From a virus, in IMG/VR virus record IMGVR_UViG_3300027659_000046, positions 1 to 51,520 of that record: a stretch of 51,520 nt of DNA; one strand, 5' to 3'. Shown here piece by piece: positions 1 to 51,520 of the stretch (positions are counted from its first letter, which is position 1; each line of letters begins with the position of its first letter). A model generated the notes under the pieces. That model saw only the letters and a program-made list of their open reading frames with translations, had not been told where the DNA came from and did not search any database. Made by a program: the position numbers and the translations under genes.

Positions 1-1
1 T

Positions 2-223
2 GAGACTGCGGTGTGGGACACTAAGACAGATTTTGATGGAGACAAGCAGTCTGACTGGATGGAGGTTGTTGCAATCTTTAAGAGGTATGGTTGGGAGTGG
101 GGAGGAGACTGGAAATTCTTAGATATGCCACACTTCCAGAAGACTTTTGGTAAGTCTGTAAAGCAACTGCTTGAGAATTATAACAGGGGAGCTAAAGATA
201 AGAACGGCTACGTAATAATTTAA
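2..223 (+). CDS. M15-type peptidoglycan peptidase (endolysin), C-terminal part, cut by window edge
   Basis: The frame is open from the first base, so only the C-terminal 73 residues are visible. They contain the signature end of M15 (VanY / L-Ala-D-Glu or D-Ala-D-Ala endopeptidase-like) domains: an aromatic GWEWGGDW block followed by DMPHFQ, whose His is the last zinc ligand of the family. The upstream HxxxxxxD ligand pair lies outside the window. In phages this fold is normally the endolysin that cleaves peptide stems of the cell wall at lysis. The next gene is a one-helix membrane protein, which fits a lysis cassette. A GTG at position 11 lies in frame but is not a sensible start for this domain. 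Confidence 0.85.
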   Translation, partial: ETAVWDTKTDFDGDKQSDWMEVVAIFKRYGWEWGGDWKFLDMPHFQKTFGKSVKQLLENYNRGAKDKNGYVII

Positions 224-297
224 TTATGGACGAACAATCTGTTTCTGTGCCTTCTGTTACTTTGCAAACGCTGTTAAGTATTTGTACTTAGTATACT

Positions 298-305
298 TAT
301 ATTTG
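298..305 (+). promoter_or_regulatory. Late promoter -7 element TATATTTG
   Basis: TATATTTG matches the Bacteroidota -7 element TAnnTTTG and lies 20 nt before the ATG of the membrane protein at 326. The 12 nt from the element onwards (TATATTTGCATT) recur at 34808. No TTTG is present 19 nt upstream, so it is a partial match. Confidence 0.5.
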
Positions 306-325
306 CATTATATATATGATTAATA

Positions 326-520
326 ATGAATGCACACAATGACATTACGTTTCTAGGAGTACCATCAACAATATTAAGCTGGATGGCATACTTGAACATT
401 GTGAACATTAACCCTTTCGTTAACTTTGTGGTCAGCATATTTTCTCTTGTGTGGCTATCCATACAGATTTACTCGTGGACAGAGAAGAGAATAAAAGAAA
501 AAAGAAATGGCAGCCAATAA
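326..520 (+). CDS. Small single-helix membrane protein, holin candidate
   Basis: This 64-aa protein has a hydrophobic stretch at about residues 28-50 (FVNFVVSIFSLVWLSIQIYSW), followed by a short charged tail rich in Lys, Arg and Glu. It sits just after the endolysin and has its own TAnnTTTG element, so a lysis role (holin or spanin-like) is plausible from position alone. No family was recognised. Its end overlaps the next gene by 14 nt. A minus-strand ORF over the same bases (274-462) is taken as its shadow. Confidence 0.6.
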   Translation: MNAHNDITFLGVPSTILSWMAYLNIVNINPFVNFVVSIFSLVWLSIQIYSWTEKRIKEKRNGSQ

Positions 521-794
521 GAACGCTGGTAAGCATCCTAGTTACGATAAATTGAATTGGAGCCCATCCTCTATTCAGAGGAAGAGGGCGTATGATAAAA
601 AGTACAATGAATCTAAAGAAGCTAAAGACAATAGGGTAGAATTAAATAAGGCAAATAGACAAGCCGGAACCTATGGTAAGATGACTAAGATGGGTAAGGA
701 CAGAAGCCATACTAAAGATGGCAAGATGGTTCTTGAATCAAGATCCTCAAACAGAGGACGCAATGGACAGAACGGTAAGTCTACAAAGAAATAG
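507..794 (+). CDS. Small basic conserved phage protein
   Basis: The 95-aa product is highly basic and hydrophilic, rich in Lys, Arg, Asn and Ser. It contains a central ELNKANRQAGTYGK segment and a DRSHTKDGKMVLES segment. The order 'basic helix, ELN..NR..GTYG, SHTKDGK' resembles small uncharacterised proteins I have seen in unrelated phages, but I cannot name a function. The charge suggests nucleic-acid or capsid association. The start is set by an ATG inside the end of the upstream gene. Confidence 0.7.
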   Translation: MAANKNAGKHPSYDKLNWSPSSIQRKRAYDKKYNESKEAKDNRVELNKANRQAGTYGKMTKMGKDRSHTKDGKMVLESRSSNRGRNGQNGKSTKK

Positions 795-809
795 TCATAC
801 ATTCGTTAT

Positions 810-1007
810 ATGATAATGGTAGTAAAAATGCCTGATGACGAAGAAGAAAAATACTTCAACGCTATCTTCTTATGTTCCACCAAAGACCCAATGTATCTCC
901 TTGATATGATAGAGGACATAGACTTGGGTGAAATAATACATGAAGAAGGTGAGCTAGGCATAGATATGCTAGACCCATTTAAACTAAAGAAGATATTTTT
1001 TAATTAG
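810..1007 (+). CDS. Small acidic protein of unknown function
   Basis: This 65-aa product is acidic (PDDEEEKYF, DMIEDIDLGEIIHEEGE) with no membrane segment and no recognised family. The start is uncertain because ATG codons also lie at codons 3 and 7. It is the last rightward gene before the leftward block, and its stop overlaps the end of the convergent phosphoesterase gene by 4 nt, so the two transcripts meet tail to tail. Confidence 0.5.
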   Translation: MIMVVKMPDDEEEKYFNAIFLCSTKDPMYLLDMIEDIDLGEIIHEEGELGIDMLDPFKLKKIFFN

Positions 1008-2050
1008 AATATATGAGTGAGCCTTGCAACTTGTCCATGAACTGGATGATGAACGAATCCTTCTACAGCCTTTGGGGAATGTTGATAGCCATTTCTGTGA
1101 TGCCAAGAATCTGTTCCGGATGGAGACCTAAGTGCCTCAACATTTACACTCATGTAATCTTTACTTTTCTTATGGTGTATATGGTGTATATAAAAATACC
1201 TATGCTTGCAATCCCCCCAAGATTTACTAGCCTCATGCGCCATCAATAATGGCAAGTCAGCTTCTTTAGCTCCATCACCGTGAGTTGTACCTATAATATT
1301 TGCACCGTATACAAAATACTTTCTGTGAGATATACTGACGTTAAACGTAACTGATTCACAGTTTCTGAACCAAGCTTCTATTGTCTGCGCCAAGAAGAAT
1401 CCATTAGTATAATCATGGTTAGACGGATCATACTGTACATGTACAGGAGCAATCTGAATTAGTATCTCTATGCAATCTGTAAGAAGCCTTTGAGCTGTCT
1501 TAAAGTTATCAAACCACATAGCGCTTGTATCTTGATGCGTACCTGCTGTTGTACTGTTCTTTGCATTGTCAACATGAAGAATATCGTTTCCAACAATAAA
1601 TAGAATCTTATCTATTTTGAAGTTACATTTAGAAATCAATCCTATAACTCCTTCTTTAACTCTTTTAACAGCTATGTCGTGGTTGTATTCATCACCCGAC
1701 TCAATCATACTTGACAGCTTCCCGATATGTATGTCAGCCGGGTCTACCACAAACAAATGTCCATCAGATGATTTTTTGTAATCTATAGATGGATATATTG
1801 GAGCGTATTCTTTTATTGATTTAAGAAACTCATCCATCATCTCTTGAACGCTAAGGCTACTACCCTTGACGTTAATGCTAAACTTCTCACTCTTGAACCA
1901 ATAGTAGTTCACATTTTCAGCTGGTATCCCTTGCTCTTCACACTCTTTGTTTAGTGCGGTGTGATTAACCTTACTTCCTCTGTACTCGTACACTAATTGA
2001 GCCTCATCAGGCTTTAGTCTCATACGTATTGTGTCTATAGGTTCAGGCAT
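1004..2050 (-). CDS. Calcineurin-like metallophosphoesterase (SbcD/Mre11-like nuclease candidate)
   Basis: The 348-aa protein carries the metal-binding series of the calcineurin-like fold: DIHIGK (D-x-H), GNDILHVDN (GD-like motif with N), SNHD (the GNHD motif with Gly changed to Ser) and THGDG near the C-terminal half. About 100 N-terminal residues precede the fold and contain SKVNHTALNKECEEQGI, which looks like a small helical DNA-binding or adaptor region. Members with this layout in phages act as phosphodiesterases or DNA exonucleases in replication and repair, which fits its place next to a nuclease and a primase-helicase. The substrate cannot be read from sequence. It is the last gene of the leftward block. 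Confidence 0.8.
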   Translation of the reverse strand: MPEPIDTIRMRLKPDEAQLVYEYRGSKVNHTALNKECEEQGIPAENVNYYWFKSEKFSINVKGSSLSVQEMMDEFLKSIKEYAPIYPSIDYKKSSDGHLFVVDPADIHIGKLSSMIESGDEYNHDIAVKRVKEGVIGLISKCNFKIDKILFIVGNDILHVDNAKNSTTAGTHQDTSAMWFDNFKTAQRLLTDCIEILIQIAPVHVQYDPSNHDYTNGFFLAQTIEAWFRNCESVTFNVSISHRKYFVYGANIIGTTHGDGAKEADLPLLMAHEASKSWGDCKHRYFYIHHIHHKKSKDYMSVNVEALRSPSGTDSWHHRNGYQHSPKAVEGFVHHPVHGQVARLTHIF

Positions 2051-2074
2051 AACATATTTTTGGTTATTGCTAAA

Positions 2075-2443
2075 TTACAAAGACTTTATAATTTCAACAA
2101 CTTCTAAACATTCTTTTTGGCTTTTGGGGAAAAATAGTTTAGGTTCCTTCCGCCACTCCGTATGCATCACATATCTGAACCATTTCCACTTTAGGATGTT
2201 ATCATTCCTTTGGAAACCCTTTGTATCTACCACTACATTTCTTCCGCTAGAAGTAAGGTCAAAGTCTACGGTAAGTGTCATAGGGCGAACTGCCTTACCA
2301 TCATATCTAAAAGATGGACAAAGCTGATAAGGAACCTGAAATTCAAAGTCTATACCATTCTTTTTTAACAGCTCGTAGAAGAACAACTCAAGCTTAGAAT
2401 CAAACTTGAGCCCGTACTTCTCTACTTTTTTTATTTGCTTCAT
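2075..2443 (-). CDS. DUF1064-type PD-(D/E)XK endonuclease, probable junction resolvase
   Basis: This 122-aa protein has the order expected of the small phage DUF1064 / RecU-like nucleases: an N-terminal SKLELFFYELLKKNGI helix with the conserved Glu, a TVDFDL strand with the metal-binding Asp, and VVVDTKGF with the second acidic residue and catalytic Lys of PD-(D/E)XK. The length is normal for the family. Such proteins are thought to cut branched DNA before packaging. It sits two bases from the next upstream gene within the replication operon. Confidence 0.75.
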   Translation of the reverse strand: MKQIKKVEKYGLKFDSKLELFFYELLKKNGIDFEFQVPYQLCPSFRYDGKAVRPMTLTVDFDLTSSGRNVVVDTKGFQRNDNILKWKWFRYVMHTEWRKEPKLFFPKSQKECLEVVEIIKSL

Positions 2444-2445
2444 AT

Positions 2446-2844
2446 CTACAGCATGTTCATTTCTTGTTTAGCAAACGATAGGGAAGATCTCAATAATTCC
2501 ATCTTATAGTGACTTTCTTTTATCACCATTTCGCAGATATTATTATAAAAGGAACAATCACCTATCTCATATGCAATAACAATCTTCTTCTCAGTTGCCC
2601 CCATATCATCATTGTTGAGATTCATCATCTTTTGGAATGATAGTTTCTCGGTAAGAAACTGGAACTGAGCCTTACATGTTACTCCAATTACCATAACGGA
2701 TGTAAGGTCTGACATATGCCTTACAATACTAGGGGCATCTGAACAGTCTACTTTCTGTGTGACTATCTTTCTAAATATCTCATACTGCTCTACTGTCCTT
2801 TCAAATGCCAATTGAAGACTGTGGTCTGTGAATACTTGTTTCAT
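2446..2844 (-). CDS. Unknown mostly helical protein
   Basis: The 132-aa product has no recognised motif. It reads as a soluble alpha-helical protein with several Cys residues (QKVDCSDAP, GVTCKAQF, GDCSFYNNICEM). It is packed with 1-2 nt gaps between a small protein and the DUF1064-type nuclease, so it is co-transcribed with replication and repair genes. A regulatory or structural role in that complex would be a guess. Confidence 0.6.
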   Translation of the reverse strand: MKQVFTDHSLQLAFERTVEQYEIFRKIVTQKVDCSDAPSIVRHMSDLTSVMVIGVTCKAQFQFLTEKLSFQKMMNLNNDDMGATEKKIVIAYEIGDCSFYNNICEMVIKESHYKMELLRSSLSFAKQEMNML

Positions 2845-2845
2845 G

Positions 2846-3079
2846 TTATATTGTTTTTGCGTATCTAATTGCTAATTCTTTTTCATAGTTAGGACTATAT
2901 ACTCTTCCTCTGTTCTCAGCAGCGTGCTTGATTACTCCGAAGTTTAAACCAAGCTTTTGCTGTGCGTACTTGATACTAGGATATACAATAGCCTTTTCTT
3001 TTCTTTCTTCTAAGTTCTCTATGGATATATCATATGCAACAATCCCTACCCTTGACTCTGTAATAAACTCGTATGACAT
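2846..3079 (-). CDS. Small protein, possible helix-turn-helix
   Basis: The 77-aa product ends with a segment (IKYAQQKLGLNFGVIKHAAENR) whose spacing looks like the helix-turn-helix or NUMOD-like modules that recognise DNA. It lies 1 nt after the primase-helicase stop and shares its transcript. No family was recognised. Confidence 0.55.
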   Translation of the reverse strand: MSYEFITESRVGIVAYDISIENLEERKEKAIVYPSIKYAQQKLGLNFGVIKHAAENRGRVYSPNYEKELAIRYAKTI

Positions 3080-3080
3080 A

Positions 3081-4895
3081 CTATAGTATCTTGTATTTAG
3101 TTAATAATTGTTCTCTATTAAAAGGAAGGTTATCGTAATCATCTACAAACTCAATCCCGTTCACCATCTTTAATCTAACACTACTCCCGTAAGGTGTAGG
3201 CTTGCCTCCTGTCTCTCTGTTCCTAACCTTGTCTACGGATACCTCAGTAAACATCCATTCGTTAGGGTCTTTAATCTTCCGGTGTAGCGTAAGGAAGTTA
3301 TCTGACTTGTTATATAGAGCAGCACCACCTTCAGTATCGGATGCGTGTGGCATCTTTTGACTACCACTACTGTCCCTTTCCCTTTGTGAAGCTGTGGTAG
3401 TGTGAACGGATAAGAATAGTGTTGTGTTATACCTCTTGGTATAATTTAACATATCCCCATACGCTTCGTAGTCATAGATATACTTATTCTTGGAAGCTGT
3501 TAGTTCAAGCTTCAAGGAATTATATGGATCAATAAATAGTCCTTTCAGAGATTTATACCCCATCATAACTTTAGAGTGGTCCATTATATCCCTATAGGTA
3601 TAAAGATTATCAGTTGACAACATAAAGAAATGCTCATCTACAAATTTAAGTGATATAGCATGCTCTCTGTCATCCATGTGTATTATTTTTTTACCAACAA
3701 AGAACTCCATAATCTTCATCTTAACAGAGGCTGCTCTATTCTCTCCGGTATATACCATCCAATTCCAATCATACTTAATAGCAGACAAGAATAGTAGCCA
3801 AAGGTTTATCGTAGTCTTACCAATATGACTGTGTGCTAACGATGCATAGAACTCACCTTCTTTCAGCAGGAAGTGTTTGTCGAGGTCATGGTATCCAAGA
3901 GGCATACCCATTGGGATTAGGCCCTTCCTAAACTTATAGATAAAGTCATCATCACTCGTGTTAGATGTAAGAAAGGACAACTCTTCTTCTATAGCACCGA
4001 GTTCTCTAACAGCTTCCTTAAACTCTTGTTCAACCTGTGAAATAGGTCGTGCCATACCATGCCTAAGCCCATCCTCAATAGTCTTGTCAGCAAGCTTTGG
4101 GTCATCAATGTGGCGCTTCCTAATCTCGTGAGACAGGATATTAAAAGCTATGTCATACTCTATATTCTTTGTCGCTACATAGCCTCCAAGGAGATTAGCG
4201 GCTCTAAGGAGGGCATGATGCTTTTCTCCATCGGGCGCAGACCTAATCATCCTAGATGCTATGTCAACCTTCTTATAGTCGGTATGTCCATCTCCGTACA
4301 TCAATCTTGAGGGTTGCTTTTCTTCCTCAACATCAATGTCATAGAATACTGACGACGATGTGTTTACGTATATGTTGGGGTCATAAGATACGTACAAAAC
4401 CCTTGCTACATTTTGAGCTGTAGTATCAAGACCTTTGATTCTCTTTATCAGAGCCCTATAGTGTTCAGCATGCTTGTTACCATCTCCTATCTTAACTAAA
4501 CCATGTAATCCTTTGCCTGATGAAGACCTCCATAGAGCATATATAATGTCATCATTGATTAGTTCGTTAACAGCGTAATCAAGGTCTTCTACATTATCAA
4601 TATCAATTGGGACTAATCCGCTGTGCTTAGTAATGCTCTTGTCATCCCTATAGGAAACGTACTCCTTTCCGGATGCGTTAATCTTTGTAATTGGCTTGTT
4701 AAATTCTCCTGTAAATAGTACGCAAGGAAGATTAGCTTTTAAAGAACGCTTGGTATCTTCATTCTCGCACAAGCGTATAGCTTCTACCTTTGACCTGTAT
4801 CTTCCGTTTCTAATAGCATCAATAACAGCTTCTATCTTAACAATCTTAGGGCTGTCAATAGATACTATATTCTCAAATATAGTTACTGTATGCAT
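3081..4895 (-). CDS. Primase-helicase fusion: BT4734/VirE-N-type AEP primase plus DnaB-like helicase
   Basis: This 604-aa protein has two parts. Residues about 50-190 match the BT4734-like (VirE N-terminal) archaeo-eukaryotic primase domain: PIDIDN at 96-101 gives the catalytic Asp pair, SSSGKGLHGL at 124-133 the sGxGxH motif, and ARVLYVSYDP the third motif. Residues about 340-590 form a RecA-fold, DnaB/KaiC-like helicase: AHSHIGKTT at 353-361 is a Walker A with its first Gly replaced, GLFIDPYN is Walker B, TLFLSVHTTT the sensor strand, and an Arg-rich segment follows. One chain would thus prime and unwind at the phage fork. It is the only replisome enzyme found in the window. It is followed on its transcript by a DNA-binding-like protein and two nucleases. 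Confidence 0.85.
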   Translation of the reverse strand: MHTVTIFENIVSIDSPKIVKIEAVIDAIRNGRYRSKVEAIRLCENEDTKRSLKANLPCVLFTGEFNKPITKINASGKEYVSYRDDKSITKHSGLVPIDIDNVEDLDYAVNELINDDIIYALWRSSSGKGLHGLVKIGDGNKHAEHYRALIKRIKGLDTTAQNVARVLYVSYDPNIYVNTSSSVFYDIDVEEEKQPSRLMYGDGHTDYKKVDIASRMIRSAPDGEKHHALLRAANLLGGYVATKNIEYDIAFNILSHEIRKRHIDDPKLADKTIEDGLRHGMARPISQVEQEFKEAVRELGAIEEELSFLTSNTSDDDFIYKFRKGLIPMGMPLGYHDLDKHFLLKEGEFYASLAHSHIGKTTINLWLLFLSAIKYDWNWMVYTGENRAASVKMKIMEFFVGKKIIHMDDREHAISLKFVDEHFFMLSTDNLYTYRDIMDHSKVMMGYKSLKGLFIDPYNSLKLELTASKNKYIYDYEAYGDMLNYTKRYNTTLFLSVHTTTASQRERDSSGSQKMPHASDTEGGAALYNKSDNFLTLHRKIKDPNEWMFTEVSVDKVRNRETGGKPTPYGSSVRLKMVNGIEFVDDYDNLPFNREQLLTKYKIL

Positions 4896-4912
4896 GTTGT
4901 GGGGTTAAAATT

Positions 4913-4938
4913 GCCCCGAACATTTTACTGAACGGGGC
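4913..4938 (-). terminator. Hairpin between SSB-like gene and primase-helicase
   Basis: On the minus strand GCCCCG and CGGGGC form a 6-bp stem around a 14-nt loop, followed by AATTTTAA. The U-run is short, so this may be a leaky attenuator that lowers primase-helicase expression relative to the SSB-like gene. Confidence 0.5.
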
Positions 4939-4967
4939 TGTTGTATGTGTGCGTCGTGCGTCTAACC

Positions 4968-5249
4968 TTAGAATGGAAGATCGTCTTCTACCTTGTCTAC
5001 TTGAAATGATGCAGGAGTAGAAGGTGTAGTTTTTTTAGAAGCGTCAGGCTTCCAGGTATCAAGTGTCACATACACGTTGTTACCATACTTGTCCGGAGAC
5101 TTTCTGTCGTTTACGTTGATGTTGCAGTATCCTGCCTCGTTCTTGTACTTCTTTAGTTCCTCAATGAATTTCTCTACGTTAATAGAAATCCTTGTTCCGT
5201 ACATAGTTTTCTTTCCATTTACTCCGTTGAAGTAGATTTTCTCTGACAT
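4968..5249 (-). CDS. Single-stranded-DNA-binding-like protein with SSB C-tail
   Basis: This 93-aa protein is short and beta-rich, with a Pro/Thr/Ser linker and an acidic end VEDDLPF. That ending mirrors the conserved DDDIPF tail by which bacterial SSBs recruit replication partners. The body (INVEKFIEELKKYKNEAGYCNINVNDRK) does not look like a full OB fold of normal SSB length, so it may be a minimal phage SSB or an unrelated protein that mimics the tail. Its place directly upstream of the primase-helicase, between two intergenic hairpins, supports a fork role. Confidence 0.6.
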   Translation of the reverse strand: MSEKIYFNGVNGKKTMYGTRISINVEKFIEELKKYKNEAGYCNINVNDRKSPDKYGNNVYVTLDTWKPDASKKTTPSTPASFQVDKVEDDLPF

Positions 5250-5277
5250 ATTGTGTAGTTTAAAATTGTGTAAATTT

Positions 5278-5302
5278 CCCCAAGGCCGAGATAGCCCTGG
5301 GG
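5278..5302 (-). terminator. Strong hairpin upstream of the SSB-like gene
   Basis: On the minus strand CCCCAGGGC and GCCTTGGGG form a 9-bp stem with one G-U pair around a 7-nt loop, followed by AAATTT. It lies between two co-directional genes and is a terminator or attenuator. Confidence 0.55.
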
Positions 5303-5310
5303 GTTGTCTG

Positions 5311-5565
5311 TTATGGTTTGTTGATTAGGACTTTTGGAGTAACAAGAAGGTCTACGTCATACCCGTGCTGTTCTAGTACATCTATTATAGCTGACATAGA
5401 AACAGTTCTAGGCTTTCCGTTCTTACCCTTGTACTTACCCACGTAGTTCACGAAGAACCAGTAGTTGTTTTGGCTATTATTCTCGTGTATGCTATCTAAT
5501 ATAGTAGCTACCTGTGGAAACTTTTGATGAAGCTTCTCTTTATTTATGTATTTCGTGTTGCTCAT
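5311..5565 (-). CDS. Unknown small protein
   Basis: The 84-aa product has an aromatic core (NNYWFFVNYVGKYKGKNGKPR) and a C-terminal VSMSAIIDVLEQHGYDVDLLV helix-strand unit. No family was recognised. Its ATG overlaps the stop of the upstream gene (ATGA type), so the two are probably translationally coupled. Confidence 0.6.
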   Translation of the reverse strand: MSNTKYINKEKLHQKFPQVATILDSIHENNSQNNYWFFVNYVGKYKGKNGKPRTVSMSAIIDVLEQHGYDVDLLVTPKVLINKP

Positions 5566-5909
5566 AATACTCTCTCTATGGTATCAAGTTTACCATTAGT
5601 AAACTTAGCTTTGAATATATAGAATATCTCGTATGGTTTTCCGTAGAACTTAACGAGCCCTGTGTAGTCACTGTTTATAACACCCTTGTTAACTCTATTC
5701 ATACTAAACCTGAAGAAGTTACCCGCTGTCTCAACAAGTTGATACTCATAGTCCATATAAGAAAGGTTACCTTCTCCATCTATTACATAGTCTAAGAACT
5801 CCCTATCTAAGTCTTTTGTCTGAAACTCAAGACCTGATAAGTCGTGTCTCTGAAATCCGTTAACCGGAAGGAGATTGTCGCTTATTTTTATGTAATCGTA
5901 TCTACTCAT
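5562..5909 (-). CDS. Unknown protein, start revised past a terminator
   Basis: I use the ATG at 5909 (MSRYDYIKISDNLL; 115 aa). The frame is open further upstream to 5975, but that extension runs through a perfect terminator hairpin at 5915-5948 and is very unlikely to be translated. The product is beta-rich with no recognised domain. Its C-terminal part (VKFYGKPYEIFYIFKAKFTNGKL) suggests a small globular fold. It is the first gene after that terminator and couples to the next gene by a 4-nt overlap. Confidence 0.6.
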   Translation of the reverse strand: MSRYDYIKISDNLLPVNGFQRHDLSGLEFQTKDLDREFLDYVIDGEGNLSYMDYEYQLVETAGNFFRFSMNRVNKGVINSDYTGLVKFYGKPYEIFYIFKAKFTNGKLDTIERVL

Positions 5910-5914
5910 ATTCA

Positions 5915-5948
5915 AAAAGTGGGAGCAGAAAACATTTAAACTGCTCCC
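5915..5948 (-). terminator. Rho-independent terminator after the exonuclease gene
   Basis: GGGAGCAG and CTGCTCCC pair perfectly (8 bp) around a 12-nt loop and are followed on the minus strand by ACTTTTTG. It closes the recombination operon that ends at 6009. Confidence 0.75.
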
Positions 5949-6008
5949 TATATGCAACCCCTCACATATGTACATTGCGAAGATACAAGATATTTTACAA
6001 TTACAAAA

Positions 6009-6773
6009 CTATTTTACCCAAGAAGGTAAATCTAATATGAACTCACTTTCTTCCATAAACCCATACCCTGCATTGAATGCATCTAAGTCTATACACGTAG
6101 TGAACTTATCAGCCAACTCATACAGCTCTTCTTGTCCCTTCTTTAGGTATTGATCTGCTACATCAACTAGCATATAGTTGTACGGAGCTTTGGTCTCAAT
6201 AATCAAGTACTTAACAGGTAGGTTGTGTGCGAGGTTATAAATACCTGCCTGTATATGATACTTTCGGTTGTAGAACTCCCTAGTAACATTAGCAGGTGAC
6301 GCATCATTAATTGTCTTAATCTCAAGAACATACTCTTTATCCTTAACCCCATCAACAAATCCTCTGAAGGGTAGACCTGCTACATCCATCTTGAACTCTT
6401 GCTCAAAGCTATTGCACTCCATGATGGTATTTCTTACCTTCCAGTTTGACAGGATGCTATCCGTTATCCCAACAGCTTCAGTCATATCATCTTCGCTGAT
6501 GAGCGTTTTACCTTCATTCTTGCTTACGAAGTCTTCCCACAGTTCCTTACCAACCTTTGTTCTCTTATCAAGGTCAGGGTAAATAGCAAACATTTCTGCT
6601 GTCTTTTGTGGATACATGAGCAGGGTATGTATCAGTGTGCCAAGGTCCATTGCTTTACTTGGAGCTGACCTATTGTGTACATAGTACATATAGTGCTTTG
6701 GTGACTTAGCAAACTCCTTTATAGAGGAGTATGATAATGGTCTTTCTTTCAGGAAGTCTAAATCTATTCTCAT
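6009..6773 (-). CDS. RecE/RecB-like PD-(D/E)XK exonuclease
   Basis: This 254-aa protein carries the ordered motifs of the exonuclease VIII-like PDDEXK family: an N-terminal LSYSSIKEFAKSPKHY, then GTLIHTLL, GFVDGVKD with the metal-binding Asp, VLEIKT with the E-x-K pair, and QAGIYNLAH with the conserved Gln. The family digests one strand of double-stranded DNA ends to expose single strands for annealing. Its ATG overlaps the stop of the Rad52-like gene by 4 nt, the classic pairing of a 5'-3' exonuclease with an annealing protein. Length is normal for the catalytic domain alone. Confidence 0.85.
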   Translation of the reverse strand: MRIDLDFLKERPLSYSSIKEFAKSPKHYMYYVHNRSAPSKAMDLGTLIHTLLMYPQKTAEMFAIYPDLDKRTKVGKELWEDFVSKNEGKTLISEDDMTEAVGITDSILSNWKVRNTIMECNSFEQEFKMDVAGLPFRGFVDGVKDKEYVLEIKTINDASPANVTREFYNRKYHIQAGIYNLAHNLPVKYLIIETKAPYNYMLVDVADQYLKKGQEELYELADKFTTCIDLDAFNAGYGFMEESEFILDLPSWVK

Positions 6774-7348
6774 TGTAATTGTTTTATTTTATTAGATACA
6801 GCTAGTCTAAATACAGGGTTAAGCTTGATATTGTCATCTAAACCTTTAGCGTAATCGGTAAGGGATTGCTTGTCAGTGAACTTATCAATATTAGAAACAA
6901 ATGAAGCTACCATAGTATTCTCGTATGTCTGTAACGCATTGTCATGCTGACCTTTAAATACATCAATACCTATACCTATGTAAGAACATATCTTGGTAAT
7001 GGCATCTGTTGTAGCTCCCTTACACGCATCACCTGGATCATCGTTTACTGATGACGCTATGCATTCGTAGTATATATCATAATCGGGTATAGTGAAAGCT
7101 GTTTTAAGTACAGCTGTATACTCCGTCCTCTCCTTACCTGCGTTGGTCACCTTTGTCTTCTCCATGATTGGAGTAATCAGCTCTGTCTTAATCTTCCATG
7201 CACCTACGCCAAATACGTCATTCAACCTCTCTGTTACATATATAGCCTTAATCGTTGATAGGTTGCTCCTTGTAGGATGCGGTGTCACGGCCTCTTTCGG
7301 TAATGGCTTCTTGATTAATAATAATTGCTGTTCGGATAGTTGCTTCAT
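6770..7348 (-). CDS. Rad52-like single-strand annealing protein
   Basis: The 192-aa protein has the Rad52/Sak-type core: an aromatic LNDVFGVGAWKI near residue 40, a long beta sheet, and GDACKGATTDAITKICSYIGIGIDVFKG, which matches the conserved 'D-x-x-KGA-x-TDA-(K)-x-x-x-x-x-GIG' helix. It should anneal complementary single strands produced by the neighbouring exonuclease, supporting recombination-dependent replication. Its N-terminal 100 nt overlap a small membrane-protein frame at 7248-7451. The annotated ATG keeps the family-like N-terminus. Confidence 0.8.
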   Translation of the reverse strand: MKQLSEQQLLLIKKPLPKEAVTPHPTRSNLSTIKAIYVTERLNDVFGVGAWKIKTELITPIMEKTKVTNAGKERTEYTAVLKTAFTIPDYDIYYECIASSVNDDPGDACKGATTDAITKICSYIGIGIDVFKGQHDNALQTYENTMVASFVSNIDKFTDKQSLTDYAKGLDDNIKLNPVFRLAVSNKIKQLQ

Positions 7349-7451
7349 TTCTTTTGTATTTTAAGTATATAGCTAATTGTGCGTACATTATCAGGTTAAC
7401 GGAGATAGCGAAAAGTATAACTTTTACTATATCCTTAATCTCTATTATCAT
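7248..7451 (-). CDS. Possible small membrane protein overlapping the annealing-protein start
   Basis: The 67-aa frame begins with one transmembrane helix (IVKVILFAISVNLIMYAQLAIYL) followed by a charged tail. Its ATG overlaps the stop of the upstream gene in ATGA form, and without it a 99-nt gap would be left in an otherwise packed operon. The last third overlaps the annealing-protein gene in another frame, so only the N-terminal part may be under selection. It could also be chance. Confidence 0.4.
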   Translation of the reverse strand: MIIEIKDIVKVILFAISVNLIMYAQLAIYLKYKRNEATIRTAIIINQEAITERGRDTASYKEQPIND

Positions 7452-7711
7452 GGGATATTGTTTGTTATGTCACTATGCTGGTTTACCATCTTTTCAAATT
7501 CTCTTATGGATATATATGCAAGCATACAGTCTCCATCTTTAAATGTAATGTGAGTACACACGCCATTGTTTTCATCAGAGGGTCTATACCTTGATATGGT
7601 AAATGGATTAACCATTGTGTATACATCTTTACACAGCTCTTCTCCGGTGATTTCTTTGTGCTCTGAATCATAAACTTTAATAGGCAATTTGATAAATCTT
7701 CTTGTAAACAT
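7448..7711 (-). CDS. Unknown small protein
   Basis: The 87-aa product is beta-rich (FIKLPIKVYDSEHKEI; ISRYRPSDENNGVCTHITFKDG), soluble and not assigned to a family. It sits one base after the gene that follows upstream on the minus strand and couples to the possible membrane protein downstream. Confidence 0.6.
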   Translation of the reverse strand: MFTRRFIKLPIKVYDSEHKEITGEELCKDVYTMVNPFTISRYRPSDENNGVCTHITFKDGDCMLAYISIREFEKMVNQHSDITNNIP

Positions 7712-7712
7712 A

Positions 7713-8042
7713 TTATTGGGGTTTTGGTGAAATTTCGTCTATTCTAGAGTTGACATAGTCAACGATTACTTTCTCTAAATCATCCTGCATTGATGTTGGG
7801 ATTAGTGAGACAACACGCAGTATCTCATCATATCTAAGGGTATCAATGGCTTGAAGCGTAGATCTTTGTGTCTTCATTTCTATTGCTTGCTTCAGCCATC
7901 TAAGTCTATCACGTATTGTTCTAACAGCACTCTTGGCATTAGGAGAGAATGTGTTGTCTATACACAAATCCTCTGCATATATCAAGGCGTTTGCTATATT
8001 TACGTATATAAGATGAAGTGATTGCTGTTGTCCTATTGTCAT
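7713..8042 (-). CDS. Unknown helical protein
   Basis: The 109-aa product is almost entirely alpha-helical by composition (SAVRTIRDRLRWLKQAIEMK; LEKVIVDYVNSRIDEI). No domain was recognised. Its start overlaps the stop of the DnaA-like gene by 4 nt (ATGA), so it is coupled to that gene and may work with it. Confidence 0.6.
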   Translation of the reverse strand: MTIGQQQSLHLIYVNIANALIYAEDLCIDNTFSPNAKSAVRTIRDRLRWLKQAIEMKTQRSTLQAIDTLRYDEILRVVSLIPTSMQDDLEKVIVDYVNSRIDEISPKPQ

Positions 8043-8344
8043 TGTTCCATCATTTTTAACAGTTCTTTTTCTACTATCCTGTACTTGAAACTAAAATTGT
8101 CATCATACTTTAACATAAAGTCAGCATCATTAATATGATATAGTGTACTGCTATGCTCCGTACATCCAACATACTTTGCAACATCCATAAATGTATGAAG
8201 CATATACTTTTTAAGTAGGGATACGAATGCTTTCTTTGCATACATTTCTGCTCTTCTTCTTTCTCTACCACGTAGGTAGAACTCTTGGTCAACCTCAAAG
8301 ACTTCAGCGACCATTAGCTTTAGCTTGTGTTTGTAATCTTCCAT
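8039..8344 (-). CDS. Stand-alone DnaA domain-IV-like DNA-binding protein (copy 1)
   Basis: The 101-aa protein resembles the C-terminal DNA-binding domain of DnaA without its ATPase. It has the expected order: VFEVDQEFYLRGRERRRAEMYAKKA (basic helix with the Arg cluster), then MDVAKYVGCTEHSSTLYHI at residues 52-70, matching the DnaA signature 'I-x-x-x-F-G-G-R-D-H-S-T-V-x-H'. The protein could occupy host DnaA boxes or recognise DnaA-box-like sites on the phage genome. A second, divergent member lies at 13238-13666. The resemblance is by motif only. Confidence 0.65.
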   Translation of the reverse strand: MEDYKHKLKLMVAEVFEVDQEFYLRGRERRRAEMYAKKAFVSLLKKYMLHTFMDVAKYVGCTEHSSTLYHINDADFMLKYDDNFSFKYRIVEKELLKMMEQ

Positions 8345-8361
8345 GGTGTCTTGTTTGATTG

Positions 8362-8457
8362 TTAATAATAATCTTCATCAGATTCTGTTGGTGAGTTGTA
8401 TACCTCATATAATATCCATGAGATAAGAAAAATAACTACTGCTGCGTAAATGTACAT
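8362..8457 (-). CDS. 31-aa membrane micropeptide
   Basis: An ATG at 8457 opens a 31-codon frame: MYIYAAVVIFLISWILYEVY, one transmembrane helix, then a short acidic tail ending ESDEDYY. It fills the otherwise empty gap between the DnaA-like gene and the 105-aa gene. The helix plus acidic tail look selected rather than random, but no homologue is known to me. Confidence 0.55.
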   Translation of the reverse strand: MYIYAAVVIFLISWILYEVYNSPTESDEDYY

Positions 8458-8515
8458 ATGACTATGGTTTTGTTTAATGTGTAATTAAAGGGATAAAACA
8501 ATGCATTCTGTGTCG

Positions 8516-8833
8516 CTATAAGGGATTCTCTTCACCCCCTTGTTGCTCCTCTATTATTGATATTACTATATCAATTATACCTCTTGTCGTTGGATGTGTC
8601 TTCATAGCGCCTATCTCAGCCATACACTTATCTACTACCTTGTACTTGTCAATCTTGTATCCAAGCCAATCAAGGCTTGTAATTTTCATCCCCTTAGTGT
8701 CAGATATTAGTACAGGGTAATGCTGTATACCTTTTGAGTATAGGTACATTTGAGTAAAGTTTAGTGCGTCATTTACGTGATTACACTTGGCATCCTCGTA
8801 GCCTGCGTTGTAAGAGTCGATGATAATCTTCAT
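8516..8833 (-). CDS. Unknown protein with triplicated leader
   Basis: This 105-aa product begins MKIIIDSYNAGYEDAKCNH and contains a C-terminal DIVISIIEEQQGGEE helix. No family was recognised. The start at 8833 directly follows three copies of a 19-bp leader repeat (8835-8895), which are preceded by a terminator-like hairpin, so this gene begins its own regulatory unit. Confidence 0.65.
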   Translation of the reverse strand: MKIIIDSYNAGYEDAKCNHVNDALNFTQMYLYSKGIQHYPVLISDTKGMKITSLDWLGYKIDKYKVVDKCMAEIGAMKTHPTTRGIIDIVISIIEEQQGGEENPL

Positions 8834-8834
8834 G

Positions 8835-8895
8835 TTGTTTGATTTTAGAACAAAGTATTGTTTGATTTTAGAACAATTGTTTGATTTTAGAACAA
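8835..8895 (-). repeat. Three tandem 19-bp leader repeats
   Basis: Three exact copies of TTGTTCTAAAATCAAACAA (minus strand) lie at 8877-8895, 8858-8876 and 8835-8853. The first two abut and the third follows after 4 bp. Each copy has TTGTT/AACAA ends (an inverted repeat) and contains the AAAATCAAACA leader motif found before several other minus-strand starts. Binding site for a regulator or a multiplied translation leader are both possible. Confidence 0.8.
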
Positions 8896-9042
8896 AAAGT
8901 TTGCTACACTCTGGCAGTAGCTTCCCACCTGTCGACCTTATCCGTTTTAACAGTTAACCCCTTTCATCCGGATGAGCAGGCCGACTATGTCTATCCCAAC
9001 CCAGGTGCATGGGTACAAGGTTTATGAGATGTCGGGGCTTAA
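8896..9042 (-). ncRNA. Structured leader, riboswitch- or attenuator-like
   Basis: This gene-free stretch has competing pairings on the minus strand. TTAA-C-CCC-type bases at 9034-9042 can pair with 8954-8961 (TTAA plus CCCC to GGGG). Part of the same strand (9031-9035, GTCGG on +) can instead pair with CCGAC at 8981-8985. A GCTAC/GTAGC hairpin at 8903-8921 followed by AAACTTTTTG ends the stretch. Mutually exclusive stems ahead of a terminator are the layout of an attenuator or riboswitch. No known class was recognised. Confidence 0.4.
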
Positions 9043-9090
9043 TTATTTATACGCAAGATATAAACATTTTGCGGAATAACAAAATATATT

Positions 9091-9753
9091 TTAATAAATA
9101 TCTGTCCATTGTTCTGCCATAGCTGATGCTATGCCGGGGAATGTCTTGCTTCTTAGGTTTCTCCTTTCTTCAGGTGTCTTTGCTTTAGCCAATGCATCTG
9201 CGTACCACTTGGGGTGTGACTTACCGCTTTTAAATACAGTTCTGTCTCCCTTGCCTACCATATTGGTTGGTACTAGCAATGGTAATCCTTTCAGCCAAAG
9301 GCATGTTGTCTTGGTTGCTTCATCTCCAAACATCCACGGCTGTATCACTTGGTCAGGCTTTCTAAATAGTGAACTCATTACTCCTACCGGATTCTCTATG
9401 CATACTCTATCTATAGGACTGTTGTATAGCTTCATAAAGAACTCGCTAGCATAGTACCTATCGAATGCTCTGTTAGGATATTTTGGGTGTGGTCTTCTTT
9501 CTGTTACGGGTAGGTGCTTATCTGCCGGATCGTAGTACCATTGTGCTCCACTAACAGATAGGTATGTGCAAGGAGGGAACGCAATCATCATATCCCATCC
9601 TTCATCTATAACATCAAACACATCACGCTGTATGTGCCATTCCGGATGTCCTCCGGTTTCAGGTAGTATATCACAGCTGAATGCATTGTGACCTAATCTT
9701 CTGAACTCTTTACAAACTGCTTGACTTTCTTCGCATGCTATTAATATATTCAT
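9091..9753 (-). CDS. C5-cytosine DNA methyltransferase-like protein 1
   Basis: The protein (220 aa from the ATG at 9753) starts MNILIACEESQAVCKEFRRLGH, a SAM-binding motif I variant. It has AFPPCTYLS, the motif IV with the catalytic Cys, and ENPVGV, the ENV-type motif VI. It is short for a C5 methyltransferase and has a reduced target-recognition region, as in phage orphan enzymes. The start is chosen because its ATG overlaps the stop of the next upstream methyltransferase (ATGA); the frame is open 27 nt further. Likely role: modifying phage or host DNA to resist restriction. Confidence 0.8.
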   Translation of the reverse strand: MNILIACEESQAVCKEFRRLGHNAFSCDILPETGGHPEWHIQRDVFDVIDEGWDMMIAFPPCTYLSVSGAQWYYDPADKHLPVTERRPHPKYPNRAFDRYYASEFFMKLYNSPIDRVCIENPVGVMSSLFRKPDQVIQPWMFGDEATKTTCLWLKGLPLLVPTNMVGKGDRTVFKSGKSHPKWYADALAKAKTPEERRNLRSKTFPGIASAMAEQWTDIY

Positions 9754-10370
9754 AGTGTTGATTTTAGTATATCTAAACATAATTGTTTAGGAATTATAGA
9801 TCTGTTGTAGTCTCCTTTAATACCTTGTGTACCAGTACGTGAGCCTCTTGGTGCTGACTGATGGCAGGTATCTCCATTCTTACACATCTTGCGTGGATAC
9901 CACTTGTCTGAATTAGTCCATATGTCTGTTGGCTTCATCCTGGTATCTCCGTATTGGCAGTACGTAACTGTATGTCTTTTGTCAAAGAAGTCTGATACGG
10001 GGAGCTTCCTTAGCTTACCTCTTGGATTCTCTACAAAGTAGATAAGGTTTGGATTAAGCTGTTGGTAATGCTTGATAATATCTATTGTCTTTTGTACAAT
10101 CTTAACTCCAAGAACAGCATTATCTGTCTTAGGTGTATTGTCTATGTTCCAATGCTTTCCTATACTTGCAACTGAAAAGTAGGTGCATGGTGGTGATGCC
10201 CATATGATATCCGGTATGAATGGGACTTTATCTGTATCAAACTGTAGTATGTCAGATACATAGTTGATATCTTTAAATGCATTTATATCAGATGAGTATA
10301 CTTCAAATCCCATCTGTTCTGCTGCTGTACCTACTGACCTACTACCTGCAAACAATTCTAATATTTTCAT
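9750..10370 (-). CDS. C5-cytosine DNA methyltransferase-like protein 2
   Basis: The protein (206 aa from the ATG at 10370) begins MKILELFAGSRSVGTAAEQMG, a clear motif I. It continues with ASPPCTYFSVAS (motif IV, catalytic Cys) and FVENPRGKLRKLP (motif VI). A Cys/His group (MCKNGDTCHQ) lies near the C-terminus where the target-recognition loop should be. It is tandem to and coupled with methyltransferase 1, but the two share only the core motifs, so they probably have different specificities. The upstream start at 10391 would overlap the 47-aa gene and is not preferred. Confidence 0.8.
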   Translation of the reverse strand: MKILELFAGSRSVGTAAEQMGFEVYSSDINAFKDINYVSDILQFDTDKVPFIPDIIWASPPCTYFSVASIGKHWNIDNTPKTDNAVLGVKIVQKTIDIIKHYQQLNPNLIYFVENPRGKLRKLPVSDFFDKRHTVTYCQYGDTRMKPTDIWTNSDKWYPRKMCKNGDTCHQSAPRGSRTGTQGIKGDYNRSIIPKQLCLDILKSTL

Positions 10371-10380
10371 ATTTATATAT

Positions 10381-10524
10381 TTATATTTCAACTACTATAC
10401 CTTGTTGACAGCTATAGGCTTCATCATCAGCCTCATCTTTACTTGTAAATACTAATGGATAACCATTTTGATCAGTACAGATTATAGGATATTCTTTATC
10501 AAATGTTTCAATAACGATGTACAT
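10381..10524 (-). CDS. 47-aa MYIVIETFD-family protein (copy 1)
   Basis: An ATG at 10524 opens 47 codons beginning MYIVIETFDKEYP and ending QGIVVEI. It is clearly homologous to the 48-aa protein at 18567-18713, which begins MYIVIETFDSYYP and ends IGIVVEI, with the middle diverged. Conservation at both ends across two loci shows it is a real gene. It looks like a tiny beta-alpha-beta unit: strand, an E/A/D-rich helix (TSKDEADDEAYSC), strand. Function unknown. Confidence 0.75.
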   Translation of the reverse strand: MYIVIETFDKEYPIICTDQNGYPLVFTSKDEADDEAYSCQQGIVVEI

Positions 10525-10813
10525 AAAGTATTAATTTAATTGTTAATAATATACAGTCCCGAACTTAGATTTGAAATTAGGAGGTCAGAAAAGAGAAGTT
10601 AACCTCCCCTCCCAAAGAGATTAACCTCCTTCCCTGACCTTAACAGTCCGTCACTTGAGTTATCAAATAGGTAGGCTGTATAGGGTTAAGAAGTTACCAT
10701 CACCACTATACATTTAACAGGATACTTAGGAATCTTTTACAAGGCTAAGTATTTATATTTCCTTGTACTCAGAACTTAGAGGGGTAGACGACTACTTACT
10801 AGTCAATCCAAAT
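10525..10813 (-). ncRNA. Structured gene-free stretch with repeated GGAGGTTAA
   Basis: No reading frame is credible here. On the minus strand GGTCAG and CTGACC enclose two related units, each GGAGGTTAA followed within a few bases by TCTC, that fold as small stems. Other pairings such as CCTTGTA with stretches near 10730-10790 are possible. It follows a strong terminator and precedes the 47-aa gene, so it is either a 290-nt leader or a separate small RNA. The GGAGGT motifs are complementary to the 16S anti-Shine-Dalgarno sequence. Confidence 0.4.
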
Positions 10814-10847
10814 AAAAAACCCACACAGGATGCAACTGTATGGGTTT
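10814..10847 (-). terminator. Strong rho-independent terminator
   Basis: On the minus strand CCCATACAG and CTGTGTGGG pair over 9 bp (one G-U) around TTGCATC, followed by TTTTTT. The stem extends by AAA/TTT. It ends the operon whose last gene is at 10948. Confidence 0.85.
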
Positions 10848-10850
10848 AAT

Positions 10851-10902
10851 AAAAGAGGGTTCTCTTGAATCAAACCCGAATCATATTGCATCTACAATTC
10901 GG
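10851..10902 (-). promoter_or_regulatory. Competing hairpins upstream of the terminator
   Basis: On the minus strand CCGAAT/ATTCGG (10876-10881 with 10897-10902) and GGGTT/AACCC (10857-10861 with 10873-10877) share two bases, so only one can form. The second is followed by TCTTTTATT and may act as a tandem terminator. Confidence 0.4.
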
Positions 10903-10947
10903 ACTGACAATACAAAACTAAGAATAGTTTTATTATCTGCCAAATAT

Positions 10948-11208
10948 TTATACAATTAAGTCATCAATATTTATCCCCTCCTCATTAAGTAGTTCATGTA
11001 TCCTATCAAATACAAGGTCTACAGCATCATATTCATCAAAGGTGTTATCCTTCATTTGTTTAGCCTCTACCTCATACTTTATGGACTTCCTTGAGTTGTG
11101 TACCAGGTTCCATATGAACATTGCCATAGATGTAGCCTTGGTGCATCTTAGGTGCTCTACCCTGTCATCAAAGTCTGCAAGATCGAATGTTAGTGTTGCT
11201 GTTGCCAT
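10948..11208 (-). CDS. Conserved small phage protein of unknown function
   Basis: The 86-aa protein starts MATATLTFDLADFDDRVEHLRCT and ends in an acidic helix (HELLNEEGINIDDLIV). The pattern 'ATLTFDL...D..E......A......W.L...LR..LKYE' recurs in small uncharacterised proteins of many unrelated phages. It is soluble and acidic, with no catalytic motif. It follows the 78-aa gene after 10 nt. Confidence 0.7.
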   Translation of the reverse strand: MATATLTFDLADFDDRVEHLRCTKATSMAMFIWNLVHNSRKSIKYEVEAKQMKDNTFDEYDAVDLVFDRIHELLNEEGINIDDLIV

Positions 11209-11218
11209 GTTTTGTAGT

Positions 11219-11455
11219 TTATTTGTCAGCTTTATCCTGACGTAATTGATATAATTCGTTATAGTATTGTTCTGCTCTATTTTCGTTTTCTAGATCTCCA
11301 CTATCAGATAGTTGCTCAACACCAAATATTACTGCATCTGTTATCTGCTCCTTCTCCCTTTGTTTAGCATCTTCAATAATATCCATTATTCCTTCATGTT
11401 GATCTTCAGGGATTAGTTGTTCTACTAACCAATCAACTGCTGTTTGTTGTGCCAT
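11219..11455 (-). CDS. Small acidic helical protein
   Basis: The 78-aa product is rich in Glu, Gln and Asp (AQQTAVDWLVEQLIPEDQHE; GDLENENRAEQYYNELYQL) and likely forms one or two long helices. No family was recognised. It is the middle gene of a short leftward run after the zinc-ribbon protein. Confidence 0.65.
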   Translation of the reverse strand: MAQQTAVDWLVEQLIPEDQHEGIMDIIEDAKQREKEQITDAVIFGVEQLSDSGDLENENRAEQYYNELYQLRQDKADK

Positions 11456-11458
11456 AGT

Positions 11459-11830
11459 TTATAGTTTTTCTATTTCTGCTTTTACATTAATGTAGAACTC
11501 TTTAGAGCCATCTTCAACCTGTGTATCAGTTTCTCCATTCCAAGGAGTGACCCTAATCATCTCGTCAATGGTTATCAGTGCACACTCTTTTGCTACGTTC
11601 TTGCTAACAACCTTTGACATAAATTTTAGAACTAACCATGATGCCCTTTCTTCTGTTGTCATAATATTTGGTTTACATTGTTTACAATATTGGGGAGGCA
11701 TGTCAACCTCCCCTTTAATAGCCATTATTTCTTCATCATTGAAGCCACTTCCTATCTTCATGATTACTCTACAGCTTGAGCACAGTAGTGCACCAAGTCC
11801 TCCGTTGTATTTGAATATAGCTTTCTCCAT
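11459..11830 (-). CDS. Zinc-ribbon protein
   Basis: The 123-aa product has a CSSC pair near residue 17-20 and a CKQC pair near residue 49-52. This four-Cys spacing fits a zinc ribbon, followed by a mostly helical body. Zinc ribbons of this size often bind nucleic acid or protein partners. The start codon overlaps the end of the phosphoesterase gene. No named family. Confidence 0.65.
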   Translation of the reverse strand: MEKAIFKYNGGLGALLCSSCRVIMKIGSGFNDEEIMAIKGEVDMPPQYCKQCKPNIMTTEERASWLVLKFMSKVVSKNVAKECALITIDEMIRVTPWNGETDTQVEDGSKEFYINVKAEIEKL

Positions 11831-12516
11831 TAGTCAATCGTTATGATGTTACCGTGAGATGTCAATCCAAGGTCAAACCTACCATCTGTTACACATGCCG
11901 CATTAGAGAACTTTGTAGGACTCTTGCTATACTTTGACAGCCCTTGGTTATTAATTCCTTTCATGTCATGTATATGTCCAAACAGATGAGCCTTTGGTTT
12001 GTACATGAATATCCACTTCATTAGGGCATTATCTCCACATTGTTTAAGCTCTCCATTCAACTCCTCTGACAGGTCTCTTACGCCCTTCGCAGGCCCGTGT
12101 GTGACTAGGACATCTATATCTGTTGGCATTGTCTCCCATATCCTATTGATTGTATCCCTGGACTTCATGAATGACCATTCTCCAAACGTAGGAGTATAGG
12201 GTGAGCCAAAGATTTTAACACCATTAATGATTACACTATCGTGTTCTAAGTACACAATACCCCTATCTTCAAAGTTAACCTGCTTGAACATTCTTCTCTC
12301 TATTGACGTATCGTGATTGCCTGCTACGTATATCTTATGCTTTACAGGCACAGTCATATACCATTCAGCAAAGTCATAAACCTCGTTTAGGTTACGTCCC
12401 GGATCTTTCCAATTAGAACAGTCTCCGGAATGGATGACAACATCTATGTTATCAAATACTCTTTCGGGTAAGTCCTTGTGAAATCCATGGGTGTCGCTTA
12501 GGTGCAGAATTTTCAT
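11830..12516 (-). CDS. Calcineurin-like metallophosphatase
   Basis: From the ATG at 12516 the 228-aa protein begins MKILHLSDTHGF, the first motif of the fold (D-x-H). It continues with IHSGDCSNW (GD), VAGNHDTSIE (GNHD), VLVTHGPAKG (TH) and LFGHIHD (GHxH), so all five motifs are intact. It is close to the compact single-domain phosphoesterases that hydrolyse phosphodiesters or nucleotides. The start is fixed by its 4-nt overlap with the dNMP kinase stop; nine extra codons upstream are rejected. It may process nucleotides with that kinase. Confidence 0.8.
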   Translation of the reverse strand: MKILHLSDTHGFHKDLPERVFDNIDVVIHSGDCSNWKDPGRNLNEVYDFAEWYMTVPVKHKIYVAGNHDTSIERRMFKQVNFEDRGIVYLEHDSVIINGVKIFGSPYTPTFGEWSFMKSRDTINRIWETMPTDIDVLVTHGPAKGVRDLSEELNGELKQCGDNALMKWIFMYKPKAHLFGHIHDMKGINNQGLSKYSKSPTKFSNAACVTDGRFDLGLTSHGNIITID

Positions 12517-13226
12517 TTGATGATAGTTTTTATCATTTCGCAAACATTGTAATACAAATCATCAAGCGTACCGTTGTTGTGTATTACATAGTCAAAGTCC
12601 CACTTGTCAAGCTCTACCTCAGATATGTGATTGTTTACAGGCTCTAATCCATCACTATGAACCCTTACCACAAACCCGTCATAATCCTTAATAGCCTTGG
12701 CCTCATTGGAGAATCTTGTATCAGTAATAATCCAATTAGAATGTGGTATATCCCTACGTGTATCACCAATGTATCCGGAGAATGCAGTCTTTCTATACTC
12801 AGTCATAAGGGCATTGACCCATACATCGGGATGCAGGTTATTACGCAATGCATCAGTCCCTAGTTTCTGAAGGAACTCTCTAACAGTTATGAGTTGATTA
12901 AACTGTACATCAGCAAATGGTGTAATGCTATTGAGAGGGTTGGGGCTAACATTTCCCCACTCATCACCTAATAAAGCATCCTTAAACGCTCTATCCTCAA
13001 ACATTTTCTCATCAATACCAGTAAGCACACTAGCTACAGCCTTTAGCTTGCCTCCCCACTTCTTAATCTCCCATCCTGACATATCATCTAGCATATACCC
13101 ATAGCTATTAGGATGCTTTAGTATATCGTGGATAGTCTTGCTATCAATACCTGACATAGCATACTGCATCATTAAACCTACAGTATCCTTACCTGAATTA
13201 GCGTAACCTGAAATTCCTATAATCAT
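12513..13226 (-). CDS. Deoxynucleoside monophosphate kinase-like P-loop protein
   Basis: The 237-aa protein opens MIIGISGYANSGKDTVGLMM, a Walker A of the dNMP/adenylate kinase type. It has a mid-chain TVREFLQKLGTDALRNNLHPDVWVNAL segment typical of phage dNMP kinases, and WIITDTRFSNEAKAI with the Walker B-like strand and conserved Arg. It should convert dNMPs to dNDPs for phage DNA synthesis. The C-terminus ends in a lid or helix. Downstream coupling to the phosphoesterase suggests a nucleotide-metabolism pair. Confidence 0.8.
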   Translation of the reverse strand: MIIGISGYANSGKDTVGLMMQYAMSGIDSKTIHDILKHPNSYGYMLDDMSGWEIKKWGGKLKAVASVLTGIDEKMFEDRAFKDALLGDEWGNVSPNPLNSITPFADVQFNQLITVREFLQKLGTDALRNNLHPDVWVNALMTEYRKTAFSGYIGDTRRDIPHSNWIITDTRFSNEAKAIKDYDGFVVRVHSDGLEPVNNHISEVELDKWDFDYVIHNNGTLDDLYYNVCEMIKTIIK

Positions 13227-13237
13227 AGTTGTAGTTT

Positions 13238-13666
13238 TTATTCGTAAATAATTTTAACATTACCTTCCTTGATTAAATTATGTTTCTTAGCACATTCAAC
13301 TATACCTGCATATACTTCAGGATATGCTTTTACCCAACCCTTACATGTGTTGATACTATGTAGTAGTGTACTATGTTGCCTTAGATTTAGCATCTTATAT
13401 ATCTTATGCATAGTCATTGCCTCTTCTTCAACAAGCATATACCTAAACCATATCTTTTCGTATGAGTTATTAGCTCTACCCTTAGAGAAAAGTACAGACT
13501 TATCTACATTAAAGTATTCAGCTACAGCATTTGCCCACTTATCTACCCTTGGATCATCGTCTGTTACCTCTCCGCTTGCATTTCTTTTCTCTTGTATACT
13601 AAGCTCTTTACCATACTTATCATATATATACTTCTTGAAATCTAACACATCATTACTGAACGCCAT
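13238..13666 (-). CDS. Stand-alone DnaA domain-IV-like protein (copy 2)
   Basis: The 142-aa protein contains WANAVAEYFNVDKSVLFSKGRANN (with the basic stretch of DnaA domain IV), then MHKIYKMLNLRQHSTLLHSI at residues 87-106, matching the 'HSTV-x-HA' signature. It is longer than copy 1 at both ends and diverged, so it probably has a different site preference. It lacks an ATPase domain. Its start overlaps the end of the next small gene by 14 nt. Confidence 0.6.
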   Translation of the reverse strand: MAFSNDVLDFKKYIYDKYGKELSIQEKRNASGEVTDDDPRVDKWANAVAEYFNVDKSVLFSKGRANNSYEKIWFRYMLVEEEAMTMHKIYKMLNLRQHSTLLHSINTCKGWVKAYPEVYAGIVECAKKHNLIKEGNVKIIYE

Positions 13667-13865
13667 CTTTTATTTTTTGATAATTGTTTAATATGTTTAA
13701 GGCATCTATATCCAGGTCTTCATTAAGCCATCCTTTGCTATCTATGAGCATCTTAATAATCATGTCGCTCATAATCTTATTCATCCTTAGATTAGCATTT
13801 CTTGATGCGTTAACTTTCCTAAAGGACTCCATGACTTTTTCTAACTTATCTTCACACTCATTCAT
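13653..13865 (-). CDS. Unknown small helical protein
   Basis: The 70-aa product is likely a coiled-coil or helical bundle (CEDKLEKVMESFRKVNASRN; LNEDLDIDALNILNNYQKI). It overlaps both neighbours by a few bases, which is typical of this operon. No family was recognised. Confidence 0.55.
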   Translation of the reverse strand: MNECEDKLEKVMESFRKVNASRNANLRMNKIMSDMIIKMLIDSKGWLNEDLDIDALNILNNYQKIKDGVQ

Positions 13866-14086
13866 AGTATTTGAAATTTACCATACGGATACACATCGAC
13901 AACCCTTGTAGTACCTACTAAGTATTCGGTTATCCTTGTGTCTCCAAGTATGAATGACCTAATCTCCTTACTTACCTCCGGCATATCCGACCACTTAAGT
14001 ACAGCTATGCATGTAACATTAGAGTATTCCTCATGCCTCATTAGGGCCTCACAGGCGTTCCGTATTGTAACTAGGGAGTAGTTCAT
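13862..14086 (-). CDS. Unknown small protein
   Basis: The 74-aa product (MNYSLVTIRNACEALMRHEE; later VGTTRVVDVYPYGKF) has a helix then a beta hairpin. Its ATG lies 38 nt inside the upstream gene and its stop overlaps the next gene by 4 nt. No function recognised. Confidence 0.5.
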   Translation of the reverse strand: MNYSLVTIRNACEALMRHEEYSNVTCIAVLKWSDMPEVSKEIRSFILGDTRITEYLVGTTRVVDVYPYGKFQIL

Positions 14087-14252
14087 CAGCCATAGTATTA
14101 TACATGTCCTTTAATCCCCTCTCATATCCTTTACAAAAGCACAGCTTTATAAGGCTAGGGTGTATGTCCGGTAGGTTATATGTCAGTTCAAAAGATTCTT
14201 TGAACTTTAGGTACGAGTTTTCCATGCTTGCTGACATGTCTGGATTATTCAT
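14049..14252 (-). CDS. Unknown small protein
   Basis: The 67-aa product (IKLCFCKGYERGLKDMYNTM) is helical. Its ATG follows the leader TTTAAATCAACAGC, one of the AAATCAACA leaders shared by several minus-strand genes. It is the first gene after a hairpin terminator at 14281-14324. Confidence 0.55.
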   Translation of the reverse strand: MNNPDMSASMENSYLKFKESFELTYNLPDIHPSLIKLCFCKGYERGLKDMYNTMADELLPSYNTERL

Positions 14253-14280
14253 GCTGTTGATTTAAAGTGTGCAAATTAAA

Positions 14281-14324
14281 GACAAGGTGTGGACAAATAA
14301 AGTATATTTATCCACAACCTTGCC
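14281..14324 (-). terminator. Long hairpin terminator
   Basis: On the minus strand 14324-14311 pairs with 14293-14281 over about 13 bp (one G-U and one bulged T), followed by TTTAATTTG. It closes the operon whose last gene is at 14335. Confidence 0.65.
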
Positions 14325-14334
14325 TATATTACGG

Positions 14335-14634
14335 TTAAAGTGATGGTCTATTCTTCCTATTGTCAAAGTCAGTACCTCCAAACCTACCACCGCCATGAAC
14401 CATCTCATTGTCGATAGATATCTCGTGTGAGATGTCCTCCCAATCCGATGCGTCTAGGTGGTATCGCTTTGTCTCGTCAATGACTTCGCTCCAAACAAAA
14501 GACTCCATCTCAGAGCTATCCCTAATGGATATCAGCTCCTTTGCAGTTTCAAGTGCTGACTCTTTACTTTCGGATGGGATGTCATGTACTTCTTTCTCCC
14601 ATGCGATTACTTTGCGATAGATTGTTACCTTCAT
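14335..14634 (-). CDS. Unknown acidic protein
   Basis: The 99-aa product starts MKVTIYRKVIAWEKEVHDIP, a beta strand rich unit, followed by an acidic helical part (ESALETAKELISIRDSSEM) and a Gly-rich end with GGGRFGG. No family was recognised. Its start overlaps the stop of the next gene by 4 nt. Confidence 0.6.
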   Translation of the reverse strand: MKVTIYRKVIAWEKEVHDIPSESKESALETAKELISIRDSSEMESFVWSEVIDETKRYHLDASDWEDISHEISIDNEMVHGGGRFGGTDFDNRKNRPSL

Positions 14635-14915
14635 AGTTCTACTTTTACAGTTTTAATATACCCTCTCATTGCGTTTTCTGCAGCATCCTGCTGTGTCGTA
14701 TACAGGGTGCTATCCATCTTTAGCTTACCTCCAAAGGTGTAGGCATTGGCGTACATTACCTTGATAAGATTAAGATCTAACCCCGACTTGTACACCTTGT
14801 TCCTTCTACCGTCCTTGTCCCATGTGAATACTTTACCATCCACATTACCTACCCGAAGACCTAACTCTTTAACAAACACTAAATTCCTAACTTGCTTTCC
14901 GTTTTTTGTAAACAT
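14631..14915 (-). CDS. Unknown small protein, start revised
   Basis: I use the ATG at 14915 (MFTKNGKQVRNLVFVKELGL; 94 aa). The frame is open to 15029, but that would overlap the next gene by almost 100 nt. The product is basic and beta-rich in its first half, with a helical C-terminal YTTQQDAAENAMRGYIKT. Function unknown. Confidence 0.6.
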   Translation of the reverse strand: MFTKNGKQVRNLVFVKELGLRVGNVDGKVFTWDKDGRRNKVYKSGLDLNLIKVMYANAYTFGGKLKMDSTLYTTQQDAAENAMRGYIKTVKVEL

Positions 14916-14934
14916 AACTATTGGTTTTATTGGT

Positions 14935-15192
14935 TTATAATACTGGCAATACGCCATTTGCTCCATAGAATAATACACCTCCATCATTACCTTCGTCATC
15001 ACATGATAGGATACACGATGTTCCGTCATTTAGAAAGAAGGACACCGGCCTGCTGTGCCATCCCATCATTTCCATCTCTTTATCATTGAGGTATCTAACA
15101 TCAACGATTGTCTTACCTAACAATACTTTCTTTGCCACGCCATTCCAATGTGCGTGTAGTTCTTTGTCGTTTCTAACTTTTGCTTCATTCAT
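14935..15192 (-). CDS. Conserved small phage protein
   Basis: The 85-aa product (NDKELHAHWNGVAKKVLLGK; MMGWHSRPVSFFLNDGT) has a compact alpha-beta pattern, with a 'GW-x-x-R-P-x-x-x-x-L-x-D-G' motif I have seen in small phage proteins without assigned function. It is followed by the revised 94-aa gene after a 19-nt gap. Confidence 0.65.
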   Translation of the reverse strand: MNEAKVRNDKELHAHWNGVAKKVLLGKTIVDVRYLNDKEMEMMGWHSRPVSFFLNDGTSCILSCDDEGNDGGVLFYGANGVLPVL

Positions 15193-15197
15193 AGTTT

Positions 15198-15560
15198 TTA
15201 TATTTCTGCGTTAAATGAACATTGTCCTGTATTGATAATGCACTCCTCTATCTGTTTGCCTAACTTATAGTCAGCATAGACACTAACCATATGAATGGGT
15301 AGTCCTGCTGCTTTAAGCATTTCATCATTGTATCCAACCTCTCTTGAAAAGAACTCATCAAACTTCTCCATCCTGTCACCTATCTTCTTCTTTATTTTGC
15401 GAAGTTCTTTTTGTACATCCTGCAAATGCTCATCATCAAAACAATACTCAATGTAGCTTCTCTCACATTCTGCTGACTTACTGAATCTTGATGGCGCATC
15501 ACTTGATTGTACAGCGAACCAAAATTTACCTTCAATGTCTCCTTGGTAATAACGTCCCAT
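15198..15560 (-). CDS. Unknown conserved phage protein
   Basis: The 120-aa product begins MGRYYQGDIEGKFWFAVQSS and has a long charged helix (DVQKELRKIKKKIGDRMEKF). The N-terminal 'RYY-x-GDI-x-GKFWFA-x-Q-S-S-D' block looks strongly conserved and recurs in phage proteins of unknown role. It is probably a small globular domain plus a coiled coil. Confidence 0.65.
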   Translation of the reverse strand: MGRYYQGDIEGKFWFAVQSSDAPSRFSKSAECERSYIEYCFDDEHLQDVQKELRKIKKKIGDRMEKFDEFFSREVGYNDEMLKAAGLPIHMVSVYADYKLGKQIEECIINTGQCSFNAEI

Positions 15561-15587
15561 AATTGTTGTTTTTATTGTTAGTGAATA

Positions 15588-15872
15588 TTAAGGCTTTGTT
15601 ATTGGCACAGTCTTGAGGTGCTCCTTGAATTTTGTGACTGCATTTTTGACATCAGTATCATGCAAGCATGACCAAAACTTTTGTCCCTCTTTTGTATCAT
15701 TCCATATCATTGAATTATTGATAAAACAGCGCATATTTTCATACCTACCTGCCAAAATCTCCCAAGTGCGTTCTTTATAACTTATAGATATGTTGTAGAT
15801 TGCCCTGTCTCTTATACCGAGTGGAAGCATTTTTAAGTAATCTATTCCTGATTGTCTCATTTTTCTTTTCAT
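15588..15872 (-). CDS. Unknown small basic protein
   Basis: The 94-aa product (MKRKMRQSGIDYLKMLPLGI; later KFWSCLHDTDVKNAVTKFKE) is basic and helical. A second ATG at codon 5 is possible as a start. It lies 12 nt downstream of the M20-like peptidase. No family was recognised. Confidence 0.6.
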   Translation of the reverse strand: MKRKMRQSGIDYLKMLPLGIRDRAIYNISISYKERTWEILAGRYENMRCFINNSMIWNDTKEGQKFWSCLHDTDVKNAVTKFKEHLKTVPITKP

Positions 15873-15884
15873 GTGATGACAGTT

Positions 15885-16904
15885 TTATTTAAATGGTATA
15901 TAACTTTTGTCGTCCTTGTGGTATGCTATACAGTACTCACACATACCATCCTTCAACTCATGCTCATAGTACTCTATTGCACAATGCCAACAGTCTCTTA
16001 CCTTCTCACTACCATATGACTTGCTGTATGTCTTGCCATCATAAGACCAACCATCCCAATCATTGTGTGTTGTATCCTCTTTCTTTACACTATCCCAACC
16101 ACCATACCAATTACTCTTAGCAAATGTTGGCTTGGCGTATGTATTAGGGGTAAACTTGAACTCATATACCTTAGTGCATGATGACATGATAGAGTACACC
16201 ATGTTGAGGCAATTCTCTACATCACTAAGGTTAATCATCTCATCATCCATGTGTGGATTGTAATACCCACAAGACATGTTAGCTACACATATACCCACAC
16301 CACTCTGTGCCAGGGTATACACATCTGTCAGTCCGCCTGTCGATTCATTGTACCCATAGTTCTCAAGGATAGGGGCAATGTCATTGTAGAACTCCTCACC
16401 ATATAGGTCAGTGCCAAATATGTTATAGACAAAGTCACTGTTACCCTTTCTGTCACACTGTAGTATAAACCGACAGTCATTGAAGAATGAAAGATCAGCT
16501 ACACTACTGCCTACACAGCCAACCTCCTCATCTCTGAAGAAGGCTGCCTTGCAATAATCTAATGACTCCAACATTGATAGGCATATGTATATACCAACCT
16601 TGTCATCACCACCTACGCCAGTAGGGCACATGTTCTTGATGTCATATGCCATAGCGATGTTGTCATCATGTACCACCATGTAGTCCTGCGTGGGAATTAT
16701 ATCGTGGACAGTATCCGTATGTGATACGATACATGGATACTTTCCATCGGTACTTACACCCTTAGTTACGTAGAGGTTGCCCTCATGTAATTCTACATCG
16801 TAGCCCCGTTCAAGGCACTTGTCAAGGATGTACTCAACCATATGGTCAGTATGGTAGCTGACAGATTGAATGTTAAGAATCTCAAGGAATTGTTGATTAA
16901 TCAT
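15885..16904 (-). CDS. M20-family-like zinc peptidase with C-terminal zinc ribbon
   Basis: The 339-aa protein has the ordered metal-site motifs of M20 di-zinc peptidases (peptidase T / aminoacylase type): IVSHTDTVHD at 59-68 (H-x-D), PTGVGGDDKVGI at 94-105 (the bridging Asp region), FRDEEVGCVGS at 123-133 (catalytic Glu pair) and a late NPHMDDE (His ligand). A C-terminal tail adds CWHC and CEYC pairs about 15 residues apart, a zinc ribbon not part of normal M20 enzymes. It could trim peptides or act on a small amidated substrate. It is coupled to the 452-aa gene by an 8-nt overlap. Confidence 0.7.
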   Translation of the reverse strand: MINQQFLEILNIQSVSYHTDHMVEYILDKCLERGYDVELHEGNLYVTKGVSTDGKYPCIVSHTDTVHDIIPTQDYMVVHDDNIAMAYDIKNMCPTGVGGDDKVGIYICLSMLESLDYCKAAFFRDEEVGCVGSSVADLSFFNDCRFILQCDRKGNSDFVYNIFGTDLYGEEFYNDIAPILENYGYNESTGGLTDVYTLAQSGVGICVANMSCGYYNPHMDDEMINLSDVENCLNMVYSIMSSCTKVYEFKFTPNTYAKPTFAKSNWYGGWDSVKKEDTTHNDWDGWSYDGKTYSKSYGSEKVRDCWHCAIEYYEHELKDGMCEYCIAYHKDDKSYIPFK

Positions 16905-18255
16905 TGTATACTTCTTTTGTTTCTACATCGCTGTAGCTGTTGATTAAATAGAATTTGTTTGTCATTTTATCACACATAGTGTCAGACTCAAGTGCCCACT
17001 TGCCATTCTCTAACTGAACACAGTCATCCGTCAGTGCATATTCACCATCATGCAACTCGACTGCATCCTCATACAGTATAGCGTCACCATTTGAGTCAAA
17101 CACTACGTCATCAACGTGACACCACTCTGAAAGATGATCAACGTATGATATATGCTCAGAGCACATTTCATAATATCCATACCCACTTACATGAACAACG
17201 TCATTCTCAAGTCTCCACCCCTCGTGAGCTTCTACGCAATGGTCTGTATGTGCATACCCATCGATATACCTGCCATTGGAATTGCGGTAGTCAAGGTGTA
17301 CAGCATCATCTTCATGTATCCTATCTCCGGATACTATACAAGTAACATTGTGTGATGTGTCTTCCCATGAGCCATCAGTATCACGCAGTGTACGATAGTC
17401 ACCGTTGGGCTCAAAGTTGCACAGCTTACCTGTATCCTCACACAGATACCAAAGAGAATCCATGTAAGGGTAGTAGCTGTAGTCCCAATTACGAATCCTA
17501 ACACTTACGTCCATGCTACCGCTTGCGGGCTGCCTATCCTTCACATCAAATTCATGATGATGACAAGACTGTGAAGACTTGTACCTCATGCCATTGCGGA
17601 TGGCAAAGTCAATGAACATGGGTTGAATGTTGTCAGATGCATAGATAGTATCCATACACAGCCCTGAATTATCAGTGTTCCATATCAACGCCCTACCTAC
17701 AACCCTGTGGTCATTGTCAAGACATACCGCCATGGATATCTTGTCAGGATTGTGCTTGTAGATATCAAAGAAGTCGCTGTCAGAATGCCTCATACAGCTA
17801 TTCGCAAGATTACCACCTGCGTAACAACTGTATTGGTCATTGGCATAGTACAATGGTATTAGTTCGCCATTGCATACTACCATTGTGTACGCAGGATCAC
17901 TACCGCCATCACCATCACCATGCACACCTACATATGATGCAACAAGGTTACTGAACTTCTCATAGTCAGTATCCTTGATGTCAAGGTGGTCTGTCAAGAT
18001 TTGGGGTATAACCTTGCGTATTACCCTGGCCGGCTTGCCGTCTTGCCTACCCTCCCTACTCCACTTGCCGTCATCATTGACCTTGTGCTCCTTACCTGCC
18101 GGAAGGAAGGATACCATACCTCCCCTCATGGTTAGGTAGTTGACCTCATGGACAGTACAATTAGACTCATACTTTGTTAAGGCTCTTGCAATGTTACAGT
18201 CCAACTGTTCATGCAAGTAAGTGAGCATTGCTTGGAAACTACTGCTGTAATTCAT
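16897..18255 (-). CDS. Large unknown protein with repeated C-terminal D-x-(V/C)-x-L units
   Basis: The 452-aa protein is acidic and Cys/His-rich. Its central part (NSCMRHSDSDFFDIYKHNPD; then ISMAVCLDNDHRVVGRALIW) looks like a folded enzyme or binding domain; similar blocks occur in a few large-phage proteins of unknown role. The last 130 residues hold short repeats of the form D-D-x-V-x-L-x-x-G-x-(Y/W), for example HEDDAVHLDYRN, EDAVELHDGEYA and DDCVQLENGKWA. Such repeats suggest a beta-repeat surface for binding. It is coupled to the M20-like peptidase, so the two may form a pair. Confidence 0.6.
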   Translation of the reverse strand: MNYSSSFQAMLTYLHEQLDCNIARALTKYESNCTVHEVNYLTMRGGMVSFLPAGKEHKVNDDGKWSREGRQDGKPARVIRKVIPQILTDHLDIKDTDYEKFSNLVASYVGVHGDGDGGSDPAYTMVVCNGELIPLYYANDQYSCYAGGNLANSCMRHSDSDFFDIYKHNPDKISMAVCLDNDHRVVGRALIWNTDNSGLCMDTIYASDNIQPMFIDFAIRNGMRYKSSQSCHHHEFDVKDRQPASGSMDVSVRIRNWDYSYYPYMDSLWYLCEDTGKLCNFEPNGDYRTLRDTDGSWEDTSHNVTCIVSGDRIHEDDAVHLDYRNSNGRYIDGYAHTDHCVEAHEGWRLENDVVHVSGYGYYEMCSEHISYVDHLSEWCHVDDVVFDSNGDAILYEDAVELHDGEYALTDDCVQLENGKWALESDTMCDKMTNKFYLINSYSDVETKEVYND

Positions 18256-18272
18256 GTTGTTGATTTTATGGT

Positions 18273-18494
18273 TTATAAAGAGAGTTTCTTGCGTTCACGT
18301 ACCGCCCTTGGATAGCGGTTTTTATGCCATCTTAGATGAGCGTTTGTTGCGACCTTCGCCATCGTAGCGAAGAATAGAAGGTCAACGATTGCCCAACCAA
18401 GGTAGATGATGTTGGCTGCCGATAGAATCAGTAGAATAAATAAAGCCATCCCCGATAGGATGACAATAGCGTCAAGAAAGTCACGTTTGTTCAT
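18273..18494 (-). CDS. Small two-helix membrane protein
   Basis: From the ATG at 18494 the 73-aa protein begins MNKRDFLDAIVILSG. It has two hydrophobic helices (about residues 8-28 and 30-48) and a basic tail (RWHKNRYPRAVRERKK). The frame stays open to 18551, but that extension runs through the tRNA-like element and is rejected. Cytosolic positive charge at the C-terminus suggests an inner-membrane protein. Role unknown; superinfection exclusion or lysis control are possible. Confidence 0.65.
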   Translation of the reverse strand: MNKRDFLDAIVILSGMALFILLILSAANIIYLGWAIVDLLFFATMAKVATNAHLRWHKNRYPRAVRERKKLSL

Positions 18495-18514
18495 GGTGTG
18501 TGTGGTTTTGATAA

Positions 18515-18558
18515 GGAACTGGGCAGGGACTCGAACCCTGCCTACATCCAATCAGTTC
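18515..18558 (-). ncRNA. tRNA acceptor/T-arm-like minihelix (copy 1)
   Basis: On the minus strand GAACTG (18558-18553) pairs perfectly with CAGTTC (18521-18516). Directly stacked on it, GGCAGGG and CCCTGCC close a seven-base TTCGAGT loop, the canonical T-loop sequence. Only ten bases replace the D and anticodon arms, so it is not a decoding tRNA. It lies between two genes and could be an RNase P or RNase Z cleavage signal that splits the transcript, or a tRNA remnant. Confidence 0.6.
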
Positions 18559-18566
18559 GGGGGAGA

Positions 18567-18713
18567 TTATATCTCAACTACAATCCCTATTTGGCACTCA
18601 TTAGCCTCGGCTTCTGCTTCCTCCATGGTTTCAAATAAGAGTGGCATTCCGGATTCCATGTCAACTACAATGCTTGGATAATATGAGTCAAAGGTTTCAA
18701 TTACGATATACAT
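18567..18713 (-). CDS. 48-aa MYIVIETFD-family protein (copy 2)
   Basis: An ATG at 18713 opens 48 codons: MYIVIETFDSYYPSIVVDME, then an acidic helix (TMEEAEAEANEC) and QIGIVVEI at the end. It is the paralogue of the 47-aa gene at 10381-10524, with nine identical N-terminal residues and a near-identical C-terminus. Its leader carries AAATCAACA. The tRNA-like element follows its stop after 8 nt. Confidence 0.75.
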   Translation of the reverse strand: MYIVIETFDSYYPSIVVDMESGMPLLFETMEEAEAEANECQIGIVVEI

Positions 18714-18747
18714 ATGTGTGTTGATTTATATTGCAATTTAGCAATTA

Positions 18748-18849
18748 TTAATGAATAAAAGTAATAAATACGTATATAATTTGCACAAAAAGGGCCGTCA
18801 TTATAGACAGCCCCATAAAAATGGTGATTAACTTATCTTGTCTACTCAT
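18748..18849 (-). CDS. 33-aa membrane micropeptide with internal terminator
   Basis: An ATG at 18849, overlapping the stop of the 65-aa gene, opens 33 codons with one long hydrophobic helix (LITIFMGLSIMTALFVQIIY). The gene itself contains a good terminator hairpin at 18787-18813, so most transcripts should end inside it. Either the peptide is made at a low level or the frame is a by-product of the terminator. Confidence 0.4.
   Translation of the reverse strand: MSRQDKLITIFMGLSIMTALFVQIIYVFITFIH
18787..18813 (-). terminator. Rho-independent terminator inside a micropeptide frame
   Basis: On the minus strand GGGCTGTC and GACGGCCC pair over 8 bp (one T-G) around TATAAT and are followed by TTTTTG. 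Confidence 0.75.
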
Positions 18850-19039
18850 ATTGATAACAGTTTTCTTGAATCCATCTGCCATCGACTAACCTTTCAATGG
18901 TATAGTCGCCATTGTGCTGTCTATTGCCTGCACTTGTGAGCCATACCCTAACATCTCCATCGTCTATCTTTAGCTCATCTCCATCCCAGGCTTGCTCAAT
19001 TGTGTCAAGCTGTCTTAGTTCTTGTCTTGTGTACTCCAT
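18842..19039 (-). CDS. Unknown small acidic protein
   Basis: The 65-aa product (MEYTRQELRQLDTIEQAWDG; then DGDVRVWLTSAGNRQ) combines a short helix with a beta hairpin region. No family was recognised. It lies one base after the next upstream gene and is followed by the terminator-bearing micropeptide frame. Confidence 0.6.
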   Translation of the reverse strand: MEYTRQELRQLDTIEQAWDGDELKIDDGDVRVWLTSAGNRQHNGDYTIERLVDGRWIQENCYQYE

Positions 19040-19040
19040 C

Positions 19041-19337
19041 TTATTTATTTTTAAAGTTTTTTACTTTGATTATCCAATCGGCTACCTCATCGGCTTTACA
19101 GTATCCCTTTACCCTGTCATACCCAAAATCATACCATACATTGTCTTTATCCAATATGGCAATCTCCACATCGAGTGATGAGTACACTATTGGCCTGTTC
19201 GTCCAATCAATTTGGTCTGAATGGTCAATAGATGGTCTGTTGTTCTCGCAATAGTTACCCGTTCCCCATTGTACGGATATAGTGAAACCATTCTCAAATG
19301 TCATTTGAAATCCTTTGTGCATTATACTACTAAACAT
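19041..19337 (-). CDS. Conserved small phage protein
   Basis: The 98-aa product contains HKGFQMTFENGFTISVQWGT followed by NYCENNRP, and a later VEIAILDKDNVWYDF. The 'H-K-G-F-x-M-x-F-x-N-G-x-x-x-S-V-Q-x-G' pattern is one I have seen in phage proteins of unknown function. The start may instead be the internal ATG at codon 6 or 12. Its annotated start overlaps the end of the next gene by 8 nt. Confidence 0.65.
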   Translation of the reverse strand: MFSSIMHKGFQMTFENGFTISVQWGTGNYCENNRPSIDHSDQIDWTNRPIVYSSLDVEIAILDKDNVWYDFGYDRVKGYCKADEVADWIIKVKNFKNK

Positions 19338-19542
19338 ACAACCCCCTTTCTACAGCTTGTATAGCTGTTTTAAGTTCAAATGCCTTGTAGTTTTTCCATG
19401 CTTCAGCCAACCTCTCTTTAGGATCTGTTGCTTCGGACAATTCGTACCACTTACTGATGAGCGTTTCTGTTGTGCTCTTTTTGACTGCCACCTTCTTGCC
19501 ACTGTAGACAAGAGTTGATGTGTTTTTGATTCTACTTCTCAT
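19330..19542 (-). CDS. Unknown small basic protein
   Basis: The 70-aa product (MRSRIKNTSTLVYSGKKVAV, then a helix AEAWKNYKAFELKTAIQAVE) is basic at the N-terminus. It is the first protein-coding gene downstream of the large structured RNA on the same strand, 55 nt after the tRNA-like fold. No family was recognised. Confidence 0.55.
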   Translation of the reverse strand: MRSRIKNTSTLVYSGKKVAVKKSTTETLISKWYELSEATDPKERLAEAWKNYKAFELKTAIQAVERGLYV

Positions 19543-19597
19543 TGTGTTGTTGTTCAGATGTACTGCTGTCCACCAGTATGTGTGTGATTAAAAAATA

Positions 19598-19644
19598 GGC
19601 ATAGGGAGGGACTCGAACCCAACCTATTGGCGACCATCCTATGC
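19598..19644 (-). ncRNA. tRNA acceptor/T-arm-like fold (copy 2), 3' end of the large RNA
   Basis: On the minus strand GCATAGG (19644-19638) pairs perfectly over 7 bp with CCTATGC (19605-19599), followed by one C and then TATTTTTT. Just before the 3' strand is GGG-TTCGAGT-CCC, a T-loop on a short stem. A TGG-TCG-CCA mini-hairpin takes the place of the D and anticodon arms. It cannot decode. Confidence 0.6.
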
Positions 19645-20290
19645 ACTTTTAAAGGTTATTCACGCGTGATTAGTCATGTATGTAGCAACATCCCGTTGCC
19701 CATAGTATTTTACTCCCTACTTATTCAACAGACAACACCCACTTATAGTGTTGAATGGCTTTCGTCCAGGAGGGGTCAATTACAGCTATTTGATAGCTTC
19801 AGCGGACCAAGGGAGTTACCCCTCACCTTTCGGTCGTACCCGCTTATACACATTTACCACAATCCCTTAAAATGTGTGAAAATTACATGGATTTTCCTTG
19901 CATACGTCTACCATCACACAGCCCGAACTATGTAGATTATATGCCAACTTGGAAATACATTAGTACAGACCCATCCACATTTGTCACAGCATTGCGCTGT
20001 ATGTGAACATTGGGTTAAACGTCCTTTGACCTATCAATTTTTGCCCCTATTCTACTTTTGCCATAATTGCACATTGGTTTAGGAATCAACTTCTCGCCTC
20101 TGTGGGATGCGCCACCCAATTTACTGCAAAAGCTCCCGAATAGTTACAAACATTACCCCACACAACGCGTTGCGCTGTTGCATGGCTTTTGATAGGCGAA
20201 GCATTGCGTAATCCGCCTAATATACGTTTGGCACTCAATTTCCAGGCTACATTAATGTACATACTACCCCACCCCCACTTAGGATCGCGG
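19598..20290 (-). ncRNA. Large ornate structured RNA, about 0.7 kb
   Basis: No credible reading frame covers this stretch, yet it is dense in perfect stems. 19969-20015 is a 15-bp hairpin in three segments (ACCCA, CACAT and ACAGC with their complements). 19723-19730 pairs with 19749-19756; 19784-19789 with 19793-19798; 19873-19879 with 19914-19920; 19685-19689 with 19695-19699; 20194-20198 with 20214-20218. A three-way junction at 19801-19844 includes ACC-GAAA-GGT, a GNRA loop only on the minus strand. The 3' end is a tRNA-like acceptor/T-arm. It is bounded upstream by a terminator. Size, phage location and tRNA link recall the GOLLD and ROOL classes, but identity is unproven. Confidence 0.6.
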
Positions 20291-20324
20291 ATGATGAGAG
20301 TTTTTTTTGTTGAAAAAACAAATG

Positions 20325-20350
20325 AAAAAAGGGGCGGTTATAAGCCGCCC
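20325..20350 (-). terminator. Rho-independent terminator after the 139-aa gene
   Basis: On the minus strand GGGCGG and CCGCCC (6 bp) enclose CTTATAA and are followed by C and TTTTTT. It separates the protein gene from the large RNA, which must then have its own promoter or depend on readthrough. Confidence 0.85.
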
Positions 20351-20376
20351 GACCTTGTCAAGGTGTTAATATTAAC

Positions 20377-20796
20377 TTACTTTTTAGTACGTACTATTGT
20401 TTTGTACGTGTTTTGTTGATAATATCTTTTTATCAATCCCAAAACTAACCAAGTTGAAAAGCCTTTCGCATCCGAATAGATAATTTCCTTATCGTTTCTT
20501 AATGGGATTAAATTGGATGGGATAATATCCTTAGCATTAAAATTTTTAAATGAACTTAAAAACTTACCTTCGCTTTTCAAAATTGCTGTTATGCAGGATG
20601 AAATTGAACGTAATTTTAATTTTGCATCCCTATTTTGTAGACTTTTATAGCCTTGCAATTCACGTCCGGTTACATTAGCCGACAAAAAGATTACTTTTTC
20701 AGTTTTCTTTGTTGCTGTTTTACCTTTCGTTTCTTTGCTTTTGCCTTTCGCTGTTGCTTTTGCTTTGCTGTTTTCTGTTGCTGTTAAATTGCTCAT
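20377..20796 (-). CDS. Unknown protein with Lys/Ala/Thr-rich N-terminal tail
   Basis: The 139-aa product has a disordered basic N-terminus (about 35 residues dominated by Lys, Ala, Thr, Gly) and a globular C-terminal half (LQNRDAKLKLRSISSCITAI; FSTWLVLGLIKRYYQQ). The tail resembles histone-like or nucleoid-binding tails. It is the first leftward gene of the divergent region and is followed by a terminator, so it is a separate, probably early, unit. The leader AAAATCAAAACA precedes the ATG. Two perfect palindromes (20352-20364 and 20365-20376) follow the stop. Confidence 0.65.
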   Translation of the reverse strand: MSNLTATENSKAKATAKGKSKETKGKTATKKTEKVIFLSANVTGRELQGYKSLQNRDAKLKLRSISSCITAILKSEGKFLSSFKNFNAKDIIPSNLIPLRNDKEIIYSDAKGFSTWLVLGLIKRYYQQNTYKTIVRTKK

Positions 20797-21345
20797 TGTT
20801 TTGATTTTAAAAATTAATGAATAAATGAAAAAAAAATATATGTAATAATATACAATTAATGTAGTAAAAAATTGAATGCCAATATTTCAAAGAACTTTCG
20901 CACAATTCAAAAGACTTGCTTTGTCGCTGTTGGGTAACATTGCGTTACATTGTCAACAGCTATTGAACCACTGAAAAACCAGTTTAACAGGTAAAAAATT
21001 TTAGGCAAAGCGATGCCATTACGTTTTCACGTTTGTTTTATTTTACCCTACTTTTAAAGAACTAAGCAAATAATTTGCTTACAGCAAAGATATACATAAT
21101 ATTTGATATTGTATGTATAAAAGTAAAGTATTTTCAAACTATTTACGAAAACGATTTCGCAAATTTATTTTGCTATATGGCAAATATTTTGTAATGATAG
21201 CGTTACAATTTATTATGTAATTAATACACATTAAGTAGGTATTTTTTCCTGCTAAGGAAATTAGTAAAGGATGCTAAAATGTTTAGTAGGTAGGGGAAGC
21301 GTTCTATCATGTACAAACTACACAAAGTAACTTTCCTTTCGGGAA
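20797..21345. promoter_or_regulatory. Divergent control region with cruciform, origin candidate
   Basis: About 550 bp without a credible gene separate the leftward and rightward blocks. The region is AT-rich, with A/T runs at 20797-20880 and 21050-21250. At 20926-20960 a nested inverted repeat (GCTGTTG/CAACAGC outside, GTAAC/GTTAC inside) can form a cruciform or an RNA hairpin in the leader of the 139-aa gene. Two CAAAnnTA elements (21085-21092 and 21160-21167) are possible leftward -7 elements without a -33 partner. Position next to the RepL-like gene makes it the best origin candidate. Confidence 0.45.
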
Positions 21346-21396
21346 TAGTCTATTAAATTTGTAGACTTATATTAGTCTATTAACTTTGTAGACTAA
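21346..21396 (+). promoter_or_regulatory. Tandem palindromic operator with exact Bacteroidota promoter
   Basis: Two near-identical 24-bp units (21346-21369 and 21373-21396) each have AGTCTA/TAGACT arms around TTAAATTTG or TTAACTTTG. TTTG at 21358-21361, 19 bp, then TAACTTTG at 21381-21388 is an exact TTTG-N19-TAnnTTTG promoter. The first unit also holds a -7-like TAAATTTG. A repressor or activator binding the palindromes would sit right on the -33 and -7 boxes. It should drive the RepL-like gene and the late block. Confidence 0.7.
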
Positions 21397-21629
21397 GGTA
21401 CTCGGTTAGAGAGATTCGTTTGTCCTGGATGATCGGGGCGGAAAAAAATATAGGGGTCCCTTACGACATTACACTTCTATTTTACAAAAAACACCCTACC
21501 CACTTTACAGATTATATACTCTGTAGGAGGTGTATAATATAATTAAGAAGAAAACCTCATAACTAACTGACAATCAATAGTAGTATTCCTTAATAGGGGG
21601 ATTAAATCCTTGGATAGGTAAAAAAACAC

Positions 21630-21637
21630 TACATTTG
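21630..21637 (+). promoter_or_regulatory. -7 element TACATTTG, leaderless start
   Basis: TACATTTG ends 3 nt before the ATG at 21641 (TACATTTGGGTATG). Transcription should begin at or beside the start codon, giving a leaderless mRNA. Confidence 0.45.
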
Positions 21638-21640
21638 GGT

Positions 21641-22129
21641 ATGACTAAAAAGCACGAAGAGTACCTTAACAGTCCGTACAAGATGAACGGTATTGTGGAG
21701 AGGATGTACACTACTAAGACAGATGAGACATTGACGGTAGACCCTGACACTGGGCAGTACTATACCATGAAGAAGGTTAGCCAGAACAAGAAGTTACTGC
21801 ATGATTCATTTGTGTACACCAAACTGTTCCAAGATAGCGTACCTATTCTTATGGGCTTATCGCACTCTTCTCTTAGGATTATACTATATGCTATGAGTGT
21901 GGTTAGACCATTAAACGAATCTGTTATGTTGCATGCACCTGACGTATGTGTAGTCTGCGGTATTGCAGAGAAGACGTTCCATAATAACATTATTGAACTG
22001 TTGGATAAGAGGATACTATCAAGGAAGCTTGGCTCATCTATAGAGTTCTGGTTTGATCCAAATCTATTCTTTAATGGGAATAGGGTAAGGGTAACAGACG
22101 TAAGATTATCAAGCCTAAAAACAACCTAA
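21641..22129 (+). CDS. RepL-like winged-helix protein, replication initiator candidate
   Basis: From the ATG at 21641 the protein is 162 aa. The C-terminal half has a winged-helix pattern: SHSSLRIILYAMS, then CGIAEKTFHNNIIELLDKRI (recognition helix) and SRKLGSSIEFWFDPNLFFNGNRV (wing). The last part mirrors the 'wing, N/D-P-x-x-F-x-G-x-R' ending of plasmid RepL proteins. RepL proteins start plasmid replication, and the gene sits beside the likely origin, so it may initiate phage or plasmid-like replication. A late-gene transcription regulator is the alternative. A TTG at 21635 overlaps the -7 element and is rejected. Confidence 0.55.
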   Translation: MTKKHEEYLNSPYKMNGIVERMYTTKTDETLTVDPDTGQYYTMKKVSQNKKLLHDSFVYTKLFQDSVPILMGLSHSSLRIILYAMSVVRPLNESVMLHAPDVCVVCGIAEKTFHNNIIELLDKRILSRKLGSSIEFWFDPNLFFNGNRVRVTDVRLSSLKTT

Positions 22130-22134
22130 ATTTG
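22127..22134 (+). promoter_or_regulatory. -7 element TAAATTTG made from the upstream stop codon
   Basis: The TAA of the RepL-like gene forms the first three bases of TAAATTTG, 4 nt before the ATG at 22139. Leaderless initiation is expected. Confidence 0.45.
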
Positions 22135-22138
22135 GGGG

Positions 22139-22753
22139 ATGAAATATGAGATACCCCCTGAATTCAAACAGTTTGTTGCTAATGTAAGGAGGAGGTGCAG
22201 TGCCAACAGGATAGAGCTTGTCTTATCTCCTTCAAGGAATGTGGTCATAACTGACAGCTTCTCTACAGACTGTTCGGGGTATTTTGATGATGTAAATAGA
22301 ACGCTAGTGGTTGCCTGTGGCAAACCATTTGAAGAATGGATAGAGATACTCGTGCACGAGTACTCGCACATGCAGCAATGGCTCGGTGACGAAAGGTGGT
22401 CTCACTGGACTGATTGCTGCCTTGATTTATGGTCTTGGTTAGACGGTGATAAGGTGATGAACACACAACAGCTCACTAAGGTCATTGATGGCATGATTGA
22501 GCTTGAGAGGGACTGTGAGGTTAGGGCATTAGAGAATATAAGGTATTGGAAGCTACCTATAAACAAGGCAAGGTATGGCAGGAAGGCTAACCTGTACCTG
22601 TACAGCTATAAAGCAATGCCTATAATGAAGAAGTTCCCTACGGGGCTGTACGACAACGTGGATCTTATTAAGATGTGCCCTACACGTATTAAGAAAAACT
22701 ATAATACGATACCCCAAGATGTGTTAGACTTAATAGTAAAAACTTACGCATAA
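22139..22753 (+). CDS. HEYSH zinc metallopeptidase-like protein
   Basis: The 204-aa protein contains ILVHEYSHMQQW at 70-81, an HExxH zinc site with the helix around it, and a downstream ELERDCEVRALE helix that can give the third ligand (gluzincin style). A short beta segment (NRTLVVACG) precedes the site as in compact minimal gluzincins and ImmA/SprT-like folds. It could process virion proteins or cut a host regulator. It opens the late block with a leaderless-type start. The rest of the chain is basic. Confidence 0.65.
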   Translation: MKYEIPPEFKQFVANVRRRCSANRIELVLSPSRNVVITDSFSTDCSGYFDDVNRTLVVACGKPFEEWIEILVHEYSHMQQWLGDERWSHWTDCCLDLWSWLDGDKVMNTQQLTKVIDGMIELERDCEVRALENIRYWKLPINKARYGRKANLYLYSYKAMPIMKKFPTGLYDNVDLIKMCPTRIKKNYNTIPQDVLDLIVKTYA

Positions 22754-22759
22754 GTTTCT

Positions 22760-22767
22760 TATTTTTG
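22760..22767 (+). promoter_or_regulatory. -7 element TATTTTTG
   Basis: TATTTTTG fits TAnnTTTG and lies 17 nt before the ATG at 22785. No -33 TTTG at 19 bp. Confidence 0.35.
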
Positions 22768-22784
22768 TTATAAATAACGTAAAA

Positions 22785-22919
22785 ATGAAAAATTCAATGA
22801 CAGGGTACGGAGCTAAGGTATCAAGTAAGGCAGCGCCAAAGAGTGCAAAGAAAGACACCAAGTTGTCGGCTAAAGACCAGTTCCTTAAGATGATTAATGC
22901 AAAGAAGAAAAAGAAGTAA
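22785..22919 (+). CDS. 44-aa lysine-rich protein
   Basis: An ATG at 22785 opens 44 codons (MKNSMTGYGAKVSSKAAPKS, ending in five Lys). It is strongly basic and probably binds DNA or RNA. It is the first of four consecutive tiny basic genes before the DUF5872-type protein. Confidence 0.65.
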   Translation: MKNSMTGYGAKVSSKAAPKSAKKDTKLSAKDQFLKMINAKKKKK

Positions 22920-23261
22920 TTGGAAGGAAACGTATCTATATCACCCATCAACAGACAGTTCATTGCATCTCAAGGAATTATTAAAGGGTTGGGTAGTAAA
23001 TTGTCAAATCGCAAAAAATCAAATAAAGAAATGAAACAACAACCGAAGCAGCAACCGAAACCTAAGCCTAAAGCTCAAAGCTATGGTGCTACAAAAGAGG
23101 ATAGTGCTTTTTCAAAAAGGTCTGGTATCCCATTGTCAGATGTAATGGCGCAAGGTGGAGTTACACCTAGGTCTGTAATGAAAGAGATTGAGAAAGAAGG
23201 AGCATATACAGTTAGGATGAAACCTACTGGACTCTATAAAAAACCAGCTAAAAAGAAATAA
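22920..23261 (+). CDS. Basic unknown protein, TTG or internal ATG start
   Basis: The frame begins with TTG directly after the preceding TAA and gives 113 aa. An in-frame ATG at 23031, preceded by an A-rich leader typical of the phylum, gives 76 aa (MKQQPKQQPKPKPKAQSYGA). The Pro/Lys/Gln tract is followed by a small folded unit (FSKRSGIPLSDVMAQGGVTP). The codons before 23031 read like protein, so the longer form is kept with caution. Confidence 0.6.
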   Translation: MEGNVSISPINRQFIASQGIIKGLGSKLSNRKKSNKEMKQQPKQQPKPKPKAQSYGATKEDSAFSKRSGIPLSDVMAQGGVTPRSVMKEIEKEGAYTVRMKPTGLYKKPAKKK

Positions 23262-23262
23262 G

Positions 23263-23409
23263 ATGCCACAACCTAAAAAGCCAGTAGCTAAAAAATCTGT
23301 CAGTAAGGCTGCAAAGAAAAAAGGATTTCCTGACAGGAATGGAGATGGTAAAATAACGAAGATGGATATACTGATTGCAAAAGGTGTAATACCAATGAAA
23401 AAGAAATAA
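23263..23409 (+). CDS. 48-aa basic protein with EF-hand-like loop
   Basis: An ATG one base after the preceding stop opens 48 codons. A Lys-rich N-terminus leads into FPDRNGDGKITKMDIL, an EF-hand or dockerin-type calcium loop (D-x-N-x-D-G-x-I-x-x-x-D), then a Lys-rich end. Similar 'FPD-x-N-x-DG-x-x-T-x-x-D-I-L' peptides occur in other phages. The calcium loop suggests a virion or surface role. Confidence 0.7.
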   Translation: MPQPKKPVAKKSVSKAAKKKGFPDRNGDGKITKMDILIAKGVIPMKKK

Positions 23410-23412
23410 ACA

Positions 23413-23535
23413 ATGGTAAAGGCAAAAGGCTCATCCGATAAGGTTAAGTTAAGCTTTGGTAAAAGGAAGAAGGGTGGAGCCCAAAAGTCTTTTAATAAGC
23501 ATGATAGAAAAGATAGAAAATATAGGATGAGATGA
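23413..23535 (+). CDS. 40-aa highly basic protein
   Basis: An ATG at 23413 opens 40 codons, with Lys/Arg making up much of the chain (SFGKRKKGGAQKSFNKHDRK). The stop overlaps the next ATG (ATGA), so the two are coupled. Likely nucleic-acid binding by charge; no family. Confidence 0.6.
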   Translation: MVKAKGSSDKVKLSFGKRKKGGAQKSFNKHDRKDRKYRMR

Positions 23536-23918
23536 GTACTGCTGTAAAAAAAAATCCGGGATTATGGAAAAGAATAGTTGCCAATGTAAAGGCTGGCTCC
23601 AAAGGTGGAGATGCAAGCGAATGGTCTGCAAGGAAAGCTCAATTAGCGGTAGCCTTGTACAAAAAATCTGGTGGTGGATATCAAGGAAAGAAGTCAAGCT
23701 CAAATTCGTTATCGAAGTGGACGAAAGAGAAATGGACGACCTCTTCTGGGAAGCCCTCGGATGGGATGCGTCGGTATTTGCCGGAGAAGGCGTGGAAGTC
23801 GTTGAGCCCAAGCCAAAGAAAGTCAACAAACCAAGCAAAGGCACAGGGAAACCTGAAAGGCCAACAGTTCGTAAAGCAGCCAAAAAGGATAGCGGAAAAA
23901 GTAAAAGAGTTTAGATAA
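23532..23918 (+). CDS. DUF5872-type basic phage protein
   Basis: The 128-aa product matches the pattern of DUF5872, found in phages and large DNA viruses: LWKRIVANVKAGSKGGDASE, then WSARKAQLAVALYKKSGGGY, SLSKWTKEKWTTSSGKPSDG and RYLPEKAWKSLSP. It is small, basic and of unknown function, and often encoded near structural genes. An overlapping frame at 23564-23914 is treated as its shadow. Confidence 0.8.
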   Translation: MSTAVKKNPGLWKRIVANVKAGSKGGDASEWSARKAQLAVALYKKSGGGYQGKKSSSNSLSKWTKEKWTTSSGKPSDGMRRYLPEKAWKSLSPSQRKSTNQAKAQGNLKGQQFVKQPKRIAEKVKEFR

Positions 23919-23927
23919 ACATTTTAT

Positions 23928-24794
23928 ATGCCAGACCCTAAAAAAACAGAAGGAAAGAAAAAGCCAGAATCATCAACGATAAAGAAAATTGTTGGTAAGG
24001 CTGTTTCGGCTCTTGGAAGCTACACACCTGTTGGTATAGCAGTCAAGGCTGGAAGGGATAAAATAAGTAGGGTTGCTTTAGATCGTATGTCTAAAAATTT
24101 AGACCCATATAGCTATTCTAGCGAAGAGGGAAATCCTGTTGTAAGAGCTGCAAATGCCATTCTTATGAACAAGCCTGAATCTGCAAGGACTGAAACTGAG
24201 CAATTCGTAGAGAAAGGATATGGTAGAGTAGCTATGCCAGACTTCAAAGAAAGAGTAGACCTACTACAGATGCTTACTAACAAAAAGCAGAAGTATAATA
24301 CTATAGAAAAATCAGAATATAAGCCAAGGACTAATGCAGAAGAAGGGGTGCAGTATCATAAATCAAAAGGTCTAGAAAAGTTAATAATAGAAAGGCTAGG
24401 TCTTAAGAATAGAAATATTAAATGGCAAAAGGATGTAGTTGATATGATAACTCCAATCGCCTTAAATAATCCAAAGACAAATAAACCGATGATTAGAAGA
24501 TCTGGTGTTGTTGCAGATGTACCAGGATTGGGATCTGCTACATATGGTGTTGGGAGGGATAAAAAAGGCGTTTATTTAGATTATAAAGATGTTTGGGATT
24601 TGAATCCGAATGAGGGAGTAAATTCTGATGAAGGGAAAAGTATTGGCTCTGAAACAACTTTAGGTAGTATAAAAAATAAAATTATTAGTGGCGCTAAAAA
24701 AGTAGCAATATCTACCATCAACGCTACAGCTACTCCTCCCAAGGTTTACGGTAGGATATACTTTGACCCAAAGACAGGAAAACCTATTCAGTAA
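23928..24794 (+). CDS. Unknown protein, probable virion component
   Basis: The 288-aa product has a basic start (MPDPKKTEGKKKPESSTIKK), a short hydrophobic Gly-rich stretch (VSALGSYTPVGIAVKAG) and a long basic body, ending with KVYGRIYFDPKTGKPIQ. No family was recognised. Its place between DUF5872 and the packaging genes suggests a virion or packaging role. Its last 11 nt overlap the convergent micropeptide gene. Confidence 0.6.
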   Translation: MPDPKKTEGKKKPESSTIKKIVGKAVSALGSYTPVGIAVKAGRDKISRVALDRMSKNLDPYSYSSEEGNPVVRAANAILMNKPESARTETEQFVEKGYGRVAMPDFKERVDLLQMLTNKKQKYNTIEKSEYKPRTNAEEGVQYHKSKGLEKLIIERLGLKNRNIKWQKDVVDMITPIALNNPKTNKPMIRRSGVVADVPGLGSATYGVGRDKKGVYLDYKDVWDLNPNEGVNSDEGKSIGSETTLGSIKNKIISGAKKVAISTINATATPPKVYGRIYFDPKTGKPIQ

Positions 24795-24891
24795 ACATAC
24801 CGACTATAAATAATACTTGTACCTCATAAGGTAATAATATCATTGCAGCAACCCAAGCTGCACAAGCTATATATAATTTATAGTTTTTCAT
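24784..24891 (-). CDS. 35-aa membrane micropeptide on the opposite strand
   Basis: The ATG at 24891 overlaps the stop of the 50-aa micropeptide (ATGA). The 35 residues (MKNYKLYIACAAWVAAMILL, then PYEVQVLFIVGMF) are mainly one or two short hydrophobic segments. It is coupled to the partner gene and points against all surrounding genes. Confidence 0.6.
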   Translation of the reverse strand: MKNYKLYIACAAWVAAMILLPYEVQVLFIVGMFTE

Positions 24892-25040
24892 TTCTTTATA
24901 TAAGCTTTATAGATTAAGAAAATTGTTAAAAGAGGCCAAACTATGCAGAAGGTTATTACATTAATCTCTTCATAGGTAATCCCAATTAAATTGGACACCC
25001 AAACAAGGCTGTTCATACAGATGTTAAATATTTCATTCAT
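24888..25040 (-). CDS. 50-aa membrane micropeptide on the opposite strand
   Basis: The ATG at 25040 opens 50 codons: MNEIFNICMNSLVWVSNLIG, then ITYEEINVITFCIVWPLLTI and a basic end. The acidic YEEIN before a hydrophobic helix with a central WP recalls small phage membrane proteins near lysis genes, but I cannot name a family. A perfect promoter lies directly upstream, so this is a deliberate unit. Confidence 0.7.
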   Translation of the reverse strand: MNEIFNICMNSLVWVSNLIGITYEEINVITFCIVWPLLTIFLIYKAYIKK

Positions 25041-25057
25041 ACGTGTTATCTTTGAAT

Positions 25058-25088
25058 CAAAGTTATAACCTTATTGCTAAATAGCAAA
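25058..25088 (-). promoter_or_regulatory. Exact leftward promoter with palindromic operator
   Basis: On the minus strand TTTG (25088-25085), 19 bp, then TAACTTTG (25065-25058) is an exact Bacteroidota promoter, 18 nt before the ATG of the micropeptide pair. The spacer and -33 box hold TTGCTATTTAGCAA (25074-25087), a 14-bp perfect palindrome, a likely repressor site. Confidence 0.75.
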
Positions 25089-25098
25089 ATATTTTTTT

Positions 25099-25404
25099 AT
25101 GATAGATTATAGGGGAGAAAAGTTTAGCGGGTATAATAAGCCAAAAGACGCATCTGATGGTGTGCATAAGAAGGTGGTACTAGCCAAAGAGGGTGATAAG
25201 GTAAAGCTTATACGCTTTGGAGCAAAGGGATACTCATCTAACTACTCCCCTGAAGCTAGAGAACAATATAGGAAGAGACACGCCAAAGAAGCAAATTCTT
25301 CAAAATTATCTGCTGGTTGGTGGGCTTATCACTATCTTTGGAGTAAGAGCTCACAAGTGTACAGAAGCGGAAAGTCTTCTGGCAAGGGTGAGCGATTCAA
25401 ATAA
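25099..25404 (+). CDS. Conserved phage protein with FSGYNKPK / KVKLIRFG motifs
   Basis: The 101-aa product begins MIDYRGEKFSGYNKPKDASD, then KKVVLAKEGDKVKLIRFGAKG and a C-terminal SAGWWAYHYLWSKSSQVYRS. This 'FSGYNKPK ... VLAKEG-x-KVKLIRFG ... RHAK ... WWA' series recurs in phages of very different hosts; the function is not known to me. It is basic and probably a virion or DNA-associated protein. Confidence 0.7.
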   Translation: MIDYRGEKFSGYNKPKDASDGVHKKVVLAKEGDKVKLIRFGAKGYSSNYSPEAREQYRKRHAKEANSSKLSAGWWAYHYLWSKSSQVYRSGKSSGKGERFK

Positions 25405-25416
25405 ACCAAACCATAT

Positions 25417-26016
25417 ATGGAGCATCTTTACAACACAATCAAACCTGTTGGCAAAAGAGTAGTTATTGCTGTTCGTTCCGGGGAAAAGGATTCCCATAAA
25501 GTAATAAGGGATGACGGAACCGAAGTTGAGTTATTCGTAAATACTAACTACTCATGGGATGGAAAGATTTCCAACCATACACAGGGCACTCTACTAACAG
25601 ATTTCAAAAACCTTAAAGCCGGAACAAATGTACTGTTCAACCACAACTCAATCACAGATGAGTACAAGCTGGATATCGAGCCCGATAACCTTACCTCAGT
25701 TTACGCCATTGACTCAAATATGTTACACTTTGGTGTAAAAGATGACCAAGTCATTTGTATAGATGGATTTATGCTAGCTGAACGTATGTACGAAGAAGAA
25801 GCTAAGTTTGGCAGTATTATACTTGCTGATAAGAAGAAGAAGGAATGCATGCTAAAGATTTTAGCAAAGCCTGAAAGCGTAACAGAGTTTGAGGTTGGAG
25901 ATATTGCAATAGTCTATAAGTACTCCGACTATGAAATGACGCACAATATAGGCGGACAAAGAACTACACTTATTAGACTGAAATATACAGACTGTATAGG
26001 GAAATGGGAAAACTAG
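25417..26016 (+). CDS. Unknown beta-rich protein, weak GroES-like resemblance
   Basis: The 199-aa product begins LYNTIKPVGKRVVIAVRSGE and has EFEVGDIAIVYKYSDYEM near the end. The 'I-K-P-x-G-x-R-V' opening and the late 'V-G-D-x-x-x-x-Y' are also features of GroES-like co-chaperonins, including phage ones that help fold capsid protein. The middle is long and does not fit a standard GroES, so the call stays open. It overlaps the next gene by 13 nt. Confidence 0.55.
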   Translation: MEHLYNTIKPVGKRVVIAVRSGEKDSHKVIRDDGTEVELFVNTNYSWDGKISNHTQGTLLTDFKNLKAGTNVLFNHNSITDEYKLDIEPDNLTSVYAIDSNMLHFGVKDDQVICIDGFMLAERMYEEEAKFGSIILADKKKKECMLKILAKPESVTEFEVGDIAIVYKYSDYEMTHNIGGQRTTLIRLKYTDCIGKWEN

Positions 26017-26300
26017 AAGACAAGATAGCTATATACGAATCCGATGGAATCGTTGGGGCTTACTACGCGCTGAATAGAAAACTAAACGAGATTACATCAT
26101 TGCTAAATAACAATGACCTTTCTAAGCTTGACCTATCTGATAAGGATAATGGATCATGGGAAAGGGTAATGAAGTTGTTTAATAGCGTAGGTGATATAAA
26201 CGAAGTATTGAAGAAGCTAAGAGTAGACAATCAGTTATCGGGTGATGAAGAGAAGGATAAGTCTAGGAGGAAACCCATAATAGAAGAACTGTTCAAATGA
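26004..26300 (+). CDS. Unknown helical protein
   Basis: The 98-aa product is acidic and helical (YYALNRKLNEITSLLNNNDL; GDEEKDKSRRKPIIEELFK). Start and stop overlap both neighbours (13 and 4 nt), so it is coupled within the packaging operon. A small-terminase or chaperone partner role is possible from position only. Confidence 0.55.
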   Translation: MGKLEDKIAIYESDGIVGAYYALNRKLNEITSLLNNNDLSKLDLSDKDNGSWERVMKLFNSVGDINEVLKKLRVDNQLSGDEEKDKSRRKPIIEELFK

Positions 26301-26911
26301 GGAAAAGAATAAAGCTTTCCGATGATAAGGAGGTTATTTACAAAGCCTACCAAGATGCTTTATCCGATTTGAGGGTAGAGAAGTTTAGGAGCAGAAAACA
26401 TATTGAGGACAAGAAGGAGATACGGGAGGAGAAGAACAAGAAGATAAATACTATGTCTTATAAACACTTCCGAATGACTCAAGTCCTTTGGGGTGTAAAT
26501 AAAAGGATAGAGAGGTTAAAGAAAAGGCACTCCGTTCATCAAGCTAAAGGAAGAAGGGATGGGTATAAGAAGGCTGTAGCTAGGATGGATAAGCCTAACT
26601 TCAAGACAGACAATCCTGCTAGATTTATAGGGATGCTTGGCATCCTAACAGATGCAATGGGGTTGACTATTAATGAATGCGCATTCCTTATGTGGGCAAA
26701 TAGATACGACTACTTTGTAAAGTCAGATTTTGCTAGAGATATGGAAGGAACAAGTATACCATATTATTCTTGCGTAAGTAGACTAAAAGAAAAGGGGATG
26801 ATTGTTAAAATGGAAGAGGCTAAAGAATACGGAAGGTTCAAGTTTTGCTTAAACGCAATAGGAAAGATGAATGCTTCTAAGGTAGATAAGTTTGTAAAGA
26901 AGATAAATTGA
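26297..26911 (+). CDS. Winged-helix protein directly before TerL, small-terminase candidate
   Basis: The 204-aa product has a long basic helical N-terminal half and a C-terminal winged-helix region: LTDAMGLTINECAFLMWANR, then YYSCVSRLKEKGMIVKMEEA and a wing GRFKFCLNAIGKM. The pattern resembles MarR-type domains. Its position immediately before the large terminase, overlapping it by 4 nt, is where the small terminase normally sits, so it may recognise packaging DNA. A regulator is the alternative. Confidence 0.6.
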   Translation: MRKRIKLSDDKEVIYKAYQDALSDLRVEKFRSRKHIEDKKEIREEKNKKINTMSYKHFRMTQVLWGVNKRIERLKKRHSVHQAKGRRDGYKKAVARMDKPNFKTDNPARFIGMLGILTDAMGLTINECAFLMWANRYDYFVKSDFARDMEGTSIPYYSCVSRLKEKGMIVKMEEAKEYGRFKFCLNAIGKMNASKVDKFVKKIN

Positions 26912-28926
26912 AGCAGACATACAACATATACGGAATAGATTACGAGTGTCCAGATACTCCATCTGTGATAGATGGTTCTCAATTCGCGAACTGCGAACAG
27001 TATTTTAGGAGGACTGAAGTCCCTGTATCATTTGAAGACCTGGAGTTTGACGAGGACGGGAATGCTGTGTATGATGACAACCATATTGACTTTATTACCA
27101 AAGAGGTTGATAAGATAAAGAACGGATACTGGTTTATGAATGACGGTGATTCTACGTACATAAACGGTCTTCACTATTTCTATTTAAACTATTGGACTCT
27201 TGAGAATGGCGAAATGCCTGACTATAGAGATGTAGATAGAAGGTATTTCTATTTCCAGGAGTATTGTGAAAATGATACGCAATGCTACGGTATTATACGA
27301 ATAAAGAAACGTAGGGAAGGTGCTACATCTCAAGCTACGTGCTATTTAGTTTGGAAGGCTATAACCCAAAAGAAATCATTCTGTGGTATCATATCAAAGA
27401 CTGGTAAGGATGCTTCCGATGCTTTCATATACATGGTGATGAATGGGTATAGGAACTTGCCTGTATTCCTAAAGCCGAGAGTAGAGGATGAGGATACAAA
27501 GACGGAGCTTGTATTCAGGAAAAGAAAGGATAAGAGGAAAGCTAAGGTTAGAGACAAAGGACAAATCTATGATAGCGATATCGGTCTTGAGTCTAAGATT
27601 AACTTTAAGAATACGGCTCTTAACTCATATGATTCCGGAAGGGTAAGTGCACTACTTATGGACGAGGCTGGTAAGTGGCCGAAAGAAGTAGCCGTAAACC
27701 AGTACTGGCCTATCGTTAAAAAGACTCTTACTAGGGGTGCTATCAAGGTGGGGTTCTGCCTTATACCATCAACGGCAAATGATGCAAAGAGTGGGGGTGA
27801 GCCGTACAAGATGCTGTTTGAGCAGTCTAATCAATTTAAAGACCATAGCACTGCAACAGGACTATACAGATATTTCTGCCCAGCGTATGACGGATACGAG
27901 GGTTTTATAGATAGGCATGGAAAGTCAATAATAGATACACCTACAGAAGAGCAAGCAAATTATATAAAGAAGAGATACGGATTAAAGATTGTATCCGGAG
28001 CGAAAGACTATCTGCTAAAGCAAAGACAACTGCTGTCTGATGATAAGAAGGCTCTTTCCGAAGAGATAAGGATGAACCCATTTGATGAGAATGAGGCATT
28101 CATGATTGACCAAAAGAAATGTTATTTTAACGCAGAAAAGATATACAACCAAATTGACTTCTTAAAAGAAGAAAGGATACCAATTAGGAAGGTACGTTTG
28201 ATATGGAAGGATGATAAAACTGTAGATTGGGTTGATGACAAGGATGGTCCTTGGAAGGTTTATAAGTTCCCTCCAAACGGGGAGTCTAATAAAGTGCTAG
28301 AATCGGATGGGATAAAAATACCCGCAAATACGCATAAATACGTATCCGGTATTGACCCATTCAAATCATCCGTCATTTCTGGTAAGGGATCAATGGGGGC
28401 TTGCCTTGTATTTGAGAGATTGGATATTGGTGACCCAAGTAACACCTGTATGCCAATAGCGGAATATATTGACAGACCAAGGCTAAAGTCTATGTTCCAC
28501 GATGAGATGCTGAAAGCTTCAATATATTGGGGATACAAAGCCTGTTACGAGAATGACGTAGGAGATGACTTTGTTGACTACTTCAGTAATAAGGGGTTCA
28601 AGGGGTATCTGATGAAGACTCCCGAGTCCGCTATAGACAAGAACCGGAAAAGGAATGTATCGAAGTTTGGGGTTACTTCCGGTGATGCATTTGCATTGGC
28701 TAGGCAGTTGGACACCTGCATAACCTACATAGAGAACCATTGTGAGAAGATAGTCTTTAGCGAACTGTTGGAGGAACTTCTTCAGTATGACCATGAGCAT
28801 AGGACTATTTACGATAGAAGTGTGGCATTTATGATAAGTTTGCTTTCTGGCGTATCTTTAGAAAGCAAGAGGATAGAGAAGGCTTCAGCCTCCATTCCTA
28901 TCAGGACGTTTAAACTAACAACATAA
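26908..28926 (+). CDS. Terminase large subunit
   Basis: The 672-aa protein has the packaging ATPase motifs RIKKRREGATSQ at 131-142 (Walker A variant) and SALLMDEAGKW at 247-257 (Walker B with catalytic Glu). The C-terminal nuclease motifs are YVSGIDPFKSS (first Asp), YENDVGDDFVDYF and DRSVAFMISLL (last Asp). It cuts and pumps genomic DNA into the prohead through the portal. The start is TTG, overlapping the previous stop as TTGA; no earlier or nearby ATG would keep the N-terminus. Length is normal for podoviruses of this group. Confidence 0.9.
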   Translation: MKQTYNIYGIDYECPDTPSVIDGSQFANCEQYFRRTEVPVSFEDLEFDEDGNAVYDDNHIDFITKEVDKIKNGYWFMNDGDSTYINGLHYFYLNYWTLENGEMPDYRDVDRRYFYFQEYCENDTQCYGIIRIKKRREGATSQATCYLVWKAITQKKSFCGIISKTGKDASDAFIYMVMNGYRNLPVFLKPRVEDEDTKTELVFRKRKDKRKAKVRDKGQIYDSDIGLESKINFKNTALNSYDSGRVSALLMDEAGKWPKEVAVNQYWPIVKKTLTRGAIKVGFCLIPSTANDAKSGGEPYKMLFEQSNQFKDHSTATGLYRYFCPAYDGYEGFIDRHGKSIIDTPTEEQANYIKKRYGLKIVSGAKDYLLKQRQLLSDDKKALSEEIRMNPFDENEAFMIDQKKCYFNAEKIYNQIDFLKEERIPIRKVRLIWKDDKTVDWVDDKDGPWKVYKFPPNGESNKVLESDGIKIPANTHKYVSGIDPFKSSVISGKGSMGACLVFERLDIGDPSNTCMPIAEYIDRPRLKSMFHDEMLKASIYWGYKACYENDVGDDFVDYFSNKGFKGYLMKTPESAIDKNRKRNVSKFGVTSGDAFALARQLDTCITYIENHCEKIVFSELLEELLQYDHEHRTIYDRSVAFMISLLSGVSLESKRIEKASASIPIRTFKLTT

Positions 28927-28930
28927 TTTG

Positions 28931-28938
28931 TACTTTTG
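28931..28938 (+). promoter_or_regulatory. -7 element TACTTTTG before the portal gene
   Basis: TACTTTTG fits TAnnTTTG and ends 9 nt before the portal ATG at 28948. The region 18-20 bp upstream reads GTTTA, a weak -33. Confidence 0.45.
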
Positions 28939-28947
28939 CTTTAGATT

Positions 28948-31266
28948 ATGGCAAATACTAACAAGGAAATATTAAATTTCCACCTCGGAACAATTAAGTC
29001 CAAAAGGGATGAGAAGGAAGGATTGAAAGTATCCAAGTACCTTGAAAGGGCTTTTAATAGCGGATATTTTAGCAAGCGAAACAAGAAATTCGACAAGAAT
29101 AGGAAGTTTGCTAGAGGCAGACAGCCTATGGCTGAGTTTCTAGATCTGCTTAACGTAGATGGTAAAGAGGCTTTTGTAAACCTTGATATGAAGGCTCCTG
29201 CCATTGCACCAAAGTTTATACAGGTAATGATTGGCGGATTTATGAAGAGGGAGGAGAAGGTTAGGGTTTCTGCCATAGATCCAATCTCAACAGATAAGAA
29301 GAAGTATGAGAGGGAGGAGGCTGAGTTTAGGATGAACTTTGGGGACGAGATAAAGGGTATTGAAGAGCAGGCTGGATTAAAACTAATTCCAGATAATGCC
29401 TATACTCCAGAAGACTATGAAGAATTGGATTTGTTCTTTGGCGGACAGTATCAGCTTCCGGAAGAGATTATGTTTGAAAAGGGCATAACTGCTGTATTGG
29501 ATACAAGTGGATGGGATGTTGTAAAGAGGAAGCTGTTAGAGGATATGATTGAAGTGGGTTTAGCTTGTACAAAAGTGACTTCATCTAGAGACGGCAAGAT
29601 TACAGTAAGAAGAGTAATCCCCGAAAACCTAATCTATTCATATTCCGATTACGATGATTTCAGAGATATGTCTTTTATTGGTGAAGTTATCTCAATGAAG
29701 ATATCTGATCTTAGGGAGATGTATCCTAATATTGAGGAAGAGAAGTTCTTTAAGATTTCACAGAAGTCAAAGAACTATACTTCATCTGTAAAGTGGGAAG
29801 AGAAGTTTAGATACAATGTCGATAGACCTTACGATGATTTTACTGTTGACGTTTTAGACTTTGAGATTAGGACTGTTGATTCTATGATATACCAAGCCAG
29901 GATTAATAAGTTTGGTAATCTTATTGTAGAGAAGAAAGATAAAGAACCTCAGAAGGTAGGCGACAATAAAGAGATTATTAGGAAGACCATGAAGGTAAAT
30001 TATCGTGGTGTATATGTGATGAATTCTGATATTATGTTGGAGTGGGGAGTTGCTAAGAACATGATTAAGCCGTCTATAGCAAAAGAGCTATCTGACGTAT
30101 TCTTCAGCTACAGCCTGTACATGCACGAGAATCTTGATCTTGAGAACATGGCTATCCCCGAAAGGATGGAAACATCTATTAGGCAGATGACTCTTGCTCA
30201 CCTAAAGATTCAACAGCTTGTAGCCAAGTTGAGGCCTTCTGGTTTGATTATAGATATTGATGCCCTTTCTGATATTAGTCTTGGCCAAGGTAAGAATGTT
30301 ACTCCTATGGAGATACAGCAGATATACGACCAAACTGGTAATATATATTATAGAAGAAAGACTGAGGATGGTGATAATGTAAATGGAGTCCCTATTTCAG
30401 AAGCACCAAATAGCGGAAGCATTGGACAGATACAGGAATTAATTACTGTATACAACCACTACCTTACTAGACTTAGGGATGAGATTGGTGTAAATGAATA
30501 TCGTGAAGGAGCTTCAGTAAATCCTAAGTTGGGACTTGGAGTTCAGCGTTCACAGGTAGAAGCATCTAATAACGCAACCGACTTTATATATGATGGGTAT
30601 CTTAATCTATATAAGCAGACATCATTTAAGTCAGCTTTGTTACTATACGATTCTGTACTTTATGGAGGTAGGCAATACAGGGATTACATATCTGATAAAG
30701 AAGTTAAGGATAAGCAATTTGATGTAATCGTTGAGGTTATGCCAGATGAGGCAGAAAAACAGTTCTTGAATAGCATGATTCAGACAGCAATATCTGCAAA
30801 TGCTATTGATTTTGAAGATGCATTTAAGGTAAAGAACATCAAGAATTATAAGCTTGCAGAGATGTATCTGTCTAAGGCTAAGAGGAAGAAGATGAGGGAT
30901 GATATGCAGAAGGCACAACAGAACTCTGAAATGAATGCTCAGTCTCAACAGCAGTCAATTATGGCTAAGGCACAAGCTGACGCACAGACTCAGCAGGTTG
31001 AAGCTCAATCCAAGATAGCTATTACAGATGCTGAATCTAAAATGAAGAGCGACCTGTCTAGGCAGGATTTTATTCAGTTGGCACTTATGAAGTCATTTGA
31101 ATTAGATAGGGAATTGCCAGATGAGATTCAAAGCATAGTAGACCAATACTTCCAAGAAAAGGAAGAACAAAAGCAAATGGCTATGCAGCAACAACAAGAG
31201 CAGATGATGCAGCAAATGCAGCAACAGGAAGCTCAAGAAGGAGCAGAAGGTCAGCAAATGCAATAA
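28948..31266 (+). CDS. Portal protein
   Basis: The 772-aa protein follows the large terminase and precedes scaffold and capsid. It has the long mixed alpha-beta body of portals, with a central helical stem and crown (PNSGSIGQIQELITVYNHYL; NEYREGASVNPKLGLGVQRS), and a C-terminal Gln-rich coiled coil of about 120 residues. It forms the ring through which DNA enters and leaves the head. The Gln/Met-rich tail (QQQQEQMMQQMQQQEAQE) is unusual and may be low-complexity scaffold contact. Confidence 0.85.
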   Translation: MANTNKEILNFHLGTIKSKRDEKEGLKVSKYLERAFNSGYFSKRNKKFDKNRKFARGRQPMAEFLDLLNVDGKEAFVNLDMKAPAIAPKFIQVMIGGFMKREEKVRVSAIDPISTDKKKYEREEAEFRMNFGDEIKGIEEQAGLKLIPDNAYTPEDYEELDLFFGGQYQLPEEIMFEKGITAVLDTSGWDVVKRKLLEDMIEVGLACTKVTSSRDGKITVRRVIPENLIYSYSDYDDFRDMSFIGEVISMKISDLREMYPNIEEEKFFKISQKSKNYTSSVKWEEKFRYNVDRPYDDFTVDVLDFEIRTVDSMIYQARINKFGNLIVEKKDKEPQKVGDNKEIIRKTMKVNYRGVYVMNSDIMLEWGVAKNMIKPSIAKELSDVFFSYSLYMHENLDLENMAIPERMETSIRQMTLAHLKIQQLVAKLRPSGLIIDIDALSDISLGQGKNVTPMEIQQIYDQTGNIYYRRKTEDGDNVNGVPISEAPNSGSIGQIQELITVYNHYLTRLRDEIGVNEYREGASVNPKLGLGVQRSQVEASNNATDFIYDGYLNLYKQTSFKSALLLYDSVLYGGRQYRDYISDKEVKDKQFDVIVEVMPDEAEKQFLNSMIQTAISANAIDFEDAFKVKNIKNYKLAEMYLSKAKRKKMRDDMQKAQQNSEMNAQSQQQSIMAKAQADAQTQQVEAQSKIAITDAESKMKSDLSRQDFIQLALMKSFELDRELPDEIQSIVDQYFQEKEEQKQMAMQQQQEQMMQQMQQQEAQEGAEGQQMQ

Positions 31267-31270
31267 TGCA

Positions 31271-31278
31271 TATATTTG
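31271..31278 (+). promoter_or_regulatory. -7 element TATATTTG before the scaffold gene
   Basis: TATATTTG ends 17 nt before the ATG at 31296, giving a short AT-rich leader (GTATAAAATAAACC). No -33 match at 19 bp. Confidence 0.45.
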
Positions 31279-31295
31279 TATAAAATAAACCAACC

Positions 31296-32390
31296 ATGTC
31301 AGAAGCACAATTCAATCCATTTGACACATCGTCATACTCAAATACTGCTGTGGAAGTCCCACAGGAGGTTGTAGTAGAAGATGTACAACTAGAAGCACAA
31401 GAAAGCCAAGAGGTACAGTCTACAGTTAGTTCAGATACTGCAGTAGAGCTTCCTCAAGAGAGCCAAACAAATGAACAATCTCAAAGCGAGCCTGTACAGT
31501 TTGAGTGGCCAAATGAGGTATCAAAAGACATTTATGAAAAGCTTGTAAATGGTAACATATCAGAATTAGCTGATATGATTTACGAGCAAAAAGTTCTTTC
31601 AAGTTTGGATACAATGAGCGAATCGGATGTTCTAAAGCTTAAAATGGCTTATGAATATCCAGACTTAACACCTCAAGAAATAGAGGAAGAGTTTAGTAGC
31701 AGGTTTGGTATTGATGATGATGCTGATACTAGCATGATGACCGATGATGAGATTGCTACTCACAATAAGAGAATTGATAAGCAGATGAAGTCTATGTCAA
31801 GGGAGATGAAGAAAGAGGTTAGAGAGGCTAGAGGATACCTTGAAGGATTAAAGCAGGATATTTCTTTTCCAGATATATTAAGTCAAGTTCAGAGTACACA
31901 GTCACAGGTATCACCCGACGATGTATTGAACAATTACTTCGCACAGCAAGAACAAGAGCAGAATCAAGTTTATGCAGAAGCCAGACAGGCTTATGTAAGT
32001 AGCTTAGATAATGGTCTAAAATCCTTTGATGGGTTCAGTGTCAATTACAAGGACGAGGATGTCCAGTTTGACGGGAAGTATAACCTAACTCCGGAAGAAA
32101 AGGTTAATCTTTCAAGCACCCTTAAAGAATTTGATTTAGAAGAGTTTTATGGTAATCGTTATTTCAAGGAAGGAAGATACGATTCAAAACAACTCGCAGA
32201 AGATGTTTATTTCTTGCAGAACAGAGACAAGGTGGTTAACTCGCTTGTGACACAGGCTGTGTCTAAAGCAAAGTCTGACCTACTTAAATCTATGAAGAAT
32301 ATTGATTTCAATGATTCGCCAAGGGTTGCTGCGTCTTCAAACTCGAATGACGACTATAGTTCTATGGTATCGAAATTGTATAGTTTATAA
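31296..32390 (+). CDS. Scaffolding-like protein
   Basis: The 364-aa product is very acidic and Gln/Ser/Glu-rich, with a disordered N-terminal 100 residues, a helical coiled-coil middle (KRIDKQMKSMSREMKKEVRE) and a C-terminal basic/helical part (TQAVSKAKSDLLKSMK). This composition and its place between portal and major capsid protein are typical of scaffolds, which template prohead assembly and are later expelled. No protease motif was seen. Confidence 0.75.
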   Translation: MSEAQFNPFDTSSYSNTAVEVPQEVVVEDVQLEAQESQEVQSTVSSDTAVELPQESQTNEQSQSEPVQFEWPNEVSKDIYEKLVNGNISELADMIYEQKVLSSLDTMSESDVLKLKMAYEYPDLTPQEIEEEFSSRFGIDDDADTSMMTDDEIATHNKRIDKQMKSMSREMKKEVREARGYLEGLKQDISFPDILSQVQSTQSQVSPDDVLNNYFAQQEQEQNQVYAEARQAYVSSLDNGLKSFDGFSVNYKDEDVQFDGKYNLTPEEKVNLSSTLKEFDLEEFYGNRYFKEGRYDSKQLAEDVYFLQNRDKVVNSLVTQAVSKAKSDLLKSMKNIDFNDSPRVAASSNSNDDYSSMVSKLYSL

Positions 32391-32412
32391 TAACAAATTA
32401 AAATAAATAAAA

Positions 32413-33750
32413 ATGCCAGTATTACAACCCGGTAATGTGATGCAAACAGGTGTTACAAGGTCATTTATGTCTGACCTTTCTATCCTGAAGCCACAGTATT
32501 ACCCACAATTTATTGACAAGTATGGTTCCCAGAACTATGCTCAACTTTTGGAAGCTCTCGGAATGAAAGCTACCGTTCCTTCTAGGGAATTTTTTCACTT
32601 TGAATCTCGTGGTAAACTTCATTCAGCTGTACAGCTTGATGGTGGTGCTATCGCAGATGTTGCTGCAGGTGCAGAGGTTACTCTTGCTATCTCTAGTGCA
32701 TTTGTTACAGGTGGCAGAAGCCCTCTCCGTGTAGGTGAAGTAGTTGAAAACGCTGCAACTGGAGTTCAGTACAAAATCACTGTTGTGACTTCTGCTACTG
32801 CATTTAAGATGAAGCCTTTGGATGCAACTATTGATGCAAACACTGATCTTGGTGCTACATCTACCGCACACCTGTTGTTCCGTGGTGTAACTGAAGCTGG
32901 TGAAGCTTCTACTAAGTTCAACACCCTCAGCGGTTTGACTGAGAAGAAGACTTTCTTCACAACTGAAATCCGTGAAGACTTTACCATTAGCGATCGTGCT
33001 AAGATTGAAGAACTTTACTTTGAAGTTAATGGACAGTCTTATTACACCTACAAAGGACTTGATGAAGCTGTACGCAGGTTCATGAACAATAAGGAGTTCA
33101 AGCTTATGTTTGGTAAGCCTTCAACTGATGCTCAAATTGGAAGTACTGGTACTACCGGTTTGGTTCCTCAAATTGAAGCAGGTGGTCAAACATATAGCTG
33201 GAATGCTAGTGCTAGTGGATTTACTATCGCTGACTTCCATTCTATTGCCCGTCTTGCTGACTTCAATGGTGGTGCTCAAGAGTATCATTTCTTGATGGAC
33301 AGCTACCTCCGTAGCGTTGTTGACGATGCCTTGTTTACCAACTATAACAATGGAGCAATCCTTTGGGGTTCTGTTGGTGGTGCATCTGAAGTTGCAGTTA
33401 AGTACGGCTTTGATTCATTGAAGATTGATGGTATCACCTTCCACTTGAAGAAGTACCTTCCTTTCAATGCTGAAGCTGTTTACGGTGTTGCTCCTTCTAC
33501 AGAGTACTACAAGAACAGCGGTATCCTCATCCCAATGAAGGATGGTCGTGATGCACAAACTGGTGACAAAGTTCCTTCTCTCCGCATTGTTTACAATGAG
33601 GTTGAGCCAGGAAAAGAAATCAAAGTTTGGGAGACTGGTGCTTTGGCTAAGACTCCAACTAACGACAAAATGGAACTTAACGTACACCACATGGCGTACT
33701 GCGGTATCCAAGTATTTGCCGCTAACCAATATATCTCTGTTAAATCCTAA
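32413..33750 (+). CDS. Major capsid protein
   Basis: The 445-aa protein follows the scaffold, has a very A-rich leader (AAAATAAATAAAA before the ATG), typical of strong Bacteroidota genes, and is followed by a strong terminator. The codon use is noticeably more even and C-richer than its neighbours, as expected for the most highly expressed protein. The N-terminus (MPVLQPGNVMQTGVTRSFMS) and the EIREDFTISDRAKIEELYFE region fit an HK97-like N-arm and spine. An Ala/Thr/Val-rich domain (about 95-165) may be a surface insertion. Confidence 0.8.
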   Translation: MPVLQPGNVMQTGVTRSFMSDLSILKPQYYPQFIDKYGSQNYAQLLEALGMKATVPSREFFHFESRGKLHSAVQLDGGAIADVAAGAEVTLAISSAFVTGGRSPLRVGEVVENAATGVQYKITVVTSATAFKMKPLDATIDANTDLGATSTAHLLFRGVTEAGEASTKFNTLSGLTEKKTFFTTEIREDFTISDRAKIEELYFEVNGQSYYTYKGLDEAVRRFMNNKEFKLMFGKPSTDAQIGSTGTTGLVPQIEAGGQTYSWNASASGFTIADFHSIARLADFNGGAQEYHFLMDSYLRSVVDDALFTNYNNGAILWGSVGGASEVAVKYGFDSLKIDGITFHLKKYLPFNAEAVYGVAPSTEYYKNSGILIPMKDGRDAQTGDKVPSLRIVYNEVEPGKEIKVWETGALAKTPTNDKMELNVHHMAYCGIQVFAANQYISVKS

Positions 33751-33768
33751 TTTAGATATAGCGAAATT

Positions 33769-33800
33769 GAGACCCCTCCTAGTGAGGGGTTTCTTTTTTT
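33769..33800 (+). terminator. Strong terminator after the major capsid gene
   Basis: GAGACCCCTC and GAGGGGTTTC pair over 10 bp (one G-T) around CTAGT, followed by seven T. Confidence 0.9.
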
Positions 33801-33803
33801 ATG

Positions 33804-33811
33804 TATATTTG
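33804..33811 (+). promoter_or_regulatory. -7 element TATATTTG after the capsid terminator
   Basis: TATATTTG follows the U-run by 3 nt and precedes the ATG at 33833 by 21 nt. It restarts transcription after the terminator. Confidence 0.5.
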
Positions 33812-33832
33812 TCTTAATCAAAATCTTAAACC

Positions 33833-34741
33833 ATGGCTAAAAGCACGAAAAAAACAATTGACGAAAATGGCAATCTCGTAGACGTAGTGTCGCAACAAGA
33901 AGAGAATGAACTTGTATCAGACATCGTAATAGAATTACCAAAGAAAAAGAAAGAGCCTAAAGAATACGTATTCCAACTTACAGCTAAGTTTTACTCAAAT
34001 AGTGTATACAGTCAGTACCCAGAGAATTACCTTCTCAAGAATACAGACATTATATACGATGAGAACACGGGTACAGAAAGGAATATCCGATATCTTGAGG
34101 GCGTTAGTACTATATGGGAGGAGGAGCAAAACCACCTTTCTGAAGGGAAAAAGAATCAAAGACCAGATATTAGATTCGTAAAGGGATTTCTTAGGGTTCC
34201 GTCAAATAAGCCTTCATTGATTCAGTTTCTTACTAAAAGCAATATGTTTGACAAAAAAACAAACAGAATGGCTGGGTCTAGGTCAATCTATACAATGTTG
34301 GACTTTGAAGCTCAAGAAGAGAAGGAGATTGTAAAAACAGAAAGGAGAATGGAGGCAATGAAGATTGCTATGGACTCTCCTGACGAGATTATGATTCCTC
34401 ATGCTAAATACCTTGGAGTTAAGTTTGTAAACTCTTACGGAGTAGAAAGATCAACTAGGGCTATTAAAATGGACTATATTGGAGTAGCTGATAAGAATCC
34501 AGAGACTTTCATTAAGACATATAACAACCCTTTGGTAAAGGTACAATACTTGGTTTCCAAGGCGATTCAGACTAATATTATTGACATTAGCTCAATGAGG
34601 GGTCAAGCATCTTGGGGAGATACAAAGAAGTTTATTGCGCAAATCCCTGATAGCAAGGATGCTTTAACCTTCCTGTCTGAGTATAGTTTGACTGAAAAAG
34701 GAAAGGATTTCTACGCCCAACTAAAGACATTGGGTGAGTAA
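33833..34741 (+). CDS. Unknown head-module protein
   Basis: The 302-aa product (MAKSTKKTIDENGNLVDVVS; IRFVKGFLRVPSNKPSLIQF) is its own transcription unit, bounded by the capsid terminator upstream and another terminator downstream. It has a C-terminal helical tail (DSKDALTFLSEYSLTEKGKD). Position suggests a head-decoration or completion role. No family named. Confidence 0.6.
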   Translation: MAKSTKKTIDENGNLVDVVSQQEENELVSDIVIELPKKKKEPKEYVFQLTAKFYSNSVYSQYPENYLLKNTDIIYDENTGTERNIRYLEGVSTIWEEEQNHLSEGKKNQRPDIRFVKGFLRVPSNKPSLIQFLTKSNMFDKKTNRMAGSRSIYTMLDFEAQEEKEIVKTERRMEAMKIAMDSPDEIMIPHAKYLGVKFVNSYGVERSTRAIKMDYIGVADKNPETFIKTYNNPLVKVQYLVSKAIQTNIIDISSMRGQASWGDTKKFIAQIPDSKDALTFLSEYSLTEKGKDFYAQLKTLGE

Positions 34742-34774
34742 CATAGCTTCGTGTTAATTATGGTTTGATTGGTT

Positions 34775-34808
34775 CTCCCGGTAGGTCTCTACTGGGAGAT
34801 TTTGTTTT
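34775..34808 (+). terminator. Strong terminator between head and tail-adaptor units
   Basis: CTCCCGGTAG and CTACTGGGAG pair over 10 bp (one G-T) around GTCT, followed by ATTTTGTTTT. Confidence 0.85.
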
Positions 34809-34815
34809 ATATTTG
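34808..34815 (+). promoter_or_regulatory. -7 element TATATTTG before the first adaptor gene
   Basis: TATATTTGCATTATG: the element ends 4 nt before the ATG at 34820, so the transcript should be leaderless or almost so. Confidence 0.5.
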
Positions 34816-34819
34816 CATT

Positions 34820-35488
34820 ATGAACATTAACGAGGTATACAAACTAGTATCCTACTTGGTAGATAAGTATCAGGGGACATACTTGTCTCCAGAGGATTTT
34901 AACATGGTTATTAATATGGCTCAAAACCAATACATGTCATTTATAACAGATGATACTGGTAGTCAAAATAACAATCCAAAGAACCCGGTAGGTATGTCAA
35001 CATCTGCTATTATCGCAGATACTCTGTCTACATTTCTTACTGAATCAACACTAACGATAACATCGCAACTAGCAACAAAGCCTGCAGATTTGTATAAGAC
35101 AGTAGCTATTAGAACAACAGACGACAACTATGCCGCTAGATTCGTGGCAGAGGATAGGATAGCATCATATATAGGAAATGCGATAGATGCACCAACTGTT
35201 ACAGAGCCAATATATTATGAACTCGGTTCCACTTATAAATTCTACCCGTCTGCATTAACAACGGCTAAAATAACATACATAAAAACTCCACAGGTATTAA
35301 AGTGGGCGTATACTGGCGCATTGGTTTATGATCCGGCTACAAGTATACCTGCATCTAATGCAAACCTTGAGTGGGGAGATGGTGACATTTATGAGATTGT
35401 ATACAGGGGTATTGGAATTATAGGAATAAACCTGAAGGATGGTGAACTAATGAGGGCTTCTCAAACTATTAAAAACGACGGGCTATGA
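34820..35488 (+). CDS. Head-to-tail adaptor / ring-type protein 1
   Basis: From the ATG at 34820 the protein is 222 aa (MNINEVYKLVSYLVDKYQGT; LSPEDFNMVINMAQNQYMSF). The longer frame from 34769 would run through the terminator stem and is rejected. Helical N-terminus and beta-rich C-terminus fit ring or adaptor proteins between portal and nozzle. It overlaps the next gene by 4 nt. Confidence 0.65.
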   Translation: MNINEVYKLVSYLVDKYQGTYLSPEDFNMVINMAQNQYMSFITDDTGSQNNNPKNPVGMSTSAIIADTLSTFLTESTLTITSQLATKPADLYKTVAIRTTDDNYAARFVAEDRIASYIGNAIDAPTVTEPIYYELGSTYKFYPSALTTAKITYIKTPQVLKWAYTGALVYDPATSIPASNANLEWGDGDIYEIVYRGIGIIGINLKDGELMRASQTIKNDGL

Positions 35489-36111
35489 CAAGAAAGGTAC
35501 TAATAGAGCAAATCAGAAGGCTGTATTATGGAGGAATCCCCGGAGATGACGCTAACTTTACAGAGAATGAGGCAAATTTATACATAAATCAAGCTATAGC
35601 ATATGTTGCTAAAGTAAACTACACAGATGCTATAAAGCTAGATGGGGTTGAAACAGTTAGTGATGCATTCTATGCCACATTTAAGAATCTTGCACTTACG
35701 TTAGATTCAGATACAGGATATTGGTATGCTACCCTGCCCCATCCTCCGCTTGGATTATCTAGGGGTTATGGAATATCTACTGTTACGTTTCCTGTAAGCA
35801 CAGGATTAGCCAAAGCTCCAGTTGCTATTTCTCCAAGAGAGATAGACCTTATAGACAACTTGAAGAAGCCTCCAAGTAAAATATTTTTTTGGGCAGAAGG
35901 TGGAAAGCTATATTTTAAGAGCCCTTACTATAATCTTAATGGGAAGACACCAATCGTAAGAATGGTTAGTGCAGAAAGTACAGATCTTACAGCTGAGGTT
36001 AATGTTCCAGGAGAGCATATATCAGAAATGATTAACTGGATACTAAACCAACTGAAAGTGAGAAAGGGGATGCCAGAGGATACTACAAATGACGGATTAG
36101 ATAAAGCATAA
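35485..36111 (+). CDS. Head-to-tail adaptor / ring-type protein 2
   Basis: The 208-aa product starts MTRKVLIEQIRRLYYGGIPG, then FTENEANLYINQAIAYVAKV, the helical opening seen in ring proteins under the portal, followed by a beta domain (ESTDLTAEVNVPGEHISEMI). Together with its two neighbours it makes a set of three adaptors of similar size, as in short-tailed phages. Confidence 0.65.
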   Translation: MTRKVLIEQIRRLYYGGIPGDDANFTENEANLYINQAIAYVAKVNYTDAIKLDGVETVSDAFYATFKNLALTLDSDTGYWYATLPHPPLGLSRGYGISTVTFPVSTGLAKAPVAISPREIDLIDNLKKPPSKIFFWAEGGKLYFKSPYYNLNGKTPIVRMVSAESTDLTAEVNVPGEHISEMINWILNQLKVRKGMPEDTTNDGLDKA

Positions 36112-36113
36112 TT

Positions 36114-36884
36114 ATGGCAAAAGATACAGCTCAATGGATTGAATTAGCAGAGGTAATATACCAGTATATTGACCAAGCTAAACTTACTAGCGCAGAGTAT
36201 AGAAGGCTATGGCCTATTGGTGTAAGAGGAGTAGAAGAGGTGGGATACGATGTCCATATGGAGCCAAAAACAGAGAAGCTTATAGTTAATGCTAATAAGA
36301 CTGTTACTCTTCCTACTAACTATATAGGATTCTCTAAGGTAGGGGTATTGAACGCAAAAGGTGAAGTAGCTACTCTTAGAAGAAATAGCAACCTTACCGA
36401 GTATAAGATTGACCAAACAGATAGGCTGTCAAACAATACAGACAATAGCGTAGGTAATACATATAGGCTTCAAGACCTTGCTTACGTAAACTATTTTGAC
36501 GGGGCAAGATATGCTAATATATTTGGCGCAGGAGCTGCTCTTAATAGTCAAGGTCAATTTGATATATCTGAAACAGAAGGATTAATATATCTCGACAATG
36601 ATTTTAATTACACATATGTAATTTTAGAATATTTCTCTTCTCCATCAGACGATGTAAACTTCAAGATACCTATTCAAGTTAGAGATGCTATATTATCGTA
36701 TATAGCTTGGAGAGATATTGAGTACTTACCAGCTGGAAGAAGGTCAACAATGGGTGACAAGCAGATGAGGCGTAAAGAGTACTATAATCAAAAAAGGCTT
36801 GCAAAGATGAGGGTTAACCCTGTGACTCCGTGGGACGCAAATGAGCAGATAAGGTTGAGTCAAAAACTTGTAGCAAAATCATAA
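36114..36884 (+). CDS. Head-to-tail adaptor / tail tubular-type protein
   Basis: The 256-aa product has a helical start (AQWIELAEVIYQYIDQAKLT), a beta sandwich (NANKTVTLPTNYIGFSKVGV; RDAILSYIAWRDIEYLPAGR) and a basic helix near the C-terminus (RRKEYYNQKRLAKMRVNPVT). This order matches T7 gp11-like adaptors in layout. It precedes the nozzle-like gene by one base. Confidence 0.65.
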   Translation: MAKDTAQWIELAEVIYQYIDQAKLTSAEYRRLWPIGVRGVEEVGYDVHMEPKTEKLIVNANKTVTLPTNYIGFSKVGVLNAKGEVATLRRNSNLTEYKIDQTDRLSNNTDNSVGNTYRLQDLAYVNYFDGARYANIFGAGAALNSQGQFDISETEGLIYLDNDFNYTYVILEYFSSPSDDVNFKIPIQVRDAILSYIAWRDIEYLPAGRRSTMGDKQMRRKEYYNQKRLAKMRVNPVTPWDANEQIRLSQKLVAKS

Positions 36885-36885
36885 T

Positions 36886-39800
36886 ATGAAGACAGAAAGA
36901 AAACAGATAGCAGGGGTGATGAATCTTGATGACTCTAATGATGTTTTGCCAAGCGGTCATCATAAGGAGGCTAAGAACATAGTATTTAGAGGAAGTCAAG
37001 GTAGTCTTTCTGCTCAAAATATCTTGGGTAATAGGAATATCGCAACATCTCTACCTGCCGGAACAAATAGCTGTATAGGGTCGCATTATGACTCACAGAA
37101 ACAGAGACTGTTTTACTTTAACTTTAACTCAAATGGTAACCATGGTATATACATATATAATACTATACCAAAGACTATACAGGCTTTATTTATAAACAAT
37201 ACCCATAGCACTACAGATGTTTTAGAATTCAATAGAAACAATCCAATTACATCTATAAACATCATGTACAATGATGCATATAAGCCTTCATTGGACCTTG
37301 ATGGAGATGTTCTTTATTGGATTGATTCACTTGGGCGACCATCAAAAATAAACATAGATAGGAAGCTAGCTGGAGTGTATGCCTCATACAAAAGATCTTA
37401 TTTAGATGTAGCTAAGGCTCCTCCATCAATGCCAGTAAAGTCAGCTTATGAGTACGACAACAACGTAACCAACAACAACCTTAGAAACTCACTATTTCAG
37501 TTTATATATAGGTGGGTTTACGACGATGGAGAAAAGTCTGTGTGGAGTACTGGTAGCATGGTTCCTTTACCTTGGCTTCCATTCAATGAAGCACTATCTA
37601 GGTTTCCTAACAGTAACTCTAGAATCAACATTTTCATGTCTACTGGAGATGAAACAGTAAAAAAGATAGAACTAGCAGTTAGGAAGTGTGCAGATGGAGT
37701 GACATCTGATTATGAATTAATTACATCTTTAAATAAGAAGGATACTAGTTTATCAATATCTAACAATAACGTGTATAGTTATTTGTTTTACAATAATTCA
37801 TCTTTAATACCAATAGACAAGGCAGAGCAAATATCACTATTTGACTATGTGCCACAGAAAGCAAATGCGCAAGAATTGTTAAATGGTAGCACTATTATTT
37901 ATGGTGGCATAACAGAGGGGTACGATAATGTCAGTAATGTAAATGCTACCATTTCATCTCCATATACTACTCCAGATTCTATTGAAGTTCCTGGAGTTTT
38001 ATTCTTTGCGCAACAGAATGGAGTAAGTAGCTATGGAGGGACAAACTCAATTGACGTATTCCTTACGGGCATGGGGGCAAACGATGCAGGAACAAATGTT
38101 CCTGTTTCTATTCCAGCAGCAGGGTATGGAGATTATTATGTAAAACTTAGAAATTCAGCAGGAACTTTATTTACAATATTTTACGATTCGACAACATCAG
38201 ACAGTATTAATCAAATACTTATTGGCCTAGAGGCAAGTGCTACGTCGCAAGGTTTTTCTGCATTAATTACAGGCAATAAGCTTAATATTTTTGATGCAAC
38301 TGCGCTGAATTTAGAATCGGCATATATGATAAATAGTTTGTCTGCTGCACCTTTTGCAACAAATAGGCAAGACAATGCTTTGTATGTGCATCAAGGAAAC
38401 TCAAATTATAGGTATGGTATTGCATATTATGATGAGAAGGGAAGAACAAATGGTGTTGTAACTTCAGAAGGATTGAAGATAACTACCCCAAAATGGACAG
38501 GAAGTACACTATACCCATTCGTTCAAATATCTATATCACATCAGCCTCCAATTTGGTCAACATACTATAATATTGTAAGGACTGATAACCTTACGTATGA
38601 TAAAAATATATTTTGGGTATCAAACCGTGCATTCACTAAGCTAACAACAAGGGCAACATCATCAACCGATTTCTCTATATCTTATATAGGTATAGATAAC
38701 ATGATACAATACAACGAAGACATTCAGTCTACTTCAGGGTATATTGGATACGACTTTGCTCCAGGGGATAGGATAAGGTTTACGGAAAGAGTTAATGCAA
38801 ATGGTTCTACTATTGGACTAAACGACAACTTAGACTTTGAAATAATAGGAGTTGAGTCAAATCCAAACGTGAATGGATATGTTGCTAAAGGAACTTATAT
38901 AAAGATAAAATATCCAGCTACATCCTTATATGCAAGCTTTCAACTGTTAGAACCGGATCCTGTTGTATACGCAGGCACTGCTACACTTGTTGAGGATTTC
39001 CAGAACTATAAGATACAGATTTATAGCTACAAGAAGCCATCATCCAGTATTGATGTTTACTATGAGATAGGACAGCAGTATGCGGTATCTCAGCCGGGGA
39101 CAGTAAACAGGTATCATGTAGGGCAAAGCCAGTCACAGACAGCGTCTGTTCCAGCGTTAGTATATCTTACAAGCGGAGACGAGTTCTTTAGGTATAGGAA
39201 TATTCCTGTTGGAGCAAATTATACCTTTACCGCTGGGCAGTATGGTCAAGGTGATAGCTTTGGGGCGTTTGCTGGAAGATATAGAAACATAAATGTAAAT
39301 ATATTTGCTACGGACAATACTACTAAGACGATATCTAACTCTATATATGAAATAAAGTCTCAAGTACTTGGAGGTAGTACAACAAGTTTGCTTGCTATTG
39401 AATATCCTAATTATACAACTCCAGACTGTCTATACAGAAATAAAAGCGGAGTAAATCAAACTGTAAGAGTTAAGGGAACTATTCCTATTTCTTCTATAAC
39501 ATCAAATGCGAATTACGTCGCCATACACGCAAAGGTTGTTTTAAATGGAACTACTGCAGCAATATATCCTGTTCTAAAAAGAGTTCCTGTAACAGAATCT
39601 AATAGGCAGTATGAATTTGAATTTGATGCTAAAATACCTGTTGCTGCTGCTGCCAAATTATTTTTAATGACAGAGACGCATGATGATACTGGATTTAAGA
39701 TTAATGTTGGCGCTTTTGAATTACAGCTTGATGTGGTAAATAATACACAAATAGCAATAATAGAGAAAAGTTTTAGTGATATAAATAAGATTGAAATAAA

Positions 39801-40902
39801 TGCAAAGTCAAGACCTCTTGTGTTTGATGAAAATGCTAAACAATCTTATTATCCTACATTGGTCAGGTTTGGGCTACAGAAAGAAGCAGGAACAGATGTA
39901 AATAACTCAAACAGGTTTAGCTCAACAAACATGGATGAGTATGACAGGAGCAAGGGAGATATTATGAGATTTAAGGTTAGGGGAAGTAAGATGAAGGTAT
40001 TCCAAAAGAGAGCCTGTGGTGTAGTTGGAGTTCTTGAGAACATGATGTTTAATGCTGACGGAAGTAGTAACTTGATCCAAACAAGCAAACTGTTGAACCA
40101 AATCAACTACTACCAAGGTGAATATGGTATTGGTAATCTATCCACAAGTTTAACATCATCTGCTCGTGCAGACTATTTCGTAGACCCAATAAGAGGGTAT
40201 CAACTAAGGTTAAGCGAGGACGGATTAACCCCAATATCTAGTATTTATAAAGCACAGTTTTATATAACAGATCTTGCTAATAAGTATATAAATAATATTG
40301 CAGGTACGCTTGGTGGATATGCTAAAGTACTTAGTGTATATGATTACTACGAAGAGGAATGTATCACGGTATTCCAAGGGTTTTCAGGACAGGCTAATAC
40401 TACTCTTGGGTTTAATGAACTCAGAAACAGCTATACTTCATTCTATGACTACGCACCAGAGTGGATAACTTCTACAGAAGGTTCTCTTGTGTCATTTAAG
40501 AACGGACAGCTGTATGTGCACGATAGTACAACATATTGCAACTTCTACGGGACTCAGTACAAACCATCTATTAAACTGGTTTTCAATGAGATGCAAAATA
40601 TAAAGAAGCGATACAACACCATTAGCATGCTTTGTAACAAGAAGTGGATACCGGATACAAACGGGGATATAACTACTAACCTTGGTCAAAGCTCTAGTTT
40701 GCAGGATGCTGACTTCTTGTATAAAGACGACAAGCTTCATGCAGCCTTCAAAAGGGATGCAAGTAGTACAGGTGGGCTGTATAATGGTAATGTGCTGAAG
40801 GGTAACTGGACACAGATAAACCTAAAGCCTGTTAATGGAAATGAATTCGTAAATTTGTTTTATATAGAACTAGGAATTTTAGAACCCTTTTATAATAGAT
40901 AA
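36886..40902 (+). CDS. Tail nozzle / muzzle-like protein
   Basis: The 1338-aa product starts with GVMNLDDSNDVLPSGHHKEA followed by KNIVFRGSQG, the opening found in short-tail nozzle proteins ('N-L-D-x-x-x-x-x-L-P-x-G-x-x-x-x-A-x-N'). The rest is almost all beta strand with many aromatic residues, and the end is Y/N-rich. Such proteins form the distal tube of the tail and hold the DNA. Size is in the range of large nozzles of Bacteroidota podoviruses. Confidence 0.7.
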   Translation: MKTERKQIAGVMNLDDSNDVLPSGHHKEAKNIVFRGSQGSLSAQNILGNRNIATSLPAGTNSCIGSHYDSQKQRLFYFNFNSNGNHGIYIYNTIPKTIQALFINNTHSTTDVLEFNRNNPITSINIMYNDAYKPSLDLDGDVLYWIDSLGRPSKINIDRKLAGVYASYKRSYLDVAKAPPSMPVKSAYEYDNNVTNNNLRNSLFQFIYRWVYDDGEKSVWSTGSMVPLPWLPFNEALSRFPNSNSRINIFMSTGDETVKKIELAVRKCADGVTSDYELITSLNKKDTSLSISNNNVYSYLFYNNSSLIPIDKAEQISLFDYVPQKANAQELLNGSTIIYGGITEGYDNVSNVNATISSPYTTPDSIEVPGVLFFAQQNGVSSYGGTNSIDVFLTGMGANDAGTNVPVSIPAAGYGDYYVKLRNSAGTLFTIFYDSTTSDSINQILIGLEASATSQGFSALITGNKLNIFDATALNLESAYMINSLSAAPFATNRQDNALYVHQGNSNYRYGIAYYDEKGRTNGVVTSEGLKITTPKWTGSTLYPFVQISISHQPPIWSTYYNIVRTDNLTYDKNIFWVSNRAFTKLTTRATSSTDFSISYIGIDNMIQYNEDIQSTSGYIGYDFAPGDRIRFTERVNANGSTIGLNDNLDFEIIGVESNPNVNGYVAKGTYIKIKYPATSLYASFQLLEPDPVVYAGTATLVEDFQNYKIQIYSYKKPSSSIDVYYEIGQQYAVSQPGTVNRYHVGQSQSQTASVPALVYLTSGDEFFRYRNIPVGANYTFTAGQYGQGDSFGAFAGRYRNINVNIFATDNTTKTISNSIYEIKSQVLGGSTTSLLAIEYPNYTTPDCLYRNKSGVNQTVRVKGTIPISSITSNANYVAIHAKVVLNGTTAAIYPVLKRVPVTESNRQYEFEFDAKIPVAAAAKLFLMTETHDDTGFKINVGAFELQLDVVNNTQIAIIEKSFSDINKIEINAKSRPLVFDENAKQSYYPTLVRFGLQKEAGTDVNNSNRFSSTNMDEYDRSKGDIMRFKVRGSKMKVFQKRACGVVGVLENMMFNADGSSNLIQTSKLLNQINYYQGEYGIGNLSTSLTSSARADYFVDPIRGYQLRLSEDGLTPISSIYKAQFYITDLANKYINNIAGTLGGYAKVLSVYDYYEEECITVFQGFSGQANTTLGFNELRNSYTSFYDYAPEWITSTEGSLVSFKNGQLYVHDSTTYCNFYGTQYKPSIKLVFNEMQNIKKRYNTISMLCNKKWIPDTNGDITTNLGQSSSLQDADFLYKDDKLHAAFKRDASSTGGLYNGNVLKGNWTQINLKPVNGNEFVNLFYIELGILEPFYNR

Positions 40903-40904
40903 TT

Positions 40905-41447
40905 ATGGCAATGTTTAAAAGAAATGTAGACAAAAGAGGACCAACAATAAATCAAGGACTTAGGCAGCAAATTAGAGGCTTGGAGAGGCAAGAGATAGCA
41001 CCTGAGATTACTCAGGCAAATCAAGAGGCTCAAATGATGAAGAATAGGGGGATGTCATCCTCTGCTCTTGGATTATTTAAGCAGCAGTCGGATAGGGCAC
41101 AAGCTTCTGCAATGTCTCAACTTGGCGGGAGAAGGTCTGGCCTAGCTGGTATTGGAGCTATAGTACAGGGAGGTCAAGATGCTGGACTGAAACTAGCTAA
41201 TATTGAAGATGAGGCAAGACAACAAAATATGATGACTGCTAGGTCTTCTGCCGCTAATCTCGGACAGCAGAAAATGGCACTTCAAAAGTATAAGCAAGAG
41301 GGTTTGTTTAACTATTATATGGGAAAGAAACAAGCTAGACAAGCTCAATGGAATAGCTTACTTAATGCAGGCGTAATGCTTGGGTCAGCAGCAATTGGTG
41401 CTAGTAAGCAAGCCGCTAAAACAATAGCTACTAGTGGTGCTTCTTAA
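40905..41447 (+). CDS. Internal virion / ejection-type protein 1
   Basis: The 180-aa product is helical, Ala/Gln/Met-rich and lacks Cys. It has a C-terminal hydrophobic segment (LLNAGVMLGSAAIGASKQAA). Length, composition and position just after the nozzle gene fit the smallest of three ejection proteins, such as T7 gp14, which enters the outer membrane during infection. Confidence 0.6.
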   Translation: MAMFKRNVDKRGPTINQGLRQQIRGLERQEIAPEITQANQEAQMMKNRGMSSSALGLFKQQSDRAQASAMSQLGGRRSGLAGIGAIVQGGQDAGLKLANIEDEARQQNMMTARSSAANLGQQKMALQKYKQEGLFNYYMGKKQARQAQWNSLLNAGVMLGSAAIGASKQAAKTIATSGAS

Positions 41448-41494
41448 AGCAATTTAATATTATAAAAAGTTAATATATAATCATAATATAAATT

Positions 41495-42799
41495 ATGGCA
41501 TACGAATATAAATTATCGCCAATCGACATAACTGGAGCAATTAAAGCTGTTCAAGATAATGCATTTAGGCAAGAACAGCTTAGGTTGAAGTATGAGGAAT
41601 CAATGAATAAAGCCATAGATGACCAGCAGAAGCTTTATAGCGGCAAAGTAAGAAAACAGGATGTTGCTGAGTTTGATGGTAAGTTTGCTGCATATGCTGA
41701 AGCTCAAAAGAGATATCAATCATTAAATAGAAGGGGTGGAAGAGGGAGTGACTTAACAGTTGCAAAGGTTTTATCTGATGAAGCAAGGGCAGATATGATG
41801 TCTTATATAGGAGAATCTACTAGCCTTGGACAGACGCAAATAGCTATTGGAAAAATGTTTAAAGACCCGACAAAGGTTCTTAATACAAGCAAATATACAG
41901 AGGTATATACTGACTTTGGAATGAGTGTAGGCGAGCTTAAGCAAAAATATGGGGACCTTAGTAAGATACCTACAAACTTTGAGTATGAAAAGGAAGACTT
42001 TAGTAATGATGACTTAAAGGATTTGTCAGGTGTAATCAAATCAATTAATCCAGTAAGCGCTCAAAGTAGTCTCAGCAGACCTATACCTGTAATTGACCCA
42101 AATACAGGTCAGCAAAAGCTATCCAAGAAAAGTATTACTTTAATGGGGAAAAGTATGACTGTAGATGTCCCCATAAACTTAATAAAAGCTGGCGCAGACC
42201 CAATTACAACACTAAATGCTGTTATAACATCTTCCAAAATTCAAAAGAATGATGACTATATGAAGGTCTTAAAAAGAGACCTTTATAAAAGCGCGGAAGA
42301 CCCATCAAATCCACAGGTTCAAAAAGAAGCTCAAGATGCGATTAAAAGGACTATGGAGATATACGGTATAACAGATAAGGCTAATGTCACTCCATATCAT
42401 CTATTTGCATCAAATTATGTTGACCAAGCTAGGATGGGTGATGTAGAGATTGAGGATTGGAATAAATTAGGAGACATTGCAGGAATGTTCCAAAAAGCAA
42501 ATGGAATAAAGCTAAAGGATGCACAGCTCTTGAAGTTGAAAAAGGAAATAAATGAGGTAAAATCTGGCGATGGAATGAAAACGCTTAACCAGCTTTTAAC
42601 TATTTTCACAAAGGCTGCAGCAACGGGGTTAACAAATGTTGACGAGTGGGCGACTCAATTTGAAACCCTATTCAAGCAGCAAGGCTACCCTATGACTAAA
42701 GAGACCATTTTAAAAGCAGGCGAAGGGACATTCCAGCAGAAGCAACAATTAATCAATCTGCTGTTCCCTGGAGTACCAAAGCCTGCTAATCAGAGATAA
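41495..42799 (+). CDS. Internal virion / ejection-type protein 2
   Basis: The 434-aa product is helical and Lys/Asp-rich (AIKAVQDNAFRQEQLRLKYE; DEARADMMSYIGESTSLGQT), with no membrane segment. It is the middle of three genes that match the small-medium-huge order of ejection proteins in short-tailed phages. Function by position. Confidence 0.6.
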   Translation: MAYEYKLSPIDITGAIKAVQDNAFRQEQLRLKYEESMNKAIDDQQKLYSGKVRKQDVAEFDGKFAAYAEAQKRYQSLNRRGGRGSDLTVAKVLSDEARADMMSYIGESTSLGQTQIAIGKMFKDPTKVLNTSKYTEVYTDFGMSVGELKQKYGDLSKIPTNFEYEKEDFSNDDLKDLSGVIKSINPVSAQSSLSRPIPVIDPNTGQQKLSKKSITLMGKSMTVDVPINLIKAGADPITTLNAVITSSKIQKNDDYMKVLKRDLYKSAEDPSNPQVQKEAQDAIKRTMEIYGITDKANVTPYHLFASNYVDQARMGDVEIEDWNKLGDIAGMFQKANGIKLKDAQLLKLKKEINEVKSGDGMKTLNQLLTIFTKAAATGLTNVDEWATQFETLFKQQGYPMTKETILKAGEGTFQQKQQLINLLFPGVPKPANQR

Positions 42800-42818
42800 T
42801 AAATACGGCTATATATCT

Positions 42819-42826
42819 TAACTTTG
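42819..42826 (+). promoter_or_regulatory. -7 element TAACTTTG, leaderless start of the giant gene
   Basis: TAACTTTGGGGCATG: the element ends 4 nt before the ATG at 42831, as at 21630 and 22127. Transcripts should start at the ATG. Confidence 0.5.
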
Positions 42827-42830
42827 GGGC

Positions 42831-45800
42831 ATGTCATTAAGCAAGAAACCAACAGATGATAAAAAGCCCATTTCAAGCTCAAAGCTTGTTGGGTTGCTCA
42901 CTCCGGGTAAGAAACCTTCTATAGAAGCAAAGACTCCTACACTACAGAATATTAGCGTAACAGGAAAGAGGGTAGAAGCTCCAAAGGATATACCTATCGC
43001 AAGAAAATCAAGCACACAAGTAATTAAGTCTGTAAAGCCTGCTGAATACGAGCAGGTAGATAGAACAAGGTCATTAGCTATGGATAATACCGTAAAGGCT
43101 ATGGCTGAAGTTGATGGATATGCTCCACCACAGAAGGGTACAAGTTTATACAATAACTACAAACAACAGATTGACTTTGTAAACTCAACAGGGGAGAAGC
43201 TTTCTATACAGAAAGACGAAGAGGGCAATCCTATGTATGGTAGGCAAAAGGACTTTTGGGAGTCAGCGTCAACAGCTATATCGGCATTTAGGGAAAGCGT
43301 GGCATCTGGTAAAACATACAAGGATTCCGATGATGAAACAAATAGAAGATATTTAGAGAACAAAAGATATGCAACTACAAGAAGACCTGGGATACCACAG
43401 TTTGAGAATGTAGCAGGAGCTACTGCAGGAGGGTTATTTGATCCTATTGTTGAAAGCGTAGTGATTGGCTTACCAACAGCTGCGGCAACAATTTTCGGTG
43501 TACCGGGAGCTGCACAGGCTGGTGCAGCGTTAACAGCAGGTACTGTTGGATTTGACATGGCTATGTCTAAGTACGGATCATCCCTTGAAGAAAACTATTT
43601 CTTAGCAAGGGAGCAGGGAATTGGGAAAGAAGAGGCGTATGAAAAAGCAAAGACTGTAGCAGCAAAAGCAGCAGGCGTAGAGGGTCTTGTTCAGGTAGCA
43701 TTTGCAGGAATGGGTGGACTTGGACAAGCATCAAAAGGGTTGATGGGTGGAGTAGTAGCTCCAGCTGTAAAGGGTACAATGAAAGAACCAAGTAAGGAAG
43801 CATTAAAGACTTTTGCTAGAGGATTTGGAGAGAACATGAGGCATGCACTTGGGATAGGTGCAATTGTAGGTTTTGGTCAAGCTGTTGTGGATAACGCATC
43901 AGAGCAAGAGGGTATACATATAGAAGGAAAAGAAGAGAGAGCTATAGAAGGTGGTGGTCATATGGTTGCCATGGACTTGGCTATTAAGATGATTACTCGT
44001 GCTCCTGGTACAATATCAAAAAGTGCTAAGTCATTTGCTAAAGGTCTTTTAGCTTCTGACGAGAAGATGACAGCTGATTTTATTTCTCAGATGGAAGCTA
44101 TAGGTCAGTATGAGCAAGGCACTAAGAAGGAAGTGATGAAAGAGGTTAAGAGTTTTAGCCAAGCGTCTAAGAAGACTCCTGACTTTATGGGCGATGGTGT
44201 TAAAAAAGGAATTGCTGCAGGTCTTATTGAAAAAAGAACAAAGCTAGAGGCTGAATTAAATAAGTTAGACCCAGTATTCAGAGACGAGAAACAGCTTGAG
44301 ATAGATGATATTAATTCTAGACTAAAACAACTATCATCTACGAATAAGCCATTTAGCGTAGAAATAGAACTAGAAACTAAACCACAAGAAAATGCCACTA
44401 CAGAAAGCACAGGGAAAGTCCAAGAAGTCACAACAGAAGGCGGTGTCGGTCAATATCAGAGAACTAATCAAGGCAAACAAGGAGAAACCACAGGGGAAAC
44501 AACGACCGCTAAAACAGATACTGGCGATAGCACTCTCCCAGTCTCGAAAGAAGTAAAAAAAGTTGATGTTGATTTTAGCGTAAATGAAGAGACCGGGAAT
44601 CCATCAAAGGGTTTACAAGCGATAAATATTGATGGTAAACCGATGGGGGACTATCAATTACTTAGCAAAAATGGTAAAACATTTTTAAATCAAGTAATAA
44701 TATATAATGAAAATCTTCGCAATAAGGGGTATGGACTAGATTCATATAAGGCAATTATAGACAAGTTGAATGGATTAAATAAAAAGCTTTTTTCAACTAA
44801 TTATAGTGAAACAGGAACATCAATATCTCCAGAAGCGTTATCTGTATGGTCGAGATTAGAGAGGGATGGGTACGCTAAAAAAATAGGAGAAATAGAAGGT
44901 TCGGTAAAAGATAGGAAAACAGGTGTTGATGAAGTAAGAAAAATACCTATTTACGAGTCAGTAAATCCATCAGAAACTTCTGTTGAGACACAACAGGTTA
45001 AGCTTTCCGATAAGATTAGGAAGTTTAAAGTTGACCAATCTGTACTGACGGGAGGTGATAAAGGTGCTATGCAATCCAATATTGCAGGTCTACCAATAGG
45101 GATATACAACGCATCCGTTGAGGCTATTGCACTTACAGTTGAGGCAGGTGAAACTATAGCTGCTGCAATAGAGAAACAGATAGAATCTCTAAAAAAAGGT
45201 GGTAGGGCTTTTGATGAAGATAAGTTCAGAAAGAGTATCATGCTTATTGATAAGGCTAATAGTAATAAAGGCAGGATGGCTGCTGAAGCAGAGATGCAAG
45301 GTATTAAATCTGCTGATTATACAGAACTGCAAAGATTTGCACTTGAGAAGTATAACGAAAGCGAAGTCTTCAGGGATCCGGCAGAATTAGGTAAAAGGCT
45401 TAGAACTGAATTGGATAAAAAGATGGATACATCTAAGATATCTGATGATGTATTTGAGATGATTGGATATGATGCTATCGTAAACGAGAAGGAATCTCCA
45501 TTCATGCCGAGTGGGCAAAAGCGTGCAGCTGTACCCATGTCTGAGTTTAGAGCAGAACAGATACTTACAAATCCAAAGGAAGTATTTAAAGCTATATATA
45601 CAGCTGCTACTACACAGGCTAAGGCTACAGAAGAAAGGCTAAAGATAGCATCAGAATCAATATCTGACGCAATATTCAATGAGAAAGGAGAGAGAGTAAA
45701 TCCAACGGTTATAGCAAAAGCTATAAAGATGTTCGTTACATCTAAGATGGATACTGAAACAGCTGCCATAGAACTTGCTGCAAACATAAAAGAGATTAAA

Positions 45801-48800
45801 AGACTATCTGTAAACAACAGGAAGTTTGGTGAAGTAAGGGCAAAGATTAGGGACATCAAGAGTGCATCAAAGAATAAAGGATTCTCAACAATAGCCACTA
45901 GACAGACTACTGCAGATGTAGACTTCATGGCTCCTTCAAAAGTCAAGGACTACGATGTTGATGCAGATGGTAAGATGATTGAATTGGATACCGATAGTAG
46001 GTTTAATGAATACATTGAATTGCTTGAGGACTATAGGAAGTCAATAAGCGGAGAAATACCTAATGCAGATAAAGCAAGGCTTAAACTTATAGACTTTGTC
46101 AATGACCAAAGGGATAAGTATGACGCAATGCAGGTTAGAAAGAGAGAGCTTAAAAGAGCTCAATACGAAGCTAACTATGATAAAAAATTAAGCAAAGGAG
46201 AAATAGGTCTTGATGAAAACGGAAATCCTGTTGTGTCTAAGAGTGAATACGTTGATGCGTTAATAGACCCTAAAAAAGAAGTAAGTGATGAAGTAAATGA
46301 TTTAGTATTATCTGATGATACTGACATTGAGGTAATGAGGGAGATGACGGATGTTCGTCAAAAGATGCTTAAGGAAGCTATTGATAACAATGAGATAGAT
46401 GCTGACATTGTAGATGACGCTAAACTAATTATTGGTATTGACCCTAAGAAAATATCCAATAAGAACATACAGCTATTTAACAATATCATAGAGGATATAG
46501 TAAATGGAGAAGCGCCTTCTAGGATGGGAGAAATAGTTTCTGACATAGCAGCGTTTAATAATAAGTTTGAACTAATAGAGGGTGAAACTAATATTAGGGA
46601 TATGGCTAAATATCAGAAGGCTGGTGTGTTTACCAATCTTGGAAGGCTTTTTGGAGCTAAACCTGGGGTAGGAGCTTATGCCGACCTAGGACTATCTAAC
46701 CTATTTAGGTTGGTAACATCTAATAAAAACGGTGCAGCTGCAATCAGAAAGGTAATATGGGCTCCATTTGACAAGCAGAATCTTATGGTTAATAATATGT
46801 CTAAAGAGTTTGCACAAAACTTATCTGATGTATTTACTAAGAAAAGTATAGAGACTGTTGTAAATGGTGTTAAAAAGAAAATATCATTCCTTTCTAATCC
46901 TCTTACATCTGTAAACAGTTATAGAATTGGAATAGCTAGCACACTCACACAGTTTGAAGATTTGGGAAGGCAAATACAGACGATAGCAGATGCTACTAAG
47001 GCATTATCTGAGAAGTCATATCAAAATGGCAAAAGGGTTAAAGACTATTTAGATAATACGATAATTGCCATGCAGGAACTTGGTATAATCAAGGGGTTTA
47101 CTGCTGATGAAAATGGAGTGATAACAGACATTGATGTCAATGATGCTATTACTATAAATCAAATTAACTCAAGGCTAAATGATAGAGAAACATACGCTAT
47201 CTCTATGATGAAATCTAAGTTTAAAGATATTGCTCCGGACCTTGATAATACAATGAGGCAATATTACGGAACAGCTTTAGATATGAGTAACGAAAACTAT
47301 ATCCCTCTTTCACCAAGATTATTTGGAGAAGCTAAGGAGGAGTTGGTTGTAGGAGTTATTAACAATAAAATACCGTCTCATTTAAGCGTAATGAGATCTA
47401 ATACTACAAAGGCTAGGCAGAATAATCTAACTAATGTAGTTAAAAAGAATGGTATGGATGCGTTACTGTATTATGATTTTGATATATTTAGTAATGTTCC
47501 AAAAAGATATCATGAATCAGCGAATACTGCATACACAACAGCTCCAGTTGCAGCACTTAGAAAAACAATAAATAGTAAAGAATTTATTGAGTTTATATCG
47601 GGTAAATACAATCAAAAAGAGACTGAGTATATTGACAACAAAAGATACTTTAGAAGTCAGATATCTGATATTATTAATATGGAGAGAGAACCATTTGTTC
47701 TTACAAAAGAAATGGAGTCTCAGAGGAATAGGGTTTCTAGATTCTTTATGGGCAGAATGTTGAACTCTGTTGATGCTGCTGTAAAACAATACGCACCATC
47801 AATACCATTAATGCTAATGCATGGAGGAATTGAACCGCTATCTATATCTTATAACATATTAGCTGGCAAAAGACTTACAAATCCAAAGATGGCTGGAATG
47901 CTAAAAGAATTCTATAAACAAACATCTAAGTCTAACAGAGCTACAGCAAGTATAGAAGCGTTTCAGCAAAAGGTAAAAAGCATTGATAATAACGTACTAG
48001 TAAGAAAGGGTTTAAATGCTTACGATTGGCTTGAAGGAGTTTCTGCTCTTTCACTAAGTTTGGGAGATGATGCAACAACCATGCAATCGCTATTGGTTGG
48101 ATACATAAAAGGATTAAAGGTAACTGGAAAAATTAAAAACTATTCAGAGTTCAACTTAGAAACAGAACTCAGAAATGGATTAGACCCTACCGCACTTTCT
48201 CATGCAGAACAGTTCCTTTCATTTATAAACAATGAATCAACTTCAGCTAAGAAGGGTAAAGTGTTTAGAGAAAGCAATGCGCTGTACATGAGAATGCTTC
48301 AATCGTTCTCTCACAATCAAAATGTTAATGCATTAATTGATTTGGGCATTTTGCAAGACTCATTCTCTGGCAAAACATCTTCAGATGATGCGAAAGAAGC
48401 TGCACTTGGTCTAGGGATGTATCTTACAAATATTGCTGCATACGGAACCGTTCTATATGGTTTAGGTTACACAAATTATAAGATATCAAAAAAGGCACTT
48501 GAGTATTCCGGAGTAAAACTTCATAAGAATGAAGAAGAACAAAAGAAGAACTTTAAGAGAGATGCTACTAGGATAACAATAGGAAACTCTGTTGATGCAA
48601 TAGCTGGTCGTACTCCATTACCAGTAGCAACTATGTTTAAGTTTGCAATAGGTGCTGGATATGATGCGTACAAGAATTCTGTAGCAGAACAAGAAAAGGT
48701 AATGGGAAAAGACTTAACCGGAACAATATACGATGATAACTTTGAGCCGGTTCTCATGAATCAGTATGGTGGCATGACTGGTTCTTTTATGCGTGACTTA

Positions 48801-49610
48801 GAGACAATATACGGGATTGGCAAAGAACTAAAAACTGGAGAAGACACTAAAGAGAGATATGGCGATCTTATACCTGACCAAAAGAACGCAATGTATAATG
48901 CCGAAATGATGAAAAGAATGTCTCTTATACTTCCATTTAAGAGCTTTTCTAAGGCTGCAAACTCTACTCAAAAGGTCATAAAAGACCACCAGATAAAGCA
49001 GATAGATGTAGATGCTGATATGTATATAATGTCTTCTCTTGCATCTGTAGATATGAATCTAGCCTTGAGCAAATATGGCAAAGAACAGATTGATGAAGCA
49101 TTAGCATATGTGGATTATAAGAAGAAAACAGATAAAGATTTTATAAACTACTTTACTAAAAGGGTAGCCGACCACGCATATAATGTAGTTAGACAAGATA
49201 GGATAGGAAAGTCTTCATCAAAGACATTTGGGGAAGAGACATCTAAAATCCTTAAAAACATATCTACTAAAAATGGTAATGAGATAATAAGGATAATGAA
49301 CAACAGGTATGCTGGAAAGGATGCTAGGAATAACGACGAGGTTAAGTTTATGCTAATGAATGGGGTAATAACACCTACAGAATATGCTGTATCTATTGCT
49401 TATGACGCAAAGGGAGAGCTTAGGGCAGATGTGTCCGATGAGAAAATTACCGCAGAGGTCATGAAAAGGCATATAGATGGCATGTACCTAAGTAATGCAG
49501 CAGATGTCCCAAAGAATGGCAATTACCCCAAGATTGACGGCAATAACATATTCCAGATATACCAAGAGTTCTCATCAAAGAGATATCAAGAAAGGGAGAG
49601 GAAGAAATAG
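42831..49610 (+). CDS. Giant internal/polyvalent virion protein with GNAT-like domain
   Basis: The 2259-aa product is the largest gene. Residues about 200-420 are Ala/Gly-rich with hydrophobic helices (AATIFGVPGAAQAGAALTAG), likely membrane-active. Residues about 578-712 resemble a GNAT acetyltransferase: NLRNKGYGLDSYKAIIDKLN (acetyl-CoA loop region) and LSVWSRLERDGYAKKI. The rest is mostly helical and charged. The C-terminal part (residues about 1640-1900) resembles helical domains of phage polyvalent proteins. It is probably injected with the DNA and may modify host proteins. Confidence 0.7.
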   Translation: MSLSKKPTDDKKPISSSKLVGLLTPGKKPSIEAKTPTLQNISVTGKRVEAPKDIPIARKSSTQVIKSVKPAEYEQVDRTRSLAMDNTVKAMAEVDGYAPPQKGTSLYNNYKQQIDFVNSTGEKLSIQKDEEGNPMYGRQKDFWESASTAISAFRESVASGKTYKDSDDETNRRYLENKRYATTRRPGIPQFENVAGATAGGLFDPIVESVVIGLPTAAATIFGVPGAAQAGAALTAGTVGFDMAMSKYGSSLEENYFLAREQGIGKEEAYEKAKTVAAKAAGVEGLVQVAFAGMGGLGQASKGLMGGVVAPAVKGTMKEPSKEALKTFARGFGENMRHALGIGAIVGFGQAVVDNASEQEGIHIEGKEERAIEGGGHMVAMDLAIKMITRAPGTISKSAKSFAKGLLASDEKMTADFISQMEAIGQYEQGTKKEVMKEVKSFSQASKKTPDFMGDGVKKGIAAGLIEKRTKLEAELNKLDPVFRDEKQLEIDDINSRLKQLSSTNKPFSVEIELETKPQENATTESTGKVQEVTTEGGVGQYQRTNQGKQGETTGETTTAKTDTGDSTLPVSKEVKKVDVDFSVNEETGNPSKGLQAINIDGKPMGDYQLLSKNGKTFLNQVIIYNENLRNKGYGLDSYKAIIDKLNGLNKKLFSTNYSETGTSISPEALSVWSRLERDGYAKKIGEIEGSVKDRKTGVDEVRKIPIYESVNPSETSVETQQVKLSDKIRKFKVDQSVLTGGDKGAMQSNIAGLPIGIYNASVEAIALTVEAGETIAAAIEKQIESLKKGGRAFDEDKFRKSIMLIDKANSNKGRMAAEAEMQGIKSADYTELQRFALEKYNESEVFRDPAELGKRLRTELDKKMDTSKISDDVFEMIGYDAIVNEKESPFMPSGQKRAAVPMSEFRAEQILTNPKEVFKAIYTAATTQAKATEERLKIASESISDAIFNEKGERVNPTVIAKAIKMFVTSKMDTETAAIELAANIKEIKRLSVNNRKFGEVRAKIRDIKSASKNKGFSTIATRQTTADVDFMAPSKVKDYDVDADGKMIELDTDSRFNEYIELLEDYRKSISGEIPNADKARLKLIDFVNDQRDKYDAMQVRKRELKRAQYEANYDKKLSKGEIGLDENGNPVVSKSEYVDALIDPKKEVSDEVNDLVLSDDTDIEVMREMTDVRQKMLKEAIDNNEIDADIVDDAKLIIGIDPKKISNKNIQLFNNIIEDIVNGEAPSRMGEIVSDIAAFNNKFELIEGETNIRDMAKYQKAGVFTNLGRLFGAKPGVGAYADLGLSNLFRLVTSNKNGAAAIRKVIWAPFDKQNLMVNNMSKEFAQNLSDVFTKKSIETVVNGVKKKISFLSNPLTSVNSYRIGIASTLTQFEDLGRQIQTIADATKALSEKSYQNGKRVKDYLDNTIIAMQELGIIKGFTADENGVITDIDVNDAITINQINSRLNDRETYAISMMKSKFKDIAPDLDNTMRQYYGTALDMSNENYIPLSPRLFGEAKEELVVGVINNKIPSHLSVMRSNTTKARQNNLTNVVKKNGMDALLYYDFDIFSNVPKRYHESANTAYTTAPVAALRKTINSKEFIEFISGKYNQKETEYIDNKRYFRSQISDIINMEREPFVLTKEMESQRNRVSRFFMGRMLNSVDAAVKQYAPSIPLMLMHGGIEPLSISYNILAGKRLTNPKMAGMLKEFYKQTSKSNRATASIEAFQQKVKSIDNNVLVRKGLNAYDWLEGVSALSLSLGDDATTMQSLLVGYIKGLKVTGKIKNYSEFNLETELRNGLDPTALSHAEQFLSFINNESTSAKKGKVFRESNALYMRMLQSFSHNQNVNALIDLGILQDSFSGKTSSDDAKEAALGLGMYLTNIAAYGTVLYGLGYTNYKISKKALEYSGVKLHKNEEEQKKNFKRDATRITIGNSVDAIAGRTPLPVATMFKFAIGAGYDAYKNSVAEQEKVMGKDLTGTIYDDNFEPVLMNQYGGMTGSFMRDLETIYGIGKELKTGEDTKERYGDLIPDQKNAMYNAEMMKRMSLILPFKSFSKAANSTQKVIKDHQIKQIDVDADMYIMSSLASVDMNLALSKYGKEQIDEALAYVDYKKKTDKDFINYFTKRVADHAYNVVRQDRIGKSSSKTFGEETSKILKNISTKNGNEIIRIMNNRYAGKDARNNDEVKFMLMNGVITPTEYAVSIAYDAKGELRADVSDEKITAEVMKRHIDGMYLSNAADVPKNGNYPKIDGNNIFQIYQEFSSKRYQERERKK

Positions 49611-49622
49611 AGGGTTTTTGGG

Positions 49623-49630
49623 TATATTTG
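49623..49630 (+). promoter_or_regulatory. -7 element TATATTTG before the tail-associated gene
   Basis: TATATTTG ends 15 nt before the ATG at 49646. It follows the giant gene's stop by 12 nt. Confidence 0.45.
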
Positions 49631-49645
49631 TAGAAATAAACTACT

Positions 49646-50200
49646 ATGCCTTTCTTATCAGCATTCACGGTAACACAGGGAGCAGACTGCACATCATTTA
49701 CTGTCAATGATACCACCGACTATACCGTAGAAGGAACAGGTACATTCACAAGCAGGAAGCTATCAATTCAGAAGTCTGATGGGTCTTTCCTGACAATAGG
49801 CGCAACTACATATAATCAGTATGTATGGCCATTTGCATCAGGGAATAGCCTAACCTTTACCGGTTTAGACCAGTACAATAAGCCTTACATAGACAAGGAT
49901 TACTCATTCTTGATTACACTTGTACATACGCCTACAGCAGCACAGCCAGGAAGCGTGTACACAAAATCCTCTGCAGCACCACTCGTTTGTTATACACTAA
50001 GTGGTTTTTACACATTTGCTCATAATATGGCTATAAATAATTCTCTTGAGAAGAATTACAAGTATGTAAAGGATGTGATGAGGCTTTTCATAGAGCAGGA
50101 GTCTGCTAAAAAATCAGCTTTAGATGGAGACTTTCAGTCTTCTCAGTCTTGTTTGGACAGAGCAAAATACATAGTAGATAATCTAACACTAGGATACTAA
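49646..50200 (+). CDS. Unknown tail-module protein
   Basis: The 184-aa product has a beta-rich N-terminal half (FTVTQGADCTSFTVNDTTDY) and a helical C-terminal half (NSLEKNYKYVKDVMRLFIEQ). It has its own -7 element and sits one base before the fibre gene, so it may be a fibre-attachment or chaperone protein. No family was named. Confidence 0.6.
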   Translation: MPFLSAFTVTQGADCTSFTVNDTTDYTVEGTGTFTSRKLSIQKSDGSFLTIGATTYNQYVWPFASGNSLTFTGLDQYNKPYIDKDYSFLITLVHTPTAAQPGSVYTKSSAAPLVCYTLSGFYTFAHNMAINNSLEKNYKYVKDVMRLFIEQESAKKSALDGDFQSSQSCLDRAKYIVDNLTLGY

Positions 50201-50201
50201 G

Positions 50202-51520
50202 ATGGGATATTCTTTATTACAAATATCTGAGATACTTCTCAAAGCGGATAAGACCACGTACAGACTTGGTACTATAGCTTATGAGAATATGTTCTCTGAG
50301 GATAGCGAAGATGTTGACTTTGAAAGAGATATAATCTACATATATAAGAGTGCTGTAGAGTACGCAGATGACTTTCATGTAGGTACAACTAAGCTAGACC
50401 AGGTAGTAGAGAGATTAGCAAATAGATTAGTAATATATAACTACGGACAACTTAATCCGATATATAGCAATGCTATTATATCAAACCCCGTAATACCTAC
50501 AGGATCAGTTCTTAACGATCTTAACGATGTAACGATTACCAACCTTCAGGACAGTCAAATCCTTCGGTATAGTGCATCACTTGGCCAGTGGGTAAACGTG
50601 GGTCCCAACGCAGCCATAAGGTCTTCACAGGCATTTACGGCTACCTTAAACCAGACGGTTTTTGTAACCACAAGTCCATTCACTGCCCCACTTTTGGATG
50701 TGTACCTCAACGGTGTACGCCTAAACAGCTCAAGCTACAGCACGTTTGGAAACTATACGATTACGCTATATGATGGGTCTCTTGCGGACGACATCATTGA
50801 CGTAACCATATACGACCCACAGACTAGCATACTCGACATGATCGGGTACGTAAAGTACGTAGGAGCGACTGCAAACGTAAACCTTGGAGAATTTGGACTA
50901 ACGGCAGGACAAATTACCCTTGATACAAGCCCAACGGGAACGGCAGGTGTTGGAGTAATGAGATGGAATGACACAGATGGCACAGTTGACATAGGTCTTA
51001 AGGGTGGCAATGTAACTTTGCAAGTTGGGCAGGAGCAGGTTATGCGTGTCGTTAATAAGACGGGTGCTGATTTGCTTGAATCTGAATATAGGGCAGTAAG
51101 AATAAGATTAGTTTCAGAGGGTGGCTCGCAAGGTCAACGGTTAGCAGTAGTTCTTGCACAAGGTGATAACGACCCAGATAGCGCAACTACAGTAGGTCTT
51201 GTTACAGAAACAATAGCGAATAATCAAGAAGGTTTTATTACCACAAGTGGTATTGTAAGAGGAATTAATACAACGGGTAGCTTACAAGGTGAAACATGGA
51301 TGGATGGTGATATTTTATATCTCAGCCCAACAGTTGCTGGGGGTTTAACTAAAATAAAACCTACTGCACCAAACCATTTGTTAATACTTGGCTATGTTGT
51401 GTATGCTCACCCTATCAACGGTAAAATAGATGTTAATATTGATAATGGTTATGAGATAGGCGAGTTGCATGATGTTTACGTTCCTACACCTTCAAATAAT
51501 GATGGAATATTTTGGAACAC
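50202..51520 (+). CDS. Tail fibre protein, N-terminal part, cut by window edge
   Basis: An ATG at 50202 opens a frame that runs off the right edge (439 codons seen). It starts with a helical attachment domain (about residues 1-95: LLQISEILLKADKTTYRLGT). Then comes the fibre-like LNDLNDVTITNLQDSQILRY followed by GQWVN, a linker common in receptor-binding fibres, then repeated beta segments (FTATLNQTVFVTTSPFTAPL; LRGI-like turns; QGQRLAVVLAQGDNDPDSAT). The receptor-binding tip should lie beyond the window. Confidence 0.75.
   Translation, partial: MGYSLLQISEILLKADKTTYRLGTIAYENMFSEDSEDVDFERDIIYIYKSAVEYADDFHVGTTKLDQVVERLANRLVIYNYGQLNPIYSNAIISNPVIPTGSVLNDLNDVTITNLQDSQILRYSASLGQWVNVGPNAAIRSSQAFTATLNQTVFVTTSPFTAPLLDVYLNGVRLNSSSYSTFGNYTITLYDGSLADDIIDVTIYDPQTSILDMIGYVKYVGATANVNLGEFGLTAGQITLDTSPTGTAGVGVMRWNDTDGTVDIGLKGGNVTLQVGQEQVMRVVNKTGADLLESEYRAVRIRLVSEGGSQGQRLAVVLAQGDNDPDSATTVGLVTETIANNQEGFITTSGIVRGINTTGSLQGETWMDGDILYLSPTVAGGLTKIKPTAPNHLLILGYVVYAHPINGKIDVNIDNGYEIGELHDVYVPTPSNNDGIFWN

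Follow-up and report, generated by a model that had tools for sequence, protein, structure and literature searches.

What is encoded in the roughly 0.7 kb of minus strand, free of genes, that lies within the 51,520-nucleotide IMG/VR virus record analysed here (the window)? The window has recognisable genes for terminase, portal and replication functions, and its terminase is distantly related to those of Flavobacterium and Cellulophaga phages; the host belongs to Bacteroidota-type bacteria. Early and replication genes run leftward from about 20.8 kb (among the genes on the minus strand, that at 15885–16904 is an M42-like peptidase phage gene, Pfam PF05343, phrog_4191), and structural genes run rightward from 21.6 kb. 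The stretch takes second place in the leftward arm, behind a Lys-rich protein gene and its terminator:

20377–20796, minus strand: gene for a Lys-rich protein of 139 aa, the usual upstream neighbour of the large RNA, without a Pfam or PHROG match
20332–20350, minus strand: intrinsic terminator GGGCGGCTTATAACCGCCC-CTTTTTT, separating the Lys-rich gene from the large RNA
19598–20290, minus strand: large structured RNA (coordinates approximate), without ORFs in homologues and supported by conservation and covariation
19330–19542, minus strand: downstream gene, with homologues following the RNA in L004, L005, L008 and L042

A preliminary description of this single sequence had seen here a large and ornate structured RNA, encoded by a phage, tRNA-like at its 3' end and isolated upstream by a terminator. 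The terminator is indeed present, at 20350–20332. Perfect stems alone prove nothing here, because the minimum free energy is no better than that of dinucleotide shuffles (z = -0.30), 7 of 20 of which fold equally well, and the evidence below comes from homologues.

Twelve further phage contigs carry homologues of the large RNA, highly divergent in one case and mostly adjoining the same Lys-rich gene. The first were recovered by blastn of the stretch against loci fetched by terminase: two full-length relatives (L003/L002, which are one contig, and L042), two that match in the 3' half (L004 and L005) and one with a short match (L008), in which the same gene order flanks an ORF-poor stretch of 845 nt, again with a terminal tRNA-like fold. 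The motif TAAGCGGGTWCG is common to the syntenic gaps of L022, L048 and L031, and a scan for it added L238, L239, L240 and L243; a further core-motif match, in L241, resembles coding sequence and was set aside as an apparent chance match. A DNA similarity search of the phage collection gave one chance match only. The homologous stretches measure 0.55–0.85 kb. An obligate pairing of the RNA with the Lys-rich gene is argued against by L046, which has the gene and no room for the RNA. At the syntenic site, relatives without the core motif have gene-poor stretches of about 1 kb (L047 3343–4488, L015 4556–5548, L021 4335–5474), possibly other large RNAs.

A conserved reading frame, sought by comparing the homologues, was absent, and a protein-coding reading was rejected on this ground; the stretch had been described as gene-free, and so it appears. 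In a 58-codon ORF compared between the window and L042, 14 codons differ, 11 of them altering the amino acid, and L042 then meets a stop. Between relatives, the 3' domain differs by a 26-nt insertion and single-base indels. The window is identical to L003 across most of the 5' domain and differs from it in the 3' part, whereas over 19835–19598 it shares with L004 the 26-nt insertion and a T-stem variant; recombination inside the RNA is therefore likely. Sequence comparison thus confirms 19598–20290 (minus strand) as a non-coding structured RNA of roughly 0.7 kb, made up of the following elements:

19903–20290, minus strand: 5' domain, variable between phages, with a predicted fold that includes the segmented hairpin 20015–19969 and the helix 20185–20158
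19848–19877, minus strand: hairpin ACACAUUU...AAAUGUGU, with two compensatory pairs in 7 sequences
19774–19846, minus strand: core pseudoknot UAAGCGGGUACG-[insert]-GGUC-CGCUG-hairpin-AAUU-GACC, 100% of cells paired
19809–19834, minus strand: accessory insertion of 26 nt with a GAAA-capped hairpin, found in the alignments in the window and L004 only
19785–19797, minus strand: hairpin GCUAU-CAA-AUAGC, with three compensatory pairs
19713–19772, minus strand: arm CUCCU...AGGGAG with inner hairpin AACACUAUAAGUGGGUGUU (19753–19735), with compensatory changes
19679–19704, minus strand: hairpin UAUGGGCAACGGGAUGUUGCUACAUA, with two compensatory pairs

When the 3' domain was scored on the seven aligned sequences from which its structure had been drawn, a procedure that favours the structure, seven helices (43 pairs) were retained in 99.7% of cells and 10 pairs were changed on both sides. 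None of the shuffles came up to the alignment in percentage paired, in number of doubly changed pairs or in covariation score, and pairing drops to 31–49% when the structure is slid along; the count of further pair types was not above that of shuffles. The core pseudoknot has the consensus UAAGCGGGUWCG-N4-CGCU...N'4, in which AGCG/CGCU encloses N4, and N4 pairs with N'4 past a hairpin. In the 12 sequences compared, every cell of this N4/N'4 helix is paired (48 of 48), and three of the four pairs covary (GGUC/GACC, GGUU/GACC, GGUA/UACC, CCUC/GAGG, UCUC/GAGA or UUUA/UAAA, depending on the phage); the AGCG/CGCU helix is invariant and hence shows no covariation. By eye, L008 loosely fits the pseudoknot with GUUA/UAAC. 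Homologue alignment and covariation, which the preliminary description had proposed as a check, thus bear out both the RNA and its ornate structure.

The arm at 19713–19772 shows a compensatory A-U/G-C change in its inner hairpin and one more in its outer part. L239 lacks the inner arm, which is missing as a unit, and the loss of exactly one arm fits an RNA built of helices. A long-range helix of the minimum-free-energy fold, UUUUAAGGG/CCUUUAAAA (19872–19864 with 19655–19647), is not kept in L239 and L243 and was rejected; the local hairpin 19877–19848 was preferred because its two compensatory pairs support it. Structure in the 5' domain is supported more thinly than that in the 3' domain: helix 20185–20158 has two compensatory changes against L042, where CCAUGCAAC/GUUGUGUGG of the window becomes CCAUACAAU/AUUGUAUGG. 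Two further details had been reported for the window. The 15-bp segmented hairpin was found at 19969–20015; the three-way junction with a GNRA tetraloop placed at 19801–19844 does contain a GAAA-capped hairpin, but one that belongs to the accessory insertion and is therefore no general feature of the RNA.

The RNA ends in a tRNA-like element (TLS), and a second one lies further along the leftward arm:

19598–19644, minus strand: TLS1, 3' tRNA-like element, with compensatory acceptor changes in homologues
18515–18558, minus strand: TLS2, second tRNA-like element

A TLS lacks an anticodon arm and consists of a 12–13-bp acceptor plus T-arm helix, a linker (AUGGUCGNAG) some 10 nt long and a T-loop of canonical form. 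In TLS1, the acceptor GCAUAGG (19644–19638) pairs with CCUAUGC (19605–19599), the T-loop is UUCGAGU (19617–19611), the T-stem has one internal mismatch and C74 is at 19598. R1, a covariance model built from 32 TLS copies, finds TLS1, whose sequence did not contribute to it, with 29.3 bits and an E of 9e-5 in 609 kb, and TLS2, whose own sequence is in the model, with 48.1 bits; every other match in the 609-kb set falls at the end of the RNA, at TLS2 or at one of the T-arm terminators that L004 and L005 have. TLS2 starts 8 nt past the stop of a 48-codon ORF (18567–18713) and ends about 22 nt before the next ATG; it is also present in L003. Among the homologues, L031 has the RNA core and no recognisable TLS. 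The syntenic gaps of L022 and L048 end in an acceptor-like stem that changes from TGAAGGG/CCCTTCA to TGAAAGG/CCTTTCA, with a non-canonical T-loop (GTCGCAC). In the divergent homologue L238 (1–968, minus strand), the 3' end resembles a tRNA-like fold of greater length, AGGGAAA...TTTCCCT with GCGGGTTCGAATCCCGC, which ARAGORN does not call, and a further TLS-like fold lies just upstream of the RNA.

On the sequence evidence, this 3' end is a separate and widespread element that neither Rfam nor ARAGORN calls, and whose separateness a reading of the window alone could not reveal. A search pattern that fixed the linker, part of the T-stem and the T-loop, and left the acceptor free, found the fold also in unrelated phages and in bacterial genomes. 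Among its 179 matches, 134 have a full acceptor and T-stem (12 bp in total in 93, 13 bp in 40) and 112 a linker of 10 nt; these are the unselected figures, the covariation count having used copies picked for good pairing. The 134 well-paired copies come from 115 loci, mostly of actinobacteriophages, Streptomyces- and Nonomuraea-type genomes and Bacteroidota phages. C74 is present in 75 of 80 distinct copies and purine-73 in most, a signal mostly outside the pattern; the first acceptor pair is G-C in 68 of the 80, and CCA is usually not encoded. The exact T-arm pattern had zero matches in viral_contigs, and the new matches of another pattern, AATAAC..TTTAAAAG..TGGTCG, were chance ones, without a tRNA-like fold. 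In a literature search with incomplete coverage of subscription papers, we found no description of an element of this type, which is weak evidence of novelty.

TLS copies lie between genes. They start 5–12 nt past the stop of an open frame of at least 60 codons in 34% of cases, compared to 3.3% for random positions. R1 matches several copies each in the actinophages Konstantine, MakoManhole, Morgana, Dagobah and Endor1; the 15 copies examined there are all intergenic according to independent annotations, and 10 of these 15 start 5–9 nt past a stop codon, and the next start codon is often 43–51 nt beyond the TLS. Konstantine also has a 1.55-kb unannotated gap (36653–38207; L245 654–2208) upstream of its TLS-punctuated gene block, and a Nonomuraea genome (L178 4108–5751) has five tRNA-like elements in 1.65 kb.

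Acceptor/T minihelices suffice as model substrates for bacterial RNase P. The TLS would offer the determinants that tRNA enzymes use: the 12–13-bp helix, a D/T-loop elbow, usually a G-C first pair (G1-C72), purine-73 and C74, all found here as sequence correlates of an RNase P substrate and not as proof of one. The tRNA elbow is recognised by both RNase P and RNase Z (PMC4810234). We consider it fairly probable that the window encodes a large RNA whose 3' end mimics a tRNA, that this mimic is cut by host tRNA-processing enzymes, and that elsewhere it serves as intercistronic punctuation. Comparison establishes the structure and its conservation, the missing coding frame, the TLS family and its place between genes; that the RNA is transcribed and cut, at what time, and what its body does are inferences. 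The RNA, with a fast-changing 5' domain, a conserved pseudoknot-based 3' domain and an anticodon-less tRNA mimic at its 3' terminus, would probably be early and trans-acting, and would head the leftward replication arm of the phage. Host RNase P, probably together with tRNA 3' enzymes, would cut at the TLS; at TLS1 the cut would give the large RNA a defined 3' end and free the downstream mRNA, while TLS2 and the copies in many other phages would punctuate polycistronic mRNAs. The early-arm position and the usual Lys-rich neighbour gene suggest a ribonucleoprotein with an early regulatory or host-takeover role. Weighing against this explanation are the lack of room for the RNA in L046, the lack of a TLS in L031, the odd loop of L022 and L048, the usual absence of an encoded CCA, and the T-stem mismatch of TLS1.

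The TLS might instead remain uncut, or be trimmed at its 3' side only, and act as a protective tRNA-like cap, possibly CCA-added, on the RNA upstream. Indeed, tRNA-like 3' ends are stable, C74 is conserved, and a position so close behind stop codons would fit a cap at the end of an upstream mRNA. We nevertheless regard such a cap as rather unlikely: the G-C first pair that predominates among the distinct copies is a usual RNase P determinant, and elbow-bearing tRNA mimics are usual RNase P substrates (PMC4810234).

Likewise unlikely, in our judgement, is that the stretch is a structured 5' leader that acts in cis on the early operon downstream, akin to a riboswitch or attenuator, with the TLS as a processing or stability element. 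The downstream genes are co-directional, the first starting about 55 nt past TLS1, and the segment between RNA and gene (19543–19590, minus strand; GGACAGC...CTGAACAA) is retained in most close homologues. However, the size of 0.55–0.85 kb speaks against a leader, the 5' domain is swapped among relatives that have the same downstream gene (L004 and L005 compared to the window), and a TLS lying between RNA and gene would separate the two.

A GC hairpin followed by a U-run could also make the TLS an intrinsic terminator. The preliminary description had noted both an acceptor/T-loop fold and a U-run at the 3' end; the fold stands, at 19598–19644, and UAUUUUUU directly follows it in the window, but this U-run is not conserved, being absent from L008, L239, L243 and the actinophage copies. 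The terminator reading, which we deem very improbable, was rejected because of this, and an intrinsic terminator needs neither a covarying acceptor nor an elbow motif, purine-73 or C74. In L004 (3692–3670), L005 (3556–3534) and L243 (near 12150), all on the minus strand, the upstream gene ends with a T-arm hairpin and U-tract (AGAGGGGTTCGACTCCCCTCTTTTTTT), suggestive of a tRNA-like element that also serves as a terminator.

GOLLD forms a 14-mer RNA cage and ROOL an 8-mer one. The kinship to these RNAs raised in the preliminary description found no support: their covariance models had no match in permissive searches of the window stretch, L050, L057, L060 and L238, and none of the 4227 Rfam families, GOLLD and ROOL among them, matched the window or six homologous loci at gathering score. 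What the window RNA shares with them is the 0.6–0.8-kb size class, the phage origin, many helices and pseudoknots and, as in GOLLD, a conserved 3' and a variable 5' part (PMC12286853); it differs in its pseudoknot core, in ending in an anticodon-less tRNA mimic and in the lack of tRNA genes nearby. That it is a divergent member missed by the Rfam models is accordingly most improbable. The only meaningful echo in the permissive Rfam search was the tmRNA T-arm, at 8–16 bits compared to a gathering score of 47: the T-arm sequences are nearly identical in these weak partial matches, but the TLS acceptor strands lie close together, with only linker and T-arm between, and neither the Rfam tmRNA model nor ARAGORN identified a tmRNA with its tag reading frame.

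That the TLS, with its tRNA-like 3' half (a 12-bp acceptor/T helix, left free in the search, and a T-loop UUCRANY, included in it), is the remnant of a tRNA gene, or else a prophage attachment site, is scarcely credible, since the fully paired truncated form, whose linker of about 10 nt stands for the D and anticodon arms of a cloverleaf, recurs between genes across unrelated phages, often several per genome, ARAGORN calls no tRNA or tmRNA, and covariation refutes this reading for the family.

The closest parallels to an RNA ended by a processed tRNA mimic are the mammalian lncRNAs MALAT1 and NEAT1, whose tRNA-like 3' elements (mascRNA and menRNA) are cut by RNase P (PMC11693755, PMC12941219). 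Here too a long non-coding RNA is followed by a tRNA-like structure, but in a phage, with a minimal element that lacks an anticodon arm, an unrelated sequence and a presumed cleavage. In mitochondria, functional tRNAs punctuate polycistronic transcripts; phage TLSs are likewise tRNA-shaped elements between genes of one transcript, often right after stops, but they cannot decode, and their processing is putative. Phage RNAs processed by host RNase P are also known, namely phi80 M3 RNA and P1/P7 C4 antisense RNA, along with tRNA-like viral ends and mRNAs (PMC11143913). These are single cases, whereas the TLS is a recurrent module. We know of no sequence in common between M3 or C4 RNA and the TLS.

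We would give an even chance to the broader proposition that phages of at least two bacterial phyla generally punctuate their transcripts with a shared TLS cut by host tRNA-processing enzymes, and that one Bacteroidota-phage lineage also uses it to end a new class of large pseudoknotted RNA. If true, phages would have their own counterpart of the tRNA punctuation seen in mitochondria, and the large phage RNAs would gain a new family with a searchable core. The finding also directs attention to an RNA-processing signal overlooked in many sequenced phages, the cultured actinobacteriophages Konstantine and Endor1 among them, and would link phage operon expression with host RNase P and tRNA 3' enzymes.
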